From Atribacterota bacterium (GTDB lineage Bacteria > Atribacterota > Phoenicimicrobiia > Phoenicimicrobiales > Stramentimicrobiaceae), in the NCBI GenBank assembly GCA_028717805.1, contig JAQUNC010000002.1:1-64000 (forward strand): a stretch of 64,000 bases of DNA, given 5' to 3'. Of the stretch, positions 1 through 64,000 are shown piece by piece; position 1 is the first letter of the stretch, and every line of letters starts with the position of its first letter. The position numbers were made by a program, and so were the translations under genes. The notes beneath the pieces are model-generated. The model did no database searches, was not told the DNA's origin, and saw only the letters and a program-made list of their open reading frames with translations.

Positions 1-104
1 AAGACCGGTTCGTTTCTCTCTTTTACTCTAAGTGATTTTTTACGTAATAATCCCTCCAGAACAATCTTTAATTTTTGACTGCTCTCCCATGTACGCCGTT
101 TCAT
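1..104 (-). CDS. Possible IS3-family OrfA transposase, 5' end only (runs off the window)
   Basis: The reading frame starts at the ATG complementary to 102-104 and leaves the window at base 1. The first residues, MKRRTWESSQKLKIVLEG, resemble the start of IS3/IS911-type OrfA proteins, the helix-turn-helix subunits of a DDE transposase. A possible ribosome site (AAAGGAG) lies about 11 bases upstream. After residue 18 the match to OrfA fades, so the frame may be shifted or decayed. The bases upstream, to about 180, include a GGGGAGCAGTA stretch that could be the element's terminal repeat. Only about 34 residues are visible. Confidence 0.4.
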   Translation of the reverse strand, partial: MKRRTWESSQKLKIVLEGLLRKKSLRVKERNEPV

Positions 105-537
105 CTTAGAATAGACTCCTTTCTAATCTTGAGCTTATTCTAACTTAAAATCATCCTTTTGTTAAAGGGGAGCAGTATAAATGAATTGAAATCAATATAT
201 TTTTTAGTTTAAATTATGCAGTTTTCAGTAAATAGTAATAGTGAAGAAATCTCTAAAGTAAAAACTTTTCATATTAAATTGTTTTTAAAGGTACGACTTC
301 AGGATATGAGTAACAAAAAACTTCAAGACATAGATAACACTTTCTAATAAAATAACAGATGAAAACTTATCAAAAAGGAGTGTTCATCTGATACCTTGGA
401 GGGAACAAAAAATAATGGAGCAAAGCGACGACGCGATCTCATCCATTTTTACCCGAGGAAATTTTAACCAAAAACTATGAACTAATAACTTCATACCAAC
501 GACTAATTTAACGGTATATGGATATGTTAGATACTGA
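105..537. other. Gap with no gene; weak repeat and possible stray element end
   Basis: This 433-base stretch holds no convincing reading frame. Its left part (to about 180) is probably the end of the IS3-like element. Bases 416-447 contain a GC-richer segment with GCAAAGCGACGACGCGATC inside an AATGGA/TCCATT inverted pair. It resembles the GAGCGAAGCGACGAAGCAATC repeats scattered through many bacterial genomes. The right part (470-537) is A+T-rich sequence of the TTAGT/TTTTTAGTT kind seen in other gaps of this window. Confidence 0.4.
416..450. repeat. Possible dispersed GAGCGAAGCGACG-type repeat remnant
   Basis: The segment reads GGAGCAAAGCGACGACGCGA followed by TCTCATCC and is flanked by AATGGA and TCCATT, which can pair. 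Sequences of the form GGAGCGAAGCGACGAAGCAATC are a familiar dispersed repeat in environmental genomes, and this looks like a degenerate copy. It is the most G+C-rich part of the gap. Its downstream side has a T-run on the plus strand, so it could also work as a weak terminator. Only one copy is seen in this window. Confidence 0.35.
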
Positions 538-2337
538 TTACAAGTCTATTTTTAAATGCAACTCCTTTAGCTGTTCTGGACTCACCTTTGCCGGGGCTCC
601 TGTTAGCAGACAGGTCGCCTTTTGTGTTTTAGGAAAGGCAATCACTTCACGTATGGAAGTGGCACCTGCCAGTAACATTACCAGTCTATCCATGCCAAAG
701 GCAATACCTCCATGTGGTGGTGCACCATATTGCAAGGCTTCCAGAAGATAACCAAATTTTTGCATTGCCTCTTCAGGTTTGATTCCCAATAAATCAAATA
801 TCTTCTGTTGTAGTTCGGTCCGGTGGATACGAATACTTCCTCCCCCAATTTCATTACCATTTAAGACTAAATCATATGCTTTAGAACGAACCTGATAAGG
901 ATTATTATCCAATAGAGGAATATCTTCATCTACTGGAGCAGTAAAGGGATGATGCATAGAAGTATATCTCTTTTCGGTTTGGGAATATTCAAATAAAGGG
1001 AAATTGGTTACCCATAAAAATTTATATTGTTTTTCTGGAATTATATTTAAAGTATTAGCTAATTTTATGCGGAGCATCCCAATTGCTTGACTTACCTTTT
1101 CGCTGCTACCAGCCACAATAAAAATAAGGTCACCAGATGTTGCCTGCATTTCCTTTTTGATTAATGTTATTTCTTCCTCAGTAATATATTTTCCTATAGA
1201 TGATTGTATTTGATTTCCTTCCTTAAAACGGATATAAGCTAAACCACTTAATCCAAATGATTTAATAAAAGGGTCTAAATCATCAATATTCTTACGGGAA
1301 AATTTATTAGGCTTTTCTGTCTTTAAGGCACCAATTTTCCCACCATCTGCTATCACATCTAAAAAAGCACTAAATTCAGTTTTCTTAAAAATTTCATTTA
1401 AGTTATGTATCTCCATTCCATATCTTAAATCAGGTTTATCCACACCATATCTGGCAATAACATCATCATAATCAAACCTGGGAAAAGGTTTTACTATTTC
1501 AATACCCAGTATTTCTTTGAACAGATGAACCATTAAATCCTCAATAAGACTGAATAACTCATCCCGGTCAATGAAGGACATTTCCATATCCAATTGGGTA
1601 AATTCCGGGGCTCGATCTGCTCTTAAATCTTCATCCCGAAAACATCTTACTATCTGGAAATATTTATCGAAACCACTGATCATCAATAACTGTTTAAACA
1701 ATTGCGGTGATTGAGGAAGGGCATAAAAATTTCCTGGATTGATCCGACTGGGGACAATATAGTCCCGGGCGCCTTCGGGTGTGCTTATGGTTAAAAATGG
1801 TGTTTCTATATCCAAAAAACCCCTTTCACTTAAAAAGTTCCGAATTAACTGGCAAACTCGGTGGCGTAATATGAGATTATTTTTCATTTCTGGTCTTCTC
1901 AGGTCCAGATAACGAAACTTTAAACGCATATCCTCTCCCACATCAGAATATTCATTTATACTAAAAGGAGGTGGTTCCGATTGATTTAGAATCCTCATCT
2001 GATTAACTTTGACTTCAATTTCACCGGTTTTTAAATTAGGATTAATTGCCTCTTCCCCTCTTGACATTACTTCTCCTTTAATGGCAATAACATATTCGTT
2101 GCGTATTTTATGTGCCATCAAATGTGCTTCATTAGAAATTTTAGGGTCAAAAACTACTTGAGTTTTACCCTCTCTATCTCTCAAATCAACAAAGATAAGT
2201 CCCCCGTGGTCTCGACGGGAATTAATCCATCCCATCAGGGTAACTTTTTCCTTAATATTATTTTTACCCAATTCACCGCAGCTATGAGTTCTTTTCCAGG
2301 TTTTCAGCTCATATTTATCTTGTTCAAGAATAGTCAT
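538..2337 (-). CDS. aspS: Aspartyl-tRNA synthetase
   Basis: Charges tRNA-Asp with aspartate in the cytoplasm. The 599-residue product is full length for bacterial AspRS. It has an N-terminal OB-fold anticodon-binding domain (about 17-105), the class II core with motif 2 FRDEDLRADRAPEFTQ, the bacterial GAD insert (about 290-420), and motif 3 GIAFGMDRLVMLL near the C-terminus. The start is ATG, with AAGGAG about 12 bases upstream, which is a little far. It is the last gene of the hisS-asnS-aspS cluster, and the upstream T-box appears to read an Asp codon. A separate asnS next door suggests, but does not prove, a discriminating enzyme. Confidence 0.97.
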   Translation of the reverse strand: MTILEQDKYELKTWKRTHSCGELGKNNIKEKVTLMGWINSRRDHGGLIFVDLRDREGKTQVVFDPKISNEAHLMAHKIRNEYVIAIKGEVMSRGEEAINPNLKTGEIEVKVNQMRILNQSEPPPFSINEYSDVGEDMRLKFRYLDLRRPEMKNNLILRHRVCQLIRNFLSERGFLDIETPFLTISTPEGARDYIVPSRINPGNFYALPQSPQLFKQLLMISGFDKYFQIVRCFRDEDLRADRAPEFTQLDMEMSFIDRDELFSLIEDLMVHLFKEILGIEIVKPFPRFDYDDVIARYGVDKPDLRYGMEIHNLNEIFKKTEFSAFLDVIADGGKIGALKTEKPNKFSRKNIDDLDPFIKSFGLSGLAYIRFKEGNQIQSSIGKYITEEEITLIKKEMQATSGDLIFIVAGSSEKVSQAIGMLRIKLANTLNIIPEKQYKFLWVTNFPLFEYSQTEKRYTSMHHPFTAPVDEDIPLLDNNPYQVRSKAYDLVLNGNEIGGGSIRIHRTELQQKIFDLLGIKPEEAMQKFGYLLEALQYGAPPHGGIAFGMDRLVMLLAGATSIREVIAFPKTQKATCLLTGAPAKVSPEQLKELHLKIDL

Positions 2338-2354
2338 CTTATTGGTTCACTCCT

Positions 2355-2555
2355 TATTAATATTAGATATGATATATGATATACCATGCAAAGCATAGCG
2401 CATAGCGATTAAATTTTTCTTTAGTCGTTAGTATCTAGTTTTTAGTTTTACGTTTTTTGTTTTTAGTTAATAATATATTTCTTATTAATAATATTTACTC
2501 ATTACTGCGTTCTCTTCACTTTATATAATATTAAGATATAGCTATAACGCACGGA
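2355..2555. repeat. Intergenic repeat element, copy A (aspS-asnS gap)
   Basis: The gap between aspS and asnS carries an A+T-rich element related to copies at 24531-24760 and 42385-42612. Shared parts, read on the plus strand, are a TTTT-C/A-C-GTTTT...GTTTTTAGTT block (here about 2446-2470), then ATTTCTTATT and TACTCATTACT (about 2480-2506). The ends are rich in ATATGATATA-like short palindromes. This is the most diverged of the three copies. No reading frame fits it. Like the other two, it lies just upstream of a minus-strand gene. Confidence 0.5.
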
Positions 2556-2559
2556 TGAT

Positions 2560-3855
2560 TCAGGGATAAATCTTATTCAACATTCGGGGGAAGGGTATAG
2601 TTTCCCGGATATGAGGAAGGTTGCATATCCAGGCTACAGTTCTTTCAATTCCCAACCCAAAACCAGAATGAGGAACTGACCCGTATTTTCTCAAATCAAT
2701 GTACCATTGATAATCCTCTTCCGGTAATTTATAATCTCTAATCCTTTCTTTAATTAACTGGTAATCATCAATACGCTGTCCCCCACCAATTATTTCACCA
2801 AATCCTTCTGGAGCAATTAAGTCAGCTCCCAAAACAGTCTCTGGTCTTTCCGGATCCGGTTTCATATAAAAAGCTTTACATTTAGTAGGAAAATGATGAA
2901 TAAAGACTGGTTTATCATATTGCTTAGAAACAATGGTTTCATCTTCACCTCCCAGGTCTTCTCCCCATTGAGTAGCACTGCCCTCTTTTTGTACTATTTT
3001 AATAGCATCATCATAAGATAAATAGGGAAAAGGTGGCTGAATTTTTTCTAAAGCAGAAATATCTCTTTCCAGCACTTTTAGCTCTAAGGAACAGTTTTGC
3101 AATACATGGCCAACAATCACTGTAATTAATTCTTCCTGTAATTGTTTATTATCATTAAAATCAAAGTAGGCTGCTTCCGGTTCAACCATCCAGAACTCCA
3201 TCAGGTGTCTTCTCGTTTTAGACTTCTCCGCTCTAAAGGTAGGACCAAAACAGTATACTTTACCAAAAGCCATAGCGGCTGCTTCGTTATACAATTGACC
3301 ACTCTGGGTTAAATAAGCTTTATCACCAAAATACTCTGTTTCAAATAGCGTAGTAGTCCCTTCACAGGCAGCAGGTGTCAAAATGGGAGATTCAATTAGG
3401 TAAAAGCCCTTTTTCTGTAAAAATTGATGAATAGCTTTCACAATTTCCACCCTAATTCTTAAAATGGCATTCTGCCTCTGGGTTCTTATCCAGAGATGTC
3501 GATAATTCATTAAAAATCCTACACCATGTTTTTTTAAAGAGATGGGATAATCTTCATAAGCATTTTGAATAACCTGAATGGTCTTAACCAGCATTTCATA
3601 TCCACTGGGAGCTCTTTGCTCCTTTTTTATAATCCCCTCTACCAAGATAGAAGATTCATAATTAAGTTCATCCAGCAAATTAAAATATTGATCCTCCATT
3701 TCACTCTTGACCAGGATTCCCTGCAAAAATCCTGTTCCATCCCTGATAATCATAAATTTTACTTTACCGCTGGAACGTTGATTATAAAGCCATCCTTTGA
3801 TAGTAACATATTCCGTTTCATAATTTCCAACCTCTGATATAGCAATCACTTTCAT
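2560..3855 (-). CDS. asnS: Asparaginyl-tRNA synthetase
   Basis: Class IIb synthetase that charges tRNA-Asn directly with asparagine. At 431 residues it is the usual bacterial size. It has an N-terminal OB-fold (about 15-110), motif 2 GPTFRAEKSKTRRH, and motif 3 GFGLGIERTVAWIC close to the C-terminus. No GAD insert is present, which separates it from AspRS. It lies 61 bases downstream of hisS on the same strand and is probably cotranscribed with it. A gap of 222 bases with a repeat-like element separates it from aspS, so aspS could also have its own promoter. Confidence 0.96.
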   Translation of the reverse strand: MKVIAISEVGNYETEYVTIKGWLYNQRSSGKVKFMIIRDGTGFLQGILVKSEMEDQYFNLLDELNYESSILVEGIIKKEQRAPSGYEMLVKTIQVIQNAYEDYPISLKKHGVGFLMNYRHLWIRTQRQNAILRIRVEIVKAIHQFLQKKGFYLIESPILTPAACEGTTTLFETEYFGDKAYLTQSGQLYNEAAAMAFGKVYCFGPTFRAEKSKTRRHLMEFWMVEPEAAYFDFNDNKQLQEELITVIVGHVLQNCSLELKVLERDISALEKIQPPFPYLSYDDAIKIVQKEGSATQWGEDLGGEDETIVSKQYDKPVFIHHFPTKCKAFYMKPDPERPETVLGADLIAPEGFGEIIGGGQRIDDYQLIKERIRDYKLPEEDYQWYIDLRKYGSVPHSGFGLGIERTVAWICNLPHIRETIPFPRMLNKIYP

Positions 3856-3916
3856 CAGATTACCTCCTACTCAATACCTAAAACAGATAATTTATTAATT
3901 TTTAATGAATTAAGAT

Positions 3917-5188
3917 TTAAGCACTGTCTGCAATAAGGTCTTGCAAATAGGTCAAAATTTGGTCTCGGGAAACTGTTTGCTGTGTTCCCTTTAGCATATT
4001 TTTTATTATTACCTTATTTTTCTTTAACTCTTCTGGCCCTAAAATAATCACATAAGGAGCTTGTAATTTGTTAGCCATCCTCATCTGTGCTTTTAAACTT
4101 CTACCAAGAAAATCCATCTCCGTAGAAATTCCCATTGCCCTTATCTGATTGGCAATTTTCAGGGCAAAAATAATTTGATCCTGACTGGTTGTAGTTACAA
4201 AAATCTTAATTCCACCCCAAACCGGAATCTTAATATCTTGCTTGATCATAGTTTCCAAAATTCTCTCCATACCGGCGGCAAAGCCTACAGCCGGAGTGGA
4301 TTTACCACCCAATTCTTCTGATAGATAATCATATCTACCACCGCCGCCTACTGCATTCTGAGCTCCCAGTTCACCGGATAAAATCTCAAAAGCAGTTTTG
4401 GTATAGTAATCCAATCCTCTCACCAATAAAGGATTAATTTGATAGGTAATGTCGAGATTATCCAGGTAATATCTCAATCTGCTAAAATGAGTGGCACAAT
4501 CCTCACATAAATAGTCAAAAATAGAAGGACATTTCTTGATTTCTATCTGACATTGTTCCTTTTTACAATCCAGTATTCTAAGAGGATTTTTGTCATAACG
4601 TAATTGACAATCAGGGCATAATAAACTTTTCTTTTCCTGAAAATAATATCTAAGTGCCTTGAGATAATCAGTTCTGCATTGCCGGCAACCAACACTATTT
4701 AACATCAGTCTTAAATCGGTCAATCCTAATTTTTTGTAAACAGCCAGGGAGGCAGCTATAATCTCTGCATCAATAATGGGTAATGAGGATCCAATGGCTT
4801 CTAAGCCAAACTGATTGAATTGCCGATATCTACCTGCCTGTGGTTTTTCACAACGGAACATGCTTCCAATATAGAATAATTTGCTCAAGAGATTTTCCCG
4901 GCTAAGATTGTGCTCTATATATGCCCTAACTACAGGAGCAGTCCCCTCGGGACGTAAAGTTAAACTTCTCCCTTTGCGATCTTGAAAAGTGAACATTTCC
5001 TTATTCACAATATCAGTCGATTCTCCAATTCCTCTAACAAATAATTCAGTATATTCAAAAGCAGGTGTTCTTATTTCTCTATAGCCAAAGTTTTGTAATA
5101 CTTCTTTTATTGTATTTTCCAGATAATACCAGTAATCTATCTTGGTAGGAAGTATATCACTGGTTCCTTTTGGTAATCTTGCTAACAA
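3917..5188 (-). CDS. hisS: Histidyl-tRNA synthetase
   Basis: Class IIa synthetase that charges tRNA-His. The 423 residues include motif 2 (GRYRQFNQFGLEAIG), the histidine-binding signature LVRGLDYYTKTAFE, the motif 3 region AVGFAAGMERIL, and the C-terminal anticodon-binding domain (about 325-420). The start is TTG, chosen because AAGGAG sits 6 bases upstream and the next residues (LARLPKGTSDILP) match the family start. It is the first gene after a long T-box leader, so transcription should rise when a particular tRNA is uncharged. The leader features point to tRNA-Asp more than tRNA-His. Confidence 0.96.
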   Translation of the reverse strand: MLARLPKGTSDILPTKIDYWYYLENTIKEVLQNFGYREIRTPAFEYTELFVRGIGESTDIVNKEMFTFQDRKGRSLTLRPEGTAPVVRAYIEHNLSRENLLSKLFYIGSMFRCEKPQAGRYRQFNQFGLEAIGSSLPIIDAEIIAASLAVYKKLGLTDLRLMLNSVGCRQCRTDYLKALRYYFQEKKSLLCPDCQLRYDKNPLRILDCKKEQCQIEIKKCPSIFDYLCEDCATHFSRLRYYLDNLDITYQINPLLVRGLDYYTKTAFEILSGELGAQNAVGGGGRYDYLSEELGGKSTPAVGFAAGMERILETMIKQDIKIPVWGGIKIFVTTTSQDQIIFALKIANQIRAMGISTEMDFLGRSLKAQMRMANKLQAPYVIILGPEELKKNKVIIKNMLKGTQQTVSRDQILTYLQDLIADSA

Positions 5189-5399
5189 TATTATCTCCTT
5201 ACAGGATATTCAAGATGAATCCTTCTCCTTGGTTATCCCCTTTATAGTATTTGGTATATCGTATTATATTAGGCTTATGGAATATTATGTTATTGGTTAT
5301 GAACTGATTAATAAAAATTTATCCCTTAGTTACAATCCACTCTTTAATAATAAATGATTACAGTTCTATTTTAAGAGAAATTAACACGATATATTCCTA

Positions 5400-5660
5400 A
5401 GCTAAATAAAAAACCTGATAATATTATAGTAATTAATAATATTATCAGGGACGAAAATTTCTTTTCGCGGTGCCACCCTCATTGAATGGATGAAATATCC
5501 CATTCCGCTCATTCTTTTAACGCACTGGGACGAATAGATTTGATAAAATCAATTTATTTCAGGAAGACTAATTAGGGGATGTCCTTCGATTGCCTGATAT
5601 GGTAATCTACTTTCCCCTCTCAATCTATTAGCCAATTATAAATTGAAAAGTACAAATACT
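5400..5660 (-). promoter_or_regulatory. T-box riboswitch leader of hisS-asnS-aspS
   Basis: On the minus strand the conserved T-box AGGGTGGCACCGCG is complementary to 5466-5479. The antiterminator pairs AGGG with TCCCT and GCGAAAA with TTTTCG. The competing terminator is complementary to 5408-5449. A proposed Stem I spans 5631-5568: CTAAT/ATTAG at the base, GGGGA/TCCCC, an AGTA (5611-5608) and GAA (5587-5585) pair as in the specifier-loop S-turn, and GATT/AATC closing a 12-base loop. The specifier would be GAC (5583-5581), an Asp codon followed by A. The variable T-box base is C, which pairs with a G discriminator, as in tRNA-Asp and tRNA-Asn but not bacterial tRNA-His. A stem pairing GAATGG with CCATTC lies just before the T-box. 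The T-box itself is certain; the specifier is inferred. Confidence 0.93.
5408..5449 (-). terminator. Regulated terminator of the T-box leader
   Basis: On the minus strand CCTGATAATATTAT pairs perfectly (14 bp) with ATAATATTATCAGG around an 8-base loop, followed by six Ts. The 5' arm begins in the TCCCT that the antiterminator also uses, so the two structures exclude each other. It lies about 220 bases upstream of the hisS start codon. Confidence 0.92.
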
Positions 5661-5666
5661 GGTGAT

Positions 5667-5695
5667 ATTTTACCTAATCTTATCTTTAAAGTCAA
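5667..5695 (-). promoter_or_regulatory. Predicted promoter of the hisS T-box operon
   Basis: On the minus strand TTGACT (complement of 5690-5695), a 17-base spacer and TAAAAT (complement of 5667-5672) make a good sigma-70-type promoter. Its start point would be near 5660, just ahead of the proposed Stem I. It lies in the last codons of the upstream pilT gene. This is a sequence match only. Confidence 0.6.
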
Positions 5696-6764
5696 AAATA
5701 TTATCAGAATCAATATAATCAAGAAATGCTTTCTTGCTAATTGCTCTTCTTAATGCTTCCTCTCTGGTAATCTTACCAGCCATTAACAAATCTTTTAAAG
5801 ATTGGTCTAAACTTTGCATACCAATCTTTCTGCTTATCTGTATAGTGGAGGGTATCTGGTAAATCTTTTCATCTCTAATTAAATTACGAATAGCTGGCGT
5901 AGCTAGCATCAGTTCTGCTGCTACCACTCTACCCTGTCCATCCGCAGTTGGAATAAGAGTCTGGGCAATAACCGCTTCAATGGTACCTGCTACTTGCAGG
6001 CGTGCCTGAGCTTGTTGATGGGCGGGAAAGGCATTAATTATTCTCTCAATAGTATCGGCGGCACTATTGGTATGGAGTGTAGAAAAAACAAGATGACCTG
6101 TCTCGGCAGCCCTTAAAGCCATAGAGATGGTTTCTAAATCTCTCATTTCTCCCACTAAAATTACATCAGGATCCTCCCGTAAAGCAACCCTTAAAGCACT
6201 GGCAAAAGAATCAGTATGGTCACCAATTTCTCTTTGGGATATGACACAATTATTGTGTTGATGAATATACTCAATAGGATCTTCAATTGAAATAATATGT
6301 TCATAACGGTTATTATTTACTATATCAATTAAAGCAGCCAGGGTAGTAGATTTACCACTTCCGGTGGGTCCGGTAACCAGCACAATTCCTCTGCTCTGCT
6401 CTGCTAAAGAACCAATTACCTCTGGCAATCCTAATTGTTCAATTGACATTATTTCTGTCGGAATCAATCTTATTGCTGCTGCTTCCCCCAGTCTATGACG
6501 AAAAATATTAATTCTAAATCGTGAGACATCTGGCATTTCATAAGCGAAGTCAAATTGCTTATCTTTCTCAAATGATTTTTTTTGATTATCTTTTAATAAA
6601 GTATATATTAGTTCATGAACATCTTCAACGCTTAAGACCGGAAAACTACTTTTCCTTAATTTACCGTTTAAACGAAAAACTGGTGGAATGCCTATATTTA
6701 AGTGAACATCTGAAGCACCCTGTTCTTTGGCTAATATTAAAATATCCTGTATCTTAAAGTCCAT
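5670..6764 (-). CDS. pilT: Type IV pilus retraction ATPase PilT (copy 1)
   Basis: Hexameric cytoplasmic ATPase that powers pilus retraction. The 364 residues start with the PAS-like PilT N-domain (GASDVHLNIGIPPVFRLNG), followed by Walker A GPTGSGKST (about 134-142), the Asp box, Walker B region DPDVILVGEMRD, and the His box around TGHLVFSTLHTNSA. The C-terminal TPAIRNLIRDEKI motif is the AIRNLIRE signature of PilT as opposed to PilB. Its ATG follows GAGGAG by 10 bases. It lies downstream of an MshEN protein and a second PilT, which share its strand. The two PilT copies are clearly related but not recent duplicates. Confidence 0.95.
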   Translation of the reverse strand: MDFKIQDILILAKEQGASDVHLNIGIPPVFRLNGKLRKSSFPVLSVEDVHELIYTLLKDNQKKSFEKDKQFDFAYEMPDVSRFRINIFRHRLGEAAAIRLIPTEIMSIEQLGLPEVIGSLAEQSRGIVLVTGPTGSGKSTTLAALIDIVNNNRYEHIISIEDPIEYIHQHNNCVISQREIGDHTDSFASALRVALREDPDVILVGEMRDLETISMALRAAETGHLVFSTLHTNSAADTIERIINAFPAHQQAQARLQVAGTIEAVIAQTLIPTADGQGRVVAAELMLATPAIRNLIRDEKIYQIPSTIQISRKIGMQSLDQSLKDLLMAGKITREEALRRAISKKAFLDYIDSDNIFDFKDKIR

Positions 6765-6832
6765 TTATCTATTTCTCCTCTTGCTATAATACTATAATAA
6801 TTATTTGTACAAAGAATTACTCGGATTAGTTA

Positions 6833-7285
6833 TTACCATATATCTGGATATTCTTTCTCTATATACTGAATTATTTCAGAAATATTTTTGAAGGATGCGA
6901 GGGTTACCTCAAAATTACTTTTATAGGAGGATTTAATTTTCTGTAGGGCTTCCTCGTCAGTGGGATCACTCATAGCTACAACCAAAGTATCGTTCATCTC
7001 TATCAGGGGAATTATATTATAATTTTTAATTAAAAATGCGGGAAATTTTTTTAATAAATCCAGATCTAATTGGTTAGTCTCAATTTGAACATAGGGGATA
7101 TCTAACTGTTTACTTAAAATCCAGTTAATCTGATCCTGTGTTACCAGGTGAAGTTCAATTAATATTTCACCAACTCTTTTATTCCTTATTTTTTGCTCTT
7201 TTAATACCATTTCTAATTCTTCCTGAGAGATTAGTCCGTAATCTAATAATATCTCACCCAATCTTTTTTTCTGATTTGCTATCAT
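6833..7285 (-). CDS. Free-standing MshEN-domain protein, predicted cyclic-di-GMP binder
   Basis: A 150-residue protein made only of the N-terminal domain normally fused to PilB/GspE/MshE ATPases. Residues 8-31 fit the MshEN motif RLGxxLxxxGxxxxxxLxxxLxxQ at every fixed position. Residues 37-60 repeat it, with V38 for L, H46 for G and I53 for L, after exactly the 5-residue spacer of the family. In MshE this double motif binds cyclic-di-GMP. The rest (about 65-150) looks like the following GspE N-subdomain. No Walker motif is present. It starts at ATG with AGGAG 6 bases upstream and sits between two pilT genes, so a role in setting pilus retraction is a reasonable inference. Confidence 0.85.
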   Translation of the reverse strand: MIANQKKRLGEILLDYGLISQEELEMVLKEQKIRNKRVGEILIELHLVTQDQINWILSKQLDIPYVQIETNQLDLDLLKKFPAFLIKNYNIIPLIEMNDTLVVAMSDPTDEEALQKIKSSYKSNFEVTLASFKNISEIIQYIEKEYPDIW

Positions 7286-7347
7286 TATTTACTCCTGTAT
7301 ATCTAACTCCTGTTCCTATTCAGACTAAGATAGTGTTTAACTGTTAA

Positions 7348-8400
7348 TTAATTGGAGAGAACAAATTTTGGATCGCTGGCTTTAAATAAAGCCGTTTCTC
7401 TATCAATAACATGATTTTGATATAGCTGACGAAGGGATTGATCCATAGTCTGCATACCCAACTGTTGAGCTCCCTGAATAGAAGCAGGAATCATGTGAAT
7501 ACGTTCTTCACGAATAATATTTTTAATTGCCGGTGTGGCTATCATTATCTCCACAGCAGGCACTCGTTTAGTCTGGTCAATATTGGGAAGTAATGTTTGG
7601 GAAATAACTCCCTGTAAAGATTCAGCCAGCTGAATACGGATTTGTCTCTGCTGGTGAGCAGGAAAAACATCTATGATACGTTCTACAGTTTCAGCAGCAC
7701 TGTTAGTGTGCAGTGTAGAAAATACTAAATGTCCTGTCTCGGCAGCAGTAACAGCCATAGAGATGGTTTCTAAATCTCTCATTTCTCCAACCAAGATGAC
7801 ATCCGGATCTTCCCTTAAGGCACTTCTTAAGGCATAGGTAAATGATTTGGTATGTAGACCAACTTCTCGCTGATCAATAATACAATTCTTATGCTGATGA
7901 ATAAATTCAATAGGATCTTCTATGGTTATGATATGAAGCTTTTGATTTTCATTAATAATATCAATAAAACTGGATATTGTAGTTGATTTCCCACTTCCAG
8001 TAGGTCCGGTAATTAAAACTAATCCTTTTGGTTTTTTAGTGAATTCTACCAGATTCTTAGGTAATCCCAATTCTTCCAATGTCTTAATTTTTCCAGGAAT
8101 CAACCGGAAGGCGCCGGCTATGCCACTTCTATGCATAAAAACATTTACCCTAAAACGGGCTATATTAACAATCTCTAAGGAAAAGTCAATTTCCTTTAAC
8201 TCTTCAAATTTTTTACGTTGTTCTTCACTCAAAATACTATAGATCATCTCATAAACAGCATTCTCAGTTAATTCAGGATAGTTTAATTTAGAAAGTAAAC
8301 CGTTAATACGTAATGTTGGTGGAATACCAACTGTTACATGTAAATCAGATGCTTCCATATCATTGGTAATCTTCAGTAATTCTGTAATATTAATATTCAT
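7348..8400 (-). CDS. pilT: Type IV pilus retraction ATPase PilT (copy 2)
   Basis: Second PilT-type ATPase, 350 residues, with N-domain EASDLHVTVGIPPTLRING, Walker A GPTGSGKST, Walker B region DPDVILVGEMRD, the His-box segment TGHLVFSTLHTNSA and the C-terminal signature TPAIKNIIREERI. The ATG at 8400 is preferred over one 15 bases upstream because GGGGGAA lies 6 bases before it, while the upstream ATG has no ribosome site. It heads a three-gene set with the MshEN protein and the other pilT. Two PilT-like proteins are common in pilus systems (PilT/PilU), but neither copy can be called PilU from sequence alone. Confidence 0.94.
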   Translation of the reverse strand: MNINITELLKITNDMEASDLHVTVGIPPTLRINGLLSKLNYPELTENAVYEMIYSILSEEQRKKFEELKEIDFSLEIVNIARFRVNVFMHRSGIAGAFRLIPGKIKTLEELGLPKNLVEFTKKPKGLVLITGPTGSGKSTTISSFIDIINENQKLHIITIEDPIEFIHQHKNCIIDQREVGLHTKSFTYALRSALREDPDVILVGEMRDLETISMAVTAAETGHLVFSTLHTNSAAETVERIIDVFPAHQQRQIRIQLAESLQGVISQTLLPNIDQTKRVPAVEIMIATPAIKNIIREERIHMIPASIQGAQQLGMQTMDQSLRQLYQNHVIDRETALFKASDPKFVLSN

Positions 8401-8473
8401 TAATAATTCCCCCATTTTTATTTCTGAAAAAGAAGTGGAAAGAAAAAAGATTATATTTATTTTATAAGCTAAA

Positions 8474-9670
8474 TTAGTCCAGTTCTTTTCTTAATACTTC
8501 AACTTTATCTGTTTTTTCCCAGGTAAACTCATCAATTTCCCGACCAAAATGACCATAAGTAGCAGTCTTTTTATAAATGGGTCTTTTTAATTTTAAATGT
8601 TCAATTATAGCTGCAGGCCTTAAGTCAAAATGCTTCTTAATTATCTGGATAATTCGGGAATGAGGAATTTTTTCAGTGTTAAAGGTATCCACCATAACAG
8701 AAACCGGATTAGCTACTCCAATAGCATAAGCGATTTCAATTTCACATTTTTCAGCAATTCCGGCAGCAACAATGTTTTTAGCAATATATCTGGCGGCATA
8801 ACTTCCAGAACGATCTACTTTAGTTGGATCTTTACCGGAAAAACAACCTCCTCCATGACTTCCTACTCCCCCGTAGGTATCCACAATAATTTTTCTACCA
8901 GTAACACCAGTATCAGCCTGAGGACCTCCCATAACAAATCTGCCAGTGGAGTTGATATAATATTTGGTATTTTTATCAAGATATTTTTCAGGGATTACTG
9001 CTTTGATAACTTTTTCCAAAATATCTTTACGAATAGTGTCTAATCCTACCTGGGGATGATGTTGGGCAGCAATAACAATTGCCTCAATTCTCTGAGGAGT
9101 ACCGTTTATATATTGTATAGTGACCTGAGACTTACCATCAGGCCTTAAATAGGGTACAATTTTATCCTTCCTTACCTCTGCTAAACGGTAAGTTATCTTA
9201 TGTGCTAGCGATATTGGTAAAGGCATTAATTCCGGAGTTTCCCGACAGGCGTAACCAAACATCATACCTTGATCCCCAGCTCCGGTAGAGGCGATTTTAT
9301 CCTTTTCCGGAACTATTTTTTCTTCACGTGCCTCCCAGGCACAATTTACTCCAATTGCTATATCTCGAGATTGTTCCTCAATAGAAGTTAACACTGCACA
9401 GGTATCACAATCAAATCCATATTTTGCTCTGGTATAACCTATTTCTCTCACTGTATTTCGGACTACTTTAGGAACATCCACATATCCAGTGGTAGTAATC
9501 TGCCCGGCAACTAACACCAGACCGGTAGCAACCAATGTTTCTACTGCTACCCTTGCTTCCGTATCCTGACAATATAAATCATCCAGTATAGCATCAGAAA
9601 TTTGATCAGCAATCTTATCTGGATGACCCTCTGTAACTGATTCAGAAGTAAAAAAATAATTTTTTCCCAA
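8474..9670 (-). CDS. metK: S-adenosylmethionine synthetase
   Basis: Makes S-adenosylmethionine from methionine and ATP in the cytoplasm. The 398 residues contain the family signatures [16 protein letters not shown] (N-terminal), [12 protein letters not shown] (ATP-binding hexapeptide region) and [16 protein letters not shown] (phosphate loop). The start is TTG: GGAGG lies 8-9 bases upstream and the sequence then reads straight into the conserved [13 protein letters not shown]. The 91-base gap to manC and the sequence upstream of metK show no SAM riboswitch. Its product is the methyl donor for RsmI, PrmC and the TrmN6-like enzyme in this window. Confidence 0.97.
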
Positions 9671-9761
9671 GGTACCAACCTCCTCTTTATCAAAAATAAT
9701 GTAGGATTTAAGTTATAAAATAATTTTCTCCTTATTGAGTCATCTACAAATAAAACTATTA

Positions 9762-10844
9762 TTAGATATACTTTTTGAACCGTTCGTCTTTAGCCATCTG
9801 ATTGATAACTTTTTTGATATCACCTTCACGATTTTTGGGATAAATCAACTGAATAGGTCCATCATTAATAATTACCATATTAGAAAGACCAATGGTAACG
9901 GTTACCCCTTTATCATTGACAATAATACAATTTTGTGTATCAATTCCGGTATATTCACCCTGTACAATATTACCATTGGCATCATGTGGTACAAATCTCT
10001 CCATAGCATGCCAAGAGCCAATATCTTCCCAAATTATATCTCCTTTCATAACCAGTAAATCTGTAACCTTCTCTAAAACACCATATTCAAAGGAAATAGA
10101 ATCAACTGTTTTTAATTGAGCTTTTATAACCTCTCTTTTACTCAAAGTGCCTATACTCAAAGCTATTTCATTTATTGCCTTATCAAGTTTAGGCATCCAT
10201 TTGGCAATAAAATCCAAAATTATGTGTGCAGGAAAGATATAAATAGCACTATTCCATAATAACTGATTTTGTTTACTGTATTGCTCAATCCAATGGGAAT
10301 CTGGTTTTTCTTTAAACATCTTTACCGAATAAAGATTCATCTCCTTAAAGTTACCTGTTTGGTTAGCAGTACAGATATAGCCATACCTGGATTCTTTTCT
10401 CTTTGGTTCAATTCCGATGATAACCGGCTTTTTAAATCTTTGCACAGCTTGAAAGGAGTTATCCAGTAACTGGTAAAATTTATCCTTTTCTGGTATATAA
10501 TGGTCTATCGGGAAAATAGCAATGTTAATATCCCTACTTCGATTATGAGTTATTAGCAGTGTTGCCAAAGCAATGCTCGCTGCAGTATCCTTTCCCATTG
10601 GTTCAATAATATAATTCAGTATATCAATTTCAGGAATTATCTCTCTGATAGGTTGAAATAAATCTTCAATTGTAGCAACATAAATATCATCTGTCTTAAA
10701 AAAGGGTAATAGGCGTTCAAAGGTATCTCTGAGCATTAAATTTCCGCTGGGAGCAGCAAGAAATTGTTTTGGTTTATTGAAACGACTATGAGGCCAGAAT
10801 CGCTTCCCTCTCCCCCCCGCTAAGATAAGGGCAATATTATTCAT
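9762..10844 (-). CDS. manC: Mannose-1-phosphate guanylyltransferase
   Basis: Makes GDP-mannose from mannose-1-phosphate and GTP, feeding polysaccharide or glycan synthesis. The 360 residues have the nucleotidyltransferase start LILAGGRGKRFWPHSR, then KPKQF, a sugar-binding FKEKPDSHW segment, and the GDP-mannose pyrophosphorylase mark EDIGSWHAM. There is no C-terminal phosphomannose isomerase domain, so it is the single-function short form. FWPHSR replaces the more usual LWPLSR, but the catalytic lysine context is intact. It lies between the lytic transglycosylase gene and metK on the same strand, with 74-91-base gaps. Confidence 0.9.
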   Translation of the reverse strand: MNNIALILAGGRGKRFWPHSRFNKPKQFLAAPSGNLMLRDTFERLLPFFKTDDIYVATIEDLFQPIREIIPEIDILNYIIEPMGKDTAASIALATLLITHNRSRDINIAIFPIDHYIPEKDKFYQLLDNSFQAVQRFKKPVIIGIEPKRKESRYGYICTANQTGNFKEMNLYSVKMFKEKPDSHWIEQYSKQNQLLWNSAIYIFPAHIILDFIAKWMPKLDKAINEIALSIGTLSKREVIKAQLKTVDSISFEYGVLEKVTDLLVMKGDIIWEDIGSWHAMERFVPHDANGNIVQGEYTGIDTQNCIIVNDKGVTVTIGLSNMVIINDGPIQLIYPKNREGDIKKVINQMAKDERFKKYI

Positions 10845-10918
10845 CTTTTATCATCTCTTCTTTTTAATTTTAATAAATTTTTTATTCTATTGTTCCTATT
10901 TATTCCTACCAAGTTATA

Positions 10919-11815
10919 TTAACCATGCTCTTCGTTTAATACTTCGTCAACATCTTCTATTTCAAAACCACGATATTGAGAATAGTAATGAAGTATCTTC
11001 TCGGTAAAACCATTTGGAATTTCATTCTCCTGGGAAAGAAATTCCTGAACTTTAAACGGTCCATAATTATAAGCAGTCAGAGCTAATCTTATATCGCCAA
11101 AATCATCATAAAGTAACGCTAAATAATGTATACCAATCTTAATATTTTTTTCTGGATTGAGCAAGGTCTTCTCTGCTCCGTCCCATTCAATACCAATATT
11201 TTCTGCCAATTCCTTCGCTATGAAACGACGAACCTGGCACAATCCATAGGCATAGGAATCGGAAATAGAATCCACTATAAAATTACTTTCCACTTTAATT
11301 AGAGCACAGATTAAGAAGGGATTAAATTTATATTTTAGTGCTACCTCATAAATATTTTTAGCAATATCATATATGGTTTCACTTTCCAGTTGTTTATTAT
11401 TACTGGAAACAAGATTCACGATACGATTCATATAAAATTCTCTTTTCTTTTCTTCGGATATCATTCCGGTCAATTCCTGTAGCTGCATATAAATTTCAGT
11501 AAACTGTTCTTTGGTAATTTTCTCTTTTAGATAATTAGCCATCTGATTGTTAATATTATCTAACTTCTGATTTTGTTCTTCAATTCTCTCTTTTAAGACC
11601 CTATTTTCCGTTTGTATATCACTATAAACCTGGTTTAAATTATCAATGGATTGATAAAGCTGTCCATATTGTCTCAAATTATAAATCATTAACAACATCA
11701 TGACCAATAAAAAAATTATTATAGCTCTATTAAAATATTGGTCTATAATGTTATTCCTTTTTACTTTTTTACCCGTACCTCTATTCTCTTTTTTCTCTTT
11801 ATTATCATTACTCAT
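10919..11815 (-). CDS. Membrane-anchored lytic transglycosylase (SLT domain)
   Basis: Cuts peptidoglycan glycan strands without water, as soluble lytic transglycosylases do. The 298-residue protein has a charged N-terminus, one membrane helix (about 31-46), a coiled coil (about 50-115), then a GH23/SLT domain (about 150-285). In that domain the catalytic glutamate is in KVESNF, followed by GLCQV (usually GLMQI/V) and AYNYGP. The coiled coil would hold the enzyme domain away from the membrane on the outer face. Its position two genes from metG and near manC says little about its partner. Confidence 0.88.
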   Translation of the reverse strand: MSNDNKEKKENRGTGKKVKRNNIIDQYFNRAIIIFLLVMMLLMIYNLRQYGQLYQSIDNLNQVYSDIQTENRVLKERIEEQNQKLDNINNQMANYLKEKITKEQFTEIYMQLQELTGMISEEKKREFYMNRIVNLVSSNNKQLESETIYDIAKNIYEVALKYKFNPFLICALIKVESNFIVDSISDSYAYGLCQVRRFIAKELAENIGIEWDGAEKTLLNPEKNIKIGIHYLALLYDDFGDIRLALTAYNYGPFKVQEFLSQENEIPNGFTEKILHYYSQYRGFEIEDVDEVLNEEHG

Positions 11816-11866
11816 TTCATCTTCCTTACAGTTTTTAATTCTAAATTTAATTTAACGTTCCTTAAC

Positions 11867-13825
11867 CTATCTTATCTTGCTACCTGGAGTGATTTCCTTA
11901 TCAGTAGTTAGAAGTACAACCTGCTCATCGCTTGAAGCTGCCAGCAGCATACCTTGTGATTGAATACCCCTGATGGTAGCGGGAGCTAAATTAAATACTA
12001 CTACAATATTTTTTCCAATAAGCGCCTCTGGCAAGTAATATTCTTTTATTCCCGCTATGAGGGTTCTTATTTCGGATTTAAAATCAACTTTTATTTTTAA
12101 TAACTTGTGGGTACCTGAAATATCTTCAGCTGAGATAACTTTACCCACTCTCAAGTCAATTTTTTGAAAATCCTCTAAAGATATGACTGGCAACTGTTTC
12201 GTTTCATTCTCTTTTTCCTTATGCTCTTGCTCAAGCTTTTCTTTGCCTTCATGGGTAGCAGGTGAAATATTTTTTCTTTCCTCCTCAATTCTGGGAAATA
12301 GATTATCACCAGGATTTATCTTAATATCCGGCTCCAGTTTTCCCCAGCCGGTATCTTCAGGAATAGTCATATTTTCAATATTATCTTTAATCCCTAACTG
12401 TTGCCAGATTTTACTGGCTGTTGACGGTATAAAGGGATACACTAATAGAGATATTATCCTCAATGACTCATTAAGGTGGTACAACACCTGTTCCAATCTA
12501 TCCTTCTTGGTCCTATCTCTTCCCAATAACCAGGGCTCTGTTTGATCTATATATTTATTGGTTCTTTTTATTAGAGACCAGATATTTTCTAAGGCAAGAT
12601 TGAAAGACATTTCCTCCATATTATTAATTACCTGCAGCACTACTTCTTCTGCCAGCTTTCGTAATTCTATATCAAACAATTCATCCTTACCTGAAGGTGC
12701 AGGTATCTTCCCATCACAAAATTTAACAGTCATGGCTACCGTACGACTGAGTAAATTACCGAGATCATTTGCTAAGTCAAAGTTGATCCGCTGAATAAGT
12801 AGCTGGCGGGAATAGTTTCCATCCTGACCGAATGATAATTCCCTTAACAAAAAATAACGAAAAGCATCGGCACCAAACTCCTCTGCTACCTGATAAGGAT
12901 CAATTACATTTCCTCTCGATTTGGACATTTTTTCACCTTCAATGGTCCACCAACCATGTGAAAAAACCATTCTGGGAGGATTTATATCGGCTGCCATCAG
13001 CATGGTGAACCAGATAATAGTATGAAATCTTAATATATCCTTACCAATTAAATGTACTGCCTCTGGCCAGTAAAAGTTAAACTTTTTTTCATCAATGCCG
13101 TAACCAACCACAGTAAGATAATTTATTAAAGCATCAAACCAGACATAAACTACATGATTCTTATCAAAAGGAACATCAATTCCCCATTTTAGACTTGATC
13201 TAATCCTGGTTACGCTCTGATCTTTCAATCCCCTCTTGATGAAACTAATAATTTCGTTCTTTCTTGATTCTGGTTTAATACAATCAGGATGTGATTCAAT
13301 ATGCTGTAATAATCTATCCTGATAGTTGCTCATTCTAAAAAAATAGCTTTCTTCTTTGAATTTTTCAATTGGTCTACCGCAATCAGGGCATAGATTACCT
13401 TCTACCTGACTTTCTGGCCAGAAGGTTTCGCATGGTACACAATACCACCCTTCATATTCACCTTTATAGATATCATCTTTTTCATATAAACGATTGAATA
13501 TTTTTTGTACCACCAACTCATGACGCTTTTCAGTAGTACGTATAAAATCATCCAGTTTGATATTTAAAATAGGCCAAAGATTCTTAAATTTTATCACCAC
13601 CTTATCAGCAAGTTCTTTAGGTTTTATGCCCAGTTGTTCTGCTGATTTGGCAATTTTCTGGCCATGCTCATCAGTACCAGTGGCAAAAAGAACATCAAAA
13701 CCTCTAAGCCTTTTAAATCTTGCCATAGTATCTGCTGCAATTGTAGTATATGCATGCCCTATATGTGGGACATCGTTGACATAATAAATAGGAGTTGTAA
13801 TATAAAAAGCTTTTTTCTTTTCCAT
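11867..13825 (-). CDS. metG: Methionyl-tRNA synthetase with C-terminal tRNA-binding domain
   Basis: Class I synthetase that charges initiator and elongator tRNA-Met. About 652 residues. The HIGH signature is in PHIGHAYTT near residue 21 and the second signature is EKMSKSRGN. One zinc knuckle (CVPC...CPDC) is visible, and the C-terminal EMAPII/Trbp111-type domain (about 550-652) begins near DLRVGKVI. I place the start at the ATG at 13825 rather than the in-frame TTG at 13849, because the TTG has no ribosome site; AAAGG lies about 14 bases before the ATG. It follows the Firmicutes order tmk-holB-yaaT-yabB-rsmI-metG. Confidence 0.95.
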   Translation of the reverse strand: MEKKKAFYITTPIYYVNDVPHIGHAYTTIAADTMARFKRLRGFDVLFATGTDEHGQKIAKSAEQLGIKPKELADKVVIKFKNLWPILNIKLDDFIRTTEKRHELVVQKIFNRLYEKDDIYKGEYEGWYCVPCETFWPESQVEGNLCPDCGRPIEKFKEESYFFRMSNYQDRLLQHIESHPDCIKPESRKNEIISFIKRGLKDQSVTRIRSSLKWGIDVPFDKNHVVYVWFDALINYLTVVGYGIDEKKFNFYWPEAVHLIGKDILRFHTIIWFTMLMAADINPPRMVFSHGWWTIEGEKMSKSRGNVIDPYQVAEEFGADAFRYFLLRELSFGQDGNYSRQLLIQRINFDLANDLGNLLSRTVAMTVKFCDGKIPAPSGKDELFDIELRKLAEEVVLQVINNMEEMSFNLALENIWSLIKRTNKYIDQTEPWLLGRDRTKKDRLEQVLYHLNESLRIISLLVYPFIPSTASKIWQQLGIKDNIENMTIPEDTGWGKLEPDIKINPGDNLFPRIEEERKNISPATHEGKEKLEQEHKEKENETKQLPVISLEDFQKIDLRVGKVISAEDISGTHKLLKIKVDFKSEIRTLIAGIKEYYLPEALIGKNIVVVFNLAPATIRGIQSQGMLLAASSDEQVVLLTTDKEITPGSKIR

Positions 13826-14007
13826 AGTTTTATTGATATCCTTTCTCAAATTAATATTTGCTCTAAAAGGAAATTTCGTAGCCGCTTAGTGTTTTATTTT
13901 AAAAAGCTTTAATATATACCTGTCTTGTGCCATAAATCCTTTTAGAAAAACTTTTTTACCATTATTTCTTTTCCCTAAGATGTCTTTAAGATTAAAACAA
14001 ATAATTT

Positions 14008-14892
14008 TTAATCAGGTCTGTTTGCATTCTTTTTCAATTCTAAGATCTTTTCATAAATCCATTTTTTAGATATATGATACTCTTCAGCAATTAAAGATAC
14101 AATATCTTTGTTATAATAACCTTTTTGCAGGTAATACATAATTTCTTTTTCCAGCTTATCTTCTTTTCTGGAATCCTTATCACAGAAGGTTGACTCTGTT
14201 TTTATAGCTGATTTTCCTTCTAGAACCAGAGTCATTTCTCCCTTAATTTCCTTAGAGCTCAGGGTATCTATTACTCCGGAAAGATCTCCTCTGATTATTT
14301 CTTCAAACTTTTTGGTCAGTTCCCGAGCTATAACAATTCTTCTATCTCCCATTATCTGCTTGAGAGCTACCAGGGAATCCTTAATCCTATGGGGAGTTTC
14401 ATAAAATATGATAGTCCTTTTCTCATCTTTCAGATTTGAAAAAAACCTTTCTTTCTCCCCTTTTTTTCTGGGAATAAATCCTTCAAAAACAAAGCTTTGC
14501 ATGGCAAATCCTGAAATTACCAATGCTGTAATTAAAGCTGAAACACCAGGAATAGGAACAATGACCATATTATTTTCAATAGCCTTATTTATTAATTCAT
14601 ATCCTGGATCACAGACACCTGGCATGCCAGCATCTGACAACAAAGCAATATTTTTCCCTGTTCTTAACAGTTGTAAAATGTATTCTAATCTCTTTTCTTT
14701 GCTGTATTTATGATAACTGATTACTGCTTTCTTAATCTGGTAATGATTTAACAATATTTTAGTATGGCGGGTATCCTCTGCAGCAATTAAATCTACTATT
14801 TTTAAAATTGTCAGGCAACGCAGGGTAATATCCTCCAGGTTACCAATAGGTGTTCCGCAAATATACAATTTACCAGATTGTTGTTTTTTCAT
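14008..14892 (-). CDS. rsmI: 16S rRNA (cytidine-1402-2'-O)-methyltransferase
   Basis: Adds a 2'-O-methyl group to C1402 in the decoding centre of 16S rRNA. The 294 residues carry the tetrapyrrole-methylase fold signatures: GTPIGNLEDIT at the N-terminus, AEDTRHTKILL, and SDAGMPGVCDPG, which are specific to RsmI. The last 60 residues hold a helix-turn-helix-like segment (YNKDIVSLIAEEYHISKK), as in other RsmI proteins. It lies between metG and the TrmN6-like gene, the same neighbourhood as B. subtilis yabC. Confidence 0.95.
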   Translation of the reverse strand: MKKQQSGKLYICGTPIGNLEDITLRCLTILKIVDLIAAEDTRHTKILLNHYQIKKAVISYHKYSKEKRLEYILQLLRTGKNIALLSDAGMPGVCDPGYELINKAIENNMVIVPIPGVSALITALVISGFAMQSFVFEGFIPRKKGEKERFFSNLKDEKRTIIFYETPHRIKDSLVALKQIMGDRRIVIARELTKKFEEIIRGDLSGVIDTLSSKEIKGEMTLVLEGKSAIKTESTFCDKDSRKEDKLEKEIMYYLQKGYYNKDIVSLIAEEYHISKKWIYEKILELKKNANRPD

Positions 14893-15207
14893 ATAAAATA
14901 CCTTATTACCGGATTTTTAGTTTAATGTTTATAGGTTTTAGTTATAAATAAACTCAAGGAAATAATTCTTAAAACATTTTCTTTAATTATTAATACTTTT
15001 AAAAAAGGTTTTTCTGGTTAATGATAAATCATTTAATATTTATTATTAGTTGTACTAATTTTGAGTAGTGTTTACACTTTATATAAAATTTATTTACTAT
15101 AAGCAAAAAACTATTAACTAAAAACTATCAATGGCTATTTTTAAGTAACAACATTTTTAGTTTATTTAGAACCTGTTACTTTTCATAAATATTCGTTTTA
15201 TTTTTTA
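14893..15207. other. Gap with no gene (315 bases)
   Basis: A+T-rich spacer between rsmI and the methyltransferase gene. I see no reading frame or RNA gene. It contains a short palindrome AGTGTTTACACT (about 15066-15077), which could be an operator, and a run AAAAACTATTAACTAAAAACT (15107-15127) resembling, on the other strand, the TTTTTAGTTAATA blocks of the intergenic repeat family. Confidence 0.5.
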
Positions 15208-15900
15208 TTAAGGTAAAAACAAGGGAGTCAATACTCTTAGCTCAGTCCCTCCCTCTTTCCTTGCCTCCAGGAGAAATCTTTTAGCTTGATAATCTTTCTT
15301 GGTATAGACAAATTGTAATATCTTCGGTTCAAAATAATATTTCTTTAGAGTCATTATTACAGGTATAAAAATATCTGCTCTATGTATCAGGTATAGCCTG
15401 CCTCCTTTTTTTAAAAGGTAATTGGCTATCCTCAGCATGCTCTCTAAATTTATATTGATTTCATGCCGGGCTATTAACTGTTCACTATTAGAACTGCTTT
15501 TCCCTCTACCAGCCGGGATATAGGGAGGATTGGCAGTAATAACATCAAAATATTCACCAGAAAACTTTTCTTTAAGATTGCTTATGTCTTCCTGAAGAAT
15601 AAAAACCTGTTTATCTAGATTATTGAGAGATACGTTTTTCCTAGCCAGAGACACTAATTTCTCCTGGATTTCTACCCCATAAATAATATTATTTTTTTGG
15701 GGATGGTAGATTAACAGGGGAATTATTCCGCAACCGGTACCCAGGTCTATGATCTTTTCCCAATTCTTAATTTTTATAAACTGTGCTAATAAGACGGAAT
15801 CGATTGAAAAACAATAGCTATACTTATTCTGAATAACTTTCAACTGATATTTGCCCAATGATTCAATTATTTCCCCCGGCTGCAGATTCATTTTCTGCAT
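15208..15900 (-). CDS. TrmN6-like SAM-dependent methyltransferase (YabB type)
   Basis: A 230-residue Rossmann-fold methyltransferase with motif I DLGTGCGIIPLL and the adenine-N6 signature NPPYIPAGRGK. The closest described group is tRNA1(Val) A37-N6 methyltransferase TrmN6 and its Firmicutes relative YabB, so a tRNA or rRNA adenine is the likely target; the actual substrate is not known. Its start overlaps the end of ricT by 38 bases, implying coupled translation, and the order ricT-yabB-rsmI matches B. subtilis. Confidence 0.85.
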   Translation of the reverse strand: MQKMNLQPGEIIESLGKYQLKVIQNKYSYCFSIDSVLLAQFIKIKNWEKIIDLGTGCGIIPLLIYHPQKNNIIYGVEIQEKLVSLARKNVSLNNLDKQVFILQEDISNLKEKFSGEYFDVITANPPYIPAGRGKSSSNSEQLIARHEININLESMLRIANYLLKKGGRLYLIHRADIFIPVIMTLKKYYFEPKILQFVYTKKDYQAKRFLLEARKEGGTELRVLTPLFLP

Positions 15901-16747
15901 GATGCACTTCTCTACTTATCTGGTTATAATTCTTTTGCCATTCCTCAATAGGTACTTTAATCCTATTTTTGATATTTTCATTATCTTCTTTTTCTATAGT
16001 TTCAATTATCATATATCTGCTTAAAACATTAACCTCTATTACTTTTCCTTCTTTTCCTTCTTTCGTTTTTACCTGGCTACCCAATTTGGGATATTTTTTT
16101 AATTCTTCCAGATAAAATTGGGCTTCAAAATTAAGACAACACTTTAACCGACCACAGGTACCAGATATCTTAGAAAGATTTAAGGCTACACTCTGCATCT
16201 TTGCCACATTAATCGGTACCGGCTTAAACTCAGTTAAAAAGCTGGAACAACACAATGGTCTGCCGCAAATACCCAGTCCACCTACCATTTTTGCCTTATC
16301 TCTAACACCAACCTGTTTTAGCTCTATTTTTGTTTTGAATTGCCCAGCCAGGTCTTTGACTAATTCACGGAAATCTATTCGATTATCAGCATAAAAATAA
16401 AATATTAGACGACTTTTGTCAAATAAGTACTTACAATTAATAAGATGCATATCTAATTTATATTTTTTTATCTTTTCATCACCTATGCGTTGGGCTTCTT
16501 GTTCATCTAACTGTATATCCTTCCATTTTTCAAAATCATTTTTTGTTGCCTTGCGAACAATTTTTTTGAGAGGTTCCACCAATTCTTCCGGTTTTATATA
16601 TAAAATTGGAGTTACAACCTTTCCGATATCCAATCCCAATGATGTTTTCACAACACAAAAATCTCCTATCTCCAAGATATACTTTCCATATTTAAAATAA
16701 TAGATAAAGTTTGAATTACTAAATTGTATTCCAATAACTCTGGGCAT
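15863..16747 (-). CDS. ricT: PSP1-domain protein, RicT/YaaT homologue
   Basis: The 294-residue protein is a PSP1-domain family member. In B. subtilis its homologue RicT (YaaT) belongs to the iron-sulfur RicAFT complex, which steers RNase Y-dependent mRNA processing. The visible mark is a run of cysteines: CGRPLCCSSF and, 30 residues later, CGRLKCCLNFE, the proposed cluster ligands. The start has AGGTG 7 bases upstream, inside the end of holB. No ricA (YmcA) or ricF (YlbF) gene lies in this window. The order holB-ricT is the classic one. Confidence 0.9.
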   Translation of the reverse strand: MPRVIGIQFSNSNFIYYFKYGKYILEIGDFCVVKTSLGLDIGKVVTPILYIKPEELVEPLKKIVRKATKNDFEKWKDIQLDEQEAQRIGDEKIKKYKLDMHLINCKYLFDKSRLIFYFYADNRIDFRELVKDLAGQFKTKIELKQVGVRDKAKMVGGLGICGRPLCCSSFLTEFKPVPINVAKMQSVALNLSKISGTCGRLKCCLNFEAQFYLEELKKYPKLGSQVKTKEGKEGKVIEVNVLSRYMIIETIEKEDNENIKNRIKVPIEEWQKNYNQISREVHHAENESAAGGNN

Positions 16748-16749
16748 TG

Positions 16750-17745
16750 TTAATCACCTAATCGTATAATAAAATTTTCTAATAATATTTTAGGATTAAT
16801 ATGTTTTTCTATTCTTTCCGGTATTTCAGTTAAATCATCTAAGATAAGGATTATCTTCTCTTGAGAATAGTATTGGGCGAATTCTTTTATTATATCTATC
16901 CTGCTTGGAAAACATAACATTTTCTGTGCCAATCCTAACTTAAAAAATAGTATATCACGAAACCATAAAATCATTATCTCCACAAAATCTAAAAAAGATT
17001 CTATAATATCAGTAAATTCATTATCACGAGAGGAAAAGATACTACTTACCATTTGTTCTGGTTTAGTTTTTATTAACCAATCAATATACCTGTTTTTTTT
17101 CTTCATCTTCGACTGGTCACTGGCTAATTCTATTGTTTTGCCGGGACTACCAGGAGAAAGCAAGAGAATATCTTCCAGTTGTCTATTATCTAATAGCAAG
17201 TTCATCCTGGTTAATACTTCTTTTTGCTCTTCCACTCTTAACGGCTGAAAAGATATTCTGTGACATCTTGAAATAATAGTCGGTAAAATAATCTCGGGTT
17301 CTGCAGTAATTAAGATTAGAACTGCAAATTCAGGTGGTTCTTCTAATATTTTTAATAAGGAATTGGAAGCCTCAATAGTCATTTTATGAGCATCATTGAT
17401 TAAAAATATTTTTTTTCTACTTGCTAAGGGTCGCCAATAGATAATGCTTTTGATTTCTCTAATCTGATCTATAGTGATTACTGAATTAAGTGGGGAAATG
17501 ATTTGAAAATCAGGATGAATACCCTTTTCAATCTTCAAACAGGAAGAACAGTGATTGCAGGGATTATAATTTTCAGATAAACCAGTACAATTTATAGCCT
17601 TAGCAAAGGCTATGGCAGTTATCTTTTTCCCAATACCCTCTTTGCCGGCAAAAAGATAGGCATGCCCTATTCGGTCAAACTTTATTAAAGCTTTTAATAA
17701 TTGTATGGACTTTTTCTGTCCCACTATCTGTTCAAAATCAATCAT
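16750..17745 (-). CDS. holB: DNA polymerase III delta-prime subunit
   Basis: Clamp-loader subunit that helps load the sliding clamp on primed DNA. About 331 residues. It has an AAA+ domain with P-loop GKEGIGKK, the four-cysteine zinc module (CNHCSSC plus the preceding C), the family segment LLKILEEPPE, and the SRC sensor in IISRCHRISF. I use the ATG at 17745, since homologues begin near FEQIVGQ; an in-frame TTG at 17763 is also possible. It lies directly upstream of ricT and 40 bases after tmk. DnaE in this window is its likely partner polymerase. Confidence 0.93.
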   Translation of the reverse strand: MIDFEQIVGQKKSIQLLKALIKFDRIGHAYLFAGKEGIGKKITAIAFAKAINCTGLSENYNPCNHCSSCLKIEKGIHPDFQIISPLNSVITIDQIREIKSIIYWRPLASRKKIFLINDAHKMTIEASNSLLKILEEPPEFAVLILITAEPEIILPTIISRCHRISFQPLRVEEQKEVLTRMNLLLDNRQLEDILLLSPGSPGKTIELASDQSKMKKKNRYIDWLIKTKPEQMVSSIFSSRDNEFTDIIESFLDFVEIMILWFRDILFFKLGLAQKMLCFPSRIDIIKEFAQYYSQEKIILILDDLTEIPERIEKHINPKILLENFIIRLGD

Positions 17746-17785
17746 TTTCAAAATATTAACCAAATACCTACTATCTATTTAATTC

Positions 17786-18472
17786 CTATAACTCTAAACT
17801 AAATTCTTCCTTAAACTTTTGTGCTAGTTTAGGGTTAATTATTTCAATAATGTCTTTAATCACCATAGAGATATCACGATTAGCATCAATTATCTTTATC
17901 CTCTCAGGATTCTGTCGGGCAATTTGATAATAACCATCTCTTACTCTTTCTAAAAATAATTTCCCGTTTACTTCTTTTTTCTTAAGAAATTCATCTTCAA
18001 AGCGTAGTTCTGAATTATTACTGGGCATGGTTGCACGTTTTAATCCAATTGCAGTATCAACATCTAAAAAAATAGTTAAATCTGGGATTATATCTTCTAT
18101 GGCAAAACTATTGAGATAGCTAATTACACTCATGTCAATACCTCGACCAAAACCCTGATAAGCAGTCGTAGAATCAAAATATCTATCACATATTACCATC
18201 AAATTCTTCTCTAAAGCAGGTTTAATATTAATTCTGACATTTTCTGCCCTCGAAGCAGCAAATAATAATAGTTCTGCCTTATAACCTAATCCCTCACTTT
18301 CTCTTTCCAATAATATTTTACGAATTTTATCACCAACTAAAGTTCCGCCAGGTTCTTTTGTTAATAATGTATCAAATCCATTTTTCAGGAAAATATGATA
18401 TAATCTTTTAGCAACGGTAGTTTTTCCAGAGCCTTCAAATCCTTCTAAGGTAATAAAAAAACTCTTTTTCAT
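17786..18472 (-). CDS. tmk: Thymidylate kinase
   Basis: Phosphorylates dTMP to dTDP. The 228 residues include P-loop GFEGSGKTTV, the substrate motif DRYFDSTTAYQGFGRG, and LFLDVD-type Asp in TIFLDVDTAIGL. It is a little longer than the usual 205-215 residues because of the C-terminal extension. The ATG overlaps the stop of the CBS-domain gene by four bases (ATGA), so the two are translationally coupled. ThyX and Tdk at 28.8-30.1 kb supply its substrate. Confidence 0.95.
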   Translation of the reverse strand: MKKSFFITLEGFEGSGKTTVAKRLYHIFLKNGFDTLLTKEPGGTLVGDKIRKILLERESEGLGYKAELLLFAASRAENVRINIKPALEKNLMVICDRYFDSTTAYQGFGRGIDMSVISYLNSFAIEDIIPDLTIFLDVDTAIGLKRATMPSNNSELRFEDEFLKKKEVNGKLFLERVRDGYYQIARQNPERIKIIDANRDISMVIKDIIEIINPKLAQKFKEEFSLEL

Positions 18473-18942
18473 GTTTCTTGCTCCTGATTGCTTTCTTGCT
18501 CTTCTTCTTGTTCAATCATCGCCTTTAATAAATCCCTCATGGTGACAATTCCTGCCAGATAACCATTACGTAAAACTGGCAAATGGTGGATTTTGTATCT
18601 TATTAACAAATCAGCGGCCATAACTTCATTATCATCCTCATTTATAGTAATAACTTCTTTGTTCATAAATTCCTTTACCTGGAAATGGGCATATTCTTTT
18701 AGTTTCTTGGAAAGTTGTATAAATTCAGTTAAAAAAATATTACTACTGATAACCGTTAAATAATTGGGCAATAGTGCCTTTATGATATCATGCTGAGAAA
18801 TAAAGCCAATAACCTTTTGATTTTCATCTACAATCGGAATACCATTTATACGTTGTAAAGCCATAATTTTAATTACTTCTTCTAAACTACAATTAGATAA
18901 TACACTGGCTGTATTTCTATGCATAAAATCTTTTATTTTCAA
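18469..18942 (-). CDS. CBS-domain pair protein
   Basis: A 157-residue protein consisting of two CBS motifs (about 7-60 and 88-142) that would fold as one Bateman module binding adenine nucleotides or SAM. Typical turns are NGIPIVDENQKVIGFIS and HHLPVLRNGYLAGIVT. It starts with TTG, with AGGAG 6 bases upstream. It has no catalytic partner domain. It overlaps tmk by four bases and follows the PfkB-like gene by 20 bases, so it may be an energy or nucleotide sensor for one of them. That role is only inferred from position. Confidence 0.85.
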   Translation of the reverse strand: MKIKDFMHRNTASVLSNCSLEEVIKIMALQRINGIPIVDENQKVIGFISQHDIIKALLPNYLTVISSNIFLTEFIQLSKKLKEYAHFQVKEFMNKEVITINEDDNEVMAADLLIRYKIHHLPVLRNGYLAGIVTMRDLLKAMIEQEEEQESNQEQET

Positions 18943-18962
18943 TTAGTGCTCCTGTTTGTTAA

Positions 18963-19904
18963 TCATTTTAGTTCAGTTACTTTAATGGAGGGCAGACAGG
19001 CGGTGATATCATCTCTACTGTGAAATACCTCACTATCAGTAAGAGAACTAGCTAAGCCGCAAGCCATAGCAAACTGAATGATATCGGCCATTTGCTCTTT
19101 CTCTTCTGAAGTAATTTTAATAGCAAAGCCAGCAATTACTGACTCATCTCTTCCAACAATATTGACAAAGCTATCAGCAGTACTTTCTGCTAACCACGAC
19201 CCTTCCTCAGTAACAATAACATCTTTATTATCCCCAAGAGAAACAATAGCAATTTTTACATCATGCTTAATAATTTCTTGAGCAATCTCCAATGCTGATT
19301 CTTGGCTGTCTATTTTTTTATTGAAAAATCTGTATCCTGTAGCCCGTAAATCTGGTCTTGCTAAAAATGGCTTTGCCTGTAAACCCTTATCAAAGGCAGT
19401 CCCCGTGGCATCAAGAATAGTAAGAACATTTCTCTGGTGTGCTAATTCAATCAATTGAAAATATACGTCATCCGGTACCTTACTGGGAAGACTACCAGAA
19501 AGAGCAACAACCTTACTCTGAGCCATCACTCTGAAAAATATTGACTTAAAATGATTAAGATCATGCTCAGATATCTCAGGCCCCGGTTCACTTAACAAGG
19601 TATGGGTATTATTATTTTCTTCAATGATAATCACATTTTCCCTGGTTTCTTCTTCAATATGCCAGAAGTTGGTAGTAATAGAATATTGCCTGAGTTGTTC
19701 TGTAATATAATGACTATTATGGCCACCTAAAAAACCTAAAGCCATGGTTTCAAGCCCATAAACCCTAACTGCCTTAGAAATATTAATACCCTTTCCACCT
19801 GGAATTCTGGTTACTCTTTTTACTAAATTATACTGGTTCAGCTTGAGCCTATCTAACTTCAGTATCATATCAAGAGATGGATTAAGAGTTACCGTAGTAA
19901 TCAT
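18963..19904 (-). CDS. PfkB-family sugar kinase paralogue with altered active-site motif
   Basis: The 313 residues fit the 1-phosphofructokinase/tagatose-6-phosphate kinase group of the ribokinase fold, with N-terminal TLNPSLD and the substrate loop PGGKGINISKAV. The second signature, normally GAGDS with the catalytic Asp and anion hole, reads GRDESVIAG at residues 251-259: A, G and D are replaced by R, D and E. The usual KPN segment is RPD. It could be a weak or inactive enzyme, or a sensor working with the CBS protein next to it. No fructose PTS gene is near. A true PFK is at 52.5 kb. Confidence 0.8.
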   Translation of the reverse strand: MITTVTLNPSLDMILKLDRLKLNQYNLVKRVTRIPGGKGINISKAVRVYGLETMALGFLGGHNSHYITEQLRQYSITTNFWHIEEETRENVIIIEENNNTHTLLSEPGPEISEHDLNHFKSIFFRVMAQSKVVALSGSLPSKVPDDVYFQLIELAHQRNVLTILDATGTAFDKGLQAKPFLARPDLRATGYRFFNKKIDSQESALEIAQEIIKHDVKIAIVSLGDNKDVIVTEEGSWLAESTADSFVNIVGRDESVIAGFAIKITSEEKEQMADIIQFAMACGLASSLTDSEVFHSRDDITACLPSIKVTELK

Positions 19905-20044
19905 CTTCTTTTTCCTGATAATAAAAAATTTTTCCTATCAAGTCATTAAAAATTATATCTTAATTGACCAAAATAAGCAAAAAGGCAACTTCCAACCTAA
20001 ATGTTTTCCTGTCCCCAAGTGTGATTTCTTTAATTATTATATGG

Positions 20045-20731
20045 TTATTGATAATAATGCCTTTTTCTGGTATTAAATAATTTAATTAAAATTATTCCCC
20101 CGATAAATCCTCCAATATGAGCAAACCAGGCAACACCTGTTACTCCTCCCGATGATGATAAGTCTGACAAGCCATAGAACAATTGAAAGATAATCCAGAG
20201 TCCTAATACAAATAATGCTGGCAATTTTATTAATCTAATAAAGAATCCAAAAAAGATAAGAGTAGTAATTCTTGCTCTCGGAAAAAGGATAAAATAAGCA
20301 CCCAAAACACCAGCCACTGCTCCACTAGCTCCAATCATGGGTATCTGGGAATTTGAACTGACTATTACTTGCCCCAAAGCAGCAAAAACTCCCGATAGTA
20401 CATAAAAAATGATATAGCGAAATTTTCCCAGATAATCTTCCACGTTGTTCCCAAAAATCCATAGATAAAGCATATTGCCAAATAGATGGACAAAACTACC
20501 ATGCATAAACATAGAAGAAAGAACAGTAAAATAAATAGGAGAAGGACCAGGCGGAAATAAATCTACTCCTTTAGTAATCTCAAAAGGAATTAATCCATAG
20601 GCATAAATAAATATATTTTGATCAATTACTATAAAAAATTGATAATAATAGACCAAACAATTAATTAATACAAGAACTATGGTGATTATTGGCACTTTTC
20701 TGGTTGGTATTTCATCCCACAATGGTAACAT
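20045..20731 (-). CDS. Rhomboid-family intramembrane serine protease
   Basis: A 228-residue, six-helix membrane protein. The catalytic serine is S136 in GASGA and the histidine is H205 in HIGGFIGG. The oxyanion-site motif HxxxN is H82-N86 (HLFGN). These match GlpG/YqgP-type rhomboids, which cut membrane helices inside the bilayer. The N-terminus (PLWDEIPTRKVPIIT) is the type seen in many bacterial rhomboids. Substrates cannot be guessed. It is followed upstream by a hairpin-bearing gap and the decayed IS. Confidence 0.92.
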   Translation of the reverse strand: MLPLWDEIPTRKVPIITIVLVLINCLVYYYQFFIVIDQNIFIYAYGLIPFEITKGVDLFPPGPSPIYFTVLSSMFMHGSFVHLFGNMLYLWIFGNNVEDYLGKFRYIIFYVLSGVFAALGQVIVSSNSQIPMIGASGAVAGVLGAYFILFPRARITTLIFFGFFIRLIKLPALFVLGLWIIFQLFYGLSDLSSSGGVTGVAWFAHIGGFIGGIILIKLFNTRKRHYYQ

Positions 20732-21195
20732 AATCTATCCGCTTCTCTCATTATCATCTTGTAATGTTGTTGCTATATTCCAGTTTGTTATTATTTTTTT
20801 ATCTTACCTCTTATCTTTCTTTTTGCTGAATCTGCCGGAGCAATATCGGCACTCATTGTACACTCCAGATAAAAAAATAGTCATCTTGTATATCTTAATT
20901 TTTATGATAATCAAATTTATTTAACTAATAATATAACACCTTCTCAAAAGATGGTATAAAAATATCAGATTTTTATTATAACACAATAGGATATTCCAGA
21001 GGAATTCTTCCCCTGGAATATCCTATGTATTAGTATATAGTACACCAGTATAAAGTATACCGTATAACATTGTAAGGCGACAGACCGTGTAAAAAATACT
21101 AATAAATTTTTATTAAAAAACAGATTTTGTAACTTATTTAGCCTTTATCGTTCTTTGATAAAATAATAGAAAAGAAAAAAGGAAATACCGGCTTC
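20732..21195. other. Gap between the rhomboid gene and the IS remnant
   Basis: This 464-base stretch has no supported gene. It holds a perfect 14-bp hairpin (20986-21026), a run of GTATA-rich half-palindromes (21034-21068) like those at 27.4 and 42.4 kb, and from about 21071 the left end of the IS1182-like element. Confidence 0.6.
20986..21026. repeat. Perfect 14-bp inverted repeat (hairpin)
   Basis: ATAGGATATTCCAG at 20986-20999 pairs without mismatch with CTGGAATATCCTAT at 21013-21026 around a 13-base loop. Neither side has a clean T-run, so it is not a textbook terminator, although it lies where one would be expected between the IS and the rhomboid gene. It may block or stabilise transcript ends, or be a protein site. 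Confidence 0.75.
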
Positions 21196-22751
21196 CTATA
21201 TCAGTACTGCCTGGCTATTTTCTCTTAATCTTCTTAAGATTTCCTCTGTTCCCAGGATATTGACTACCCGCTTTAGATTATAAGCCAATAGTGTTAAGGC
21301 CATCTCGGCGCTAACCGAAGCCTTTCGCCTGGTCAGGAAATAGGAGGCATCCCAGGCCCTTTTGATGGTACCGAAGGATGTTCCACAATCATCTGCCTGA
21401 GCTTGTAAGTTTTTAGATTCTCCCGGGTTTTTCTATCAATATCATCTAAGATGTCCTGGTCTATATGCCGGAAAATAGTTCTTCCTTGGCATTTTTAATA
21501 CAGCGAGTTTTGACCGGGCAGTTCTGGCAGGCTTTTCGATTACGGTATTCCTAACCGATCAGTTGGCCATATTCTCTTTTGCTCCTGTAATAGGATAACC
21601 TCTTACCGGCAGGGCAGTAATAACAATTATCCAGGGGATCATAGCAAAACTGATCCAGGAAAAATTGCTTATCTCCGGTAGAATTGGTATAGACCTTCTT
21701 GGGAACATAGTTAGTGATCTTCTTCTTATGACAATAAACTAAATCATGAATATGGTAATAGCCCTTATCAGCCAATACGGTAAAGTTATTCTTGCCTAAT
21801 ATCTTTTTACTCCGTAAGGCCATGGGTGCTAACTGCCTTTGGTCATTAGGTTTATCGGTTACCTTAAAATCAGCAATAAGATTACATTTGGCATCTACGG
21901 AAGTTTGCACATTATAGCTAACTTCAACCCTGTGGTTGTTATTCATCAGCCGGGCATCCGGATCGGTGCTGGAAAGTTCATTTGTGTTGTTCTTCTCCAG
22001 ATTATCCTGATAACCCTGGTATTTGGCTTTTCTCTCTTTGAGCTGATTTATCCTCTTTTGCACCTCAGTAGCATTAGGTTTGCGGTCAACAGATTCTGCC
22101 TGATCGGCTTCATCCAACTCTGTAAGATAACCGGCCATCTTCTCATTAATGTAGTTGATATTACGGGTTAGTTTCTTTTTAGAGTAGTTGTTACGCTTGC
22201 TGTTGAGGCGCGGAACTTGGAGCCGTCAATGGCAATAAGTTCTTTGCCGAAGAGCTGCCAGTTGTTGCACAGGCGGGTGAAATCCCGGAAGGCTTGAACT
22301 AAGGCTTTCTTGTTATCTTTGCGAAAATCAGCTATAGTCTTAAAGTCAGGAGTGAGTTTTCTTAATAACCACATGAGTTCTACATTACGTCTGGCGTCTG
22401 GAGGAGCGGATATGATTGAGATAACCGTATAAGTAGATTCTTAACATATCCCCGGGATGATAAGGAGCTCTGCCTTTCTCCTTAGGGCTGGCATGGGTAA
22501 ACTTTAGTGCCTTTAAGTCTAGCTGGGTTACATATTCATTAATAATGCGTACCGGATTATCAGAAGCAATGTATTCTTCCAGACTTTGTGGAAAGAGGAT
22601 ACTTTGGTTACGGTCTTCACCTGAGATATAGGACATGGTATTTACCTTTAGCTTTCTTTTGTATTATTGTTAATGCTTTTATTATACCATGTTATGTGCT
22701 GTTAGGCAGGTAAAAGATGAGTTTTCACACAGTCTGACGTAGGACGTTACA
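21071..22751 (-). mobile_element. Decayed IS1182-like insertion sequence
   Basis: A transposase of the IS1182 type in several pieces is bounded by imperfect inverted repeats. The left end has CAGACCGTGTAAAAAA (21081-21096) and the right end, on the other strand, CAGACTGTGTGAAAAC (22720-22735). Both are preceded by TGTAA at the outer limit (21071 and 22751), with a 6-base length difference. About 1.68 kb, close to a full element. I could not find a clear target duplication. The transposase is broken, so the copy is presumably immobile. Confidence 0.8.
21196..22636 (-). pseudogene. IS1182-family transposase, broken into at least four frames
   Basis: The N-terminal piece (22636-22385) reads MSYISGEDRNQSILFPQSL and ends after IRSSRRQT. 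The frame then shifts to a piece beginning near NVELMWLLRKL (22374-22168), which contains the first DDE aspartate region ELIAIDGSKF. A third piece (22138-21551) holds the second, VLADKGYY. A last piece reads SFGTIKRAWDASYF and MALTLLAYNLKR to a stop at 21196. Together they make one DUF772/DDE transposase of about 480 residues. Breaks lie near 22390, 22160, 21550 and 21400. The many lesions argue for natural decay rather than one sequencing error. Confidence 0.85.
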
Positions 22752-22786
22752 TAGATATAATTCCCGGGGTTTAAGGTTTAACCAAT

Positions 22787-22825
22787 ACATAGGTAACACT
22801 TTTGATTTAGGACATAGGTTACACT
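22787..22825. repeat. Tandem direct repeats resembling a transposon end
   Basis: ACATAGGTAACACT (22787-22800) and ACATAGGTTACACT (22812-22825) differ at one base and are spaced 25 bases apart. On the other strand they read AGTGTTACCTATGT, a pattern I associate with the multiple transposase-binding repeats at the ends of some IS21/IS481-type elements. No matching transposase is nearby, so it looks like a solo end. It lies between the IS1182-like element and wecB. Confidence 0.45.
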
Positions 22826-22861
22826 ATAGACCTGCTATTTATTAACTATAGTAGAAAATAG

Positions 22862-24061
22862 TTAGTAGTTTCTAATATCTAATAAATTTGCATTGGGGGG
22901 AAATTCTTTGGGGAGATGTTTCAGGAAATGATATTGATAAAGGAGATATTGAATAATCCTTTTCGCAGCCAAACCATCTCCATAAGGAGATTTTTTTACT
23001 ACCATTTTGTGATAATAATCCGAGTTGCTTAATAATCCATCCACTTCTCTACAGATAGTTACAATATTAGTTCCAACTAATTTAGCTGCACCTATTTTTA
23101 GCACTTCAGGCCTCTCTGTTTCCGTTCTTAAGATTAATACCGGCTTACCTAATGCCGGAGCTTCTTCTTGAATTCCTCCTGAATCAGTTAAAATTATAGT
23201 TGATAAAGCCATTAAATTGGCCATTTCTCTATAATCCAATGGCTCCAGTAAAATAATGTTCTCTTTATCTTGAAGATATTTAGTAACAACTTTCCTGATA
23301 ATTGGATTTTTATGAATAGGGAAAAGAATAACAGTATTTTTGTGTTTTCGTTGTATCTCGATTAAAGCCTGGCATACCTTTGCCAGAGGTTCTCCCCAAT
23401 TCTCTCGCCTGTGAATTGTTATCAATATTATCTGCTTCTTCTGGTCTATTAACTTATTGATTCTGCTATCCATAAATTGAAACTTATCTTCTTGCATAAG
23501 AAGCAAGGCATCAATAACCGTATTGCCAGTAATAAAAATGTTTTCTCTCGCAATACCTTCCTTTTCCAATATTTTGGCTGTTAGGGGAGTTGGGGTAAAA
23601 TGATAGTCTGCCAGAACTGTAGTTAAACGTCTATTTATCTCCTCTGGAAAAGGATAGTACTTTTTGAAAGTTCTCAATCCAGCTTCAATGTGTCCTACCT
23701 TTATCTTTTGATAAAAAGCTGCCAGGGCACCTGAAAAAGTAGTGGTTGTATCTCCCTGCACCAGTACTAAATCAGGTTGAGTTTTTTTAAAGACCCCCTC
23801 TAATTTAAGCAAAGATAAAGAATTTATTTGGGATAGTGATTGCCCATGTTCCATTATACCAAGGTCTATCTTTGACTGAATTTGAAAAAGATTTATCATT
23901 TGATCAAGCATTTCCCTATGTTGAGCAGTTAAAATTATGACTGGCTCTATCCAGTGGGAATACTTCTTTACTTCTTGAATAACAGGATACATTTTAATTG
24001 ATTCTGGCCTGGTTCCAAAAATAAAGGCAATCTTAATTTTTTTATCTGCATTTCTCTGCAT
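22862..24061 (-). CDS. wecB: UDP-N-acetylglucosamine 2-epimerase (non-hydrolysing)
   Basis: Interconverts UDP-GlcNAc and UDP-ManNAc for surface polysaccharide synthesis. The 399 residues show the family's start [17 protein letters not shown], the [16 protein letters not shown] loop, [18 protein letters not shown], and [16 protein letters not shown] near the C-terminus. It starts at ATG with AGAGGA 8 bases upstream and overlaps the dCMP deaminase gene by 20 bases. The same pair (with upp) sits ahead of the atp operon in many Firmicutes. Here a dead IS follows instead. Confidence 0.95.
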
Positions 24062-24497
24062 AACGAATTTCCTCTACCCCGGCTTCTCCTAATAATTTTC
24101 TAGCTAATTCATCTGGATAACTATTCAGGTAAATAACCTTAATAATACCAGCATTAATAATCATTTTACTACAGGTAATACATGGTTGTTCAGTACAATA
24201 AAGAATGCTATTCTGGATACTGATACCATGTAATGCGGCTTGAATAATAGCATTCTGTTCAGCATGTAATCCCCTGCATAATTCTTGGTTTTTTCCTGAA
24301 GGAATTCCCATTTTCACACGTAAACAACCCACTTCCCCACAATGGGCTAAAGCTCTTGGCACACCGTTATAGCCGGTGGTTAGGATACGTTTATCCTTTA
24401 CAATGATTGCCCCTACCTTCCTTCTTAAACAGGTGGACCTGCTTGACACCAGTATGGCAATTTGCATAAAATATTCATCCCACGATGGTCTGGACAT
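24042..24497 (-). CDS. comEB: dCMP deaminase (ComEB family)
   Basis: Zinc enzyme that converts dCMP to dUMP, the substrate of thymidylate synthase. The 151 residues hold the zinc and catalytic motif GLHAEQNAI (HAE) and [12 protein letters not shown] (PCxxC), with the N-terminal [13 protein letters not shown] typical of ComEB/deoxycytidylate deaminases. The product feeds ThyX, encoded 4 kb away in the same gene block. Overlap with wecB implies cotranscription. Allosteric dCTP/dTTP control is known for the family but cannot be read here. Confidence 0.92.
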
Positions 24498-24530
24498 GAT
24501 ACCTCTCCAAAAATGTTAGGCACTCTAAAT

Positions 24531-24760
24531 AAGCATACCCGTTATACAGTATATTTATTTTCGTAATGCGTAGTATCTAATTGCATCTTTAATACGGTAA
24601 TTCGCAATGAATTACCAGTGATTAGTGTCTTTATTCAAAATTTTCCATTTTCGGTTTTTAGCTTTTAGTTAAAAATAGCAATATTTTATTTCTTTCTATA
24701 TCTTAATTATTCATCACTCATCACATTATTTTATATATACGATATATACGATACAAATAG
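24531..24760. repeat. Intergenic repeat element, copy B (comEB-upp gap)
   Basis: The core TTTTCCATTTTCGGTTTTTA then GCTTTTAGTTAAAAATA (about 24641-24677) is nearly the same as in copy C at 42486-42522. It is followed by ATTTCTT and TTATTCATCACTCATCAC and preceded by CAGTGATTAGTG. The ends carry GTTATACAGTATATTT (24541-24556) and TATATATACGATATATACGA (about 24733-24752). The gap shows no coding potential. The element lies just upstream of a minus-strand gene, in the same orientation as copies A and C. Confidence 0.6.
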
Positions 24761-24768
24761 CAAATGAA

Positions 24769-25398
24769 TTATTTCGTGCCAAATAGGCGATCTCCGGCAT
24801 CTCCTAAACCAGGCACTATATAGGCATGTTCATTTAATCCTTCATCAACGGTAGCAGTATAAATTAAAACATCTTTATAGTTTTTTCTAATCATTTTGAT
24901 ACCCTCAGGAGCAGCAACCAAGCACATAAACTTTATAGTAGATTTGGTAAACCTTCTAATATATTCAATCGTTGCTACTGCGGTCCCCCCGGTAGCCAAC
25001 ATTGGATCAACGACAATAACATCCCTTTTATCAATATCTTCCGGTAATTTAGCATAATAACTAATCGGTTTAAGTGTTTTCGGATCACGATATATACCAA
25101 CATGACCTACTTTTGCGGAAGGTATTAAGCGTAGAATTCCGCCAACCATTCCCAGTCCAGCCCGCAATATAGCTACAATTGCCATTTTTTTACCAGCAAT
25201 GATTTTGCCGGTAGTTTTAGCAATGGGGGTTTCAATTTTGATATCCTTCAAGGTGATATCTCTAGTTACTTCATAAGCCATCAAATTAGACAATTCTTCC
25301 ACAATTTCCCGAAAATCCTTTACATCTGTTTTCTTATTTCTGATCATGGTCAATTTATGCTGAATTAAGGGATGATCCAAGATTATTACTTCTTTCAA
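24769..25398 (-). CDS. upp: Uracil phosphoribosyltransferase
   Basis: Salvages uracil to UMP using PRPP. The 209 residues are the standard size. The PRPP-binding motif is [16 protein letters not shown], the uracil-binding region is near the C-terminus ([18 protein letters not shown]), and [11 protein letters not shown] is conserved. The start is TTG with GGAGG 7 bases upstream. It lies 73 bases downstream of rpiB; glyA, which often stands between them in Firmicutes, is missing. Confidence 0.97.
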
Positions 25399-25471
25399 AA
25401 TAGCTCCTCCTTATTTGATTTATGTTGCTTTTCTAACTTTCTATTTTCCCGATTATTGTTACGATAATATT

Positions 25472-25930
25472 TTATATCTGCTCATAAATATCTTCGACTT
25501 TTTGTAATCTAACAATATGACGACTTTCTTGGCTAAATTCAGTCATCAACCAAACTTTAACTATTTCTCTTGCCAAACCCTTCCCCATCACCCTTCCCCC
25601 CATTGTTAAAATATTAGCATTATTATGTTCTTTTGCCATTCGGGCAGAAAAGGTATCGTGGCATAAAGAAGCCCTGATTCCTTTGATTTTATTTGCAGCA
25701 ATTGACATTCCGATGCCAGTACCACAGATAAGAATACCAAATTGATACTCATTATTTACAATGGCTTTACCAACTTTCAAAGCATAATCAGGATAGTTTA
25801 CAGGCTTTGAATCATAGCATCCGAAGTCTTTATAGATACAGAGCTTCTCTTTTAAATAATTGATAATCTCGTTCTTTAGTTCATATCCACCATGATCACT
25901 GGCTATAGCAATTTTATTAATCTTATTCAT
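25472..25930 (-). CDS. rpiB: Ribose-5-phosphate isomerase B
   Basis: Interconverts ribulose-5-phosphate and ribose-5-phosphate. The 152 residues match the RpiB/LacAB family: ASDHGGYELK at the N-terminus and the active-site cysteine in LICGTGIGMSIAANKI, followed by HNNANILTMGGR. The reading frame overlaps the upstream phosphatase gene by 8 bases. It lies in the Firmicutes-like order ywlE-rpiB-upp. Confidence 0.95.
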   Translation of the reverse strand: MNKINKIAIASDHGGYELKNEIINYLKEKLCIYKDFGCYDSKPVNYPDYALKVGKAIVNNEYQFGILICGTGIGMSIAANKIKGIRASLCHDTFSARMAKEHNNANILTMGGRVMGKGLAREIVKVWLMTEFSQESRHIVRLQKVEDIYEQI

Positions 25931-26423
25931 CTTTGAACTCCTTTCTTAAATAAGAAAATAATAACATGATATCCTGTTTTAATCGTTTATAGATTTCGTC
26001 ATAAAGGACTATTCCTCTACCATAGGGATCTTCTATCTCATCATTCTTCATACACTTTTTTTGATGACAAAAAAGTCTAAACAGATGCATCCTATTTTTT
26101 GCCCAGGGAAAATGCTCTTGCAGATAATTTAGTTGCTGGTGGGTCATAGCCAGAATAAGAGAAGATTTTTTGATGAGCTTACTGTCAACAATTTTGGCTT
26201 GATGAGTGGTAATGTCTATACCTTGTTTAGCTAAACTGAAAACAGCTTCTTTGCTTGGGGAAACTCCATTATTAGCTGCAATACCCGCTGATTCTGCTTG
26301 GTAGCCCAGTTCGGGATATAGATCTTCTTTTAACTTTTGAAACAGAACTTGAGCTATTACACTGCGACAGGTATTACCAGTGCAAACAAATAGAATATTT
26401 TTCTTTTCCAACTTTTTCCTCAT
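25923..26423 (-). CDS. Low-molecular-weight phosphatase, probable protein-arginine phosphatase
   Basis: The 166 residues have the LMW-PTP P-loop FVCTGNTCRS near the N-terminus and the general acid in DPYGRG. The loop has Thr (GNTCRS) where tyrosine phosphatases have Ile (GNICRS). In B. subtilis YwlE this Thr gives specificity for phosphoarginine, so arginine dephosphorylation is the better guess. No McsB arginine kinase is in the window. Its place next to rpiB and prmC is that of ywlE in Bacilli. Confidence 0.87.
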   Translation of the reverse strand: MRKKLEKKNILFVCTGNTCRSVIAQVLFQKLKEDLYPELGYQAESAGIAANNGVSPSKEAVFSLAKQGIDITTHQAKIVDSKLIKKSSLILAMTHQQLNYLQEHFPWAKNRMHLFRLFCHQKKCMKNDEIEDPYGRGIVLYDEIYKRLKQDIMLLFSYLRKEFKDE

Positions 26424-26434
26424 TATTTTAGCTC

Positions 26435-27367
26435 TTAGCTGTTTTTAAATGCTATAATACCTCTATCATGCTGATAATAATCACTGAAGGCGATGATTTC
26501 TTTTTGAAAATTGGTATTATTTTTTATCATCCGGTAAACATCATATTTTTGTTGATGACCAATTTCTAAAGCCAAAAATCCACCGGGTTTTAAGAATGCA
26601 GGGGCATCAAATATTATCTTTTCATAGAAATTAAGACCTTTTTCTCCTCCCAGGAACGCTCCCGGTGGTTCAAAAAGACGAATTTCATCAGGCAAGCTAT
26701 TCCACTCTGTTTGGCTCAGGTAAGGAGGATTGGAGATAATCCCATCAAAAGTATTCAAATAATTATTTTTCTGGCAAGGTTGAAAGAGATTTCCCTGATA
26801 GAGGTAAATATTTTTCTGACAATGAAATTTTTTAGCATTCATTGAAGCTAATTTAATAGCTTCTATAGAAATGTCAACAGCATGGAAATTCATATATTTA
26901 TTCTTTTTTTGCAAATAATAGCAAATAGCAATAGGTATTGCTCCGCAACCAACACCTATATCCATTAAACAGAATTGTTTTTTCTCAGGTATCATCTCAA
27001 TCAATTGTATAACTTTCTCCACCAGTATCTCTGTTTCTGCTCTTGGAATAAATACTCCTTCTGATACAGCCAATTCTAATCCCATAAAATTCTGAAAACC
27101 AGTAATATATTGAATAGGAATCCCCATTCTTCTTTCTCTAATCCACCGGTAATATCGTTTTATTTTTATTCGAGAAACTGGTAAATGTCTATTCAGAAAT
27201 AAATAACTCTTTTCCCTGTCTAATAAATAACTCAGCAATAAAACAGATTCCTGCTCAGCTGTATTATTGCCACTTCTTTCTAATAATAGTTTACCTTTGC
27301 TGAGAAGATCTCCGATATATTGTTCATTTTTTTGCTCTAGGGAATTGTTTAAAAAAATAGCCGTCAT
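26435..27367 (-). CDS. prmC: Release factor glutamine methyltransferase
   Basis: Methylates the glutamine of the GGQ motif in peptide release factors. The 310 residues have the helical N-domain (about 10-95), with RRMGIPIQYITGFQNFMG as a family mark, SAM motif I MDIGVGCGAIPIA, and the NPPY motif in IISNPPYLSQTEW. Its substrate RF1 is encoded just upstream. The two genes are separated by 298 bases and a strong terminator, so unlike in many Firmicutes they are probably not one transcript. Confidence 0.95.
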   Translation of the reverse strand: MTAIFLNNSLEQKNEQYIGDLLSKGKLLLERSGNNTAEQESVLLLSYLLDREKSYLFLNRHLPVSRIKIKRYYRWIRERRMGIPIQYITGFQNFMGLELAVSEGVFIPRAETEILVEKVIQLIEMIPEKKQFCLMDIGVGCGAIPIAICYYLQKKNKYMNFHAVDISIEAIKLASMNAKKFHCQKNIYLYQGNLFQPCQKNNYLNTFDGIISNPPYLSQTEWNSLPDEIRLFEPPGAFLGGEKGLNFYEKIIFDAPAFLKPGGFLALEIGHQQKYDVYRMIKNNTNFQKEIIAFSDYYQHDRGIIAFKNS

Positions 27368-27622
27368 TTAAGTTCTTTCCTCAAGTTTTCAAATGGAACT
27401 CTTCCACCTTGGGAATCCCCATATTAATATACAGTATAGATTATACCGTATAGTGTAATATGCTGTTATTCTGATATTTATTCAATATTTAATATTTTTT
27501 ATATTGTTTGTAAAATAAGATTGAATTTTCTTTAAAAATTTATACTCTTTGAGGGATTTCAGGGAGTATCTCCCTTGATTACTTTATCTTTAAATCTAAT
27601 TTTAAAATATATTTCTTTACTC

Positions 27623-27677
27623 AAAAAGAACACTTTTAGTATCGGAATTTTAAAAAATTCCGATACTAAAAGTGTTC
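27623..27677 (-). terminator. Strong intrinsic terminator of prfA, overlapping its stop codon
   Basis: A perfect 24-bp inverted repeat has arms at 27628-27651 and 27654-27677 with a 2-base centre, followed on the minus strand by TTTTT (27623-27627). The 5' arm on the transcript includes the last two codons of prfA and its TAG stop. It separates prfA from prmC. The length and perfection are unusual for a terminator. Confidence 0.9.
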
Positions 27678-28694
27678 AATAATTTCAAATAAGTTACCGT
27701 CCAATATATCCTCTAAATTATAGAAATTTACATTAATACGATGATCGGTAACACGATTTTGCGGAAAATTATAAGTTCTAATGCGTTCACTCCGATCTCC
27801 AGTGCCCACCTGTTTTCTCCTCTGCTGTTCGATTTCCTTGTTATGTTCCCCCTGTATACGATCCAATAAGCGTGCTCTCAATATCTTCAGTGCTTTGGCT
27901 TTATTTTTATGCTGAGATTTTTCATCCTGACAGGTAACCACAATCCCGGTGGGAAGATGGGTAATTCTTACTGCAGAATCGGTAGTATTAACGCTCTGTC
28001 CTCCGGGACCGGTTGAACGAAAACGATCAATCTTCAACTCATTATAATTAATTTCCATTTCAATTTCTTCAGCCTCCGGTAAGATAGCTACAGTAATCGT
28101 AGAGGTATGAATTCGGCCTCCCGATTCAGTAACAGGGATTCTCTGTACTCTATGTACCCCACTTTCTTGTTTTAAGGAACCAAAGACATTTTTACCAGAA
28201 ATACCAAAGATAATTTCCTTAAAACCGCCAATTTCAGTGGGATTAGAATTCATCACTTCTACCTTCCAGTGGTTTCTTTCTGCAAAACGGGAATACATCC
28301 GAAACAAATCACTTACAAAAAGTGCTGCTTCCTCTCCCCCAGCACCAGCCCTGATCTCCACAATGATATTTTTCTTATTTCTGGGATCTTCCGGATTTAA
28401 TAATTCCTGTATAGAATCTTTTATCTTATCCTTCTTTTGATTGAGCAATTCTAATTCTTCATTAATCATTTCTTTTAATTCAGGATCTTGCTCATTTGTT
28501 CTAAACTGCTCATTTTCCAGGATTTCCTGCTCAATTTTTTTGTATTCAATATAAAGCTGGGCAATCCTGGCAATTTCACTATGTCTTTTAGCCAATTTTT
28601 GAAATTGTTCCTGATTAGCAATTATTTCCGGTTGGGATAATTGTTGATTTAAAGACTGATATTCCTTTTCAATGTCATCTAATACCTTAAACAT
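27666..28694 (-). CDS. prfA: Peptide chain release factor 1
   Basis: Recognises UAA and UAG and triggers peptide release. The 342 residues are a little shorter than the usual 355-360. The catalytic GGQ is in [14 protein letters not shown], and the codon-recognition tripeptide is PVT in [14 protein letters not shown], where RF1 usually has PxT (RF2 has SPF). The C-terminal end (NLFEIIEHF) is encoded inside the terminator stem. It lies between thyX and prmC. Confidence 0.96.
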
Positions 28695-28773
28695 ATATTC
28701 TCACTACTTTCCAAATTCAATAAAGATTTTACACCTACTCATATTAAAATTAGAAATTATTATAATATCTTTC

Positions 28774-29463
28774 TTAGTTATTGCCTGATTGTTCTCTGCT
28801 CCAGGGCTTACCACAGGTCATTTCTCCTTCAGGACATGGACCTATCAGGCAAGATGGTCCGGAATCTTGAAAAATATGAGGAGCAATTTCTTTTACCAGC
28901 TTCAACATAGAAATTGCCAGCTCTCTTATTTCCCATTGTGCCCTATTACAGCATCTCAATCTAAAAAAATGTATTAATTCACGAGCATTAGCAGTAAAAA
29001 TAATACTGGTAGTAACCGACTGGGGTAAAATATATCGAGCATCTTCAGCTGGAATTCCCTGTGCTAACATTTCCCGATAAAAAGAAAAACAACTCTGGGA
29101 AAGTTCCTGAAATTTCAATAACAAGTCACTATTGTTATTCCGGATGCTTTTAGGGGTGATATGGTTTTGTTTTTTCCCCAACTTGACATATCTTTGGCTC
29201 TTCTGGGAAAAAGAAGCTATCCGATGCCTGACCAGTTGATGTGAAGTAATCCTTGATATATCCTCAATTCCAAAGGTAAAAGAGACATGTTCCAGGACAG
29301 AATAATGCCCTAACTTCATAATCTTTTTTATTATTATATCGTTTTTTTCCTCTGCAGTTTCTTCTTTTAACTGATCAATAGTTTTATTCGAATAACAAAG
29401 CCGAGCTGCTTGGGCAACCGTCTCTTCTGGAAACCTGGTATAGTTTAATATTTGAACCTTCAT
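28774..29463 (-). CDS. thyX: Flavin-dependent thymidylate synthase
   Basis: Makes dTMP from dUMP using FAD, NADPH and methylene-tetrahydrofolate. About 229 residues. The ThyX signature RHRx7S is present as RHRIASFSQKS, with ELIHFFRLRCC and AQWEIRELA further on. I start at the ATG at 29463 because the following MKVQILNYT matches family starts. An in-frame TTG at 29484 has no ribosome site. It overlaps or nearly abuts tdk, so the dTMP salvage and synthesis genes are coupled. No thyA is seen. Confidence 0.95.
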   Translation of the reverse strand: MKVQILNYTRFPEETVAQAARLCYSNKTIDQLKEETAEEKNDIIIKKIMKLGHYSVLEHVSFTFGIEDISRITSHQLVRHRIASFSQKSQRYVKLGKKQNHITPKSIRNNNSDLLLKFQELSQSCFSFYREMLAQGIPAEDARYILPQSVTTSIIFTANARELIHFFRLRCCNRAQWEIRELAISMLKLVKEIAPHIFQDSGPSCLIGPCPEGEMTCGKPWSREQSGNN

Positions 29464-29486
29464 AGTACTTTTATTCCCTACCAATA

Positions 29487-30080
29487 TTAACTTTTCTGGG
29501 CTGGTTTATTGATAACTTCATGATGCACTCTACATCGTGCTTCATAACTTTCCTTAGCACCAATAAGAATGGTTGGGTCGTTATAATCAGCCGGTTTACC
29601 ATTGACCAATCTTTGAGTTCTGGTAGCTGTTTTCCCACACACCATACAAATAGCATGAAGTTTATCAACATATTCAGCAATAGCCAGCAACTCAGGCATA
29701 GAACCGAATGGTTCGCCTCGAAAGTTCTGGTCAAGCCCTGCTACAATCACTCTCTTGCCCTGATTTGCCAATAACTGGCAAACCTCTACAATTTTTCGGT
29801 CAAAAAATTGTGCTTCATCAATAGCAATGACTTCAGTATCAGGTTTAACTTCATTCAGAATCTCTAATGCTTTTTTAATACAGGTAGCTTCAACCTTACT
29901 ACCATTATGGGAATAGATATATTGTACCTGATAACGATTATCTATTAAAGGTTTAAATATCTGCACTTTTTTTCGGGCAATCTGCACACGACGTACTCTT
30001 CTTATCAATTCTTCACTTTTCCCACTAAACATGCTTCCACAAATTACTTCTATACTACCCCCGGAACAGGTTTCCTGCAT
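29487..30080 (-). CDS. tdk: Thymidine kinase
   Basis: Phosphorylates thymidine to dTMP. The 197 residues show P-loop [13 protein letters not shown], the DEAQFF motif, and a CMVCGK zinc-type segment with the lasso region TRTQRLVNG. This is the type II (TK1-like) family. It lies between rpmE and thyX, as tdk lies after rpmE in B. subtilis. A different long frame on the same strand (29471-29734) is an overlap artefact. Confidence 0.95.
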
Positions 30081-30126
30081 CCTGTATTCCTCCCTTGTCT
30101 ATATTTCCTAAACAAAAACTTATAAT

Positions 30127-30154
30127 AAAAAACAGAGCCTTTGCCCTGTTTTTT
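30127..30154. terminator. Hairpin terminator between rpmE and tdk
   Basis: AAAAAACAG...CTGTTTTTT, with an inner GC/GC pair and a short loop, is nearly symmetrical, so a T-run follows the stem on both strands. On the minus strand it ends the rpmE transcript about 55 bases after the stop codon and 47 bases before tdk. Confidence 0.75.
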
Positions 30155-30209
30155 CTTTCTTTATAATAATATGGTAATACTACTTATTCATTATCTGATG
30201 AATCGTTAT

Positions 30210-30455
30210 TTATTCCTCTTTTATTTCCTGGTTTTTCTTGCTTTTCCCTAATTCCTGTTCCAAATTATATCTCCTATTAAACTTCTCGACTCTACCAGCA
30301 GAATCAAAGATCTTCTGTTCCCCGGTAAAGAAAGGATGGCAGGCAGAACATACCTCTACCCTTATTAACTCTTTTGTAGATTGAGTTTCAAAACTATTTC
30401 CACAGGCACAGATTACTTTAGCTTTTCCATATTTAGGATGAATTCCTTTTTTCAT
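30210..30455 (-). CDS. rpmE: Ribosomal protein L31 (zinc form)
   Basis: Large-subunit protein of the intersubunit bridge. About 81 residues. The zinc ligands are visible as CACGNSFET and [11 protein letters not shown], so this is the cysteine-bearing, zinc-dependent paralogue; no cysteine-free copy is seen. The ATG at 30455 has AAGGTG 8 bases upstream and fits better than the ATG two codons earlier. The C-terminus after the family end is longer than usual and charged ([16 protein letters not shown]). It follows rho, as in Firmicutes. Confidence 0.95.
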
Positions 30456-30727
30456 TATCATTTCACCTTCATTCTTAATAATATCAGCCCTAAACTCAAG
30501 GGGGCAGTTCCTCTTGCAACTTTAAAACTATCCATTTCTTTTTTTAATACATTTCAAACAGTGGATTATTAATTATAGGTAACAAAAACTTTCTACCAAA
30601 AAACACTATGAAATTATAACACAAGTACTTTTAAGCGTCAAAGGTAATAAGTACTTTTTTCTATTAACTTTTTTTCTCCATCCTTATGCTTAAACTATTG
30701 CTTAGTATTTTCAAGAAGGTATCAGGT

Positions 30728-31981
30728 CTAATGATTTTCATCCTTAATAGCATTTAGAAAATCATGATTGTTTTTGGTCTTCTTTAGTCTATTTAACAGT
30801 AAGCTAATGGCATCAGTGGTATTCTGACTGGATAAAGCCCTTCTCATTAACCAGACTTTGCTTAACTCATCTGCTTCCAATAATAACTCCTCTTTCCTGG
30901 TTCCAGAACGCTTAATATCAATGGCAGGGAATATCCTATTATCAGAAATTTCCCGGTCTAAGCGTAACTCCATGTTGCCAGTACCTTTAAACTCTTCAAA
31001 AATTACATCATCCATGCGACTGCCGGTTTCAACCAAAGCTGTGGCTAGAATGGTCAGACTGCCTCCCTCTTCTAAATTTCTAGCAGCTCCAAAAAATCGC
31101 TTGGGAAAATAGAGGGCTGTTGAATCTAATCCACCTGATAAGGTTTTGCCACTGGTGGGAATATTCAAGTTATATGCTCTGGCCAATCTGGTTACACTAT
31201 CCAGCAGAATTACCACATCATGTTTTAGTTCTACTAATCTTTTGGCTCTTTCTAAAACAATTTCTGCTACCTTAATATGATTGTTAATAGGTTGATCAAA
31301 GGTAGAGCTAATAACTTCTGCCTTTTCCACTGACCGCCTCATATTGGTAACTTCTTCTGGCCTCTCATCAATCAATAATATCATAAGAATAGTTTCAGGA
31401 TGATTAGCAATGATACCATTGGCAATCTTTTCCAGAAGTATTGTTTTCCCTGCTTTGGGAGGAGATACGATTAAACCTCTCTGTCCTTTGCCAATAGGTG
31501 AAAAAAGATCGATTACTCTAGCAGACAATTCGTATGGTTTGGTTTCTAACTTAAATCTTTCCATGGGAAAAAGTGGCGTTAGATTCTCGAAATCAATACG
31601 TTCTTTGGACAATTCCGGGTCTTCATGATTAACTGCTTCCACCTTGAGTAAGGCAAAGTATCTTTCACCTTCTTTGGGATAACGAACCTGACCAGAAACA
31701 AGATCTCCATTACTTAAGTTAAATCTCTTTATTTGTGATGGTGAAATATAGACGTCATTGGGACCAGGTAGGTAGCCACCAGTTCTTAAAAATCCAAATC
31801 CTTCTTTCATAATATCCAGAATGCCTTCAGAAAACATATAACCCTGTTTCTCAGTTTGTGCTTTTAAGATATTAAAAATTAAATCTGTCTTTTTCATTCG
31901 AGTACAATTATTGATTTCATACTCATTAGCAATCTTGCACAGTTCACTTATTTTCATTTCTTTTAATTCATTTAATTCCAA
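30728..31981 (-). CDS. rho: Transcription termination factor Rho
   Basis: RNA-dependent hexameric ATPase that ends transcription. The 417 residues have the Rho N-domain (about 1-45), the RNA-binding cold-shock-like domain with EGFGFLRTG (RNP-like) (about 50-125), Walker [14 protein letters not shown], Walker [17 protein letters not shown], and the Q- and R-loop region [20 protein letters not shown]. The TTG start has GGGGG about 9 bases upstream. A 545-base leader precedes it, which would suit the autoregulation known for rho elsewhere. Confidence 0.97.
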
Positions 31982-32526
31982 AATATAATACCCCCTAAGG
32001 TTTTTGAATCTCTTTCAAATATAAACAGCAGATAACACATCATCCCTACCCCGTTCTTTAAGTTTAAACTGTTTTTTTAACCAATCATTACCACTTTTAC
32101 GGAAGGTGTTTTTTTACAGTCAAATTAATAATTAAATAACTCTTTTTCCGTGATTATCACTATCTTTTCAAATAAAGTTACAATTAACAAATAAAACTAC
32201 TTTCATTAATTAATAGATAAATAGTGGGAAAAATTCTTGAAGAATAACCCTGTAGTTACATTTTACTAAAATTATATCACTTCCTTTTTAAAAAACAATA
32301 CATATTTATTTTTCTGTAAAATAATAAATTCCAGTCAGAATGTGCCTCTTGATTACCTTCATCCATTCAATGTTCTGAATTAGATTACCTGTTGTGGTGA
32401 ACCTTCAATTGAGCGCCCATTTTCTCTTAGTTTCTATCTATCTTGTAAGCAAATAATCTCCAGCTAAAATAACCTATTTTCTCAGATTCAGGTAAATAAT
32501 AATTTTCTATTAAACTAAACGCTAAT
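31982..32526. other. Long gap upstream of rho (545 bases)
   Basis: No full gene is seen. Near 32440-32530, one base out of frame with the preceding nucleotidyltransferase, a minus-strand frame continues for about 35 residues (…ENYYLPESEKIGYFSWRLF…) before a stop. Further on, a short stretch reads MKVIKRHILTGIYYFT and stops. Both may be gene fragments or chance. The rest is A+T-rich and probably carries the rho promoter and leader; I could not assign boxes. Confidence 0.5.
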
Positions 32527-33297
32527 TTAGGATGAGGTAGTAGGATTTTTTTGATTTATGGTCTGCAATATCAATTCATAGTCACTCAACTTATCTAAAT
32601 CAATCATAACTTCTGGATCATCAATCGTGATGCTCTTCACTGGATAGCCAGCTATTAGTGATGCCTTTTCTTCTATTTCCTTGATGGTTAATGTTTTAAG
32701 TAGATACTTTATAAGAAATTTTATGCCTAATAAGCGTACATATTTCTTAACATCTTTTCGATTCTGATAAAGTTCATTTAATAACTCTTTATTCTTATCA
32801 AACAAAGGTCTGCTAAATATCGCCATATTACCGCCACAAAAGGTCCCTTCATTTAATAAAGCATAGGAACGAACAGTTTCAGGATATTTCTTCAGAATAG
32901 TTTCCTTGGTAATAATGGGATAATAAAACAGAGCGTTGTATTGTTCACACTTTTTTATAAAACGATCAATAATCTCTCCGGTAATTAGTGGTATATCTGA
33001 AGTTAACAATAAAATATTATCATCATCATTAAAATAATCAAGGCCAATTTTTATATTTTCAATAATGGAATCAGTGGAGTCAAGAATTTTTTTCACTTTT
33101 TTCTCAATAAACGGAACTAAATCATATTCTGGCCCCACCACCACAATATCATCCACCAGTTTTGACTCCAGTAAGGCATTAACAACATATTCAATCATGG
33201 GAATTTCATTAATCATCAATAAAGCTTTGTTGGTCAATTTATTATTATTCTCTAATTTTCCAATATCTTTTTTACCAGCCAGGATTAAAGCATTCAT
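32527..33297 (-). CDS. MobA-like nucleotidyltransferase
   Basis: A 256-residue protein of the NTP_transf_3 (MobA-like) fold, beginning MNALILAGKKD with a G-loop, followed by EIPMIEYVVNALLES, LLTSDIPLITGEIIDRF (metal-binding Asp), and FCGGNMAIF. The last part ends in VMIDLDKLSDYELILQTI, a usual family end. The nucleotide and acceptor are unknown; molybdopterin, sugar or alditol phosphates are possible. The last residues pass an A7 tract, after which a different frame stays open for 35 codons, so the C-terminus should be treated with care. It lies 49 bases after pyrG. Confidence 0.8.
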   Translation of the reverse strand: MNALILAGKKDIGKLENNNKLTNKALLMINEIPMIEYVVNALLESKLVDDIVVVGPEYDLVPFIEKKVKKILDSTDSIIENIKIGLDYFNDDDNILLLTSDIPLITGEIIDRFIKKCEQYNALFYYPIITKETILKKYPETVRSYALLNEGTFCGGNMAIFSRPLFDKNKELLNELYQNRKDVKKYVRLLGIKFLIKYLLKTLTIKEIEEKASLIAGYPVKSITIDDPEVMIDLDKLSDYELILQTINQKNPTTSS

Positions 33298-33346
33298 CTA
33301 TTATTTACTCCAAATAATTGAAGCCAATTTCTATAGTATTTCACAC

Positions 33347-34951
33347 CTAATCCTTTCTTATTGCAGCTTCGAGAAAGCTTTTAAACATAGGGTGAGGCCT
33401 ATTCGGTCTGGATTTAAACTCTGGGTGAAATTGCATACCTATAAACCAGGGATGATTTTTTAGTTCAATAATTTCAATAAGGTTATTCTCTAAATTAACT
33501 CCACTAAAGATTATACCAGCATTTTCAAATTTTGACAAAAATTGATTATTAAATTCATAGCGATGGCGATGCCTTTCCTGTATCTTATCCTTTTGATAAA
33601 TTCTATAAGCAAGTGTCTCTTTTGTCAAATTACAGGTATAACTGCCAAGACGCATATTGCCACCCTTAGTGGCAACATTTTTTAATCTTTCCAATAAATC
33701 AAAAATTGGATACGGTGTATTTGGGTCAAATTCTACACTATTAGCACCAGTTAGATGTAATTCATTTCGAGCAAATTCTATCAAGGCACATTCCATGCCT
33801 AAACAGATTCCCATAAACGGTATACCACTCTCCCGAACATATTTAATAGCTTGAATTTTTCCCTCTATTCCTCTCACTCCAAAACCACCGGGAATTAATA
33901 TTCCCTGGACTCCTTTCAAAACCTTCTTAATATCATTTTTTAATAACAACTCGGAATCAATTCTTTTAATTTCAATCTTGTATTTATGATAAATCCCGGC
34001 ATGAACGAGGGCTTCATTGATACTCATATAGGCATCCTTTAAGCGAATATATTTTCCGATAACCGCTATGGTTGTTTTTCTCTCGGGATGGTATAAACGG
34101 TGCACCATTTCCCGCCATTCTTTCAAATCAGGTTTTTGTTCTGATAATCGCAACATTTTGACTATCAAATTACCTAAGCCCTGTTCTTCGAGAACAATGG
34201 GTACTTCATAAATTGAATCTACATCTCTAGTTTCTATAATGCCCTCTTTTGGTATATCACAGAATAAAGATATTTTTTCCTTTACAGATTCAGTTAATCT
34301 TGATTGGGCTCGACATATCAACAGGTCTGGTTGAATTCCTATACTGCGTAATTCTTTAATACTATGTTGAGTAGGTTTTGATTTAATCTCTTTTGGTGCC
34401 TTTAAATATGGGAAAAAGGAAACATGTATATAAAGAACATTTTCTTTTCCGATATCATTTCTAAATTGTCTAATCGCTTCCAGGAAGGGTAATCCTTCGA
34501 TATCTCCTATGGTTCCCCCAATTTCTACAATAATAACATCTAAAGGTGGTTGTCCTGGCTTATTTAGACGTTTTATACTGGCTTTTATTTCATCAGTAAT
34601 ATGAGGAATAATCTGAACTGTCTTACCTAAAAAATCCCCCCTCCTTTCCTTAGAAATAACTGTATTGTATATTTTCCCGGTAGTGATACTATTATCTTTG
34701 GTTAAATTGGCATCAATAAATCTTTCATAATGCCCCAGGTCTAAATCAGTTTCGGCTCCATCTTCAGTAACAAATGCTTCTCCATGCTGAAAAGGGCTCA
34801 TAGTGCCAGCATCCACATTAAGGTAGGGATCATGTTTCTGGATAGAGACTCTTAATCCCCTGCTCTTCAGTATCCGACCAATGGAAGCTGCTGTAATTCC
34901 CTTACCTATTGAGGAAACGACTCCCCCGGTTATAAAGATATATTTTGTCAT
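33347..34951 (-). CDS. pyrG: CTP synthase
   Basis: Makes CTP from UTP, ATP and glutamine. The 534 residues have the synthetase domain ([35 protein letters not shown]) and a C-terminal class I glutamine amidotransferase domain with nucleophile [13 protein letters not shown] and His-Glu in [10 protein letters not shown]. It lies upstream of rho by one gene, as in the Bacilli order rpoE-pyrG-...-rho. No CTP-sensing leader was recognised in the 225-base upstream gap. Confidence 0.97.
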
Positions 34952-35176
34952 ATAAAACCTCTATGTAAATTTTATCAGTAACTTATAGTCGCTACTTGCT
35001 GGTATTTGCTCTCGAGAGAAACATTACCCATTGTTGCGATGAACTTATTGAGAAAACTGGAATTATTTTCTGCTTTAGCATAACAGGTATATTATAATCT
35101 GAAATAAGAAAAAATTTAAGAGTTAAGTTAAATATTTTTTATTATTTTAAAACTTAAATAGTTAAATAATATTCAA

Positions 35177-35812
35177 TCAATGATTTAAGACATAAATAGT
35201 GGTCTTCTCGGGAAGTGACTGAGTATCTACCTCAAAGAAATTTGCACCAATCATTTTAATATTTTGCTTCTTATCTAAAAAAAACGATAGTGGATCAATA
35301 GACCACTTAACAGCATCAGTTTTATAATGCATGGGAAGTACTATTTTTGGTTTAACCTGTTCAATAACCAGGTCAGCCTGAGTATGATTAATAGTATAAT
35401 ATCCGCCAATGGGAATAAATAAGATATCCACCTGGTTTATTTCTTCCAGTTGTGTGTTTTCCAGTAAATGCCCTAAATCACCCAGATGGCAAAACACCAT
35501 TTCATCTGTCTTAATAACAAAAATAGTATTATTCCCTCTATATTTTCCATAGACACTATCATGATAAGAAAAAATTCCTTTAAAAAACATTTTGTGGGTA
35601 TCCCTATTAACAGTTCCCTTTAAAACAACCGGTTTTCCTTTAATTCCCATGGTGTTATTATGGTCATAATGTTCATGGCTGATGGTAATAATATTAATCT
35701 TTTCTTTGGTCATCTTATATCCCAGCGTCTCATCAAAGGGATCAGTAAGTATATTGATACCTCGATTATTGGTGATAAGAAAACAGGAATGTCCCAACCA
35801 TTTTATCTTCAT
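35177..35812 (-). CDS. Metallo-beta-lactamase-fold hydrolase, UlaG-like
   Basis: A 211-residue single-domain MBL-fold protein. The metal motif HxHxDH is present in TISHEHYDHNN; further metal ligands are plausible in HLGDLGH and in PMHYKTDAVKW. The layout (WLGHSCFLI...LTDPF) matches the UlaG/UPF0173 metal-dependent hydrolase group; most members have no known substrate. Its ATG overlaps the stop of the HARE-HTH gene by four bases (ATGA), so both are translated together. Confidence 0.85.
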   Translation of the reverse strand: MKIKWLGHSCFLITNNRGINILTDPFDETLGYKMTKEKINIITISHEHYDHNNTMGIKGKPVVLKGTVNRDTHKMFFKGIFSYHDSVYGKYRGNNTIFVIKTDEMVFCHLGDLGHLLENTQLEEINQVDILFIPIGGYYTINHTQADLVIEQVKPKIVLPMHYKTDAVKWSIDPLSFFLDKKQNIKMIGANFFEVDTQSLPEKTTIYVLNH

Positions 35813-37350
35813 TCTTTTTTCTTATCTCTCCTACCTTCATGATACTGGATTTCCTGCTCACCTATTATAAAGTGCCAAATATCATTCATCTTCTCCTGAA
35901 TAAGATGATCAGGGTAAACCAGTATAATACTACCTGATTCTGATAATTCAATCAATTTAAAGGGTTCTTGACTTAATATAGTGATTAAATTTTTAACCTG
36001 AATCGGATCAATATTTCCGTTATTCAAGAGATTACGCATAATATCGAGTTCTTTTACCAATAGACTTATATCCATAAAGTTATCTTTGGACCTGGCAGCT
36101 TGTAAAATATTAATCACTATTTTTATTAATTGCCAATTTTTCCATTGGTTTTCCCTCAATCCTTTTAATTTGGCTAGGTTATTTCTGGAGTGATGCATTG
36201 GGTTGAAGGCAATCCTCAAATCAAGCAAAGAAAAAGGAATTCGTTTATGCTCCTTGATAATGTAATCTAAGATAGAAAGTTCATACAATTGGACTCCTTC
36301 TTCGCTGGCTCTATCAATTAATTCCTGTAACATGAATTTTTCTGAAAATAAAATTATGGAATCAGCATTTGTTTTTTCTTTCATTTTTTTCATAGCTTCC
36401 CAGTCAAGGGAATGAATGGTATTAATATCGTAATTTCCAGGTAATCCGGTAATAATTAAAGAGTAGGATTTATAAGCAAGTACTGCTCTGGCAATAAATA
36501 ATTTTTGCTGGAATTCATTGCCGGATTCCGTATCATATCCCAAAAATTCAAAACATCTTTGCAGTGAGCTATAAAAAGCCTCCGGGTTATCTGTATAATA
36601 AAGACTAAGATAGAGCTGCTCTGCCTCGTTTAACCATTCCAATAATCCCCACTGTTCCTTGTTTATTAATACAAAACGAACATCATTTTGTAATATATTC
36701 TGAATATACCTTTCAAACAAACCTCTTTGCTCAGGTTCTTGTTTGGTTATTTCTGAATAAATTTGAAGAAAGCTAAGGGGTTTGCCTTCATTATGCAAGA
36801 TTTGATATATTGTATCTCCCATATCTTTTTCGGTATCATATTTAATCTCTTTCTCCACTATAACAAAATACTTCTTCCTGGCCTCATCAATTAAACCTAT
36901 TAAAATAGTATCATTTATACCTAATTTTCTTTTTTGATACCATTCTTTAAATCCAGATATTATTTTTTGACGATAATCCACCACTGCCTTGATTTCTTCT
37001 CCTTCACTGTCAATGAAAATAACATTTATAATACTATCATCACGGTGCCAGGAAAAATAAGGTTTTAAATAGCTGGTTAAGAATATTGTTCCATTACGTA
37101 GACAGTAAGAGGTTAAAGTATAGGGCAAGTTAGCTTCTCGATACTTCCACTTTATCAGTCCCCAAATTCCACGTTGATATCTTACAAATCTCTGATCAAC
37201 TCCCATCAAAGCATTAACATCATGATGTGGATTTTCTGCTTTAATCTCCTTGATTTTCATTATTTCTTCAGTAATTTTGCGATAATGCATAGGACGATGA
37301 TTTTCTTCAAGAATACTGTAAGCTAAATCAGCGATTGATTTCCTGGGCAT
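35809..37350 (-). CDS. Double HARE-HTH protein with degenerate endonuclease-like domain
   Basis: The 513-residue protein has two winged-helix HARE-HTH domains, at about 5-70 (LAYSILEENHRPMHYRKITE, then RFVRYQRGIWGLIKW) and about 180-245 (TIYQILHNEGKPLSFLQIYS, then EQWGLLEW). Residues about 255-400 look like a restriction-endonuclease-like fold: FEFLGYDTESG, SYSLIITG, and an Mrr-like end IDRASEEGVQLYELSILDYI. The PD-(D/E)xK residues are not clear. The rest is helical and unassigned. The HARE domain occurs in the RNA polymerase delta subunit RpoE, which is encoded just upstream of pyrG in Bacilli; here this gene lies one gene upstream of pyrG. Function unknown. GGAGG is 6 bases before the ATG. 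Confidence 0.7.
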   Translation of the reverse strand: MPRKSIADLAYSILEENHRPMHYRKITEEIMKIKEIKAENPHHDVNALMGVDQRFVRYQRGIWGLIKWKYREANLPYTLTSYCLRNGTIFLTSYLKPYFSWHRDDSIINVIFIDSEGEEIKAVVDYRQKIISGFKEWYQKRKLGINDTILIGLIDEARKKYFVIVEKEIKYDTEKDMGDTIYQILHNEGKPLSFLQIYSEITKQEPEQRGLFERYIQNILQNDVRFVLINKEQWGLLEWLNEAEQLYLSLYYTDNPEAFYSSLQRCFEFLGYDTESGNEFQQKLFIARAVLAYKSYSLIITGLPGNYDINTIHSLDWEAMKKMKEKTNADSIILFSEKFMLQELIDRASEEGVQLYELSILDYIIKEHKRIPFSLLDLRIAFNPMHHSRNNLAKLKGLRENQWKNWQLIKIVINILQAARSKDNFMDISLLVKELDIMRNLLNNGNIDPIQVKNLITILSQEPFKLIELSESGSIILVYPDHLIQEKMNDIWHFIIGEQEIQYHEGRRDKKKE

Positions 37351-37485
37351 TTCCCACCTCCATCCCGGAATACAATCATCTGGTAAAGGTAAGCGTTAAT
37401 TCCATTTTTAAAATATTACTAAATTTTTAAATGACTTGTAGCTCTAAAGTTTCTAAAATGAAAATATAAAAATGATACATAAACT

Positions 37486-37998
37486 CTAATATTGCTTTCC
37501 TTTATAACTATTCATTAGTTGCACATAAGATTCAGCATGTTCTCTTAAAAGAGAAAGTTCCTTTTCGGTAATCTTTCTGACCACTTTTCCTGGAATTCCC
37601 ATAACCATAGAATTAGTTGGAATTAAAGTTTTGGGAGTAACGACAGTCCCGGCAGCAATAATAGAATTCTTTTCAATTATTACCTCATCTAAGATATTGG
37701 CTCCTGAACCAATTAAAGCAAAATCCTCAACAGTGCAACCATGTAAAATTGCTCCATGTCCAATTGTAACATAATTTCCTATTTTAGTGGGTAAATTTTC
37801 TGCTACATGGATTATTGACCCATCCTGTACATTAGTAAAATTACCAATAGAAATAAAATCAAGATCACCCCGCAATACTGCCGAAAACCAGATACTGCTA
37901 TATTGGCCTACATATACCTCCCCAATCAGTGTGGCATTTTCTGCTACTAAAGAAGTCTCATCTATTACCGGGATTTTATTCCTGTATTTTAAAATCAT
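37486..37998 (-). CDS. Gamma carbonic anhydrase-like hexapeptide protein
   Basis: A 170-residue left-handed beta-helix protein of the YrdA/PaaY group, with imperfect hexapeptide repeats throughout the first 130 residues. The metal histidines lie in GSIIHV and in IGHGAILHGC, matching the gamma carbonic anhydrase family (usually zinc or iron). Its start overlaps the end of uvrC by 23 bases. Actual anhydrase activity is known for only some members. Confidence 0.9.
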   Translation of the reverse strand: MILKYRNKIPVIDETSLVAENATLIGEVYVGQYSSIWFSAVLRGDLDFISIGNFTNVQDGSIIHVAENLPTKIGNYVTIGHGAILHGCTVEDFALIGSGANILDEVIIEKNSIIAAGTVVTPKTLIPTNSMVMGIPGKVVRKITEKELSLLREHAESYVQLMNSYKGKQY

Positions 37999-39472
37999 AC
38001 CTAACCTCCAATATATCCTTTATTTTTTGAGCAGTTTTTTCTCCAATCCCGGGAAGTTCTTTCAGTTCCTCAGTAGTGGCATTTCTGATATGGTCAATAC
38101 TTTTGAATTTAGATAAAAGCAGTTTTTTCTTTTCTTCTCCAATACCCGGAATAAAATCAATTAATGAATCTTTAATTATTTTACTCCGTAATTTTTTATG
38201 GTAACTTATAGCAAAACGATGTGCTTCATCCCTTATCCTCTGAATCAGAAAGAATACCTCAGAATTCCTGGGCAGTAAAATGGGTTCCTTTTCCCCGGGT
38301 TGAAACAGTTGTTCCTCTCTCTTGGCAAGGGAGACCAGATTTAGTGATAAATTCAATTCTTTTAATACCTTCGATATAATATTCAATTGACCTTTGCCCC
38401 CATCAATAAGTATTAAATCAGGCAGGCTCTCTTTTGGCAGATGATAATTGTCAAATCGTCTTTCTAAAACCTCTTTCATCATAGCATAATCATTGATTCC
38501 CTGTTTATATTTAATCTTAAAATGTTTATATTTCTTTTTATCAGGTATTCCACCCCGAAAAAATACCAGAGAGCCAACTGCAATTTTCCCCTGAATATTA
38601 GAAATATCATAGGCCTCTATGGATAAAGGCAATGTTGGTAGCTGTAAATATTCTTGTAAATCCCTAAGGACTTTCCGTAAAGAATCCTTATTTGTTCTCT
38701 CCCTGAGATAGAGATTTAATTTTCTCTGGTAAGATTTGCTTATTCTTTCCTGACTGATGACCTTTTCAATCATATTGACAGTATCTCTTATTTTGGCTGC
38801 CTTCTCATATAACATTAATTGAGCCGCAATTTTCATCTCCTGTCTTAAGTTCCTCAACAATGATTTATGTCTTCCAGACAATAAAAGACAACATTCTCTC
38901 ACATTTTTTCGGTATTCATCCTGTTCTATTTTTTTGGCGCAGGGTGCGGAACACAGACCAATTTGATAATCAAGGCAGGATTTCCCGGAATCATATTTCT
39001 GTTTACTACAATTTCTGATTTTAAAAATATATCTTAATTTTTGAACTGCTTTCCGGGTAGTTTCTACATCGGTAAAAGGACCATAATACAGTGCTTTCTT
39101 TTCAACAATTTTCCTACTTTTTCTAATCAAATGGATAGCAGGAAAAGAACTTGCTCTGGTAATTTGGATGAAAGGATAGCTTTTGTCATCTTTCAACTGA
39201 ATATTAAAATAAGGTTTATTTTTTTTGACCAATCTGCTTTCCAAAAGCAGTGCTTCCATTTCTGAAGCGGTAATAATATATTCTATATTATCAATCTGCT
39301 CAATCATTTGTTTTACCTTTACTGAGTGAGAATTACCCCTGTTGAAATAAGAACCAACGCGATTCCTCAGAGAATTAGCCTTTCCAATATAAATAATCTC
39401 ACCAGCACGGTTTTTAAATAGATATACCCCACTTTGTTCAGGCAGATTCCTAATCTTATCAATTATGTCCAT
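37976..39472 (-). CDS. uvrC: Excinuclease ABC subunit C, short form
   Basis: Makes the two incisions in nucleotide excision repair. The 498 residues have GIY-YIG (about 13-90: GVYLF, IIYIGKA), four cysteines C155, C166, C174 and C178 matching the iron-sulfur ligands, a UVR motif (about 205-240), the RNase H-like endonuclease with D289, D357 and H418, and tandem HhH (440-490). Compared with E. coli, C154 aligns with C155 but D399 with D289, so about 110 residues between the UVR motif and the endonuclease core are missing. Catalytic residues remain. ATG at 39472, with AGGAG about 8 bases upstream, overlaps uvrA by 14 bases; an upstream in-frame start is less likely. Confidence 0.93.
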
Positions 39473-42335
39473 GCCCTTTCTCCTGTAAAACAAGTTTGTC
39501 CTTATGGTAAGTTTCATTCAATACCTTTTTTAAAAATTGTCCAGTAAAAGAGACAGGATGATTAGCTATTTCTTCCGGTGTACCGCTAAAAACTATCTTT
39601 CCTCCCTCTTCACCACCACCAGGTCCTAAATCGATAATATGATCAGCAGATTTAATTACCTCCATATTATGTTCAATAACCAGTACTGTATTGCCTTGAT
39701 CAACCAATCTATTTAAAACATCTAATAATTTTCTGACATCATCAAAATGCAAGCCTGTGGTTGGCTCATCCAGCAGATATAATGTCCTGCCTGTACTTTT
39801 CTTACTTAACTCCTTAGCTAATTTTACCCTTTGTGCTTCTCCTCCTGAGAGGGTAGTAGCTGATTGCCCTAATTTAATATAGCCTAAACCAACATCGATG
39901 AGGGTTTGTAGACCCTTTTTTATTTTAGGAATATTTTCAAAAAATTGCTTACACTCCTCCACAGTCATATCCAATACCTGGGCAATGTTCTTATCTCGAT
40001 ATTTTATCTCCAGGGTTTCCCTGTTAAACCTTTGTCCCTTACATACTTCACAGGGAATATATACATCGGGAAGGAAGAACATTTCAATTTTCACTATTCC
40101 AGCACCTTCACAAGACTCACACCTTCCCCCCTTGACATTAAAGCTAAATCTTCCCGGTAGATACCCTCTCATTCTAGCAGCACTGGTTTTAGCAAATAAC
40201 TCTCTAATAGGAGTAAAAATACCGGTATAAGTGGCAGGATTAGAACGCGATGTTTTGCCAATAGGAGACTGGTCTATGATAATTACCTTATCAATATTTT
40301 CAATGCCCTCCAGTCGATCGTAGTCTCCGGGTCTAACCCTACTGTGATACAATTCTCTCAGTAAAGCCTTGTACAATATCTCTTCAATTAAAGTACTTTT
40401 CCCCGAACCGGAAACTCCGGTAATACAGTTAAATTTACCAAGAGGTATGCTGACATCCATATTTTTTAAGTTATGCTGCCTGGCACCAATTATTTTGATG
40501 CTTTTTCCGTTGCCCAAGCGCCTCTTTAGCGGAACTGGTATCTGGCATTTATCACTTAAATATTGACCGGTTATCGAAGATTGGTTAGCCATGATATGTT
40601 CTTCTTTTCCCACAGCTACAACATAACCACCATGTATTCCCGCACCAGGTCCTAAATCCACAATGAAATCTGCAGCTCTAATCGTTTCCTCATCGTGTTC
40701 AATTACAATAACTGTGTTACCCTGATCCCTTAACTGTAGCAATGTTTTTAATAATTTACTATTGTCCCTCTGATGTAATCCAATAGAAGGCTCATCCAGA
40801 ATATATAGAACTCCAGTTAAACTAGAACCAATCTGGGTGGCTAATCTGATTCTCTGATTCTCACCACCAGCAAGGGTTGAGGAAGATCGGGAAAGAGTTA
40901 TATAATCCAGACCAACATTCATTAAAAATTTTAATCTATTTAATATCTCTTTTCTAATCTGTCTGGAAATCTCTGCTTCTCTCTCTAATAAATTAAGATT
41001 TTCAAAAAAATAAACCAGTTCTTTGACAGTCATATCGGCAAGATCGGCAATGGAATAATCTGCAATTTTTACCATTAAACTTTCTGGTCGAAGTCTCTTT
41101 CCTTTACAGACCAGACAATTATTCATAGTCATAAATTTTTGAATCTCAGAACGAATATATTCAGATTTAGTCTCTCGATATCTTCTCTTTAAATTATTTA
41201 TAACTCCTTCAAATTCATTCTGATGTATCCAGGAATTGCCTTCCTCTAAATCATGGTATTCAAAGGATATTTTAGTATTTCCAGAGCCATAAAGTAAGAC
41301 CTTCTGCTGCTCTTCAGTTAATTTATGAAAAGGAGTAGATAATTTGAATCCATAATGCTTTGCAACTCCAAGTAAAATATGATACAAATACCTTCCCTTA
41401 ATAAAACCCCAGGGTACCAAGGCGCCATCTAATATTGATTTTTCTTTATCTGGTACTACCAGGTCAGGATCAAATTCCATTTTAAAACCCAGTCCACTAC
41501 AATTGGGACAGGCACCATAAGGACTATTAAAAGAAAAAATGCGAGGAGTAATTTCTGGTAAGCTAATTCCGCAATAAGGGCAGGAAAACTTCTCACTAAA
41601 GATATATTCCCTATCCTGCTCATCCAGAATTATTACTAAGCCATCACTTAGATGTAATGCTGTTTCGACAGAATTGCTTAATCTACTTTTAATTTCAGGT
41701 TTTATTATTAGGCGGTCAACAACCACATCAATGGTATGCATCTGGTAACGAGCGAGATTAAAATCATCATCTACATCAACCATTTTACCGTCAATCCGCA
41801 ATCTGATAAATCCTTTCTTCCTGATATCATCAATAATCTGCTTATGTTCTCCCTTTTTTGATCTTATAATTGGTGATAATATTTTTATTCTGGTGTTATA
41901 AGGAAAATTCATTATCTGATCTATGATCTGATCAATGCTCTGTTTGGTTATTCTTCTTCCACAACCAGGACAATGGGGAATTCCGATTCTGGCATATAGT
42001 AAACGCAAATAATCATAAATTTCGGTAACAGTTCCTACCGTGGAGCGGGGATTCTTGCTCGCCTTTCTTTGGTCAATTGAGATTGATGGTGACAATCCTT
42101 CAATATAATCTACATCTGGTTTATCTATCCTCTCTAAAAACTGCCGAGCATAAGACGATAGGGATTCTAAATAACGTCTTTGACTCTCAGCGTAGATAGT
42201 ATCAAAAGCCAGCGATGATTTTCCAGAACCGCTTAATCCGGTAATAACAATAAGCTTATTACGTGGTAGGCTTAAAGAAATATTTTTTAAATTATGTTCT
42301 CGGGCACCTTTTATAACAATCTTATTTCTTCCCAT
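39459..42335 (-). CDS. uvrA: Excinuclease ABC subunit A
   Basis: Damage-sensing ATPase of nucleotide excision repair. The 958 residues are full length. Two ABC ATPase halves have Walker [14 protein letters not shown] (near 31) and [13 protein letters not shown] (near 640), with ABC signatures LAGGENQRI and LSGGEAQRV. Zinc modules appear as CPYC...CPNC and CESC...CEVC. It lies between uvrB and uvrC; the overlap with uvrC shows a uvrA-uvrC operon, while 296 bases with a repeat element lie between uvrB and uvrA. Confidence 0.97.
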
Positions 42336-42384
42336 TTTTCTGTAAACTCCATTTTTGTAATGTGCATGCCTATTGCATCATAAA

Positions 42385-42612
42385 TAAGTATATCCGTATA
42401 TAGTATACCAATATACTGTAAAAATTATGTTGTGTGATTAGTATTTAGTATTTAGTGATAAGTGATTAGTTTCACCAGTTTAAAGTTTTCCGTTTTCGGT
42501 TTTCAGCTTTTCGTAAAAAATAATAATATTTAATTCTTATTGTTTTCGCTTACTCATTACTTGTACTATATATATTTTCTTCACTTAAAACAGAATACGT
42601 TATATAGTATAC
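42385..42612. repeat. Intergenic repeat element, copy C (uvrA-uvrB gap)
   Basis: The core TTTTCCGTTTTCGGTTTTCA then GCTTTTCGTAAAAAATA (about 42486-42522) matches copy B closely, and it is followed by AATTCTTATT and CTTACTCATTACT like copy A. Near both ends are GTATATAGTATAC (42396-42408) and TTATATAGTATAC (about 42600-42612), so the unit may be about 220 bases with half-palindromic ends. No reading frame. It stands upstream of uvrA. Confidence 0.6.
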
Positions 42613-42631
42613 TTCAATCCCGGGTATTTAG

Positions 42632-44632
42632 TTATTTAAAAATCAGTCTCTCTCGCTTCAGTCTTTTAATTTCATCCCTTAACAAGGCTGCTCTTTCAAA
42701 ATCAAGCTCTTTTGCTGCTTGATTCATCTCACCTTGCAAGGATTTTATTAAGGCACTCAGGCTACTCTTGGGCAAATATTTTGTCTTTCCCTCACTCACC
42801 TTATCTTCCCTATCAATTTCTTCATCCTGATCCAAATCTTCAAAATAAATCATATCATCAATAGGTTTTTGAATAGTCTGGGGAATAATATTATTTTTGT
42901 GGTTAAATTCTAACTGTATCTTTCTTCTACGATTAGTTTCTGATATAGCTCTTTGAATAGAACTAGTCACCTTATCACAATATAGGATAACTGTGCCATT
43001 AATATTCCGGGCAGCTCTACCCATAGTCTGAATCAGGGAGGTTTCTGAACGTAAGAAACCTTCTTTGTCTGCATCAAGAATGGCTACTAATGACACTTCG
43101 GGTAAATCCAAGCCCTCTCTTAATAGATTAACGCCTACCAGTACGTCAAATTTACCTTCCCTTAGATCTTTTAAAATTTTAATCCTTTCAATGGTACCAA
43201 TCTCGGAATGGAGATATCTAACCTTAATATTGATTTCCTGTAGATATTCAGCTGTACTTTCAGCCATCATTTTGGTCAGAGTTGTGACTAGCACCCTTTC
43301 CTTCTGATAAACTCTCTTTTTAATTTCAGCAATTAAATCATCAATCTGAAATTGAGCTGGTCTTATTATTACTTCCGGATCCACCAGTCCGGTAGGTCTT
43401 ATTATCTGCTCCACAATCTGATAGCTTTTATTCATTTCGTACCTTCCCGGTGTAGCAGATACAAATAATGCCTTTTCCAGATATTTCTCAAATTCATGAA
43501 ATACCAATGGCCGATTATCATAAGCAGAAGGTAATCTAAATCCAAATTGTACCAGGCTATCCTTTCTAGATTTATCTCCAGCATACATTCCTCTTAACTG
43601 AGGTATGGTCACATGTGATTCATCAATCAGAATAAAAAATGGTCTGGGGAAATAATCCAGCAATGTAGCTGGTGGTTCACCCGGCTTTCTTCCGCTTAAA
43701 TGTCTGGAATAATTTTCAACACCAGTACAATAACCGAATTGAGATAGCATCTCCAGATCATATTTTGTTCTTTGTTCTAACCTTTCAGCTTCCAGCAACT
43801 TCTTCTTTTTTTGAAAATAATCCAATCTATCTGCTAATTCTATTTTAATTGTTTTAATTGCTTCTTCTAATCTTTTCTGGGGAGTAACAAAATGTTTTGC
43901 TGGATATATAGTAATCTTTTCTTTCCTTTCAATATTATGTCCGGTTAAGGGGTTAATTTCATGAATTGCCTCTATATTGTCTCCATAAAATTCAATTCGG
44001 AAGGCATTTTCCAGATAGGCTGGGAATATATCTAAAATATCTCCCCTTACTCGAAAATGACCTCTTTGAAATTCGATATCATTCCGTTCATATTGTATGT
44101 CTATTAATCTTTTTGTTACCTCTTCTAACTCCAATTGCTGATTCTCTTCTAATAATACAACCAGCTGAGAAAAATCAGTGGGAGAACCAAGACCATAGAT
44201 ACAGGAAACACTGGACACTATAATAACATCATTTCTTTCCAGCAAAGAAGCAGTTGCCAATAAGCGTAATCGATCAATTTCTTCATTTATGGAGGCGTCC
44301 TTTTCAATATAGGTATCAGTCCTGGGAATATATGCTTCTGGTTGATAATAATCGTAATAACTGACAAAATAACCTACTGCATTATTAGGGAAAAACCGTC
44401 TGAATTCACTGCAAAGCTGAGCTGCCAGTGTTTTATTATGAGAAATAACCAGGGTCGGTAATTGTAAATACTGAATGATATTAGCCATAGTGTATGTTTT
44501 CCCTGAACCAGTAACACCGAGTAAGGTCTGGATGTCTTTCCCTTCCTGAAAACCCTGGCATATTTTCAGAATGGCTTCTGGTTGATCCCCCTGGGGAGAA
44601 TAGTCAGATATGATTTGAAATTTTCTGCTCAT
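42632..44632 (-). CDS. uvrB: Excinuclease ABC subunit B
   Basis: Helicase-like damage-verification subunit. The 666 residues hold Walker [15 protein letters not shown] (near 40), the damage-probing beta-hairpin [16 protein letters not shown] in motif II, motif [11 protein letters not shown], and the C-terminal UVR motif [16 protein letters not shown], which contacts UvrC. It is the first uvr gene of the block on this strand. A possible extended -10 promoter lies about 270 bases upstream. Confidence 0.97.
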
Positions 44633-45017
44633 AGAATAAGCCTTTCTCTTTAATTTGCTTTACTACCAAATAATAAATAAATATTTTTCTCACTCTCCCA
44701 ATTCCGAGCAAGCAAAAAATATCTAATCCCATTCCAAACAGAAGATGGTCAAAGGGACTAATTCTCCTCTAATCCCTCTTCTATATTTTTTTACACTTCA
44801 GCGTTAGATAAAACTTTCTCTGACCATCCGGTTATCATAGAATTTAAATATCGTCTTAAAAAACCTTTTTAGAGTAATGGGATTTTTAGTAATTCCAATG
44901 CTCTAAATTATACCACAAGCTATAACTCAATCAGGGTATCTATCTGAAAAATGAAGAAAAGGAGCCAAATTAGGCAAACAATTCAGCTACCTAAAAAGAT
45001 AGGGCTAAATTCTAAAA
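44633..45017. other. Gap between uvrB and coaE (385 bases)
   Basis: No gene. On the minus strand TGGTATAAT (complement of 44907-44915) is an extended -10 box that could drive uvrB. Right at its expected start point, a 14-bp hairpin with one mismatch (about 44873-44906; AGAG...CTCT arms) would form at the 5' end of the transcript. I see no LexA-type box with confidence. Confidence 0.4.
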
Positions 45018-45641
45018 TCAATTCTCTTCTGCAAGTGATTTTTTTAATTCTTGCCATAAATGCCGTACCTGTTTTTTAGTTTGGACAAGGGAAAAGCAAT
45101 TATTAATGACATAGTCTGCTTGCTGAAGCTTTTCTTCCATAGGCATCTGGGATTCAATTCTCTTTATAGCATCTTCCTCAGTGAGACTATTCCTGATTAG
45201 AAGTCTCTTTAATTGTTCTTCCCGGCTGAGATATACCACAATTATCTTATTCATCATATATTCTAGATGAGCTTCAAATAATAGCGGCGCTTCAATAATA
45301 CAGATTAACTCTTTATTACCATTATTCCTCATCTGGTTAATTTTCATATTTATAATTGCTGTAACTTCCGGATGAGTTATTTTATTTAATATTTCTAATT
45401 TTTCTTTATCCGCAAAAACGATCCTGGCTAATTCTCTGCGATTAATCTCCCGATTATCATACAATATCTCTTTACCAAAATACTCCACAATATTTTGCCA
45501 GGCTTTTTCTCCCGGACGAACGATTGTACGGGCAATCTCATCAGCATCAATTACCTGTGCTCCTAATTGTTTAAACATTTCAGCAACGGTTGATTTTCCA
45601 GAGACAATTCCACCTGTTAAGCCAACTATTAGCATCTTCAA
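45018..45641 (-). CDS. coaE: Dephospho-CoA kinase
   Basis: Last step of coenzyme A synthesis: phosphorylates the 3'-OH of dephospho-CoA. The 207 residues have P-loop GLTGGIVSGKSTVAEMF, the DADEIAR motif, and the conserved PLLFEAHLE. The reported start is TTG (with GAGAGG 9 bases upstream); the ATG two codons later is also possible. It lies 42 bases downstream of polA on the same strand, an order (polA-coaE) common in Firmicutes and other bacteria. Confidence 0.95.
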   Translation of the reverse strand: MKMLIVGLTGGIVSGKSTVAEMFKQLGAQVIDADEIARTIVRPGEKAWQNIVEYFGKEILYDNREINRRELARIVFADKEKLEILNKITHPEVTAIINMKINQMRNNGNKELICIIEAPLLFEAHLEYMMNKIIVVYLSREEQLKRLLIRNSLTEEDAIKRIESQMPMEEKLQQADYVINNCFSLVQTKKQVRHLWQELKKSLAEEN

Positions 45642-45683
45642 GAGATTAAACCTCTCTTTTTAAGAAAATTTACCCATTCTCCA

Positions 45684-48359
45684 TTACAGGTCTCCCCAGT
45701 GGTAACCATTCTTAAAATTCACTTTTAATGGTATATCCAGATGTAAACAATTCTCCATGATATCTTTAATTATAGCCTGTCTCATTTCCAACTCTGATTC
45801 TGGGATTTCAAAAATTAGTTCATCGTGAATTTGTAAAATTAAACCGCTGCATAGATTTAATCTCTCCATTCTGGTGTTTATTCCAATCATAGCTATTTTA
45901 ATTAAATCTGCTGCTGTACCCTGTATGGGGGTATTAATAGCGGTTCGTTCGTAAAATTCTCTGATTGATTTATTGGGGCTATCAATACCATTCAGATACC
46001 TGATTCGATTTAACATAGTTTTGACATACTTATCTTTTCTGGCAAGCTCAATCTGCTCGTTAATATATTCTTTTACCCTATGATATCTCTGAAAATAGGC
46101 TTCAATATATTGCTCTGCATATTCTCTGCTTATTCTGAGATTATTGGCTAAACCATAACTACTCATGCCATAAATAATCCCGAAATTAATAGTCTTAGCA
46201 ATTCTTCTCATCTCCTCACTGACCAGATTTAAATCAATATTAAATAATTGTGCTGCCGTATAGGCATGAATATCATTTCCCTTTAAGAATGCCTCCCTTA
46301 AACTCTCATCTTGAGATAAATGTGCCAGAATTCTCAACTCAATCTGGGAATAATCTGCAGATAAATAAATATTCCCTTCCTCGGCAATAAAAGCATTCCT
46401 GATAGCCCGACCCAGTTCCGTCCGTACCGGTATATTCTGTAAATTAGGATTGTTGCTACTTAATCTTCCGGTTGAAGTGCCGGTTTGATTAAAACAAGTA
46501 TGAATCCTACCGGTTTGAGGATTTATTAACCGTGGCAATTTATCAATATAGGTATTCTTTAATTTCTCCAATTCACGATAATCAAGTATTTTAGCTACAA
46601 CTTCATGCTTTTCAGATAATTCCAATAAAACCTGTGCATCAGTTGAATAGCCTGTCTTAATTTTTCTTACAGTGGGAAGTTTCAATTTTTCAAATAAAAC
46701 TTGACTTAACTGTTTGGGTGAATTTAAATTGAATTCACCACCAGCTAAATTAAAAATATCTGTCTTAATTTCAGCTATTTTCTGGGAAAATTGCTGGGAC
46801 ATCTTCTTTAAAAAGATGGTATCCAGCTTGATTCCCCTTTTTTCCATCTGGTAAATTACTCTAACCAGAGGGAGTTCAATATCCAGATAAAGTTTATCCA
46901 GATCATTTTTAGAGAGTTGTTCCCATAATATCGTTTTTAAGGATAATAATGATTGGGTCTGCCAACATATTTCCTGTTCCTGGTCAGCGAAATGTTTTTC
47001 CGGCCCGCCATCCTTTTCAGTATCACTCTCTTTGATTAAGTAATCCTGTATTATTTTGGTCAAACTGTAATCTTGCTGGGAGGGATTTAATAAATAGGAA
47101 GCTATCTTAATATCAAAGTAAGGAAACTGGAAAAAATCAATATCATTATATAAATAAGCCCAGGAATTCTTCAAATCAAAGCCGATCTTCTCAATCTTTC
47201 CATCCTGAAATAACTCCCTTAACTTGCTTAATATTAATTCCCTGGAAAGATATTTATCTGTTCCTATTAGTACATCATTGCTATTAATTCTTAATAAAAA
47301 TGATTCATCCAGAAGGCTAATGACAATACCTTTAAGCAATTTATGAGAAGCTGACTGATATGTCTCTAATAAAAACGAAAGATAACCTGCTAATTTAATC
47401 TTCTGGCATAATTTTATTAACTGCTCTTCATTTAAAATTTCCTTATATACTACTATACTCTTTTTTATTTCTTTACTATTTTCCCCTTTATGAGGAATCT
47501 TCTCTATCAACTTTTTAAATTCATATTTTTGAAACAAGTCTCTAATTTGTCCATAGTCTGGTCCGGTATAAGCAATTCTGGGTAATTTCAAATCAATATC
47601 AACATCTCTCTTAATCATAGCTAATTTTTTACTTAATCTAGCTTGCTCTTCATATTGGAATATTTTCTCTCTGATGGACTTATTTTCTATCTGGTGAGAA
47701 TTTTTAATTATTTCTTCCAAACTACCGTATTGCTGGATTAGTTTTTGAGCGGTTTTTTCTCCAATCCCAGGAACTCCTGGTATATTATCAGACGGGTCTC
47801 CTTTGAGACCTATGTAATCGGGAATAAAATGAGGAGAGAAGCCAAGCATCTTTTCAATAGATGCCAGGTGATGTTGTTTCACCTGAGTTACTCCTTTTTG
47901 CATCAATAATATTTCTGTATCTTTATCTGCCAGTTGTAATAAATCCCGGTCACCGGTAACAATAACCGGCTTATATTCACTATCTTTTATTTTCTGAACT
48001 ATAGTGCCAATAATGTCATCAGCTTCATACTCTTCAATTTCAACTGACGGAATATTAAATTTTTGCACGATTTCTTTAATAATAGGCAATTGTTCAATTA
48101 ATTCCGGAGGCATTTTTTCTCTCTGGGCTTTATACTGGTCATACTGTTTATGGCGAAAGGTTGGTTTAGGAGTATCAAAGGCAATTATGAGACCATCCGG
48201 TTTTTGTTCTTCTAATAATCTTAATAATACCAGGGTAAAGCCATAGGCAGCATTAATAAGCTGCCCATAGGAAGTTGTTAACCTGGGTAAGGCAAAAAAA
48301 GCACGATATATTAATCCCTGTCCATCAATTAAAAATAATTTTTTGATCTTTTTTATCAT
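45684..48359 (-). CDS. polA: DNA polymerase I
   Basis: Repair and Okazaki-fragment polymerase. The 891 residues have an N-terminal 5'-3' exonuclease (1-290: DGQGLIYRAFFALP, EADDIIGT, GDRDLLQLAD), a middle domain, and a C-terminal family A polymerase with motif A DYSQIELRILAHLS, motif B RRIAKTINFGIIYGMS and motif C QIHDELIFEI. In the middle domain the FDTET-like acidic motif of a proofreading exonuclease is absent (LSFLLETYQ instead), so 3'-5' activity is probably lost, as in Bacillus and Taq enzymes. It lies upstream of coaE and divergent from tRNA-Leu. Confidence 0.97.
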   Translation of the reverse strand: MIKKIKKLFLIDGQGLIYRAFFALPRLTTSYGQLINAAYGFTLVLLRLLEEQKPDGLIIAFDTPKPTFRHKQYDQYKAQREKMPPELIEQLPIIKEIVQKFNIPSVEIEEYEADDIIGTIVQKIKDSEYKPVIVTGDRDLLQLADKDTEILLMQKGVTQVKQHHLASIEKMLGFSPHFIPDYIGLKGDPSDNIPGVPGIGEKTAQKLIQQYGSLEEIIKNSHQIENKSIREKIFQYEEQARLSKKLAMIKRDVDIDLKLPRIAYTGPDYGQIRDLFQKYEFKKLIEKIPHKGENSKEIKKSIVVYKEILNEEQLIKLCQKIKLAGYLSFLLETYQSASHKLLKGIVISLLDESFLLRINSNDVLIGTDKYLSRELILSKLRELFQDGKIEKIGFDLKNSWAYLYNDIDFFQFPYFDIKIASYLLNPSQQDYSLTKIIQDYLIKESDTEKDGGPEKHFADQEQEICWQTQSLLSLKTILWEQLSKNDLDKLYLDIELPLVRVIYQMEKRGIKLDTIFLKKMSQQFSQKIAEIKTDIFNLAGGEFNLNSPKQLSQVLFEKLKLPTVRKIKTGYSTDAQVLLELSEKHEVVAKILDYRELEKLKNTYIDKLPRLINPQTGRIHTCFNQTGTSTGRLSSNNPNLQNIPVRTELGRAIRNAFIAEEGNIYLSADYSQIELRILAHLSQDESLREAFLKGNDIHAYTAAQLFNIDLNLVSEEMRRIAKTINFGIIYGMSSYGLANNLRISREYAEQYIEAYFQRYHRVKEYINEQIELARKDKYVKTMLNRIRYLNGIDSPNKSIREFYERTAINTPIQGTAADLIKIAMIGINTRMERLNLCSGLILQIHDELIFEIPESELEMRQAIIKDIMENCLHLDIPLKVNFKNGYHWGDL

Positions 48360-48546
48360 CTCTAATACTCTTATTATTTATAAATAAACAATTATCCCGC
48401 TTAGCAGGTGGCTCTATTAATCCTAAAACAATACCTACCAAGAAAGTGGTTTTTAATAAAACAAAAAGATATAAAATTTTACCTATTATTGAGATATCAC
48501 CACAAATAAAACTAACAGAACTATTTTTTTATTAATAGTCATTAGC

Positions 48547-48575
48547 TTGACATTGATAATAGTCTAATCTATAAT
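48547..48575 (+). promoter_or_regulatory. Consensus promoter of tRNA-Leu
   Basis: TTGACA (48547-48552), 17 bases, TATAAT (48570-48575): a perfect match to the sigma-70 consensus. The start point would be near 48582, 12-13 bases ahead of the mature tRNA. It is also the clearest promoter in the window and shows that the -35/-10 code here is the standard one. Confidence 0.88.
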
Positions 48576-48594
48576 TTTTAAGATACTTTTTAAC

Positions 48595-48683
48595 GCCGAA
48601 GTGGCGAAATTGGTAGACGCACTGGACTCAAAATCCAGCGAGCCTCACAGCTCATGTCGGTTCGACTCCGACCTTCGGCACCA
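48595..48683 (+). tRNA. tRNA-Leu (anticodon CAA)
   Basis: An 89-base class II tRNA with encoded CCA. Acceptor GCCGAAG pairs with CTTCGGC. The anticodon stem CTGGA/TCCAG encloses loop CTCAAAA with anticodon CAA, reading TTG. A long variable arm GAGC/GCTC and a T arm TCGG-TTCGACT-CCGA are present. It has its own consensus promoter. The CCA ends 3 bases from the convergent dnaE stop, so its transcript must run into dnaE; a T5 run lies at about 48691-48695. Confidence 0.97.
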
Positions 48684-48686
48684 TAT

Positions 48687-51600
48687 CTAATTTTTGCCAG
48701 AATCTTCATTTTCCAGCCATATCCTGGTTTGGATTAAACAATCCTTTATTTCTTTGACTAATCCTTTATTATATTTTACTCTTAATTGTTCATCGACATA
48801 ATGGTGATATGTTCTTGTGCCAGATTTAAAATGAATTATAACTCGATTTGTTCCAGGGTATTTTTGTAATATTTCTTTTAAATCATCTAATTTCTCCGGT
48901 TCAAGCCCATCTACATCTACTTCTATATGTAAATTGTGCTGGCTTTTTACTTTTTTCTTTCCCATGGTTAAATTGTTTTTCTGATATTCATTAATCGGGA
49001 TGATTGTCTCTGCCAATAACTTCATATTTACTTCCATAGCATCCAGACGTCCTTCTACTATAACCACGTTCTCTTCCCTGAGCACTTCTTTGAACTCCTC
49101 AAAGGTTTTTGGAAAAACAATAATTTCAATAGTACCATGCAAATCCTCCAGGGAAAAATAAGCCATTATATTTCCATTTTTGGTAGACTTCCTTCTTATA
49201 TTGGTAATTACACCTCCCAGAATGACATGGCTTTTATCAGAAAAATCTTCCAGGTTAGTAGAATCAGCATTGACAAGCTCAGTCAATTTTTCCTGATAAT
49301 CCTCTAAAGGATGATGGGAAAGATAAAAACCAAGAGTTTCCTTTTCCATAGTTAAAAGTTCCTGGTCGGTAAATTCTGGCACTGCTGTCAAATTAAAGGT
49401 ATCCTGAAGATCGTTCACAAGACCATCATTTTTTACCATAAAAAGGCTGGTCTGACCATTTCTTTTTTCTTTTTGCCTATCCTGAGCTATCTGAATTGAC
49501 CTTTCTAAAATTGACAATAATTGAGCCCTAGAAGCTTTAAGTGAATCAAAAGCACCGCATTTTATTAAACTCTCTACAACCCTCCTATTGATGGTCTTTA
49601 AATCCACTCTCTGGCAAAAATCAATTAGAGATGAAAATAAACCACTTTCTCTTCTTTCTTTAATAATACTTTCAACCGCAGCCCTACCCACATTCTTAAC
49701 CGCTGCCAGACCAAAACGTATGGTTTGTTTATCTACCACAGTAAAATCAATCAAGCTTTCATTGATATCTGGGGGTAATATTTTCAAGCCTATATTCTGG
49801 CACTCTTTAATATATTTCACCACCTTATCAGTATTTTGCATAATACTGGTAAGTAATGCTGCCATATATTCTACAGGATAATGCGCTTTAAGATAGGCAG
49901 TCTGATAAGATAGAAAAGCATAGGAAACACTATGAGATTTGTTAAATCCATATCCGGCAAAATAAGCAATAAGATCGTATATATCTTCAGCAGTCTTTTT
50001 CTCAATATCATTTTTAACAGCACCTTCGATGAATTGTTTTTGCTGTTTTTTCATTACTTCTTTTATCTTTTTGCCCATTGCCTTCCTTAAAATGTCTGCC
50101 TGACCGAGGGAGTAGCCTGCCAATTGACTGGCAATTTGCATAACCTGTTCCTGATAGACAATTACCCCATAAGTATCCCTTAAAATTGGTTCCAGTTTGG
50201 GATGTAGATATTTAATTTCTACCTTCCCTTTTTTCCGATTTATAAAATCATCAATCATACCACTCCCTAAGGGACCAGGTCTAAATAGTGCTAACAGGGC
50301 AGTTATATCTTCAATATTCTTCGGTTCCATTCGCTTTACCAGGTCTGTCATTCCAGAACTTTCTAATTGAAAGATGCCGCAACATTCTCCTTTTGCCAGG
50401 ATTTCATAGACCTTCTCATCATCTAAGGATATTTCATCTATATTTATTATTTCACCCCTGGTTTTCTTAATAATTTTTATAGTATTGTTAATCACCGAGA
50501 GAGTCCTCAATCCCAGGAAATCCATTTTTAATAATCCCAGTGATTCTAAATCTTCAGCTGCATATTGGGTAGAAATTTCCCCTTCAGATGTTAGTTGGAG
50601 AGGAACAAAATTAGTCAATGATTCTCGAGATAGGACCACTCCAGCAGCATGTGTGGAAGCATGACGGGATAAACCTTCTAATTTTGATGATATTTCAATC
50701 ATCTTCTTAATGATAGCATCGTTTTCCATTCTATTTTTTAATTCAGGTTCAATCTGTAATGCTTTCTCTATGGTCATCTTGGGATCCATAGGAATAAGTT
50801 TAGCAATCTTATCCACTTGCCCATAGGGAATACCCAGAGCTCTACCCACATCTCTAATTACTGCTCGAGCAGCCATTGTTCCAAACGTAATAATCTGAGA
50901 AACTTTATCACGCCCATATTTTTTACTGACATATTCAATTACTTCTCCTCTTCCCTCGAAACTAAAATCAATATCAAAATCGGGCATACTGATTCTTTCT
51001 GGATTGAGGAATCTTTCGAAGAGCAGGTTATAATCGAGAGGATTAATATTAGTAATATTCAGACAATAAGCTACCAGACTACCAGCTGCTGAACCCCTTC
51101 CCGGACCAACCATTATATTATGTTTTTTAGCATAATTAACGAAGTCCCATACAATTAAGAAATAAGTAGCGAAACCCATTTTTTTTATAATAGACAATTC
51201 ATAATCCAAACGATCCTTAATTTCACCTTCAAGATGTGTAAATTTTCTTATTGCTCCTTCATAACATAGTTGCTTTAAATAATCATAATCAGTAAGGTTT
51301 TCCGGTAAGCTAAAATCAGGTAGATGGGCATTTTGAAAATCTATTTCCAGAGTACACTCCTGAGCAATTTTGCAGGTATTATCCAGTGCCTCAGAAATAT
51401 CAGCAAAATGTTGCTGCATCTCTTCCTGGGTATTAAAATAAAAATCATCAGTACTAAATTTCATACGATCAGGATCATCAAGATTAGTAGCAGTTTGAAT
51501 ACATAATAAAATATCATGGGCTTCGTAATCTTCTTTGTCAATATAGTGTACATCATTGGTAGCCACCAGGGGAATCTGCAGTAAATTACCCAGTTTGACC

Positions 51601-52178
51601 AGTTCCTGATTAACCTTAATTTGTTCTGGCATAGTATTGTTTTGTAACTCCAGATAAAAATTACCCTTACCAAATATTTCCTGATAGGATAGGGCTAATT
51701 CCTGAGCTTCAGTAAAATTATTTTGTAATATAAGGCGGGGTATTTCTCCTTTCAGGCAAGCTGATAGCCCAATAAGCCCTTCACTGTATTCTCTTAATAT
51801 TTCTTTATCTATCCTCGGTTTATAATAGAAGCCTTCCAGAAATGATTTGGTAACTAATTGAATAAGGTTCTGGTATCCAGTCTTGTTCTTGACCAGAAGA
51901 ATTAAATGACTTGGTGATTCCTTCTTACCATTGGATTTATCTTTTCTGCTATGAGGAGCAAGGTAAACTTCACAGCCAATTATTGGTTTAATATTATTGG
52001 CAACAGCTTCTTTATAAAACTGTATGGCGCCATACATAACTCCATGATCAGTCAGAGCTAAAGCAGACATATTATTTTCTTTGGCTTTTCTAATTAATTC
52101 TTTTATGCGGCATGCTCCATCCAGAAGACTGTACTCAGAATGAACATGTAGATGGACAAATCTTGATTTTTCAGACAT
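48687..52178 (-). CDS. dnaE: DNA polymerase III alpha subunit (DnaE)
   Basis: Replicative polymerase of the C family. The 1163 residues have an N-terminal PHP domain (LHVHSEYSLLDG), the polymerase core with GPGRGSAAGSLVAY and catalytic aspartates in PDFDIDF, a helix-hairpin-helix segment (INRRVVESLIKCGAFDSL), and a C-terminal OB-fold (about 990-1065, ILGGVITNIRR). No proofreading exonuclease is fused, so it is DnaE rather than PolC; which DnaE subtype is not settled. It converges on the tRNA-Leu gene. Confidence 0.97.
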   Translation of the reverse strand: MSEKSRFVHLHVHSEYSLLDGACRIKELIRKAKENNMSALALTDHGVMYGAIQFYKEAVANNIKPIIGCEVYLAPHSRKDKSNGKKESPSHLILLVKNKTGYQNLIQLVTKSFLEGFYYKPRIDKEILREYSEGLIGLSACLKGEIPRLILQNNFTEAQELALSYQEIFGKGNFYLELQNNTMPEQIKVNQELVKLGNLLQIPLVATNDVHYIDKEDYEAHDILLCIQTATNLDDPDRMKFSTDDFYFNTQEEMQQHFADISEALDNTCKIAQECTLEIDFQNAHLPDFSLPENLTDYDYLKQLCYEGAIRKFTHLEGEIKDRLDYELSIIKKMGFATYFLIVWDFVNYAKKHNIMVGPGRGSAAGSLVAYCLNITNINPLDYNLLFERFLNPERISMPDFDIDFSFEGRGEVIEYVSKKYGRDKVSQIITFGTMAARAVIRDVGRALGIPYGQVDKIAKLIPMDPKMTIEKALQIEPELKNRMENDAIIKKMIEISSKLEGLSRHASTHAAGVVLSRESLTNFVPLQLTSEGEISTQYAAEDLESLGLLKMDFLGLRTLSVINNTIKIIKKTRGEIINIDEISLDDEKVYEILAKGECCGIFQLESSGMTDLVKRMEPKNIEDITALLALFRPGPLGSGMIDDFINRKKGKVEIKYLHPKLEPILRDTYGVIVYQEQVMQIASQLAGYSLGQADILRKAMGKKIKEVMKKQQKQFIEGAVKNDIEKKTAEDIYDLIAYFAGYGFNKSHSVSYAFLSYQTAYLKAHYPVEYMAALLTSIMQNTDKVVKYIKECQNIGLKILPPDINESLIDFTVVDKQTIRFGLAAVKNVGRAAVESIIKERRESGLFSSLIDFCQRVDLKTINRRVVESLIKCGAFDSLKASRAQLLSILERSIQIAQDRQKEKRNGQTSLFMVKNDGLVNDLQDTFNLTAVPEFTDQELLTMEKETLGFYLSHHPLEDYQEKLTELVNADSTNLEDFSDKSHVILGGVITNIRRKSTKNGNIMAYFSLEDLHGTIEIIVFPKTFEEFKEVLREENVVIVEGRLDAMEVNMKLLAETIIPINEYQKNNLTMGKKKVKSQHNLHIEVDVDGLEPEKLDDLKEILQKYPGTNRVIIHFKSGTRTYHHYVDEQLRVKYNKGLVKEIKDCLIQTRIWLENEDSGKN

Positions 52179-52342
52179 ACTTTTTTCTCGCTTTTAAAGG
52201 GTTAAAGAGGTTCGCTCAAAACTTATAAGAACAACCTAAAAGAAATTTTTAAAAGTAGCAAAATCTATCACCTTAAAGATATTATATACTAATTTGAATT
52301 GGTTTTCACACTAAAAGCCAATTAATTGGCAAACAAATTAGC

Positions 52343-52380
52343 AATATTATGGGAAGCCAATCGAGGCTTCCCATAATATT
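52343..52380. terminator. Hairpin downstream of pfp
   Basis: A perfect 16-bp stem, AATATTATGGGAAGCC (52343-52358) with its complement at 52365-52380 and a 6-base loop, lies 78 bases after the phosphofructokinase stop and ahead of dnaE. The T-run after it is weak on both strands. It is most likely a terminator or transcript-end stabiliser. Confidence 0.65.
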
Positions 52381-52457
52381 TTATCTTCTATTGTTTATTA
52401 TTAATTAAATATGTTGCTCTAAATAAAAATATACCAAACCATTACATTTTTTTATTA

Positions 52458-53489
52458 TTACTTAAAGAATATTTTGGCAAAACTAATCCATTCTTTATTT
52501 ACTATCTTAATTTCCCTGGTAGCTTCCTCTAGAGGTACTGAAATAATCTTATTGCCCTTCATTGCTGCCATTTTTCCAAAATCTTTCTTTTCAATTAATT
52601 CCATTGCTCTTACTCCGGTACGCAAACCCAGGATTCTATCGAATATCGTTGGATTGCCACCTCTCTGCATATGCCCAATTACGGCATGTCTGGTTTCTAG
52701 ACCGGTTTTCTCGCTAATTACATCACCTAAAGACTGACCAATTTCTCTTTTTTTTAAAATCATATGTCCAAACTGGTCTAATTCTTCCCGACCAGCATTA
52801 ACACCTGGTAATTCAACACCTTCTGATACTACCACCAGAGCATATTTTTTTCTGGAATAAACACGCTGAAGTTGTTTGCACATCTCGTCAATATCCGGTT
52901 TTTCTTCTGGAAGCAATATCCAGTCTGCTCCAGAGGCCAGCCCGGTATACAGGGCAACCCAACCGGCATGCCTACCCATAACTTCCAGTATCATGACCCT
53001 GTGATGAGATTTTCCAGTATCTTCCAGACTCTTCATTGCTTCCACCGCTCTGGTGACAGAACTATCAAAGCCAAAGGTAAAATCAGTAGATGATAGATCA
53101 TTATCCATGGTTTTAGGTGCTCCTACAACATTTACCTTGTACTCTTTAAATAGATTTTGCGCGACTCCCAGGGTATCCTCGCCTCCCATTGCCAGAACAG
53201 CATCCAGACCATAATTCTTTATAGTATTCAATACTCTTTCTACTCCGCTTTCCACCTTAAAGGGGTTGGTGCGAGAAGTTCCAAGAATAGTACCGGCTTT
53301 ATCTATTAACTCTTCTACATCCTGTAAATGAATTTTAAAAAGATTACCATCAATTAAACCCCTCCAACCATCTCTGATGCCAAATACTTCATAATGAAAA
53401 TCATAGGCTCGATAAACTGCACCACGAATGGCTGGGTTAAGCCCACAACAATCTCCTCCACCTGTTAAAATACCAATTCTTTTAGACAT
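52458..53489 (-). CDS. pfp: 6-phosphofructokinase, probably pyrophosphate-dependent
   Basis: Phosphorylates fructose-6-phosphate. The 343 residues fit the PfkA fold: GGGDCCGLNPAIRG, MGGEDTLG, PKTMDNDL and MQRGGNPT. At the two positions that decide the donor, residue 105 is Asp (GGED) and residue 126 is Lys (PKT). ATP enzymes have Gly at both places; Asp and Lys are the marks of the PPi-dependent enzymes, of the GGEDT group known from Amycolatopsis and Dictyoglomus. PPi use is therefore likely and would make the step reversible. It is 43 bases downstream of fba on the same strand. Confidence 0.9.
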   Translation of the reverse strand: MSKRIGILTGGGDCCGLNPAIRGAVYRAYDFHYEVFGIRDGWRGLIDGNLFKIHLQDVEELIDKAGTILGTSRTNPFKVESGVERVLNTIKNYGLDAVLAMGGEDTLGVAQNLFKEYKVNVVGAPKTMDNDLSSTDFTFGFDSSVTRAVEAMKSLEDTGKSHHRVMILEVMGRHAGWVALYTGLASGADWILLPEEKPDIDEMCKQLQRVYSRKKYALVVVSEGVELPGVNAGREELDQFGHMILKKREIGQSLGDVISEKTGLETRHAVIGHMQRGGNPTIFDRILGLRTGVRAMELIEKKDFGKMAAMKGNKIISVPLEEATREIKIVNKEWISFAKIFFK

Positions 53490-53532
53490 CTTTTACTCCC
53501 TTTATTCGTATATCTATATTCATTCTAAATCA

Positions 53533-54399
53533 CTATACTCTATTATGACAACCTAATACTCTAATACGGTCTCTAATAACTTTCTTTGCTGCCTCTTTGG
53601 CAACCCCCAGAACCTTCCGAGGATCTATTTCATTAGAGTTCTTATCAAGATAATCCTGGATTGCCCTGGTAAAAGCCATCCGTATCCTGGTATCTATGTT
53701 AATCTTGCATATTCCTGCAGCAATTCCTTTTTTTACTTCTTCATCACTTGCTCCAGAGGCTCCATGTAACACCAGGGGAATGCCAGTTAAATCTCTAATC
53801 TTTTCGATGCGAGGTATATCCAATTCAGCAATAGGTTCTCGACATCCATGAATTGTCCCCACCGCCGCAGCTAAAGAATCAATAGCTGTTAACTTGACAA
53901 ACTTGTCCGCTTCTTCCGGATCAGCCATAAATTCCTTTATTTTCTCTCGTGCTATTCCTGGTTCATCACTGGAATCCATCTTCCCAATCTGCCCGATTTC
54001 AGCCTCTACCGGAATATCGCAAGAATGTGCCATTTCTACTACCTTTTTAGTTAAAGCAACATTTTCAGCAAATGGTAATTTGGAACCATCAAACATCAAT
54101 GAGGTAAATCCAGCTCTTAAACATCTGATATTTTGATAATAATCGGTCCCGTGATCCAGATGTAAAACAACTGGTATAAAAGTCCTTTCCGCCAATACCT
54201 TTACCATGCCAACTATCATATCTAAACCAGCATATTTAATAGCTCCTTGGGAAGCCTGTACTATCACTGGCGCTCTTTCTTCTTCAGCAGTTTCTATGAT
54301 TGCCTGTACTATCTCCATATTATTGGCATTAAAGGCACCCACAGCATAATGGTTTTTTTGAGCATCTATTAATATTTCTTTGCTTGTTACTAAGGGCAT
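53533..54399 (-). CDS. fba: Fructose-1,6-bisphosphate aldolase, class II
   Basis: Zinc enzyme that splits fructose-1,6-bisphosphate to two triose phosphates. The 288 residues are typical of the short class IIB group, with HLDHGTDY (catalytic Asp and zinc His), a zinc Glu in EAEIGQIG, TIHGCREP, and LVLHGASGASDEE. GTIHG and NIDTRIR bind the phosphates. The tagatose-bisphosphate aldolases are close relatives, but the neighbour pfp supports the glycolytic role. AGGAG lies 6 bases before ATG. Confidence 0.94.
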   Translation of the reverse strand: MPLVTSKEILIDAQKNHYAVGAFNANNMEIVQAIIETAEEERAPVIVQASQGAIKYAGLDMIVGMVKVLAERTFIPVVLHLDHGTDYYQNIRCLRAGFTSLMFDGSKLPFAENVALTKKVVEMAHSCDIPVEAEIGQIGKMDSSDEPGIAREKIKEFMADPEEADKFVKLTAIDSLAAAVGTIHGCREPIAELDIPRIEKIRDLTGIPLVLHGASGASDEEVKKGIAAGICKINIDTRIRMAFTRAIQDYLDKNSNEIDPRKVLGVAKEAAKKVIRDRIRVLGCHNRV

Positions 54400-54769
54400 A
54401 AAATTCTCCTTTCTATCTCCTTCTTATTCGTCATTTATAATATTTTATAGAAAGTTTTCAGTAATACTAAACAAAATAATCCACTTGAATAATAAGTAGG
54501 AAAAAATTTATTTACATTTTATTATTATATATATCTTAAAGGCTTATTGCAATTAATATTTTACTTTGGGAGTATATACTAAATTTTTGGAAGCAGCAAA
54601 TTAATATATATTAAATAGTTTATCATATATTATAATTTGACATCTCAATAATATTTGAGAAATATAATAATTAGTGCTATATTCGTATTATCTTAAAGTC
54701 AAATCCAATGTGGGTGTGCTATGAACTGTCTTTTTTAAGAAAGAAAAAAAGAAAAGAAAGGAGAATAAG
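54400..54769. other. Divergent promoter region between fba and hflK (370 bases)
   Basis: No gene. It must hold promoters for fba (minus) and hflK (plus). On the plus strand TTGACA (54637-54642) and TATAAT (54663-54668) are 20 bases apart with a dyad between them; see the hflK promoter entry. An AGGAG ribosome site lies 7 bases ahead of the hflK ATG. Confidence 0.6.
54637..54668 (+). promoter_or_regulatory. Possible long-spacer promoter of hflKC with internal dyad
   Basis: TTGACA and TATAAT are both perfect but lie 20 bases apart instead of 17. The spacer contains TCTCAA-TAATAT-TTGAGA (54643-54660), a perfect 6-bp inverted repeat. Such an arrangement is typical of MerR-type activated promoters, where a regulator twists the spacer. 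No merR-like gene is in the window. It could also be a chance pair of boxes. Confidence 0.4.
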
Positions 54770-55777
54770 ATGAACGATTTTAGAGATGATGCTGGGGAAA
54801 AAATAATTAATATAGCTGAAAAAATTCCAAAAATAACATTTGGTAAAAAATTTTTAAAGCTATTGATTCTAATTTTAGTTATTTTATACCTGGTTAGCGG
54901 TATTTACATTGTTCAACCTAATGAACAAGGAGTAGTCAGGCGTTTCGGAAAATTTAACAGATTAGATAGTCCAGGTCTTCATTATCACCTGCCCTTTCCC
55001 TTTGAATCAGCAGTAACACCTTCAGTTACAGAGGTAAAAAGGATTGAAATTGGTTTTCGGACTGTTCGTGATAGTTATATTGAAGTCCAGGAGGAAGCTC
55101 TTATGCTTACCGGGGATGAAAATATTGTTAGTGCCGAGGCCATTGTGCAGTACCGAATTAAAAATGCTGCTGATTACCTTTTTAATATAATTGAACCTGA
55201 GCTCACTGTTAAAAACGCCTCTGAAGCTGCACTTAGACAGGTAATCGGAAGTCGTAAAATTGATGATGCCTTAACCGAAGGCAAATACGAAATACAGGAG
55301 GAGACAAGGTTGCTTATCCAGGAGTTACTTGATATCTACCAATCTGGAATTTTAGCAATTGCCGTCCAATTACAGGATGTTAATCCTCCTACTGAGGTAT
55401 CAGCTGCTTTTAAGGATGTAGCCAGCGCTAAAGAAGATAAAAGTAAATTCATCAATGAAGCAGAAGGTTATCGCAATGACATCATTCCCAAAGCCAGAGG
55501 AGAAGCGGCTAGAATTATAAAAGAGGCAGAAGGTTATAAAATCGAGAGAATAAGAAAAGCAGAAGGTGATGTGGCTAAATTTAATCAGATCTTAGCTGAA
55601 TACCAGAAGGGAAAAGAGGTTACTAAATACCGCTTATATATCGAAACAATGGAAAAAATATTACCAAATATGAATAAATTTATCATAGAAGAAACGGAAA
55701 ATAATGTGTTAAAACTGTTGCCCTTGAATGAACCACTGGTCCAGGACTTAATTAGAAAGGAGGTTGAGCAAAAATGA
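54770..55777 (+). CDS. hflK: HflK-like SPFH membrane protein
   Basis: With HflC forms a membrane cage around the FtsH protease and affects membrane-protein turnover. The 335 residues have an N-terminal cytoplasmic piece, one membrane helix (about 30-47), then the SPFH/band 7 domain (about 48-220), beginning VQPNEQGVVRRFGKF, and a long helical region rich in EAEGY repeats. It overlaps hflC by four bases (ATGA). No ftsH is in the window. Confidence 0.92.
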   Translation: MNDFRDDAGEKIINIAEKIPKITFGKKFLKLLILILVILYLVSGIYIVQPNEQGVVRRFGKFNRLDSPGLHYHLPFPFESAVTPSVTEVKRIEIGFRTVRDSYIEVQEEALMLTGDENIVSAEAIVQYRIKNAADYLFNIIEPELTVKNASEAALRQVIGSRKIDDALTEGKYEIQEETRLLIQELLDIYQSGILAIAVQLQDVNPPTEVSAAFKDVASAKEDKSKFINEAEGYRNDIIPKARGEAARIIKEAEGYKIERIRKAEGDVAKFNQILAEYQKGKEVTKYRLYIETMEKILPNMNKFIIEETENNVLKLLPLNEPLVQDLIRKEVEQK

Positions 55778-56628
55778 GAAAAAGTTTAATATTTATTTGC
55801 TTAATTTTGATTATCCTTTTGGCAAATTTTACCCTTTTCATTATTGATGAAACAAAACAGGCTATAGTTCTGCAATTTGGTAAGCCAATCAGGGTTATTC
55901 GAGAAGCAGGTTTGCACATGAGAATTCCCTTTATTCAAAATGTAATCCTCTTTGAGTCTAGGTTGCTTGTTTACGATGCTCCTCCTACTGAGATAATTAC
56001 CCGAGATAAGAAAACCCTAATTCTCGATAATTACGCCCGCTGGAAAATTGCTGATCCCCTACTTTTTATGCAAACAGTCAGAGATATTAATGGAGCGCAA
56101 GCTAGATTGGATGATATCATTTATTCTGAATTAAGAGTGGATCTGGGTAAATTCGATATGAGCGAAATCGTCTCCTCAAAAAGAACTGAAATTATGGAAA
56201 CTGTTACCGAACGCAGTAATGAAAAATCTATGGAATATGGAATAAATATTATTGATGTAAGAATAAAACGTGCAGATTTGCCTCCGGAAAATGAACAAAA
56301 TATTTATGCCAGAATGGAAGCTGAACGGGACAGAATCGCCAAGCAATATCGAGCAGAAGGCATGGAAGAATCCGCCAAAATTATGGCAGAAACAGAAAGA
56401 GAAAAAACTGTAATACTGGCTGAGGCATACCGAGAAGCTCAGCAGTTAAGAGGTGAAGGCGAGGCAGAGGCAATTCGAATATATGCAGAAAGTTTTAATC
56501 AGGATGCAGAGTTCTATCAATTCCTTAGAACTCTGGAATCTTACCAAAACAGCTTGGGAGAAAATACCACTATTCTGTTATCATCTAAAAATGAATACTT
56601 TCAATATATTAACAATATACGAGATTGA
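55774..56628 (+). CDS. hflC: HflC-like SPFH membrane protein
   Basis: Partner of HflK. The 284 residues start with a membrane helix (about 4-22) followed by the band 7 domain (FIIDETKQAIVLQFGKP, GLHMRIPFIQNV) and a charged helical region (EREKTVILAEAYREAQQLRG). The domain order and the pairing with hflK fit the HflKC family. It is a little shorter than E. coli HflC. The gene converges on the RNase H fusion gene, with a shared hairpin between. Confidence 0.92.
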   Translation: MRKSLIFICLILIILLANFTLFIIDETKQAIVLQFGKPIRVIREAGLHMRIPFIQNVILFESRLLVYDAPPTEIITRDKKTLILDNYARWKIADPLLFMQTVRDINGAQARLDDIIYSELRVDLGKFDMSEIVSSKRTEIMETVTERSNEKSMEYGINIIDVRIKRADLPPENEQNIYARMEAERDRIAKQYRAEGMEESAKIMAETEREKTVILAEAYREAQQLRGEGEAEAIRIYAESFNQDAEFYQFLRTLESYQNSLGENTTILLSSKNEYFQYINNIRD

Positions 56629-56652
56629 AAATAAAATTATTACTCATTATTC

Positions 56653-56689
56653 AGGGTCTGACTATTTTAATAATTAATAGCCAGACCCT
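56653..56689. terminator. Hairpin between convergent hflC and the fusion gene
   Basis: AGGGTCTG (56653-56660) pairs with CAGACCCT (56682-56689), and, after one mismatch, CTATT with AATAG. It lies 25 bases after the hflC stop and 10 bases after the end of the opposing gene, so it may serve both. No strong T-run is present on either side. Confidence 0.65.
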
Positions 56690-56698
56690 AACATTTCA

Positions 56699-58348
56699 CT
56701 AATATCCCTCTGCAAGATCCACCCTGTTTTCTGGTTCTTGACCATGGAATATCCGTTTAATATTATGATATACCATCAATATGTTCTCTTCTATAGCTTT
56801 ATCGGTATAACCGGCATTATGTGGTGACATAATTAAATTAGGCAATTCTTGAAAGTCATATTTACTGGGTAATACAATCGGAGAATCTTTATCAGGATAT
56901 TGATACCAGGTATCAATTGCTGCTCCGGCTAAGGTTCCATTTTTAAGATGAAAATAGAGGGCTTTTTCATCAATAATCCTGCCCCGCCCAATATTAATAA
57001 GATATTTACCTTTCATCAGTTTTAATATTCGTTCATCAATCATGTTTTCTGTCTTTGGAGTCAATGGTAAGGCAATAATGATAAATTCTGATTGATTAAT
57101 AACATATGCCAATTGTTCAGTTGTACCCAAAAAGGCTAAGCCATATTTCTTATCCAGCATCTCTTCTTTCTTGAGAGAACGTTTAACTGCATATACCTTC
57201 ATACCCAAAGATAAGGCTCTTTTCGCAATTTCTAATCCGATTGAACCAAGACCAATAATACCTATGTTTCTTCCATAAAGTTGAATGGTTGGTTCCCCGG
57301 AAACGAATCCATGCCACTTACCCATTCTCAAATCACGGTCATTATTGATTAGATTTTTAGCTAGTGCTAATAACAGACCAATTGCATGCTCTGAAACAGC
57401 ATGGCTATTTCCATGAGTATTGCACACCGCTATATGGGAATAGTTTTTAAAAACCTCCAGATTTTGCTTATCTACTCCAGCAAAAGGTATTTGAAATAAT
57501 TTTAAGCCTTTAGCCTGACTGAGTTCAGATTCATTTAATTCTCCTCCTACTATCACCTCAGCAGAAGCAATCTGATTGTCCAATTGTTGCTTATTCCCAT
57601 TAGGAAAAACAATCTCTAGTGGAAGATGATACTCCTGATTATATCTACCCAATAATTCCATCCACCTACTAAAGCTAACCATTTTACTAAATATCAACAC
57701 CTTCATTTTTTTACCACCCTTATCCAATATCTGTTTTTCTTTCTCCTGTATATATTTTCGGGTTGCCACAATATGCTTGCATTCCAAATTCCATTGCCGG
57801 CAATGATTTTCAAAATCATAACAATCACATTCCGGAACTGTCAGGTTTACATGATATGTAGTTTTATTTTTTTTATTCTTGACTAAAAAATAATCCCCTT
57901 CCTCTTCTACCATTAAATCTTTGGAGGCAATAACTCTTTTATTCTGCTCCTCTTTAATTAATAGTTTTCTGGCTAATTGGTCAGCCATTTGATTATTTTC
58001 CCTTCTATTCCAAATAAAAAAGATGGGGATCTTAAATTCTTTAATTAATTCTTGAATCTTTTCATAAAGGGGAATCATTTTTTTGTTTTTTACCTTAAAT
58101 TGTCCGTTTAATTGTTTTACTATTAATTGACTATCGCAATAAAACTCAACTGAATCTGCCGGGATATTTTTTATTTCTTCCAGACCTCTGATCACTGCAC
58201 TATACTCAGCAATATTATTGGTACCCATTCCAATTATTTCATTGATTTTTTTCCATAACTGCCCATCTTTATAAATAACAACTCCAATAGCCATATTTCC
58301 AGGATTAGGAATACAGGAACCATCAACACGCAATAATAGTTTTGGCAT
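56699..58348 (-). CDS. RNase HI-SWIM-D-2-hydroxyacid dehydrogenase fusion (may be two genes)
   Basis: One 549-residue frame with three parts. Residues 1-130 are an RNase HI domain with complete acidic set D9, E48, D72, D123. Residues about 150-195 form a SWIM zinc finger, C174-x-C176-x13-C190-x-H192. From M215 a D-isomer 2-hydroxyacid dehydrogenase follows: NAD loop GIIGLGSIGLEIAKRA, GRGRIIDEKAL, catalytic His in SPHNAGYT; the usual Glu near DVFxxE is not obvious (IDTWYQYP). The junction is an A7 tract (57706-57712). With one A fewer, the first protein would end at TGA overlapping the ATG of the dehydrogenase, which has its own AAGGGTGG. So fusion, slippage or an error are all possible. The dehydrogenase substrate is unknown. 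Confidence 0.85.
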   Translation of the reverse strand: MPKLLLRVDGSCIPNPGNMAIGVVIYKDGQLWKKINEIIGMGTNNIAEYSAVIRGLEEIKNIPADSVEFYCDSQLIVKQLNGQFKVKNKKMIPLYEKIQELIKEFKIPIFFIWNRRENNQMADQLARKLLIKEEQNKRVIASKDLMVEEEGDYFLVKNKKNKTTYHVNLTVPECDCYDFENHCRQWNLECKHIVATRKYIQEKEKQILDKGGKKMKVLIFSKMVSFSRWMELLGRYNQEYHLPLEIVFPNGNKQQLDNQIASAEVIVGGELNESELSQAKGLKLFQIPFAGVDKQNLEVFKNYSHIAVCNTHGNSHAVSEHAIGLLLALAKNLINNDRDLRMGKWHGFVSGEPTIQLYGRNIGIIGLGSIGLEIAKRALSLGMKVYAVKRSLKKEEMLDKKYGLAFLGTTEQLAYVINQSEFIIIALPLTPKTENMIDERILKLMKGKYLINIGRGRIIDEKALYFHLKNGTLAGAAIDTWYQYPDKDSPIVLPSKYDFQELPNLIMSPHNAGYTDKAIEENILMVYHNIKRIFHGQEPENRVDLAEGY

Positions 58349-58359
58349 AAATACCTCTT

Positions 58360-58836
58360 TTAATTGTGATAAATATCACTTAATTTTTTCTTTACAAAAA
58401 CTCTTAGCTCGTCCAACTCATTAATAAAATGTACTTTTCCTTCTTTCTGGTAAGGTTTAAGCCATTCGCTGACATCAAATCTAAACAAAATGACTTCTTT
58501 ACCATAGTTTAAAGCCAGGGCAATTTCAGATATTGTTCCCGCTCTTCCTGGTAAAGCGATAATCAGATCACTGCTTAATATATTAATCACATTTCTGGCT
58601 ATACCTATACCCGTTACAATAGGAATATCAATATATTGAGAAGCCCAAGCAGGATCATCAACCGGCAATATCCCTATGGTAATTCCGCCATTATCTTTGG
58701 CGCCCTTAGCTGATGCCTCCATAACACCAGAAGCTCGACCACCATTTAATAATATCCAGCCTTCTCGGGCTATCATTGCTCCAATTTGATAGGCATATTG
58801 CTCATCTTCCGGATTTACAAATTGAGCTCCACCCAT
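58360..58836 (-). CDS. SLOG-fold protein, TIGR00725 family, probable non-AUG start
   Basis: A Rossmann-like protein related to LOG/DprA folds: GGRASGVMEASAKGA, GGITIGILP, and PGRAGTISEIALAL. The first ATG (58836) would remove the first strand, since homologues begin with KxIIGVxGG. In frame upstream the DNA encodes IKRIIIGI, with AAGGAG about 9 bases ahead of an ATC at 58858-58860 and no ATG, GTG or TTG. Translation may therefore start at ATC, or ATG has mutated to ATC. It is 11 bases from the RNase H fusion gene, so both are likely cotranscribed. Ligand unknown. Confidence 0.78.
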   Translation of the reverse strand: MGGAQFVNPEDEQYAYQIGAMIAREGWILLNGGRASGVMEASAKGAKDNGGITIGILPVDDPAWASQYIDIPIVTGIGIARNVINILSSDLIIALPGRAGTISEIALALNYGKEVILFRFDVSEWLKPYQKEGKVHFINELDELRVFVKKKLSDIYHN

Positions 58837-58860
58837 TATACCAATTATTATCCTTTTGAT

Positions 58861-59300
58861 AAAACCTCTCTCCTTCCTGTAGTAAATTAACCTTTTTATT
58901 TTATATTATATTAATCTATTATATACACTAATATTCTATTTTCTCAAGTTATGATACATAATCTGCGCAAATAACACTTATGATTAATCCTGGCTGAAAA
59001 TCTTATTCTAGTCACAGGCCTATTTTTTAATAGAGATACACTGCTATCCTTCTATAAAAAAGATAAATTTAAGTTAGAATAATATTAAAAAATTAATCAA
59101 TACTGAAGGAAACTGGCTAAAAATAGAATAAACTGAATTGAATTATTGTCTAGTATGTCTTGTATAACGCACAATACTTATTTGACATTTTTAAATAATT
59201 GGTTAAAATGTTGTAGATGGGAATTGAGGATAAATTAAATAAAAAATGGTAAGTAATAATAAAATTGCCATAAACCTTTTAGTTTAAAGAGGTAGATTAT
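58861..59300. other. Divergent promoter region (440 bases)
   Basis: Spacer between the SLOG gene and the plus-strand unknown genes. I see no gene. It contains the plus-strand promoter at 59182-59209 and an AGAGG ribosome site before 59301; a minus-strand promoter for the SLOG gene must also lie here but is not clear. Confidence 0.6.
59182..59209 (+). promoter_or_regulatory. Predicted promoter of the two unknown plus-strand genes
   Basis: TTGACA (59182-59187), 16-base spacer, TAAAAT (59204-59209). The expected start point near 59216 leaves about 85 bases of leader before the first gene. Apart from the hflKC region and tRNA-Leu this is the only plus-strand transcription unit in the window. Confidence 0.6.
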
Positions 59301-60035
59301 ATGGATATGGATGAAAGAATTAGATATGCTTTTGAGCATTCGAAAATACTAAAATGGCCCAAACAGCTACTTTCTTCCTTTGGTTCATCAGAGGTTCATT
59401 ATCATGTTCTTACTGAACCTGTTTACCAGGAATTTGCCAAAGGAGAGGTGGAGACTGTGGTAAGAGAGGGCAAAGTCAGCTGGTATAGACCTCAATTATT
59501 AACTCCAGAGTATATTTTGCGTGTTGAAGGATTCAGCGAAGAAGCCAAAAAAGCATTCTTATCCATAGCTAATGAAATGCCTGATTTGGCAAGTATTCTT
59601 TATCGCTTTAACTTTAAGAGAGAAGTTGATTCTATGAATTTTGTCTCTGGTAGTTTAGAATTGGTTGCTGATAAGATTGCCCGAGATATTGATAAAAGAG
59701 GTGATAATCTTTCAGCAATTGTTATGGGTGTGGGCGATTTATGGGATATTTCACTATCTAAATTTATCCTTGATATGATGTCAAGAAGTGCTCATCAGTC
59801 ACAATTCCCAGAACTTAGAAAAAGAGGATTAATAACCTATAACAAGTCGGGTTATCAGGTTGTTTCACGCGATACCCAGGGTATTCCTCTTATTGCCAAG
59901 AAAGAAATTGAAACTATGTTTGATAAGGTAAAACATGGTGATATGGAACCAAAGGATTTAAAAATTGAATTAGACCGCTGGGGTCTATTCGAATTCTATC
60001 AAGACCGTTTCTTTGAATTGTTTAGAAGGAGGTAG
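59301..60035 (+). CDS. Conserved-looking protein of unknown function
   Basis: I do not recognise this 244-residue protein. It has no signal peptide or membrane helix. The first 95 residues are mixed (SSEVHYHVLTEPVYQEFAKG, PQLLTPEYILRVEGFSEEA); the middle (about 125-175) is helical (ELVADKIARDIDKRGDNLSA); and the last 60 residues are charged and helical, ending in FYQDRFFELFRRR. Normal codon use and a fair AGAGG site 9 bases before ATG support a real gene. It is followed by a second unknown gene after 5 bases, and the two have their own promoter. A conserved HYHVLTEP-like stretch suggests a soluble enzyme or structural protein, but no catalytic motif is visible. Confidence 0.75.
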   Translation: MDMDERIRYAFEHSKILKWPKQLLSSFGSSEVHYHVLTEPVYQEFAKGEVETVVREGKVSWYRPQLLTPEYILRVEGFSEEAKKAFLSIANEMPDLASILYRFNFKREVDSMNFVSGSLELVADKIARDIDKRGDNLSAIVMGVGDLWDISLSKFILDMMSRSAHQSQFPELRKRGLITYNKSGYQVVSRDTQGIPLIAKKEIETMFDKVKHGDMEPKDLKIELDRWGLFEFYQDRFFELFRRR

Positions 60036-60040
60036 TAATA

Positions 60041-60643
60041 GTGGGATATATTAAATCTGCTCGGGAAATAGCACTAGAAAAAACAGCTGGTGAAAAGCTG
60101 AGTGCTCAGGAAATTGCTGAAATAAAGCAACAGGAAAAAATAGACTCTATTTTAGCAAAATATTATAAAGATCAGATTGAACCAGATCAATTATGGTATC
60201 AATTAAAAGAACTTCATGTAAAATATTTAAAACAAGTACAAAATAGCTTTCTTAAATCCTTAACCTACCAGAGTAATGCCTATGATTTTGAGAAAAGGAA
60301 AAAAGGTATCTTAGCTATTGAAAACCTGAAGAAAACTAACCAATCCTCAGATATTGAACATTATTTTAATCAACTAACTAAATTACAAGAGGAGTTTCAA
60401 AAAGAGAAAGACCAATTAATTCAATATGTAAGACAGGATCTGGAAAAAAACCCTCAGAAGAGATTACAAACCTTTCAACAGGGTAACCAAATTGTTATAA
60501 AAGAATTAAGCGTTGAGGAAGTACTGGAACAAGATAAGGGATTAAAACAAAGATTAAATCAAATAGAAAAAAAATATAAAGAATATTTTAATCTATTCAA
60601 AGGAAAAATGGCTGACCTTTTCCAGGAAATCAATGACAATTAA
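60041..60643 (+). CDS. Coiled-coil protein of unknown function
   Basis: A 200-residue protein, starting at GTG 5 bases after the preceding gene, with AAGGAGG 12 bases ahead. It is almost entirely helical and charged. Predicted coiled coils run at about 20-60 (LSAQEIAEIKQQEKIDSILA) and 100-195 (LTKLQEEFQKEKDQLIQYVR). No membrane segment. The last part (LFKGKMADLFQEIND) is also helical. It probably binds the upstream gene's product, since they are cotranscribed. No known family comes to mind. Confidence 0.72.
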   Translation: MGYIKSAREIALEKTAGEKLSAQEIAEIKQQEKIDSILAKYYKDQIEPDQLWYQLKELHVKYLKQVQNSFLKSLTYQSNAYDFEKRKKGILAIENLKKTNQSSDIEHYFNQLTKLQEEFQKEKDQLIQYVRQDLEKNPQKRLQTFQQGNQIVIKELSVEEVLEQDKGLKQRLNQIEKKYKEYFNLFKGKMADLFQEINDN

Positions 60644-60755
60644 AATTAATTTAATTTCCGATTTGGCAATATTTAAAAAATGAATAGGAAGGCTGGTTCT
60701 ACTTTAAAAAGTCAGAAGAATCAACATTTTTTATTAAATGCAATTTCTCTTCTGC

Positions 60756-62003
60756 TTATGAATATTTTAAAGTATTATGAGTTCGATTCTCAAAATAATA
60801 AAGCAGGTACATTAAAAAAGAGGAAAGGATGGCTAATACAAAAACAAAAGGCCAAATCTTTTCTACTCCAAAATTATTAATGAATAATCCTGACAGATAG
60901 GGACCAAAGATAAATCCAGAACCTATCAAGATATGAATAATAGCACTAAATCTACCTCTGTGAGTTATAGGAGTGTGATTTATTATATAGACATCTGAAT
61001 AGGTAGTAGCAATTATCTCACCTAAAGTCCATAAAACTGTAGAAAGGGCAAATAAGAAGAACCTAGTACTGAAGTAAATTACTCCAAAGCCAAAAGCATA
61101 TAGTATTGCAGCTAAGGATACATTTAAAATCGGTTTAATTTTACTGGTTATGCTGATGATAATCACTGTAAGAAAGATAACCACAATTCCATTAATAGTC
61201 ATTATGGAACCAAAATATTGAGGACCTCTTTCTCCGAATATTTTTATCATCTGTATGGGCAGAGTAAACTCACTTTGAACATAAATAAAAGAATACAGTG
61301 TGAAGATCAGGGTAAAAAAAACTAAATAAGGCCTGGAGAGAAATACACGGTAAATACTTCCCTGTTCTGCCTTTTCATCACTGTAGTCTGAAACAATAGA
61401 GTTCTTTATACTATTGAGACTAGGGAAAGACTCCGCAATGAAGAAATAAACCAGTAAAACAGAAATAAGAGTCGTAACCGTATCTCCAATAAAAAGTAGA
61501 TTAAGGTAATCATTATACAGTAATCCCGCAATCATGGGACCAATGGCAAAACCAATGTTCATACCCAGATACAACAGGGAAAAAGCTGCTTTTCTATTAT
61601 CGGGATTGGTCAAATCAGCAACCATTGCCTTCATGGCAGGATAATTGGCACCATTAAAGACTGCTGATATTGTTAATAACCAGGGAATTATTTCGCTGTG
61701 CACAACCAGCAAACAGGCGAAAATAAATAGTGCCGAGAGAGTGCTAAAGATGATGAATATTTTTTTCCTATCAAAAACATCAGCCAATTTTCCTCCCAGA
61801 AGCAAACCTGGTACCTTAGCGGCAGTAGCCAGCATAACATAGAAACCGGCTTGCTGTTCATTAAACATTAGTGTTTTAGTAAAAAAAATAGCCAGAAAAG
61901 GAAAGACAAAACTACCCACAGAATAGACTATCTGGGCAAAAAATAAGATAAATATACTTCTCGGTAATTTTGTATAATCTTCGAAAAGACTTTTTATATT
62001 CAT
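60756..62003 (-). CDS. MFS transporter
   Basis: A 415-residue, 12-helix major facilitator. Motif A appears in the loop between helices 2 and 3 as GGKLADVFDRKKIF. The middle loop (about 190-215) is charged and poorly conserved. The family resembles drug-efflux-type (DHA1) permeases, but the substrate is not predictable. I start at the ATG at 62003, with GGGGAAG just upstream; an in-frame TTG 24 bases earlier is possible. It converges on the unknown plus-strand genes. Confidence 0.88.
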   Translation of the reverse strand: MNIKSLFEDYTKLPRSIFILFFAQIVYSVGSFVFPFLAIFFTKTLMFNEQQAGFYVMLATAAKVPGLLLGGKLADVFDRKKIFIIFSTLSALFIFACLLVVHSEIIPWLLTISAVFNGANYPAMKAMVADLTNPDNRKAAFSLLYLGMNIGFAIGPMIAGLLYNDYLNLLFIGDTVTTLISVLLVYFFIAESFPSLNSIKNSIVSDYSDEKAEQGSIYRVFLSRPYLVFFTLIFTLYSFIYVQSEFTLPIQMIKIFGERGPQYFGSIMTINGIVVIFLTVIIISITSKIKPILNVSLAAILYAFGFGVIYFSTRFFLFALSTVLWTLGEIIATTYSDVYIINHTPITHRGRFSAIIHILIGSGFIFGPYLSGLFINNFGVEKIWPFVFVLAILSSFLMYLLYYFENRTHNTLKYS

Positions 62004-62147
62004 CTTCCCCGATTTCCCCAATACCAATAAAAAATATAATAGTTCTAATTGTAAAATAACTTATTGTTTACTATATTGTACCATTTAGTATCTTTCTTTG
62101 AGTTAAAGAGTAATTTTTATCATAATCTCTAAAAATAGAGTTGAAAT

Positions 62148-62669
62148 TTAAATTTCTCCTCTTACCTTAAAAAAAGTAATAGCTAGGTTTTCTATCATTC
62201 TTGTTATTTCATTCCTAACAATCTGCTTAACTTCTTTCACATCACAAAATCCCAGTATTTCATCCCTCCAAATCTCATAGTTCTTATAGGTACCTGCTCT
62301 ACATTCAATATAATAGGCTATTGGAAAATCCTCTCCTACTGTCCATACTCTGAACCAGATACTGCCGGTCTTTTTAGCTTTTTCCTCTTCTTGATACAGG
62401 TATGCTTCCTCAGCAGGTATTTCCTGAAAAGCAATGCTGGCAAAATTATTTTTATATTTTAGTCGGGCATAATCGGTAAGCTCTTCGCTGCTTAAACCAA
62501 TTAAAAAAGACTGCTCTCCCTGGACTTTTACAGATATATAACCAAAGGTCACCACATCTTTAAAATCACAATATAAGATATCATCAAGGGAGTCCTGGGA
62601 ATTTATTATACTGGTAAGGGTAAAAAAGATAATAAAAATCAACAAGCATACTAAAAATCTTTTTGTCAT
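62148..62669 (-). CDS. Secreted protein of unknown function
   Basis: About 173 residues. The N-terminus (MTKRFLVCLLIFIIFFTLTS) is a clear signal peptide or anchor helix; a cleavage after about INS is plausible. The rest is a small alpha-beta domain (TFGYISVKVQGEQSF, GSIWFRVWTVGEDFPIAYY) ending in an amphipathic helix. I do not recognise the family. The ATG at 62669 is preferred to a GTG 12 bases upstream because GAGGTG lies 9 bases before it. It follows fprA by 34 bases and might respond to redox or envelope stress, though only position suggests so. Confidence 0.75.
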   Translation of the reverse strand: MTKRFLVCLLIFIIFFTLTSIINSQDSLDDILYCDFKDVVTFGYISVKVQGEQSFLIGLSSEELTDYARLKYKNNFASIAFQEIPAEEAYLYQEEEKAKKTGSIWFRVWTVGEDFPIAYYIECRAGTYKNYEIWRDEILGFCDVKEVKQIVRNEITRMIENLAITFFKVRGEI

Positions 62670-62703
62670 CCTTATATTCACCTCAACTCTGTATATACTT
62701 ATT

Positions 62704-63882
62704 CTACTGTATGGTTTTATGCTTTAGTATAATTTGATTAACCAGTTTATCTAATTTGCGGAAATCTTCTGCCCTGGGAAAACTTTTGCTAATTACCGAG
62801 GTCAACAGATCTACTTTTAGATTGCTTATTATCTGCAATATATCATGTTCCATTTTGCTTCCCCAACCAAATGATCCGATAATTCCTACAAATCGAGCTT
62901 TTGGTCTTAAGATATGACAGAGATAAGCAGCATAAGCTATCTGGGGATGCGGACCGGTTAATACTGTAGGTGAGGCTAAAATGATTGTTGCGGCTTCAAC
63001 TAATGCCATTGCTAATTCGCCAATATCAGTATTAGTTAAATGATAAGGAGTTACTCTTGCACCCCTGCTAATCAATTGTTCCACTAAATAGTTTACCATG
63101 GCTTCGGTACTACCATGCATAGAAACATAAGGTATCACTACCTCATTTCTGACCGAATCAGATACCCACTCCTGATAATTTTTAAGAATAAAATCAGGAT
63201 GTTCATAGACAGGTCCATGACTGGGAGCAATGATAGCAATGGTTAATTTTTTCAGCATCTGGAGATGATTCTGGATATTTTGCCGGAAAGGCATCATAAT
63301 TTCAGCATAGTAACGTTTAGCAGCTAAATAATTAGTAATATTATCTGAAGACCATAATTCACTGCTGGCAAGATGTGAACCAAATAAATCACAGGTGAAT
63401 AAAATCTTCTCTTTGGGAAGATAGGTTAAAAATGTTTCCGGCCAGTGTACCCAGGGTGCAAAAAAGAAATGAAATTCCTTATTACCAAAAACAAAAGTAT
63501 CTTTATCTTTAATCTCAATAAAATTCTCTTCTTCTAAATGTAATTCATCAATCAACAATTCCTGGCATTTACGGTTGGTAATAACCTTGCAGCCAGGGAA
63601 CATATTCAATACTTCCCGGATACAACCGGCATGATCTTGTTCTGCATGCTGGGCAATTATATAGCTAATTTTTTCTATCTGTGACTCCTTGATATTCTGA
63701 AAAAATTCCTCCTTTTTAGAAGGATCTACTGTATCGATTAGTAATCCTTCTTTCTGATTCTTAATTAAATAAGAATTATAGCTTGTACCATCAGGAAGGG
63801 GGATAAGTTCATCAAAAAGTCTTCTATCCCAATCTATGGTTCCTATAAAATAGATATCCTTTAAGATTTTTTTTATAGCCAA
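62704..63882 (-). CDS. fprA: A-type flavoprotein (rubredoxin:oxygen oxidoreductase, FprA)
   Basis: Reduces O2 (or NO) using electrons from rubredoxin, protecting anaerobes. The 392 residues have an N-terminal MBL-fold diiron domain and a C-terminal flavodoxin domain (about 250-392, VIPYVSMHGSTEAMVNYL). The diiron ligands H79, E81, D83, H84, H146 and D165 are present, plus H in APSHGPVYEHP. Their numbering equals the Desulfovibrio gigas enzyme. It starts at TTG with AAGGAGG 8 bases upstream, and a rubredoxin gene ends one base before it, which fits the electron pair. Confidence 0.94.
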   Translation of the reverse strand: MAIKKILKDIYFIGTIDWDRRLFDELIPLPDGTSYNSYLIKNQKEGLLIDTVDPSKKEEFFQNIKESQIEKISYIIAQHAEQDHAGCIREVLNMFPGCKVITNRKCQELLIDELHLEEENFIEIKDKDTFVFGNKEFHFFFAPWVHWPETFLTYLPKEKILFTCDLFGSHLASSELWSSDNITNYLAAKRYYAEIMMPFRQNIQNHLQMLKKLTIAIIAPSHGPVYEHPDFILKNYQEWVSDSVRNEVVIPYVSMHGSTEAMVNYLVEQLISRGARVTPYHLTNTDIGELAMALVEAATIILASPTVLTGPHPQIAYAAYLCHILRPKARFVGIIGSFGWGSKMEHDILQIISNLKVDLLTSVISKSFPRAEDFRKLDKLVNQIILKHKTIQ

Positions 63883-63883
63883 A

Positions 63884-64000
63884 ACTATTCCTCCTTTTCA
63901 AATTCGTCTTTACTGGCACCGCATAAAGGACAAACCCAATCATCCGGCAAATCATCAAAAGATGTTCCCGGTTCAATATCAGATTCGGGATCTCCTTGTA
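63884..64000 (-). CDS. Rubredoxin, 3' part only (runs off the window)
   Basis: The last 38 codons of a rubredoxin are visible, ending in TAG at 63884-63886. The sequence [18 protein letters not shown] contains the second Cys-x-x-Cys iron site and the conserved DLPDDW. The first cysteine pair and start lie beyond base 64000. It is the electron donor expected for FprA, encoded immediately after it. Confidence 0.92.

Follow-up and report, generated by a model that had tools for sequence, protein, structure and literature searches.

A conserved, very probably genuine gene fusion joining RNase HI with a SWIM-like zinc finger and with a D-2-hydroxyacid dehydrogenase in one Atribacterota order, and a probably incidental A7 run at the junction

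The 64,000-nucleotide stretch of Atribacterota DNA analysed here (the window) carries on its minus strand an open reading frame, at 56699..58348, in which an RNase H domain, a SWIM-like zinc finger and a dehydrogenase lie on one chain of 549 aa, and the question raised by this locus is whether the three belong together. A preliminary description proposed that the fusion depends on one base of an A7 tract at the junction, a site at which slippage could give both fused and separate products, and that all active-site residues are kept. Our results suggest another explanation. The locus is very probably a genuine gene fusion that was fixed anciently in one Atribacterota order, with an A7 run that is incidental, lying in a Lys-rich linker under little constraint, and with a covalent bond between the two halves that looks dispensable.

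The reading frame and its three-part make-up were confirmed by Pfam, by the CxC..CxH motif and by the relatives. Pfam assigns residues 8-128 of the 549-aa frame to RNase H/RVT_3 and residues 255-543 to 2-Hacid_dh/2-Hacid_dh_C. The RNase HI domain (residues 1-132; 57953..58348, minus strand) matches the RNase H fold profiles PF13456 (E 3.4e-19) and PF00075 (E 8e-11) and is related to the solved Sulfolobus RNase HI and to the RNase H of Rv2228c. Its best solved relatives are the archaeal/Sto-type RNases HI (2ehg, 3aly), which have the four catalytic acidic residues in common with it but are stand-alone proteins of ~150 aa without SWIM or dehydrogenase. These DEDD residues (D9, E48, D72 and D123) are invariant in the 18 fused sequences described below. 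The SWIM-like zinc finger (residues ~140-198; 57755..57931, minus strand) has a C-x-C-x13-C-x-H motif (C174-x-C176 ... C190-x-H192) that is clear by eye, is likewise invariant in the 18 sequences and agrees with the SWIM family PF04434 in motif and spacing, although the window's copy scores below the threshold of that profile (E 0.072). The same profile is matched weakly by 16 of 17 members, with a best E of 8e-4, and its cut-off is just reached by two relatives, with neighbouring matches in frame. An AlphaFold model built from a five-row alignment had a mean pLDDT of 38 and was unusable.

The D-2-hydroxyacid dehydrogenase domain (56699..57706, minus strand; 335 aa plus the stop) matches PF02826 (E 2.5e-43) and PF00389 (E 1.4e-10). 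It belongs to the same fold family as the D-2-hydroxyacid dehydrogenases of the glyoxylate/phosphoglycerate/formate dehydrogenase superfamily, with which it has in common the NAD-binding fold with its GxGxxG motif and the catalytic Arg and His, and differs from them in being fused at its N terminus. Arg455 and His510 are invariant in the 18 sequences, but alignment with the best solved relative, 2d0i, puts Tyr484 at the position of the usual catalytic Glu in all members (DTWYQYP in the window), so the classical Arg-Glu-His triad is not present. The proposal that all active-site residues are kept therefore holds for the RNase H domain and fails for the dehydrogenase, which is a member of the fold family without the classical active site. 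The enzyme activities of both parts are given here as predictions. The motifs of this Glu-to-Tyr subfamily (DTWYQYP / DVWYRYP / DTWWxYP) also occur in stand-alone dehydrogenases of other bacteria, which indicates that the Tyr substitution predates the fusion.

The gene was recovered from 20 genomes of the order, and in 18 of them the fusion is uninterrupted; all of the named relatives are metagenome assemblies. These 18 genomes span two families, and their frames are 549-552 aa long and free of stops; four further genomes of the order, 63-76% complete, lack the gene. Between the CKH of the CxH motif and the dehydrogenase, most members of the two families share one spacing. The pN/pS values were 0.05-0.13 for RNase H, 0.08-0.24 for SWIM and 0.14-0.25 for the dehydrogenase (six pairs), and 0.34-1.06 for the linker (residues 199-214; 57707..57754, minus strand) for the five pairs that allowed the calculation. 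The best reading of these values is that purifying selection acts on every domain and hardly at all on the linker. In the window's genome the fused gene is the sole RNase HI-type match and is accompanied by one RNase HII gene.

Outside the order the parts occur separately. Relatives of the dehydrogenase are there separate genes of ~330 aa, the nearest being in genomes G062, G349, G210 and G024, the last of which belongs to the same phylum as the window. In these four genomes RNase H is absent or on another contig, so a tandem but unfused arrangement of RNase H-SWIM and dehydrogenase genes outside the order was rejected. In a broad but sparse sample of 386 genomes, the RNase H matches listed for genomes of other orders stop at around residue 130-150, with the exception of one run that extended through stops, and the SWIM part was in none of them. 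The RNase H-SWIM pairing was also not found in the rest of the phylum, so the idea that it is a widespread unit was dropped, and our search of the literature for this pairing returned nothing relevant. One contig of an assembly from another Atribacterota family (L029; G045:C201:2-346) encodes an RNase H part that is 83% identical to the window's, while the other RNase HI copy of that assembly is just 35% identical to it; the contig probably reached that assembly as contamination from another genome of the window's order. A 332-aa protein in G002 (L083:2620-3618; contig C23) has an N-terminal CxC..CxH motif, with similarity to the window's SWIM part at E 2.9e-7, and a long stretch without assignment, and matched no Pfam family above the cut-off.

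The junction, GATAAGGGTGGTAAAAAAATGAAGGTG, reads GGT-A7-TG on the minus strand and is translated in frame as D-K-G-G-K-K-M-K-V; the A7 tract is at 57706..57712 and supplies, with its final base, the A of the dehydrogenase ATG. The dehydrogenase begins at Met215, directly ahead of its first hydrophobic stretch, KVLIF, a position which suggests that Met215 was once the start codon of a separate gene. We propose that an ancestor of the order would have had an archaeal/Sto-type RNase HI gene with an added SWIM zinc finger, located upstream of a D-2-hydroxyacid dehydrogenase gene, and that the first gene became joined in frame to the second, whose start Met would now lie at the junction. Two independent enzymes would thus have been placed on one chain, joined once and then kept, and indels in the A-runs of the linker would later have split the gene at least two times because the covalent bond is dispensable.

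An addition to this explanation that we consider possible, though not probable, is that the internal ATG also gives free dehydrogenase in the window's family. It lies behind a Shine-Dalgarno-like sequence, AAGGGTGG (57714..57721, minus strand), and with an assumed anti-Shine-Dalgarno sequence, not one taken from the organism's 16S, the predicted pairing in the window is -9.9 kcal/mol at the internal site versus -7.2 at the main start, which makes the site the third best of 39 internal ATGs. On the same assumption the predicted pairing is -12.2 in G009, -8.9 in G004 and -14.2 in G007, and the dehydrogenase starts of the two split relatives described below have predicted sites of -17.7 and -11.6. 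In the window's family this predicted ribosome-binding site and its start are often kept, in the window too, and internal initiation may therefore give some of the dehydrogenase in free form. However, G002, G003, G006 and most of the second family have a weak site, and four fused genomes have no ATG, GTG or TTG at the junction (ATA in G006, ATT in G007, CTA in G016 and ATA in G017). The site could also be a relic from before the fusion or a by-product of Gly/Lys codons. We infer both internal initiation and the independence of the domains.

A single chain is not universal, as the fused frame is broken in 2 of the 20 genomes, G001 and G008, by indels in the A-runs of the linker. In G001 (locus L007, contig JAKPKS010000251.1) the junction is GGGGTGATAAAAATTGAAGG, and the TGA of the RNase H half overlaps the TTG start of the dehydrogenase. 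G008 has an A5 earlier in the linker where its sister G009 has an A7, which shifts the frame, so that the RNase H half continues past the dehydrogenase ATG and then stops. Both halves are still open in both genomes, the RNase H half of G008 being cut by the contig end. In a tree the label 'fused' changes three times, consistent with a single gain and a double loss, although some of the forks are weakly supported, and the two splits are read as independent events. Because both halves remain open behind good predicted internal ribosome-binding sites, the covalent bond looks dispensable. An alternative is that both splits are consensus errors and that all members are fused, which would fit our preferred explanation minus the dispensable bond. 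Both breaks are in A-runs and each comes from a single assembly consensus, but the short linker contains just 27 of the 323 A5/T5 runs, so that two random errors would both have fallen there with a chance of ~0.7%, and the new dehydrogenase starts have strong predicted ribosome-binding sites with both halves open. We therefore consider consensus errors unlikely. With its two natural splits, this gene offers a useful way of asking whether function or drift maintains such fusions.

Conservation of the fusion over two families could also reflect an undiscovered functional link. In such a scenario the NAD-linked, Tyr-substituted dehydrogenase-like module would sense the redox or oxo-acid state and modulate or position RNase HI-SWIM on nucleic acid, and in the window's family the internal start would determine how much of the dehydrogenase is fused and how much is free. 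We regard this particular scenario as improbable, and the dispensable bond suggested by the splits in G001 and G008 recalls what has been reported for the mycobacterial RNase HI-CobC protein. In M. smegmatis, truncation of CobC had no cost in fitness, and fixation was attributed to drift by the authors (PMC7466739).

The proposal that slippage at the A7 tract yields both fused and separate products is right in its one-base arithmetic. With one A fewer the junction reads GGT AAA AAA TGA, in which the TGA overlaps the ATG of the dehydrogenase (ATGA), and a +1 shift would let both Lys codons re-pair (AAA AAA A), with TGA as the next codon. The splits of G001 and G008 by indels in linker A-runs also show that a small change in this region separates the halves, and to that extent the earlier proposal stands. 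The tract is, however, not conserved. Among the 18 fused sequences an A7 directly before TG is found at the junction only in the window's own genome (G000), G002 and G003, so that the window's tract recurs in just two other fused relatives, or in three if the A7 followed by TT in G007 (AAAAAAATT) is counted. Other junctions lack an A7 and are still fused (for example AAGAGCAATG and GCCAAAGATG), and in the second family every member's junction differs from A7-TG. The preliminary description had held that a conserved in-frame linker without the A-run would mark a true fusion, and with 18 genomes from two families showing an open frame, mostly without the junction A7 and in four cases without the ATG, such a linker is what the relatives have; the fusion does not depend on the A7.

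The A7 is also common. In the window, to which these base rates apply, there are 82 A7 sites against a mean of 102 in shuffles, fewer than expected, and A7 or longer runs are present in 30 of the 52 window ORFs, with three further runs in the fused ORF itself (A7 at nt 96 and 264, A8 at nt 474). For slippage, E. coli RNA polymerase requires at least 7 T in a row, or a still longer run of A (PMC6260861), so an A7 is below the published threshold for A, and A/T runs in the genomes of bacteria commonly show signs of counter-selection at a length of nine (PMC1088944). A programmed transcriptional slippage gene was rejected, as the long homopolymer conserved at the junction that would characterise it is missing, with an A7 in only 3-4 of the 18 fused sequences. 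In an AT-rich genome an A-run at a domain junction is no evidence of slippage, and functional slippage at this site is very unlikely. The remaining alternative, that one extra A from assembly or sequencing has joined what are really two overlapping genes, draws on indels in homopolymers being a familiar kind of error and on the splits in G001 and G008, but is essentially refuted by a frame that is open in 18 separate genomes, mostly with differing junctions.

In architecture, the closest parallel to this fusion is the actinomycete RNase HI-CobC protein (Rv2228c / MSMEG_4305 / SCO2299; NCBIfam NF005567). Its N terminus is likewise an RNase HI of broadly the same type, which a variable linker joins to an unrelated metabolic enzyme, and it too is limited to one bacterial branch, with domains that evolve semi-independently (PMC7466739). 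It differs in its partner, which is the CobC acid phosphatase, in having no SWIM finger and in belonging to another phylum. The window's protein scores 94.7 bits against NF005567, for which the cut-off is 326, with the match covering residues 3-146 only, and its C-terminal domain is the dehydrogenase and not a CobC phosphatase. The Atribacterota gene is a further, independent case of an RNase HI tethered permanently to an unrelated metabolic enzyme, here with a SWIM finger in addition, in a phylum that is deep-branching and mostly uncultivated.

The upstream neighbour of the fusion is a SLOG/LDcluster4 gene (58360..58836, minus strand; TIGR00725 above the cut-off), which ends 11 bases before the fused ORF and is placed likewise in 12 of the 17 neighbourhoods scanned. 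A defence association of the fusion was considered and set aside, as PADLOC gave no match for it; the SLOG/LDcluster4 gene has a weak match to the PADLOC PsyrA model. The conserved block reads SLOG/LDcluster4, the fusion, (an hflK/hflC-like pair), class II fructose-bisphosphate aldolase (fba), phosphofructokinase (pfk) and dnaE, the names of the last two having been read from the sequence without a profile, and does not reveal a shared pathway. The hflK/hflC-like genes (54770-56628), on the other strand, separate the fusion from fba-pfk-dnaE, and in G001-G004 this pair is absent here, so that the two blocks adjoin.
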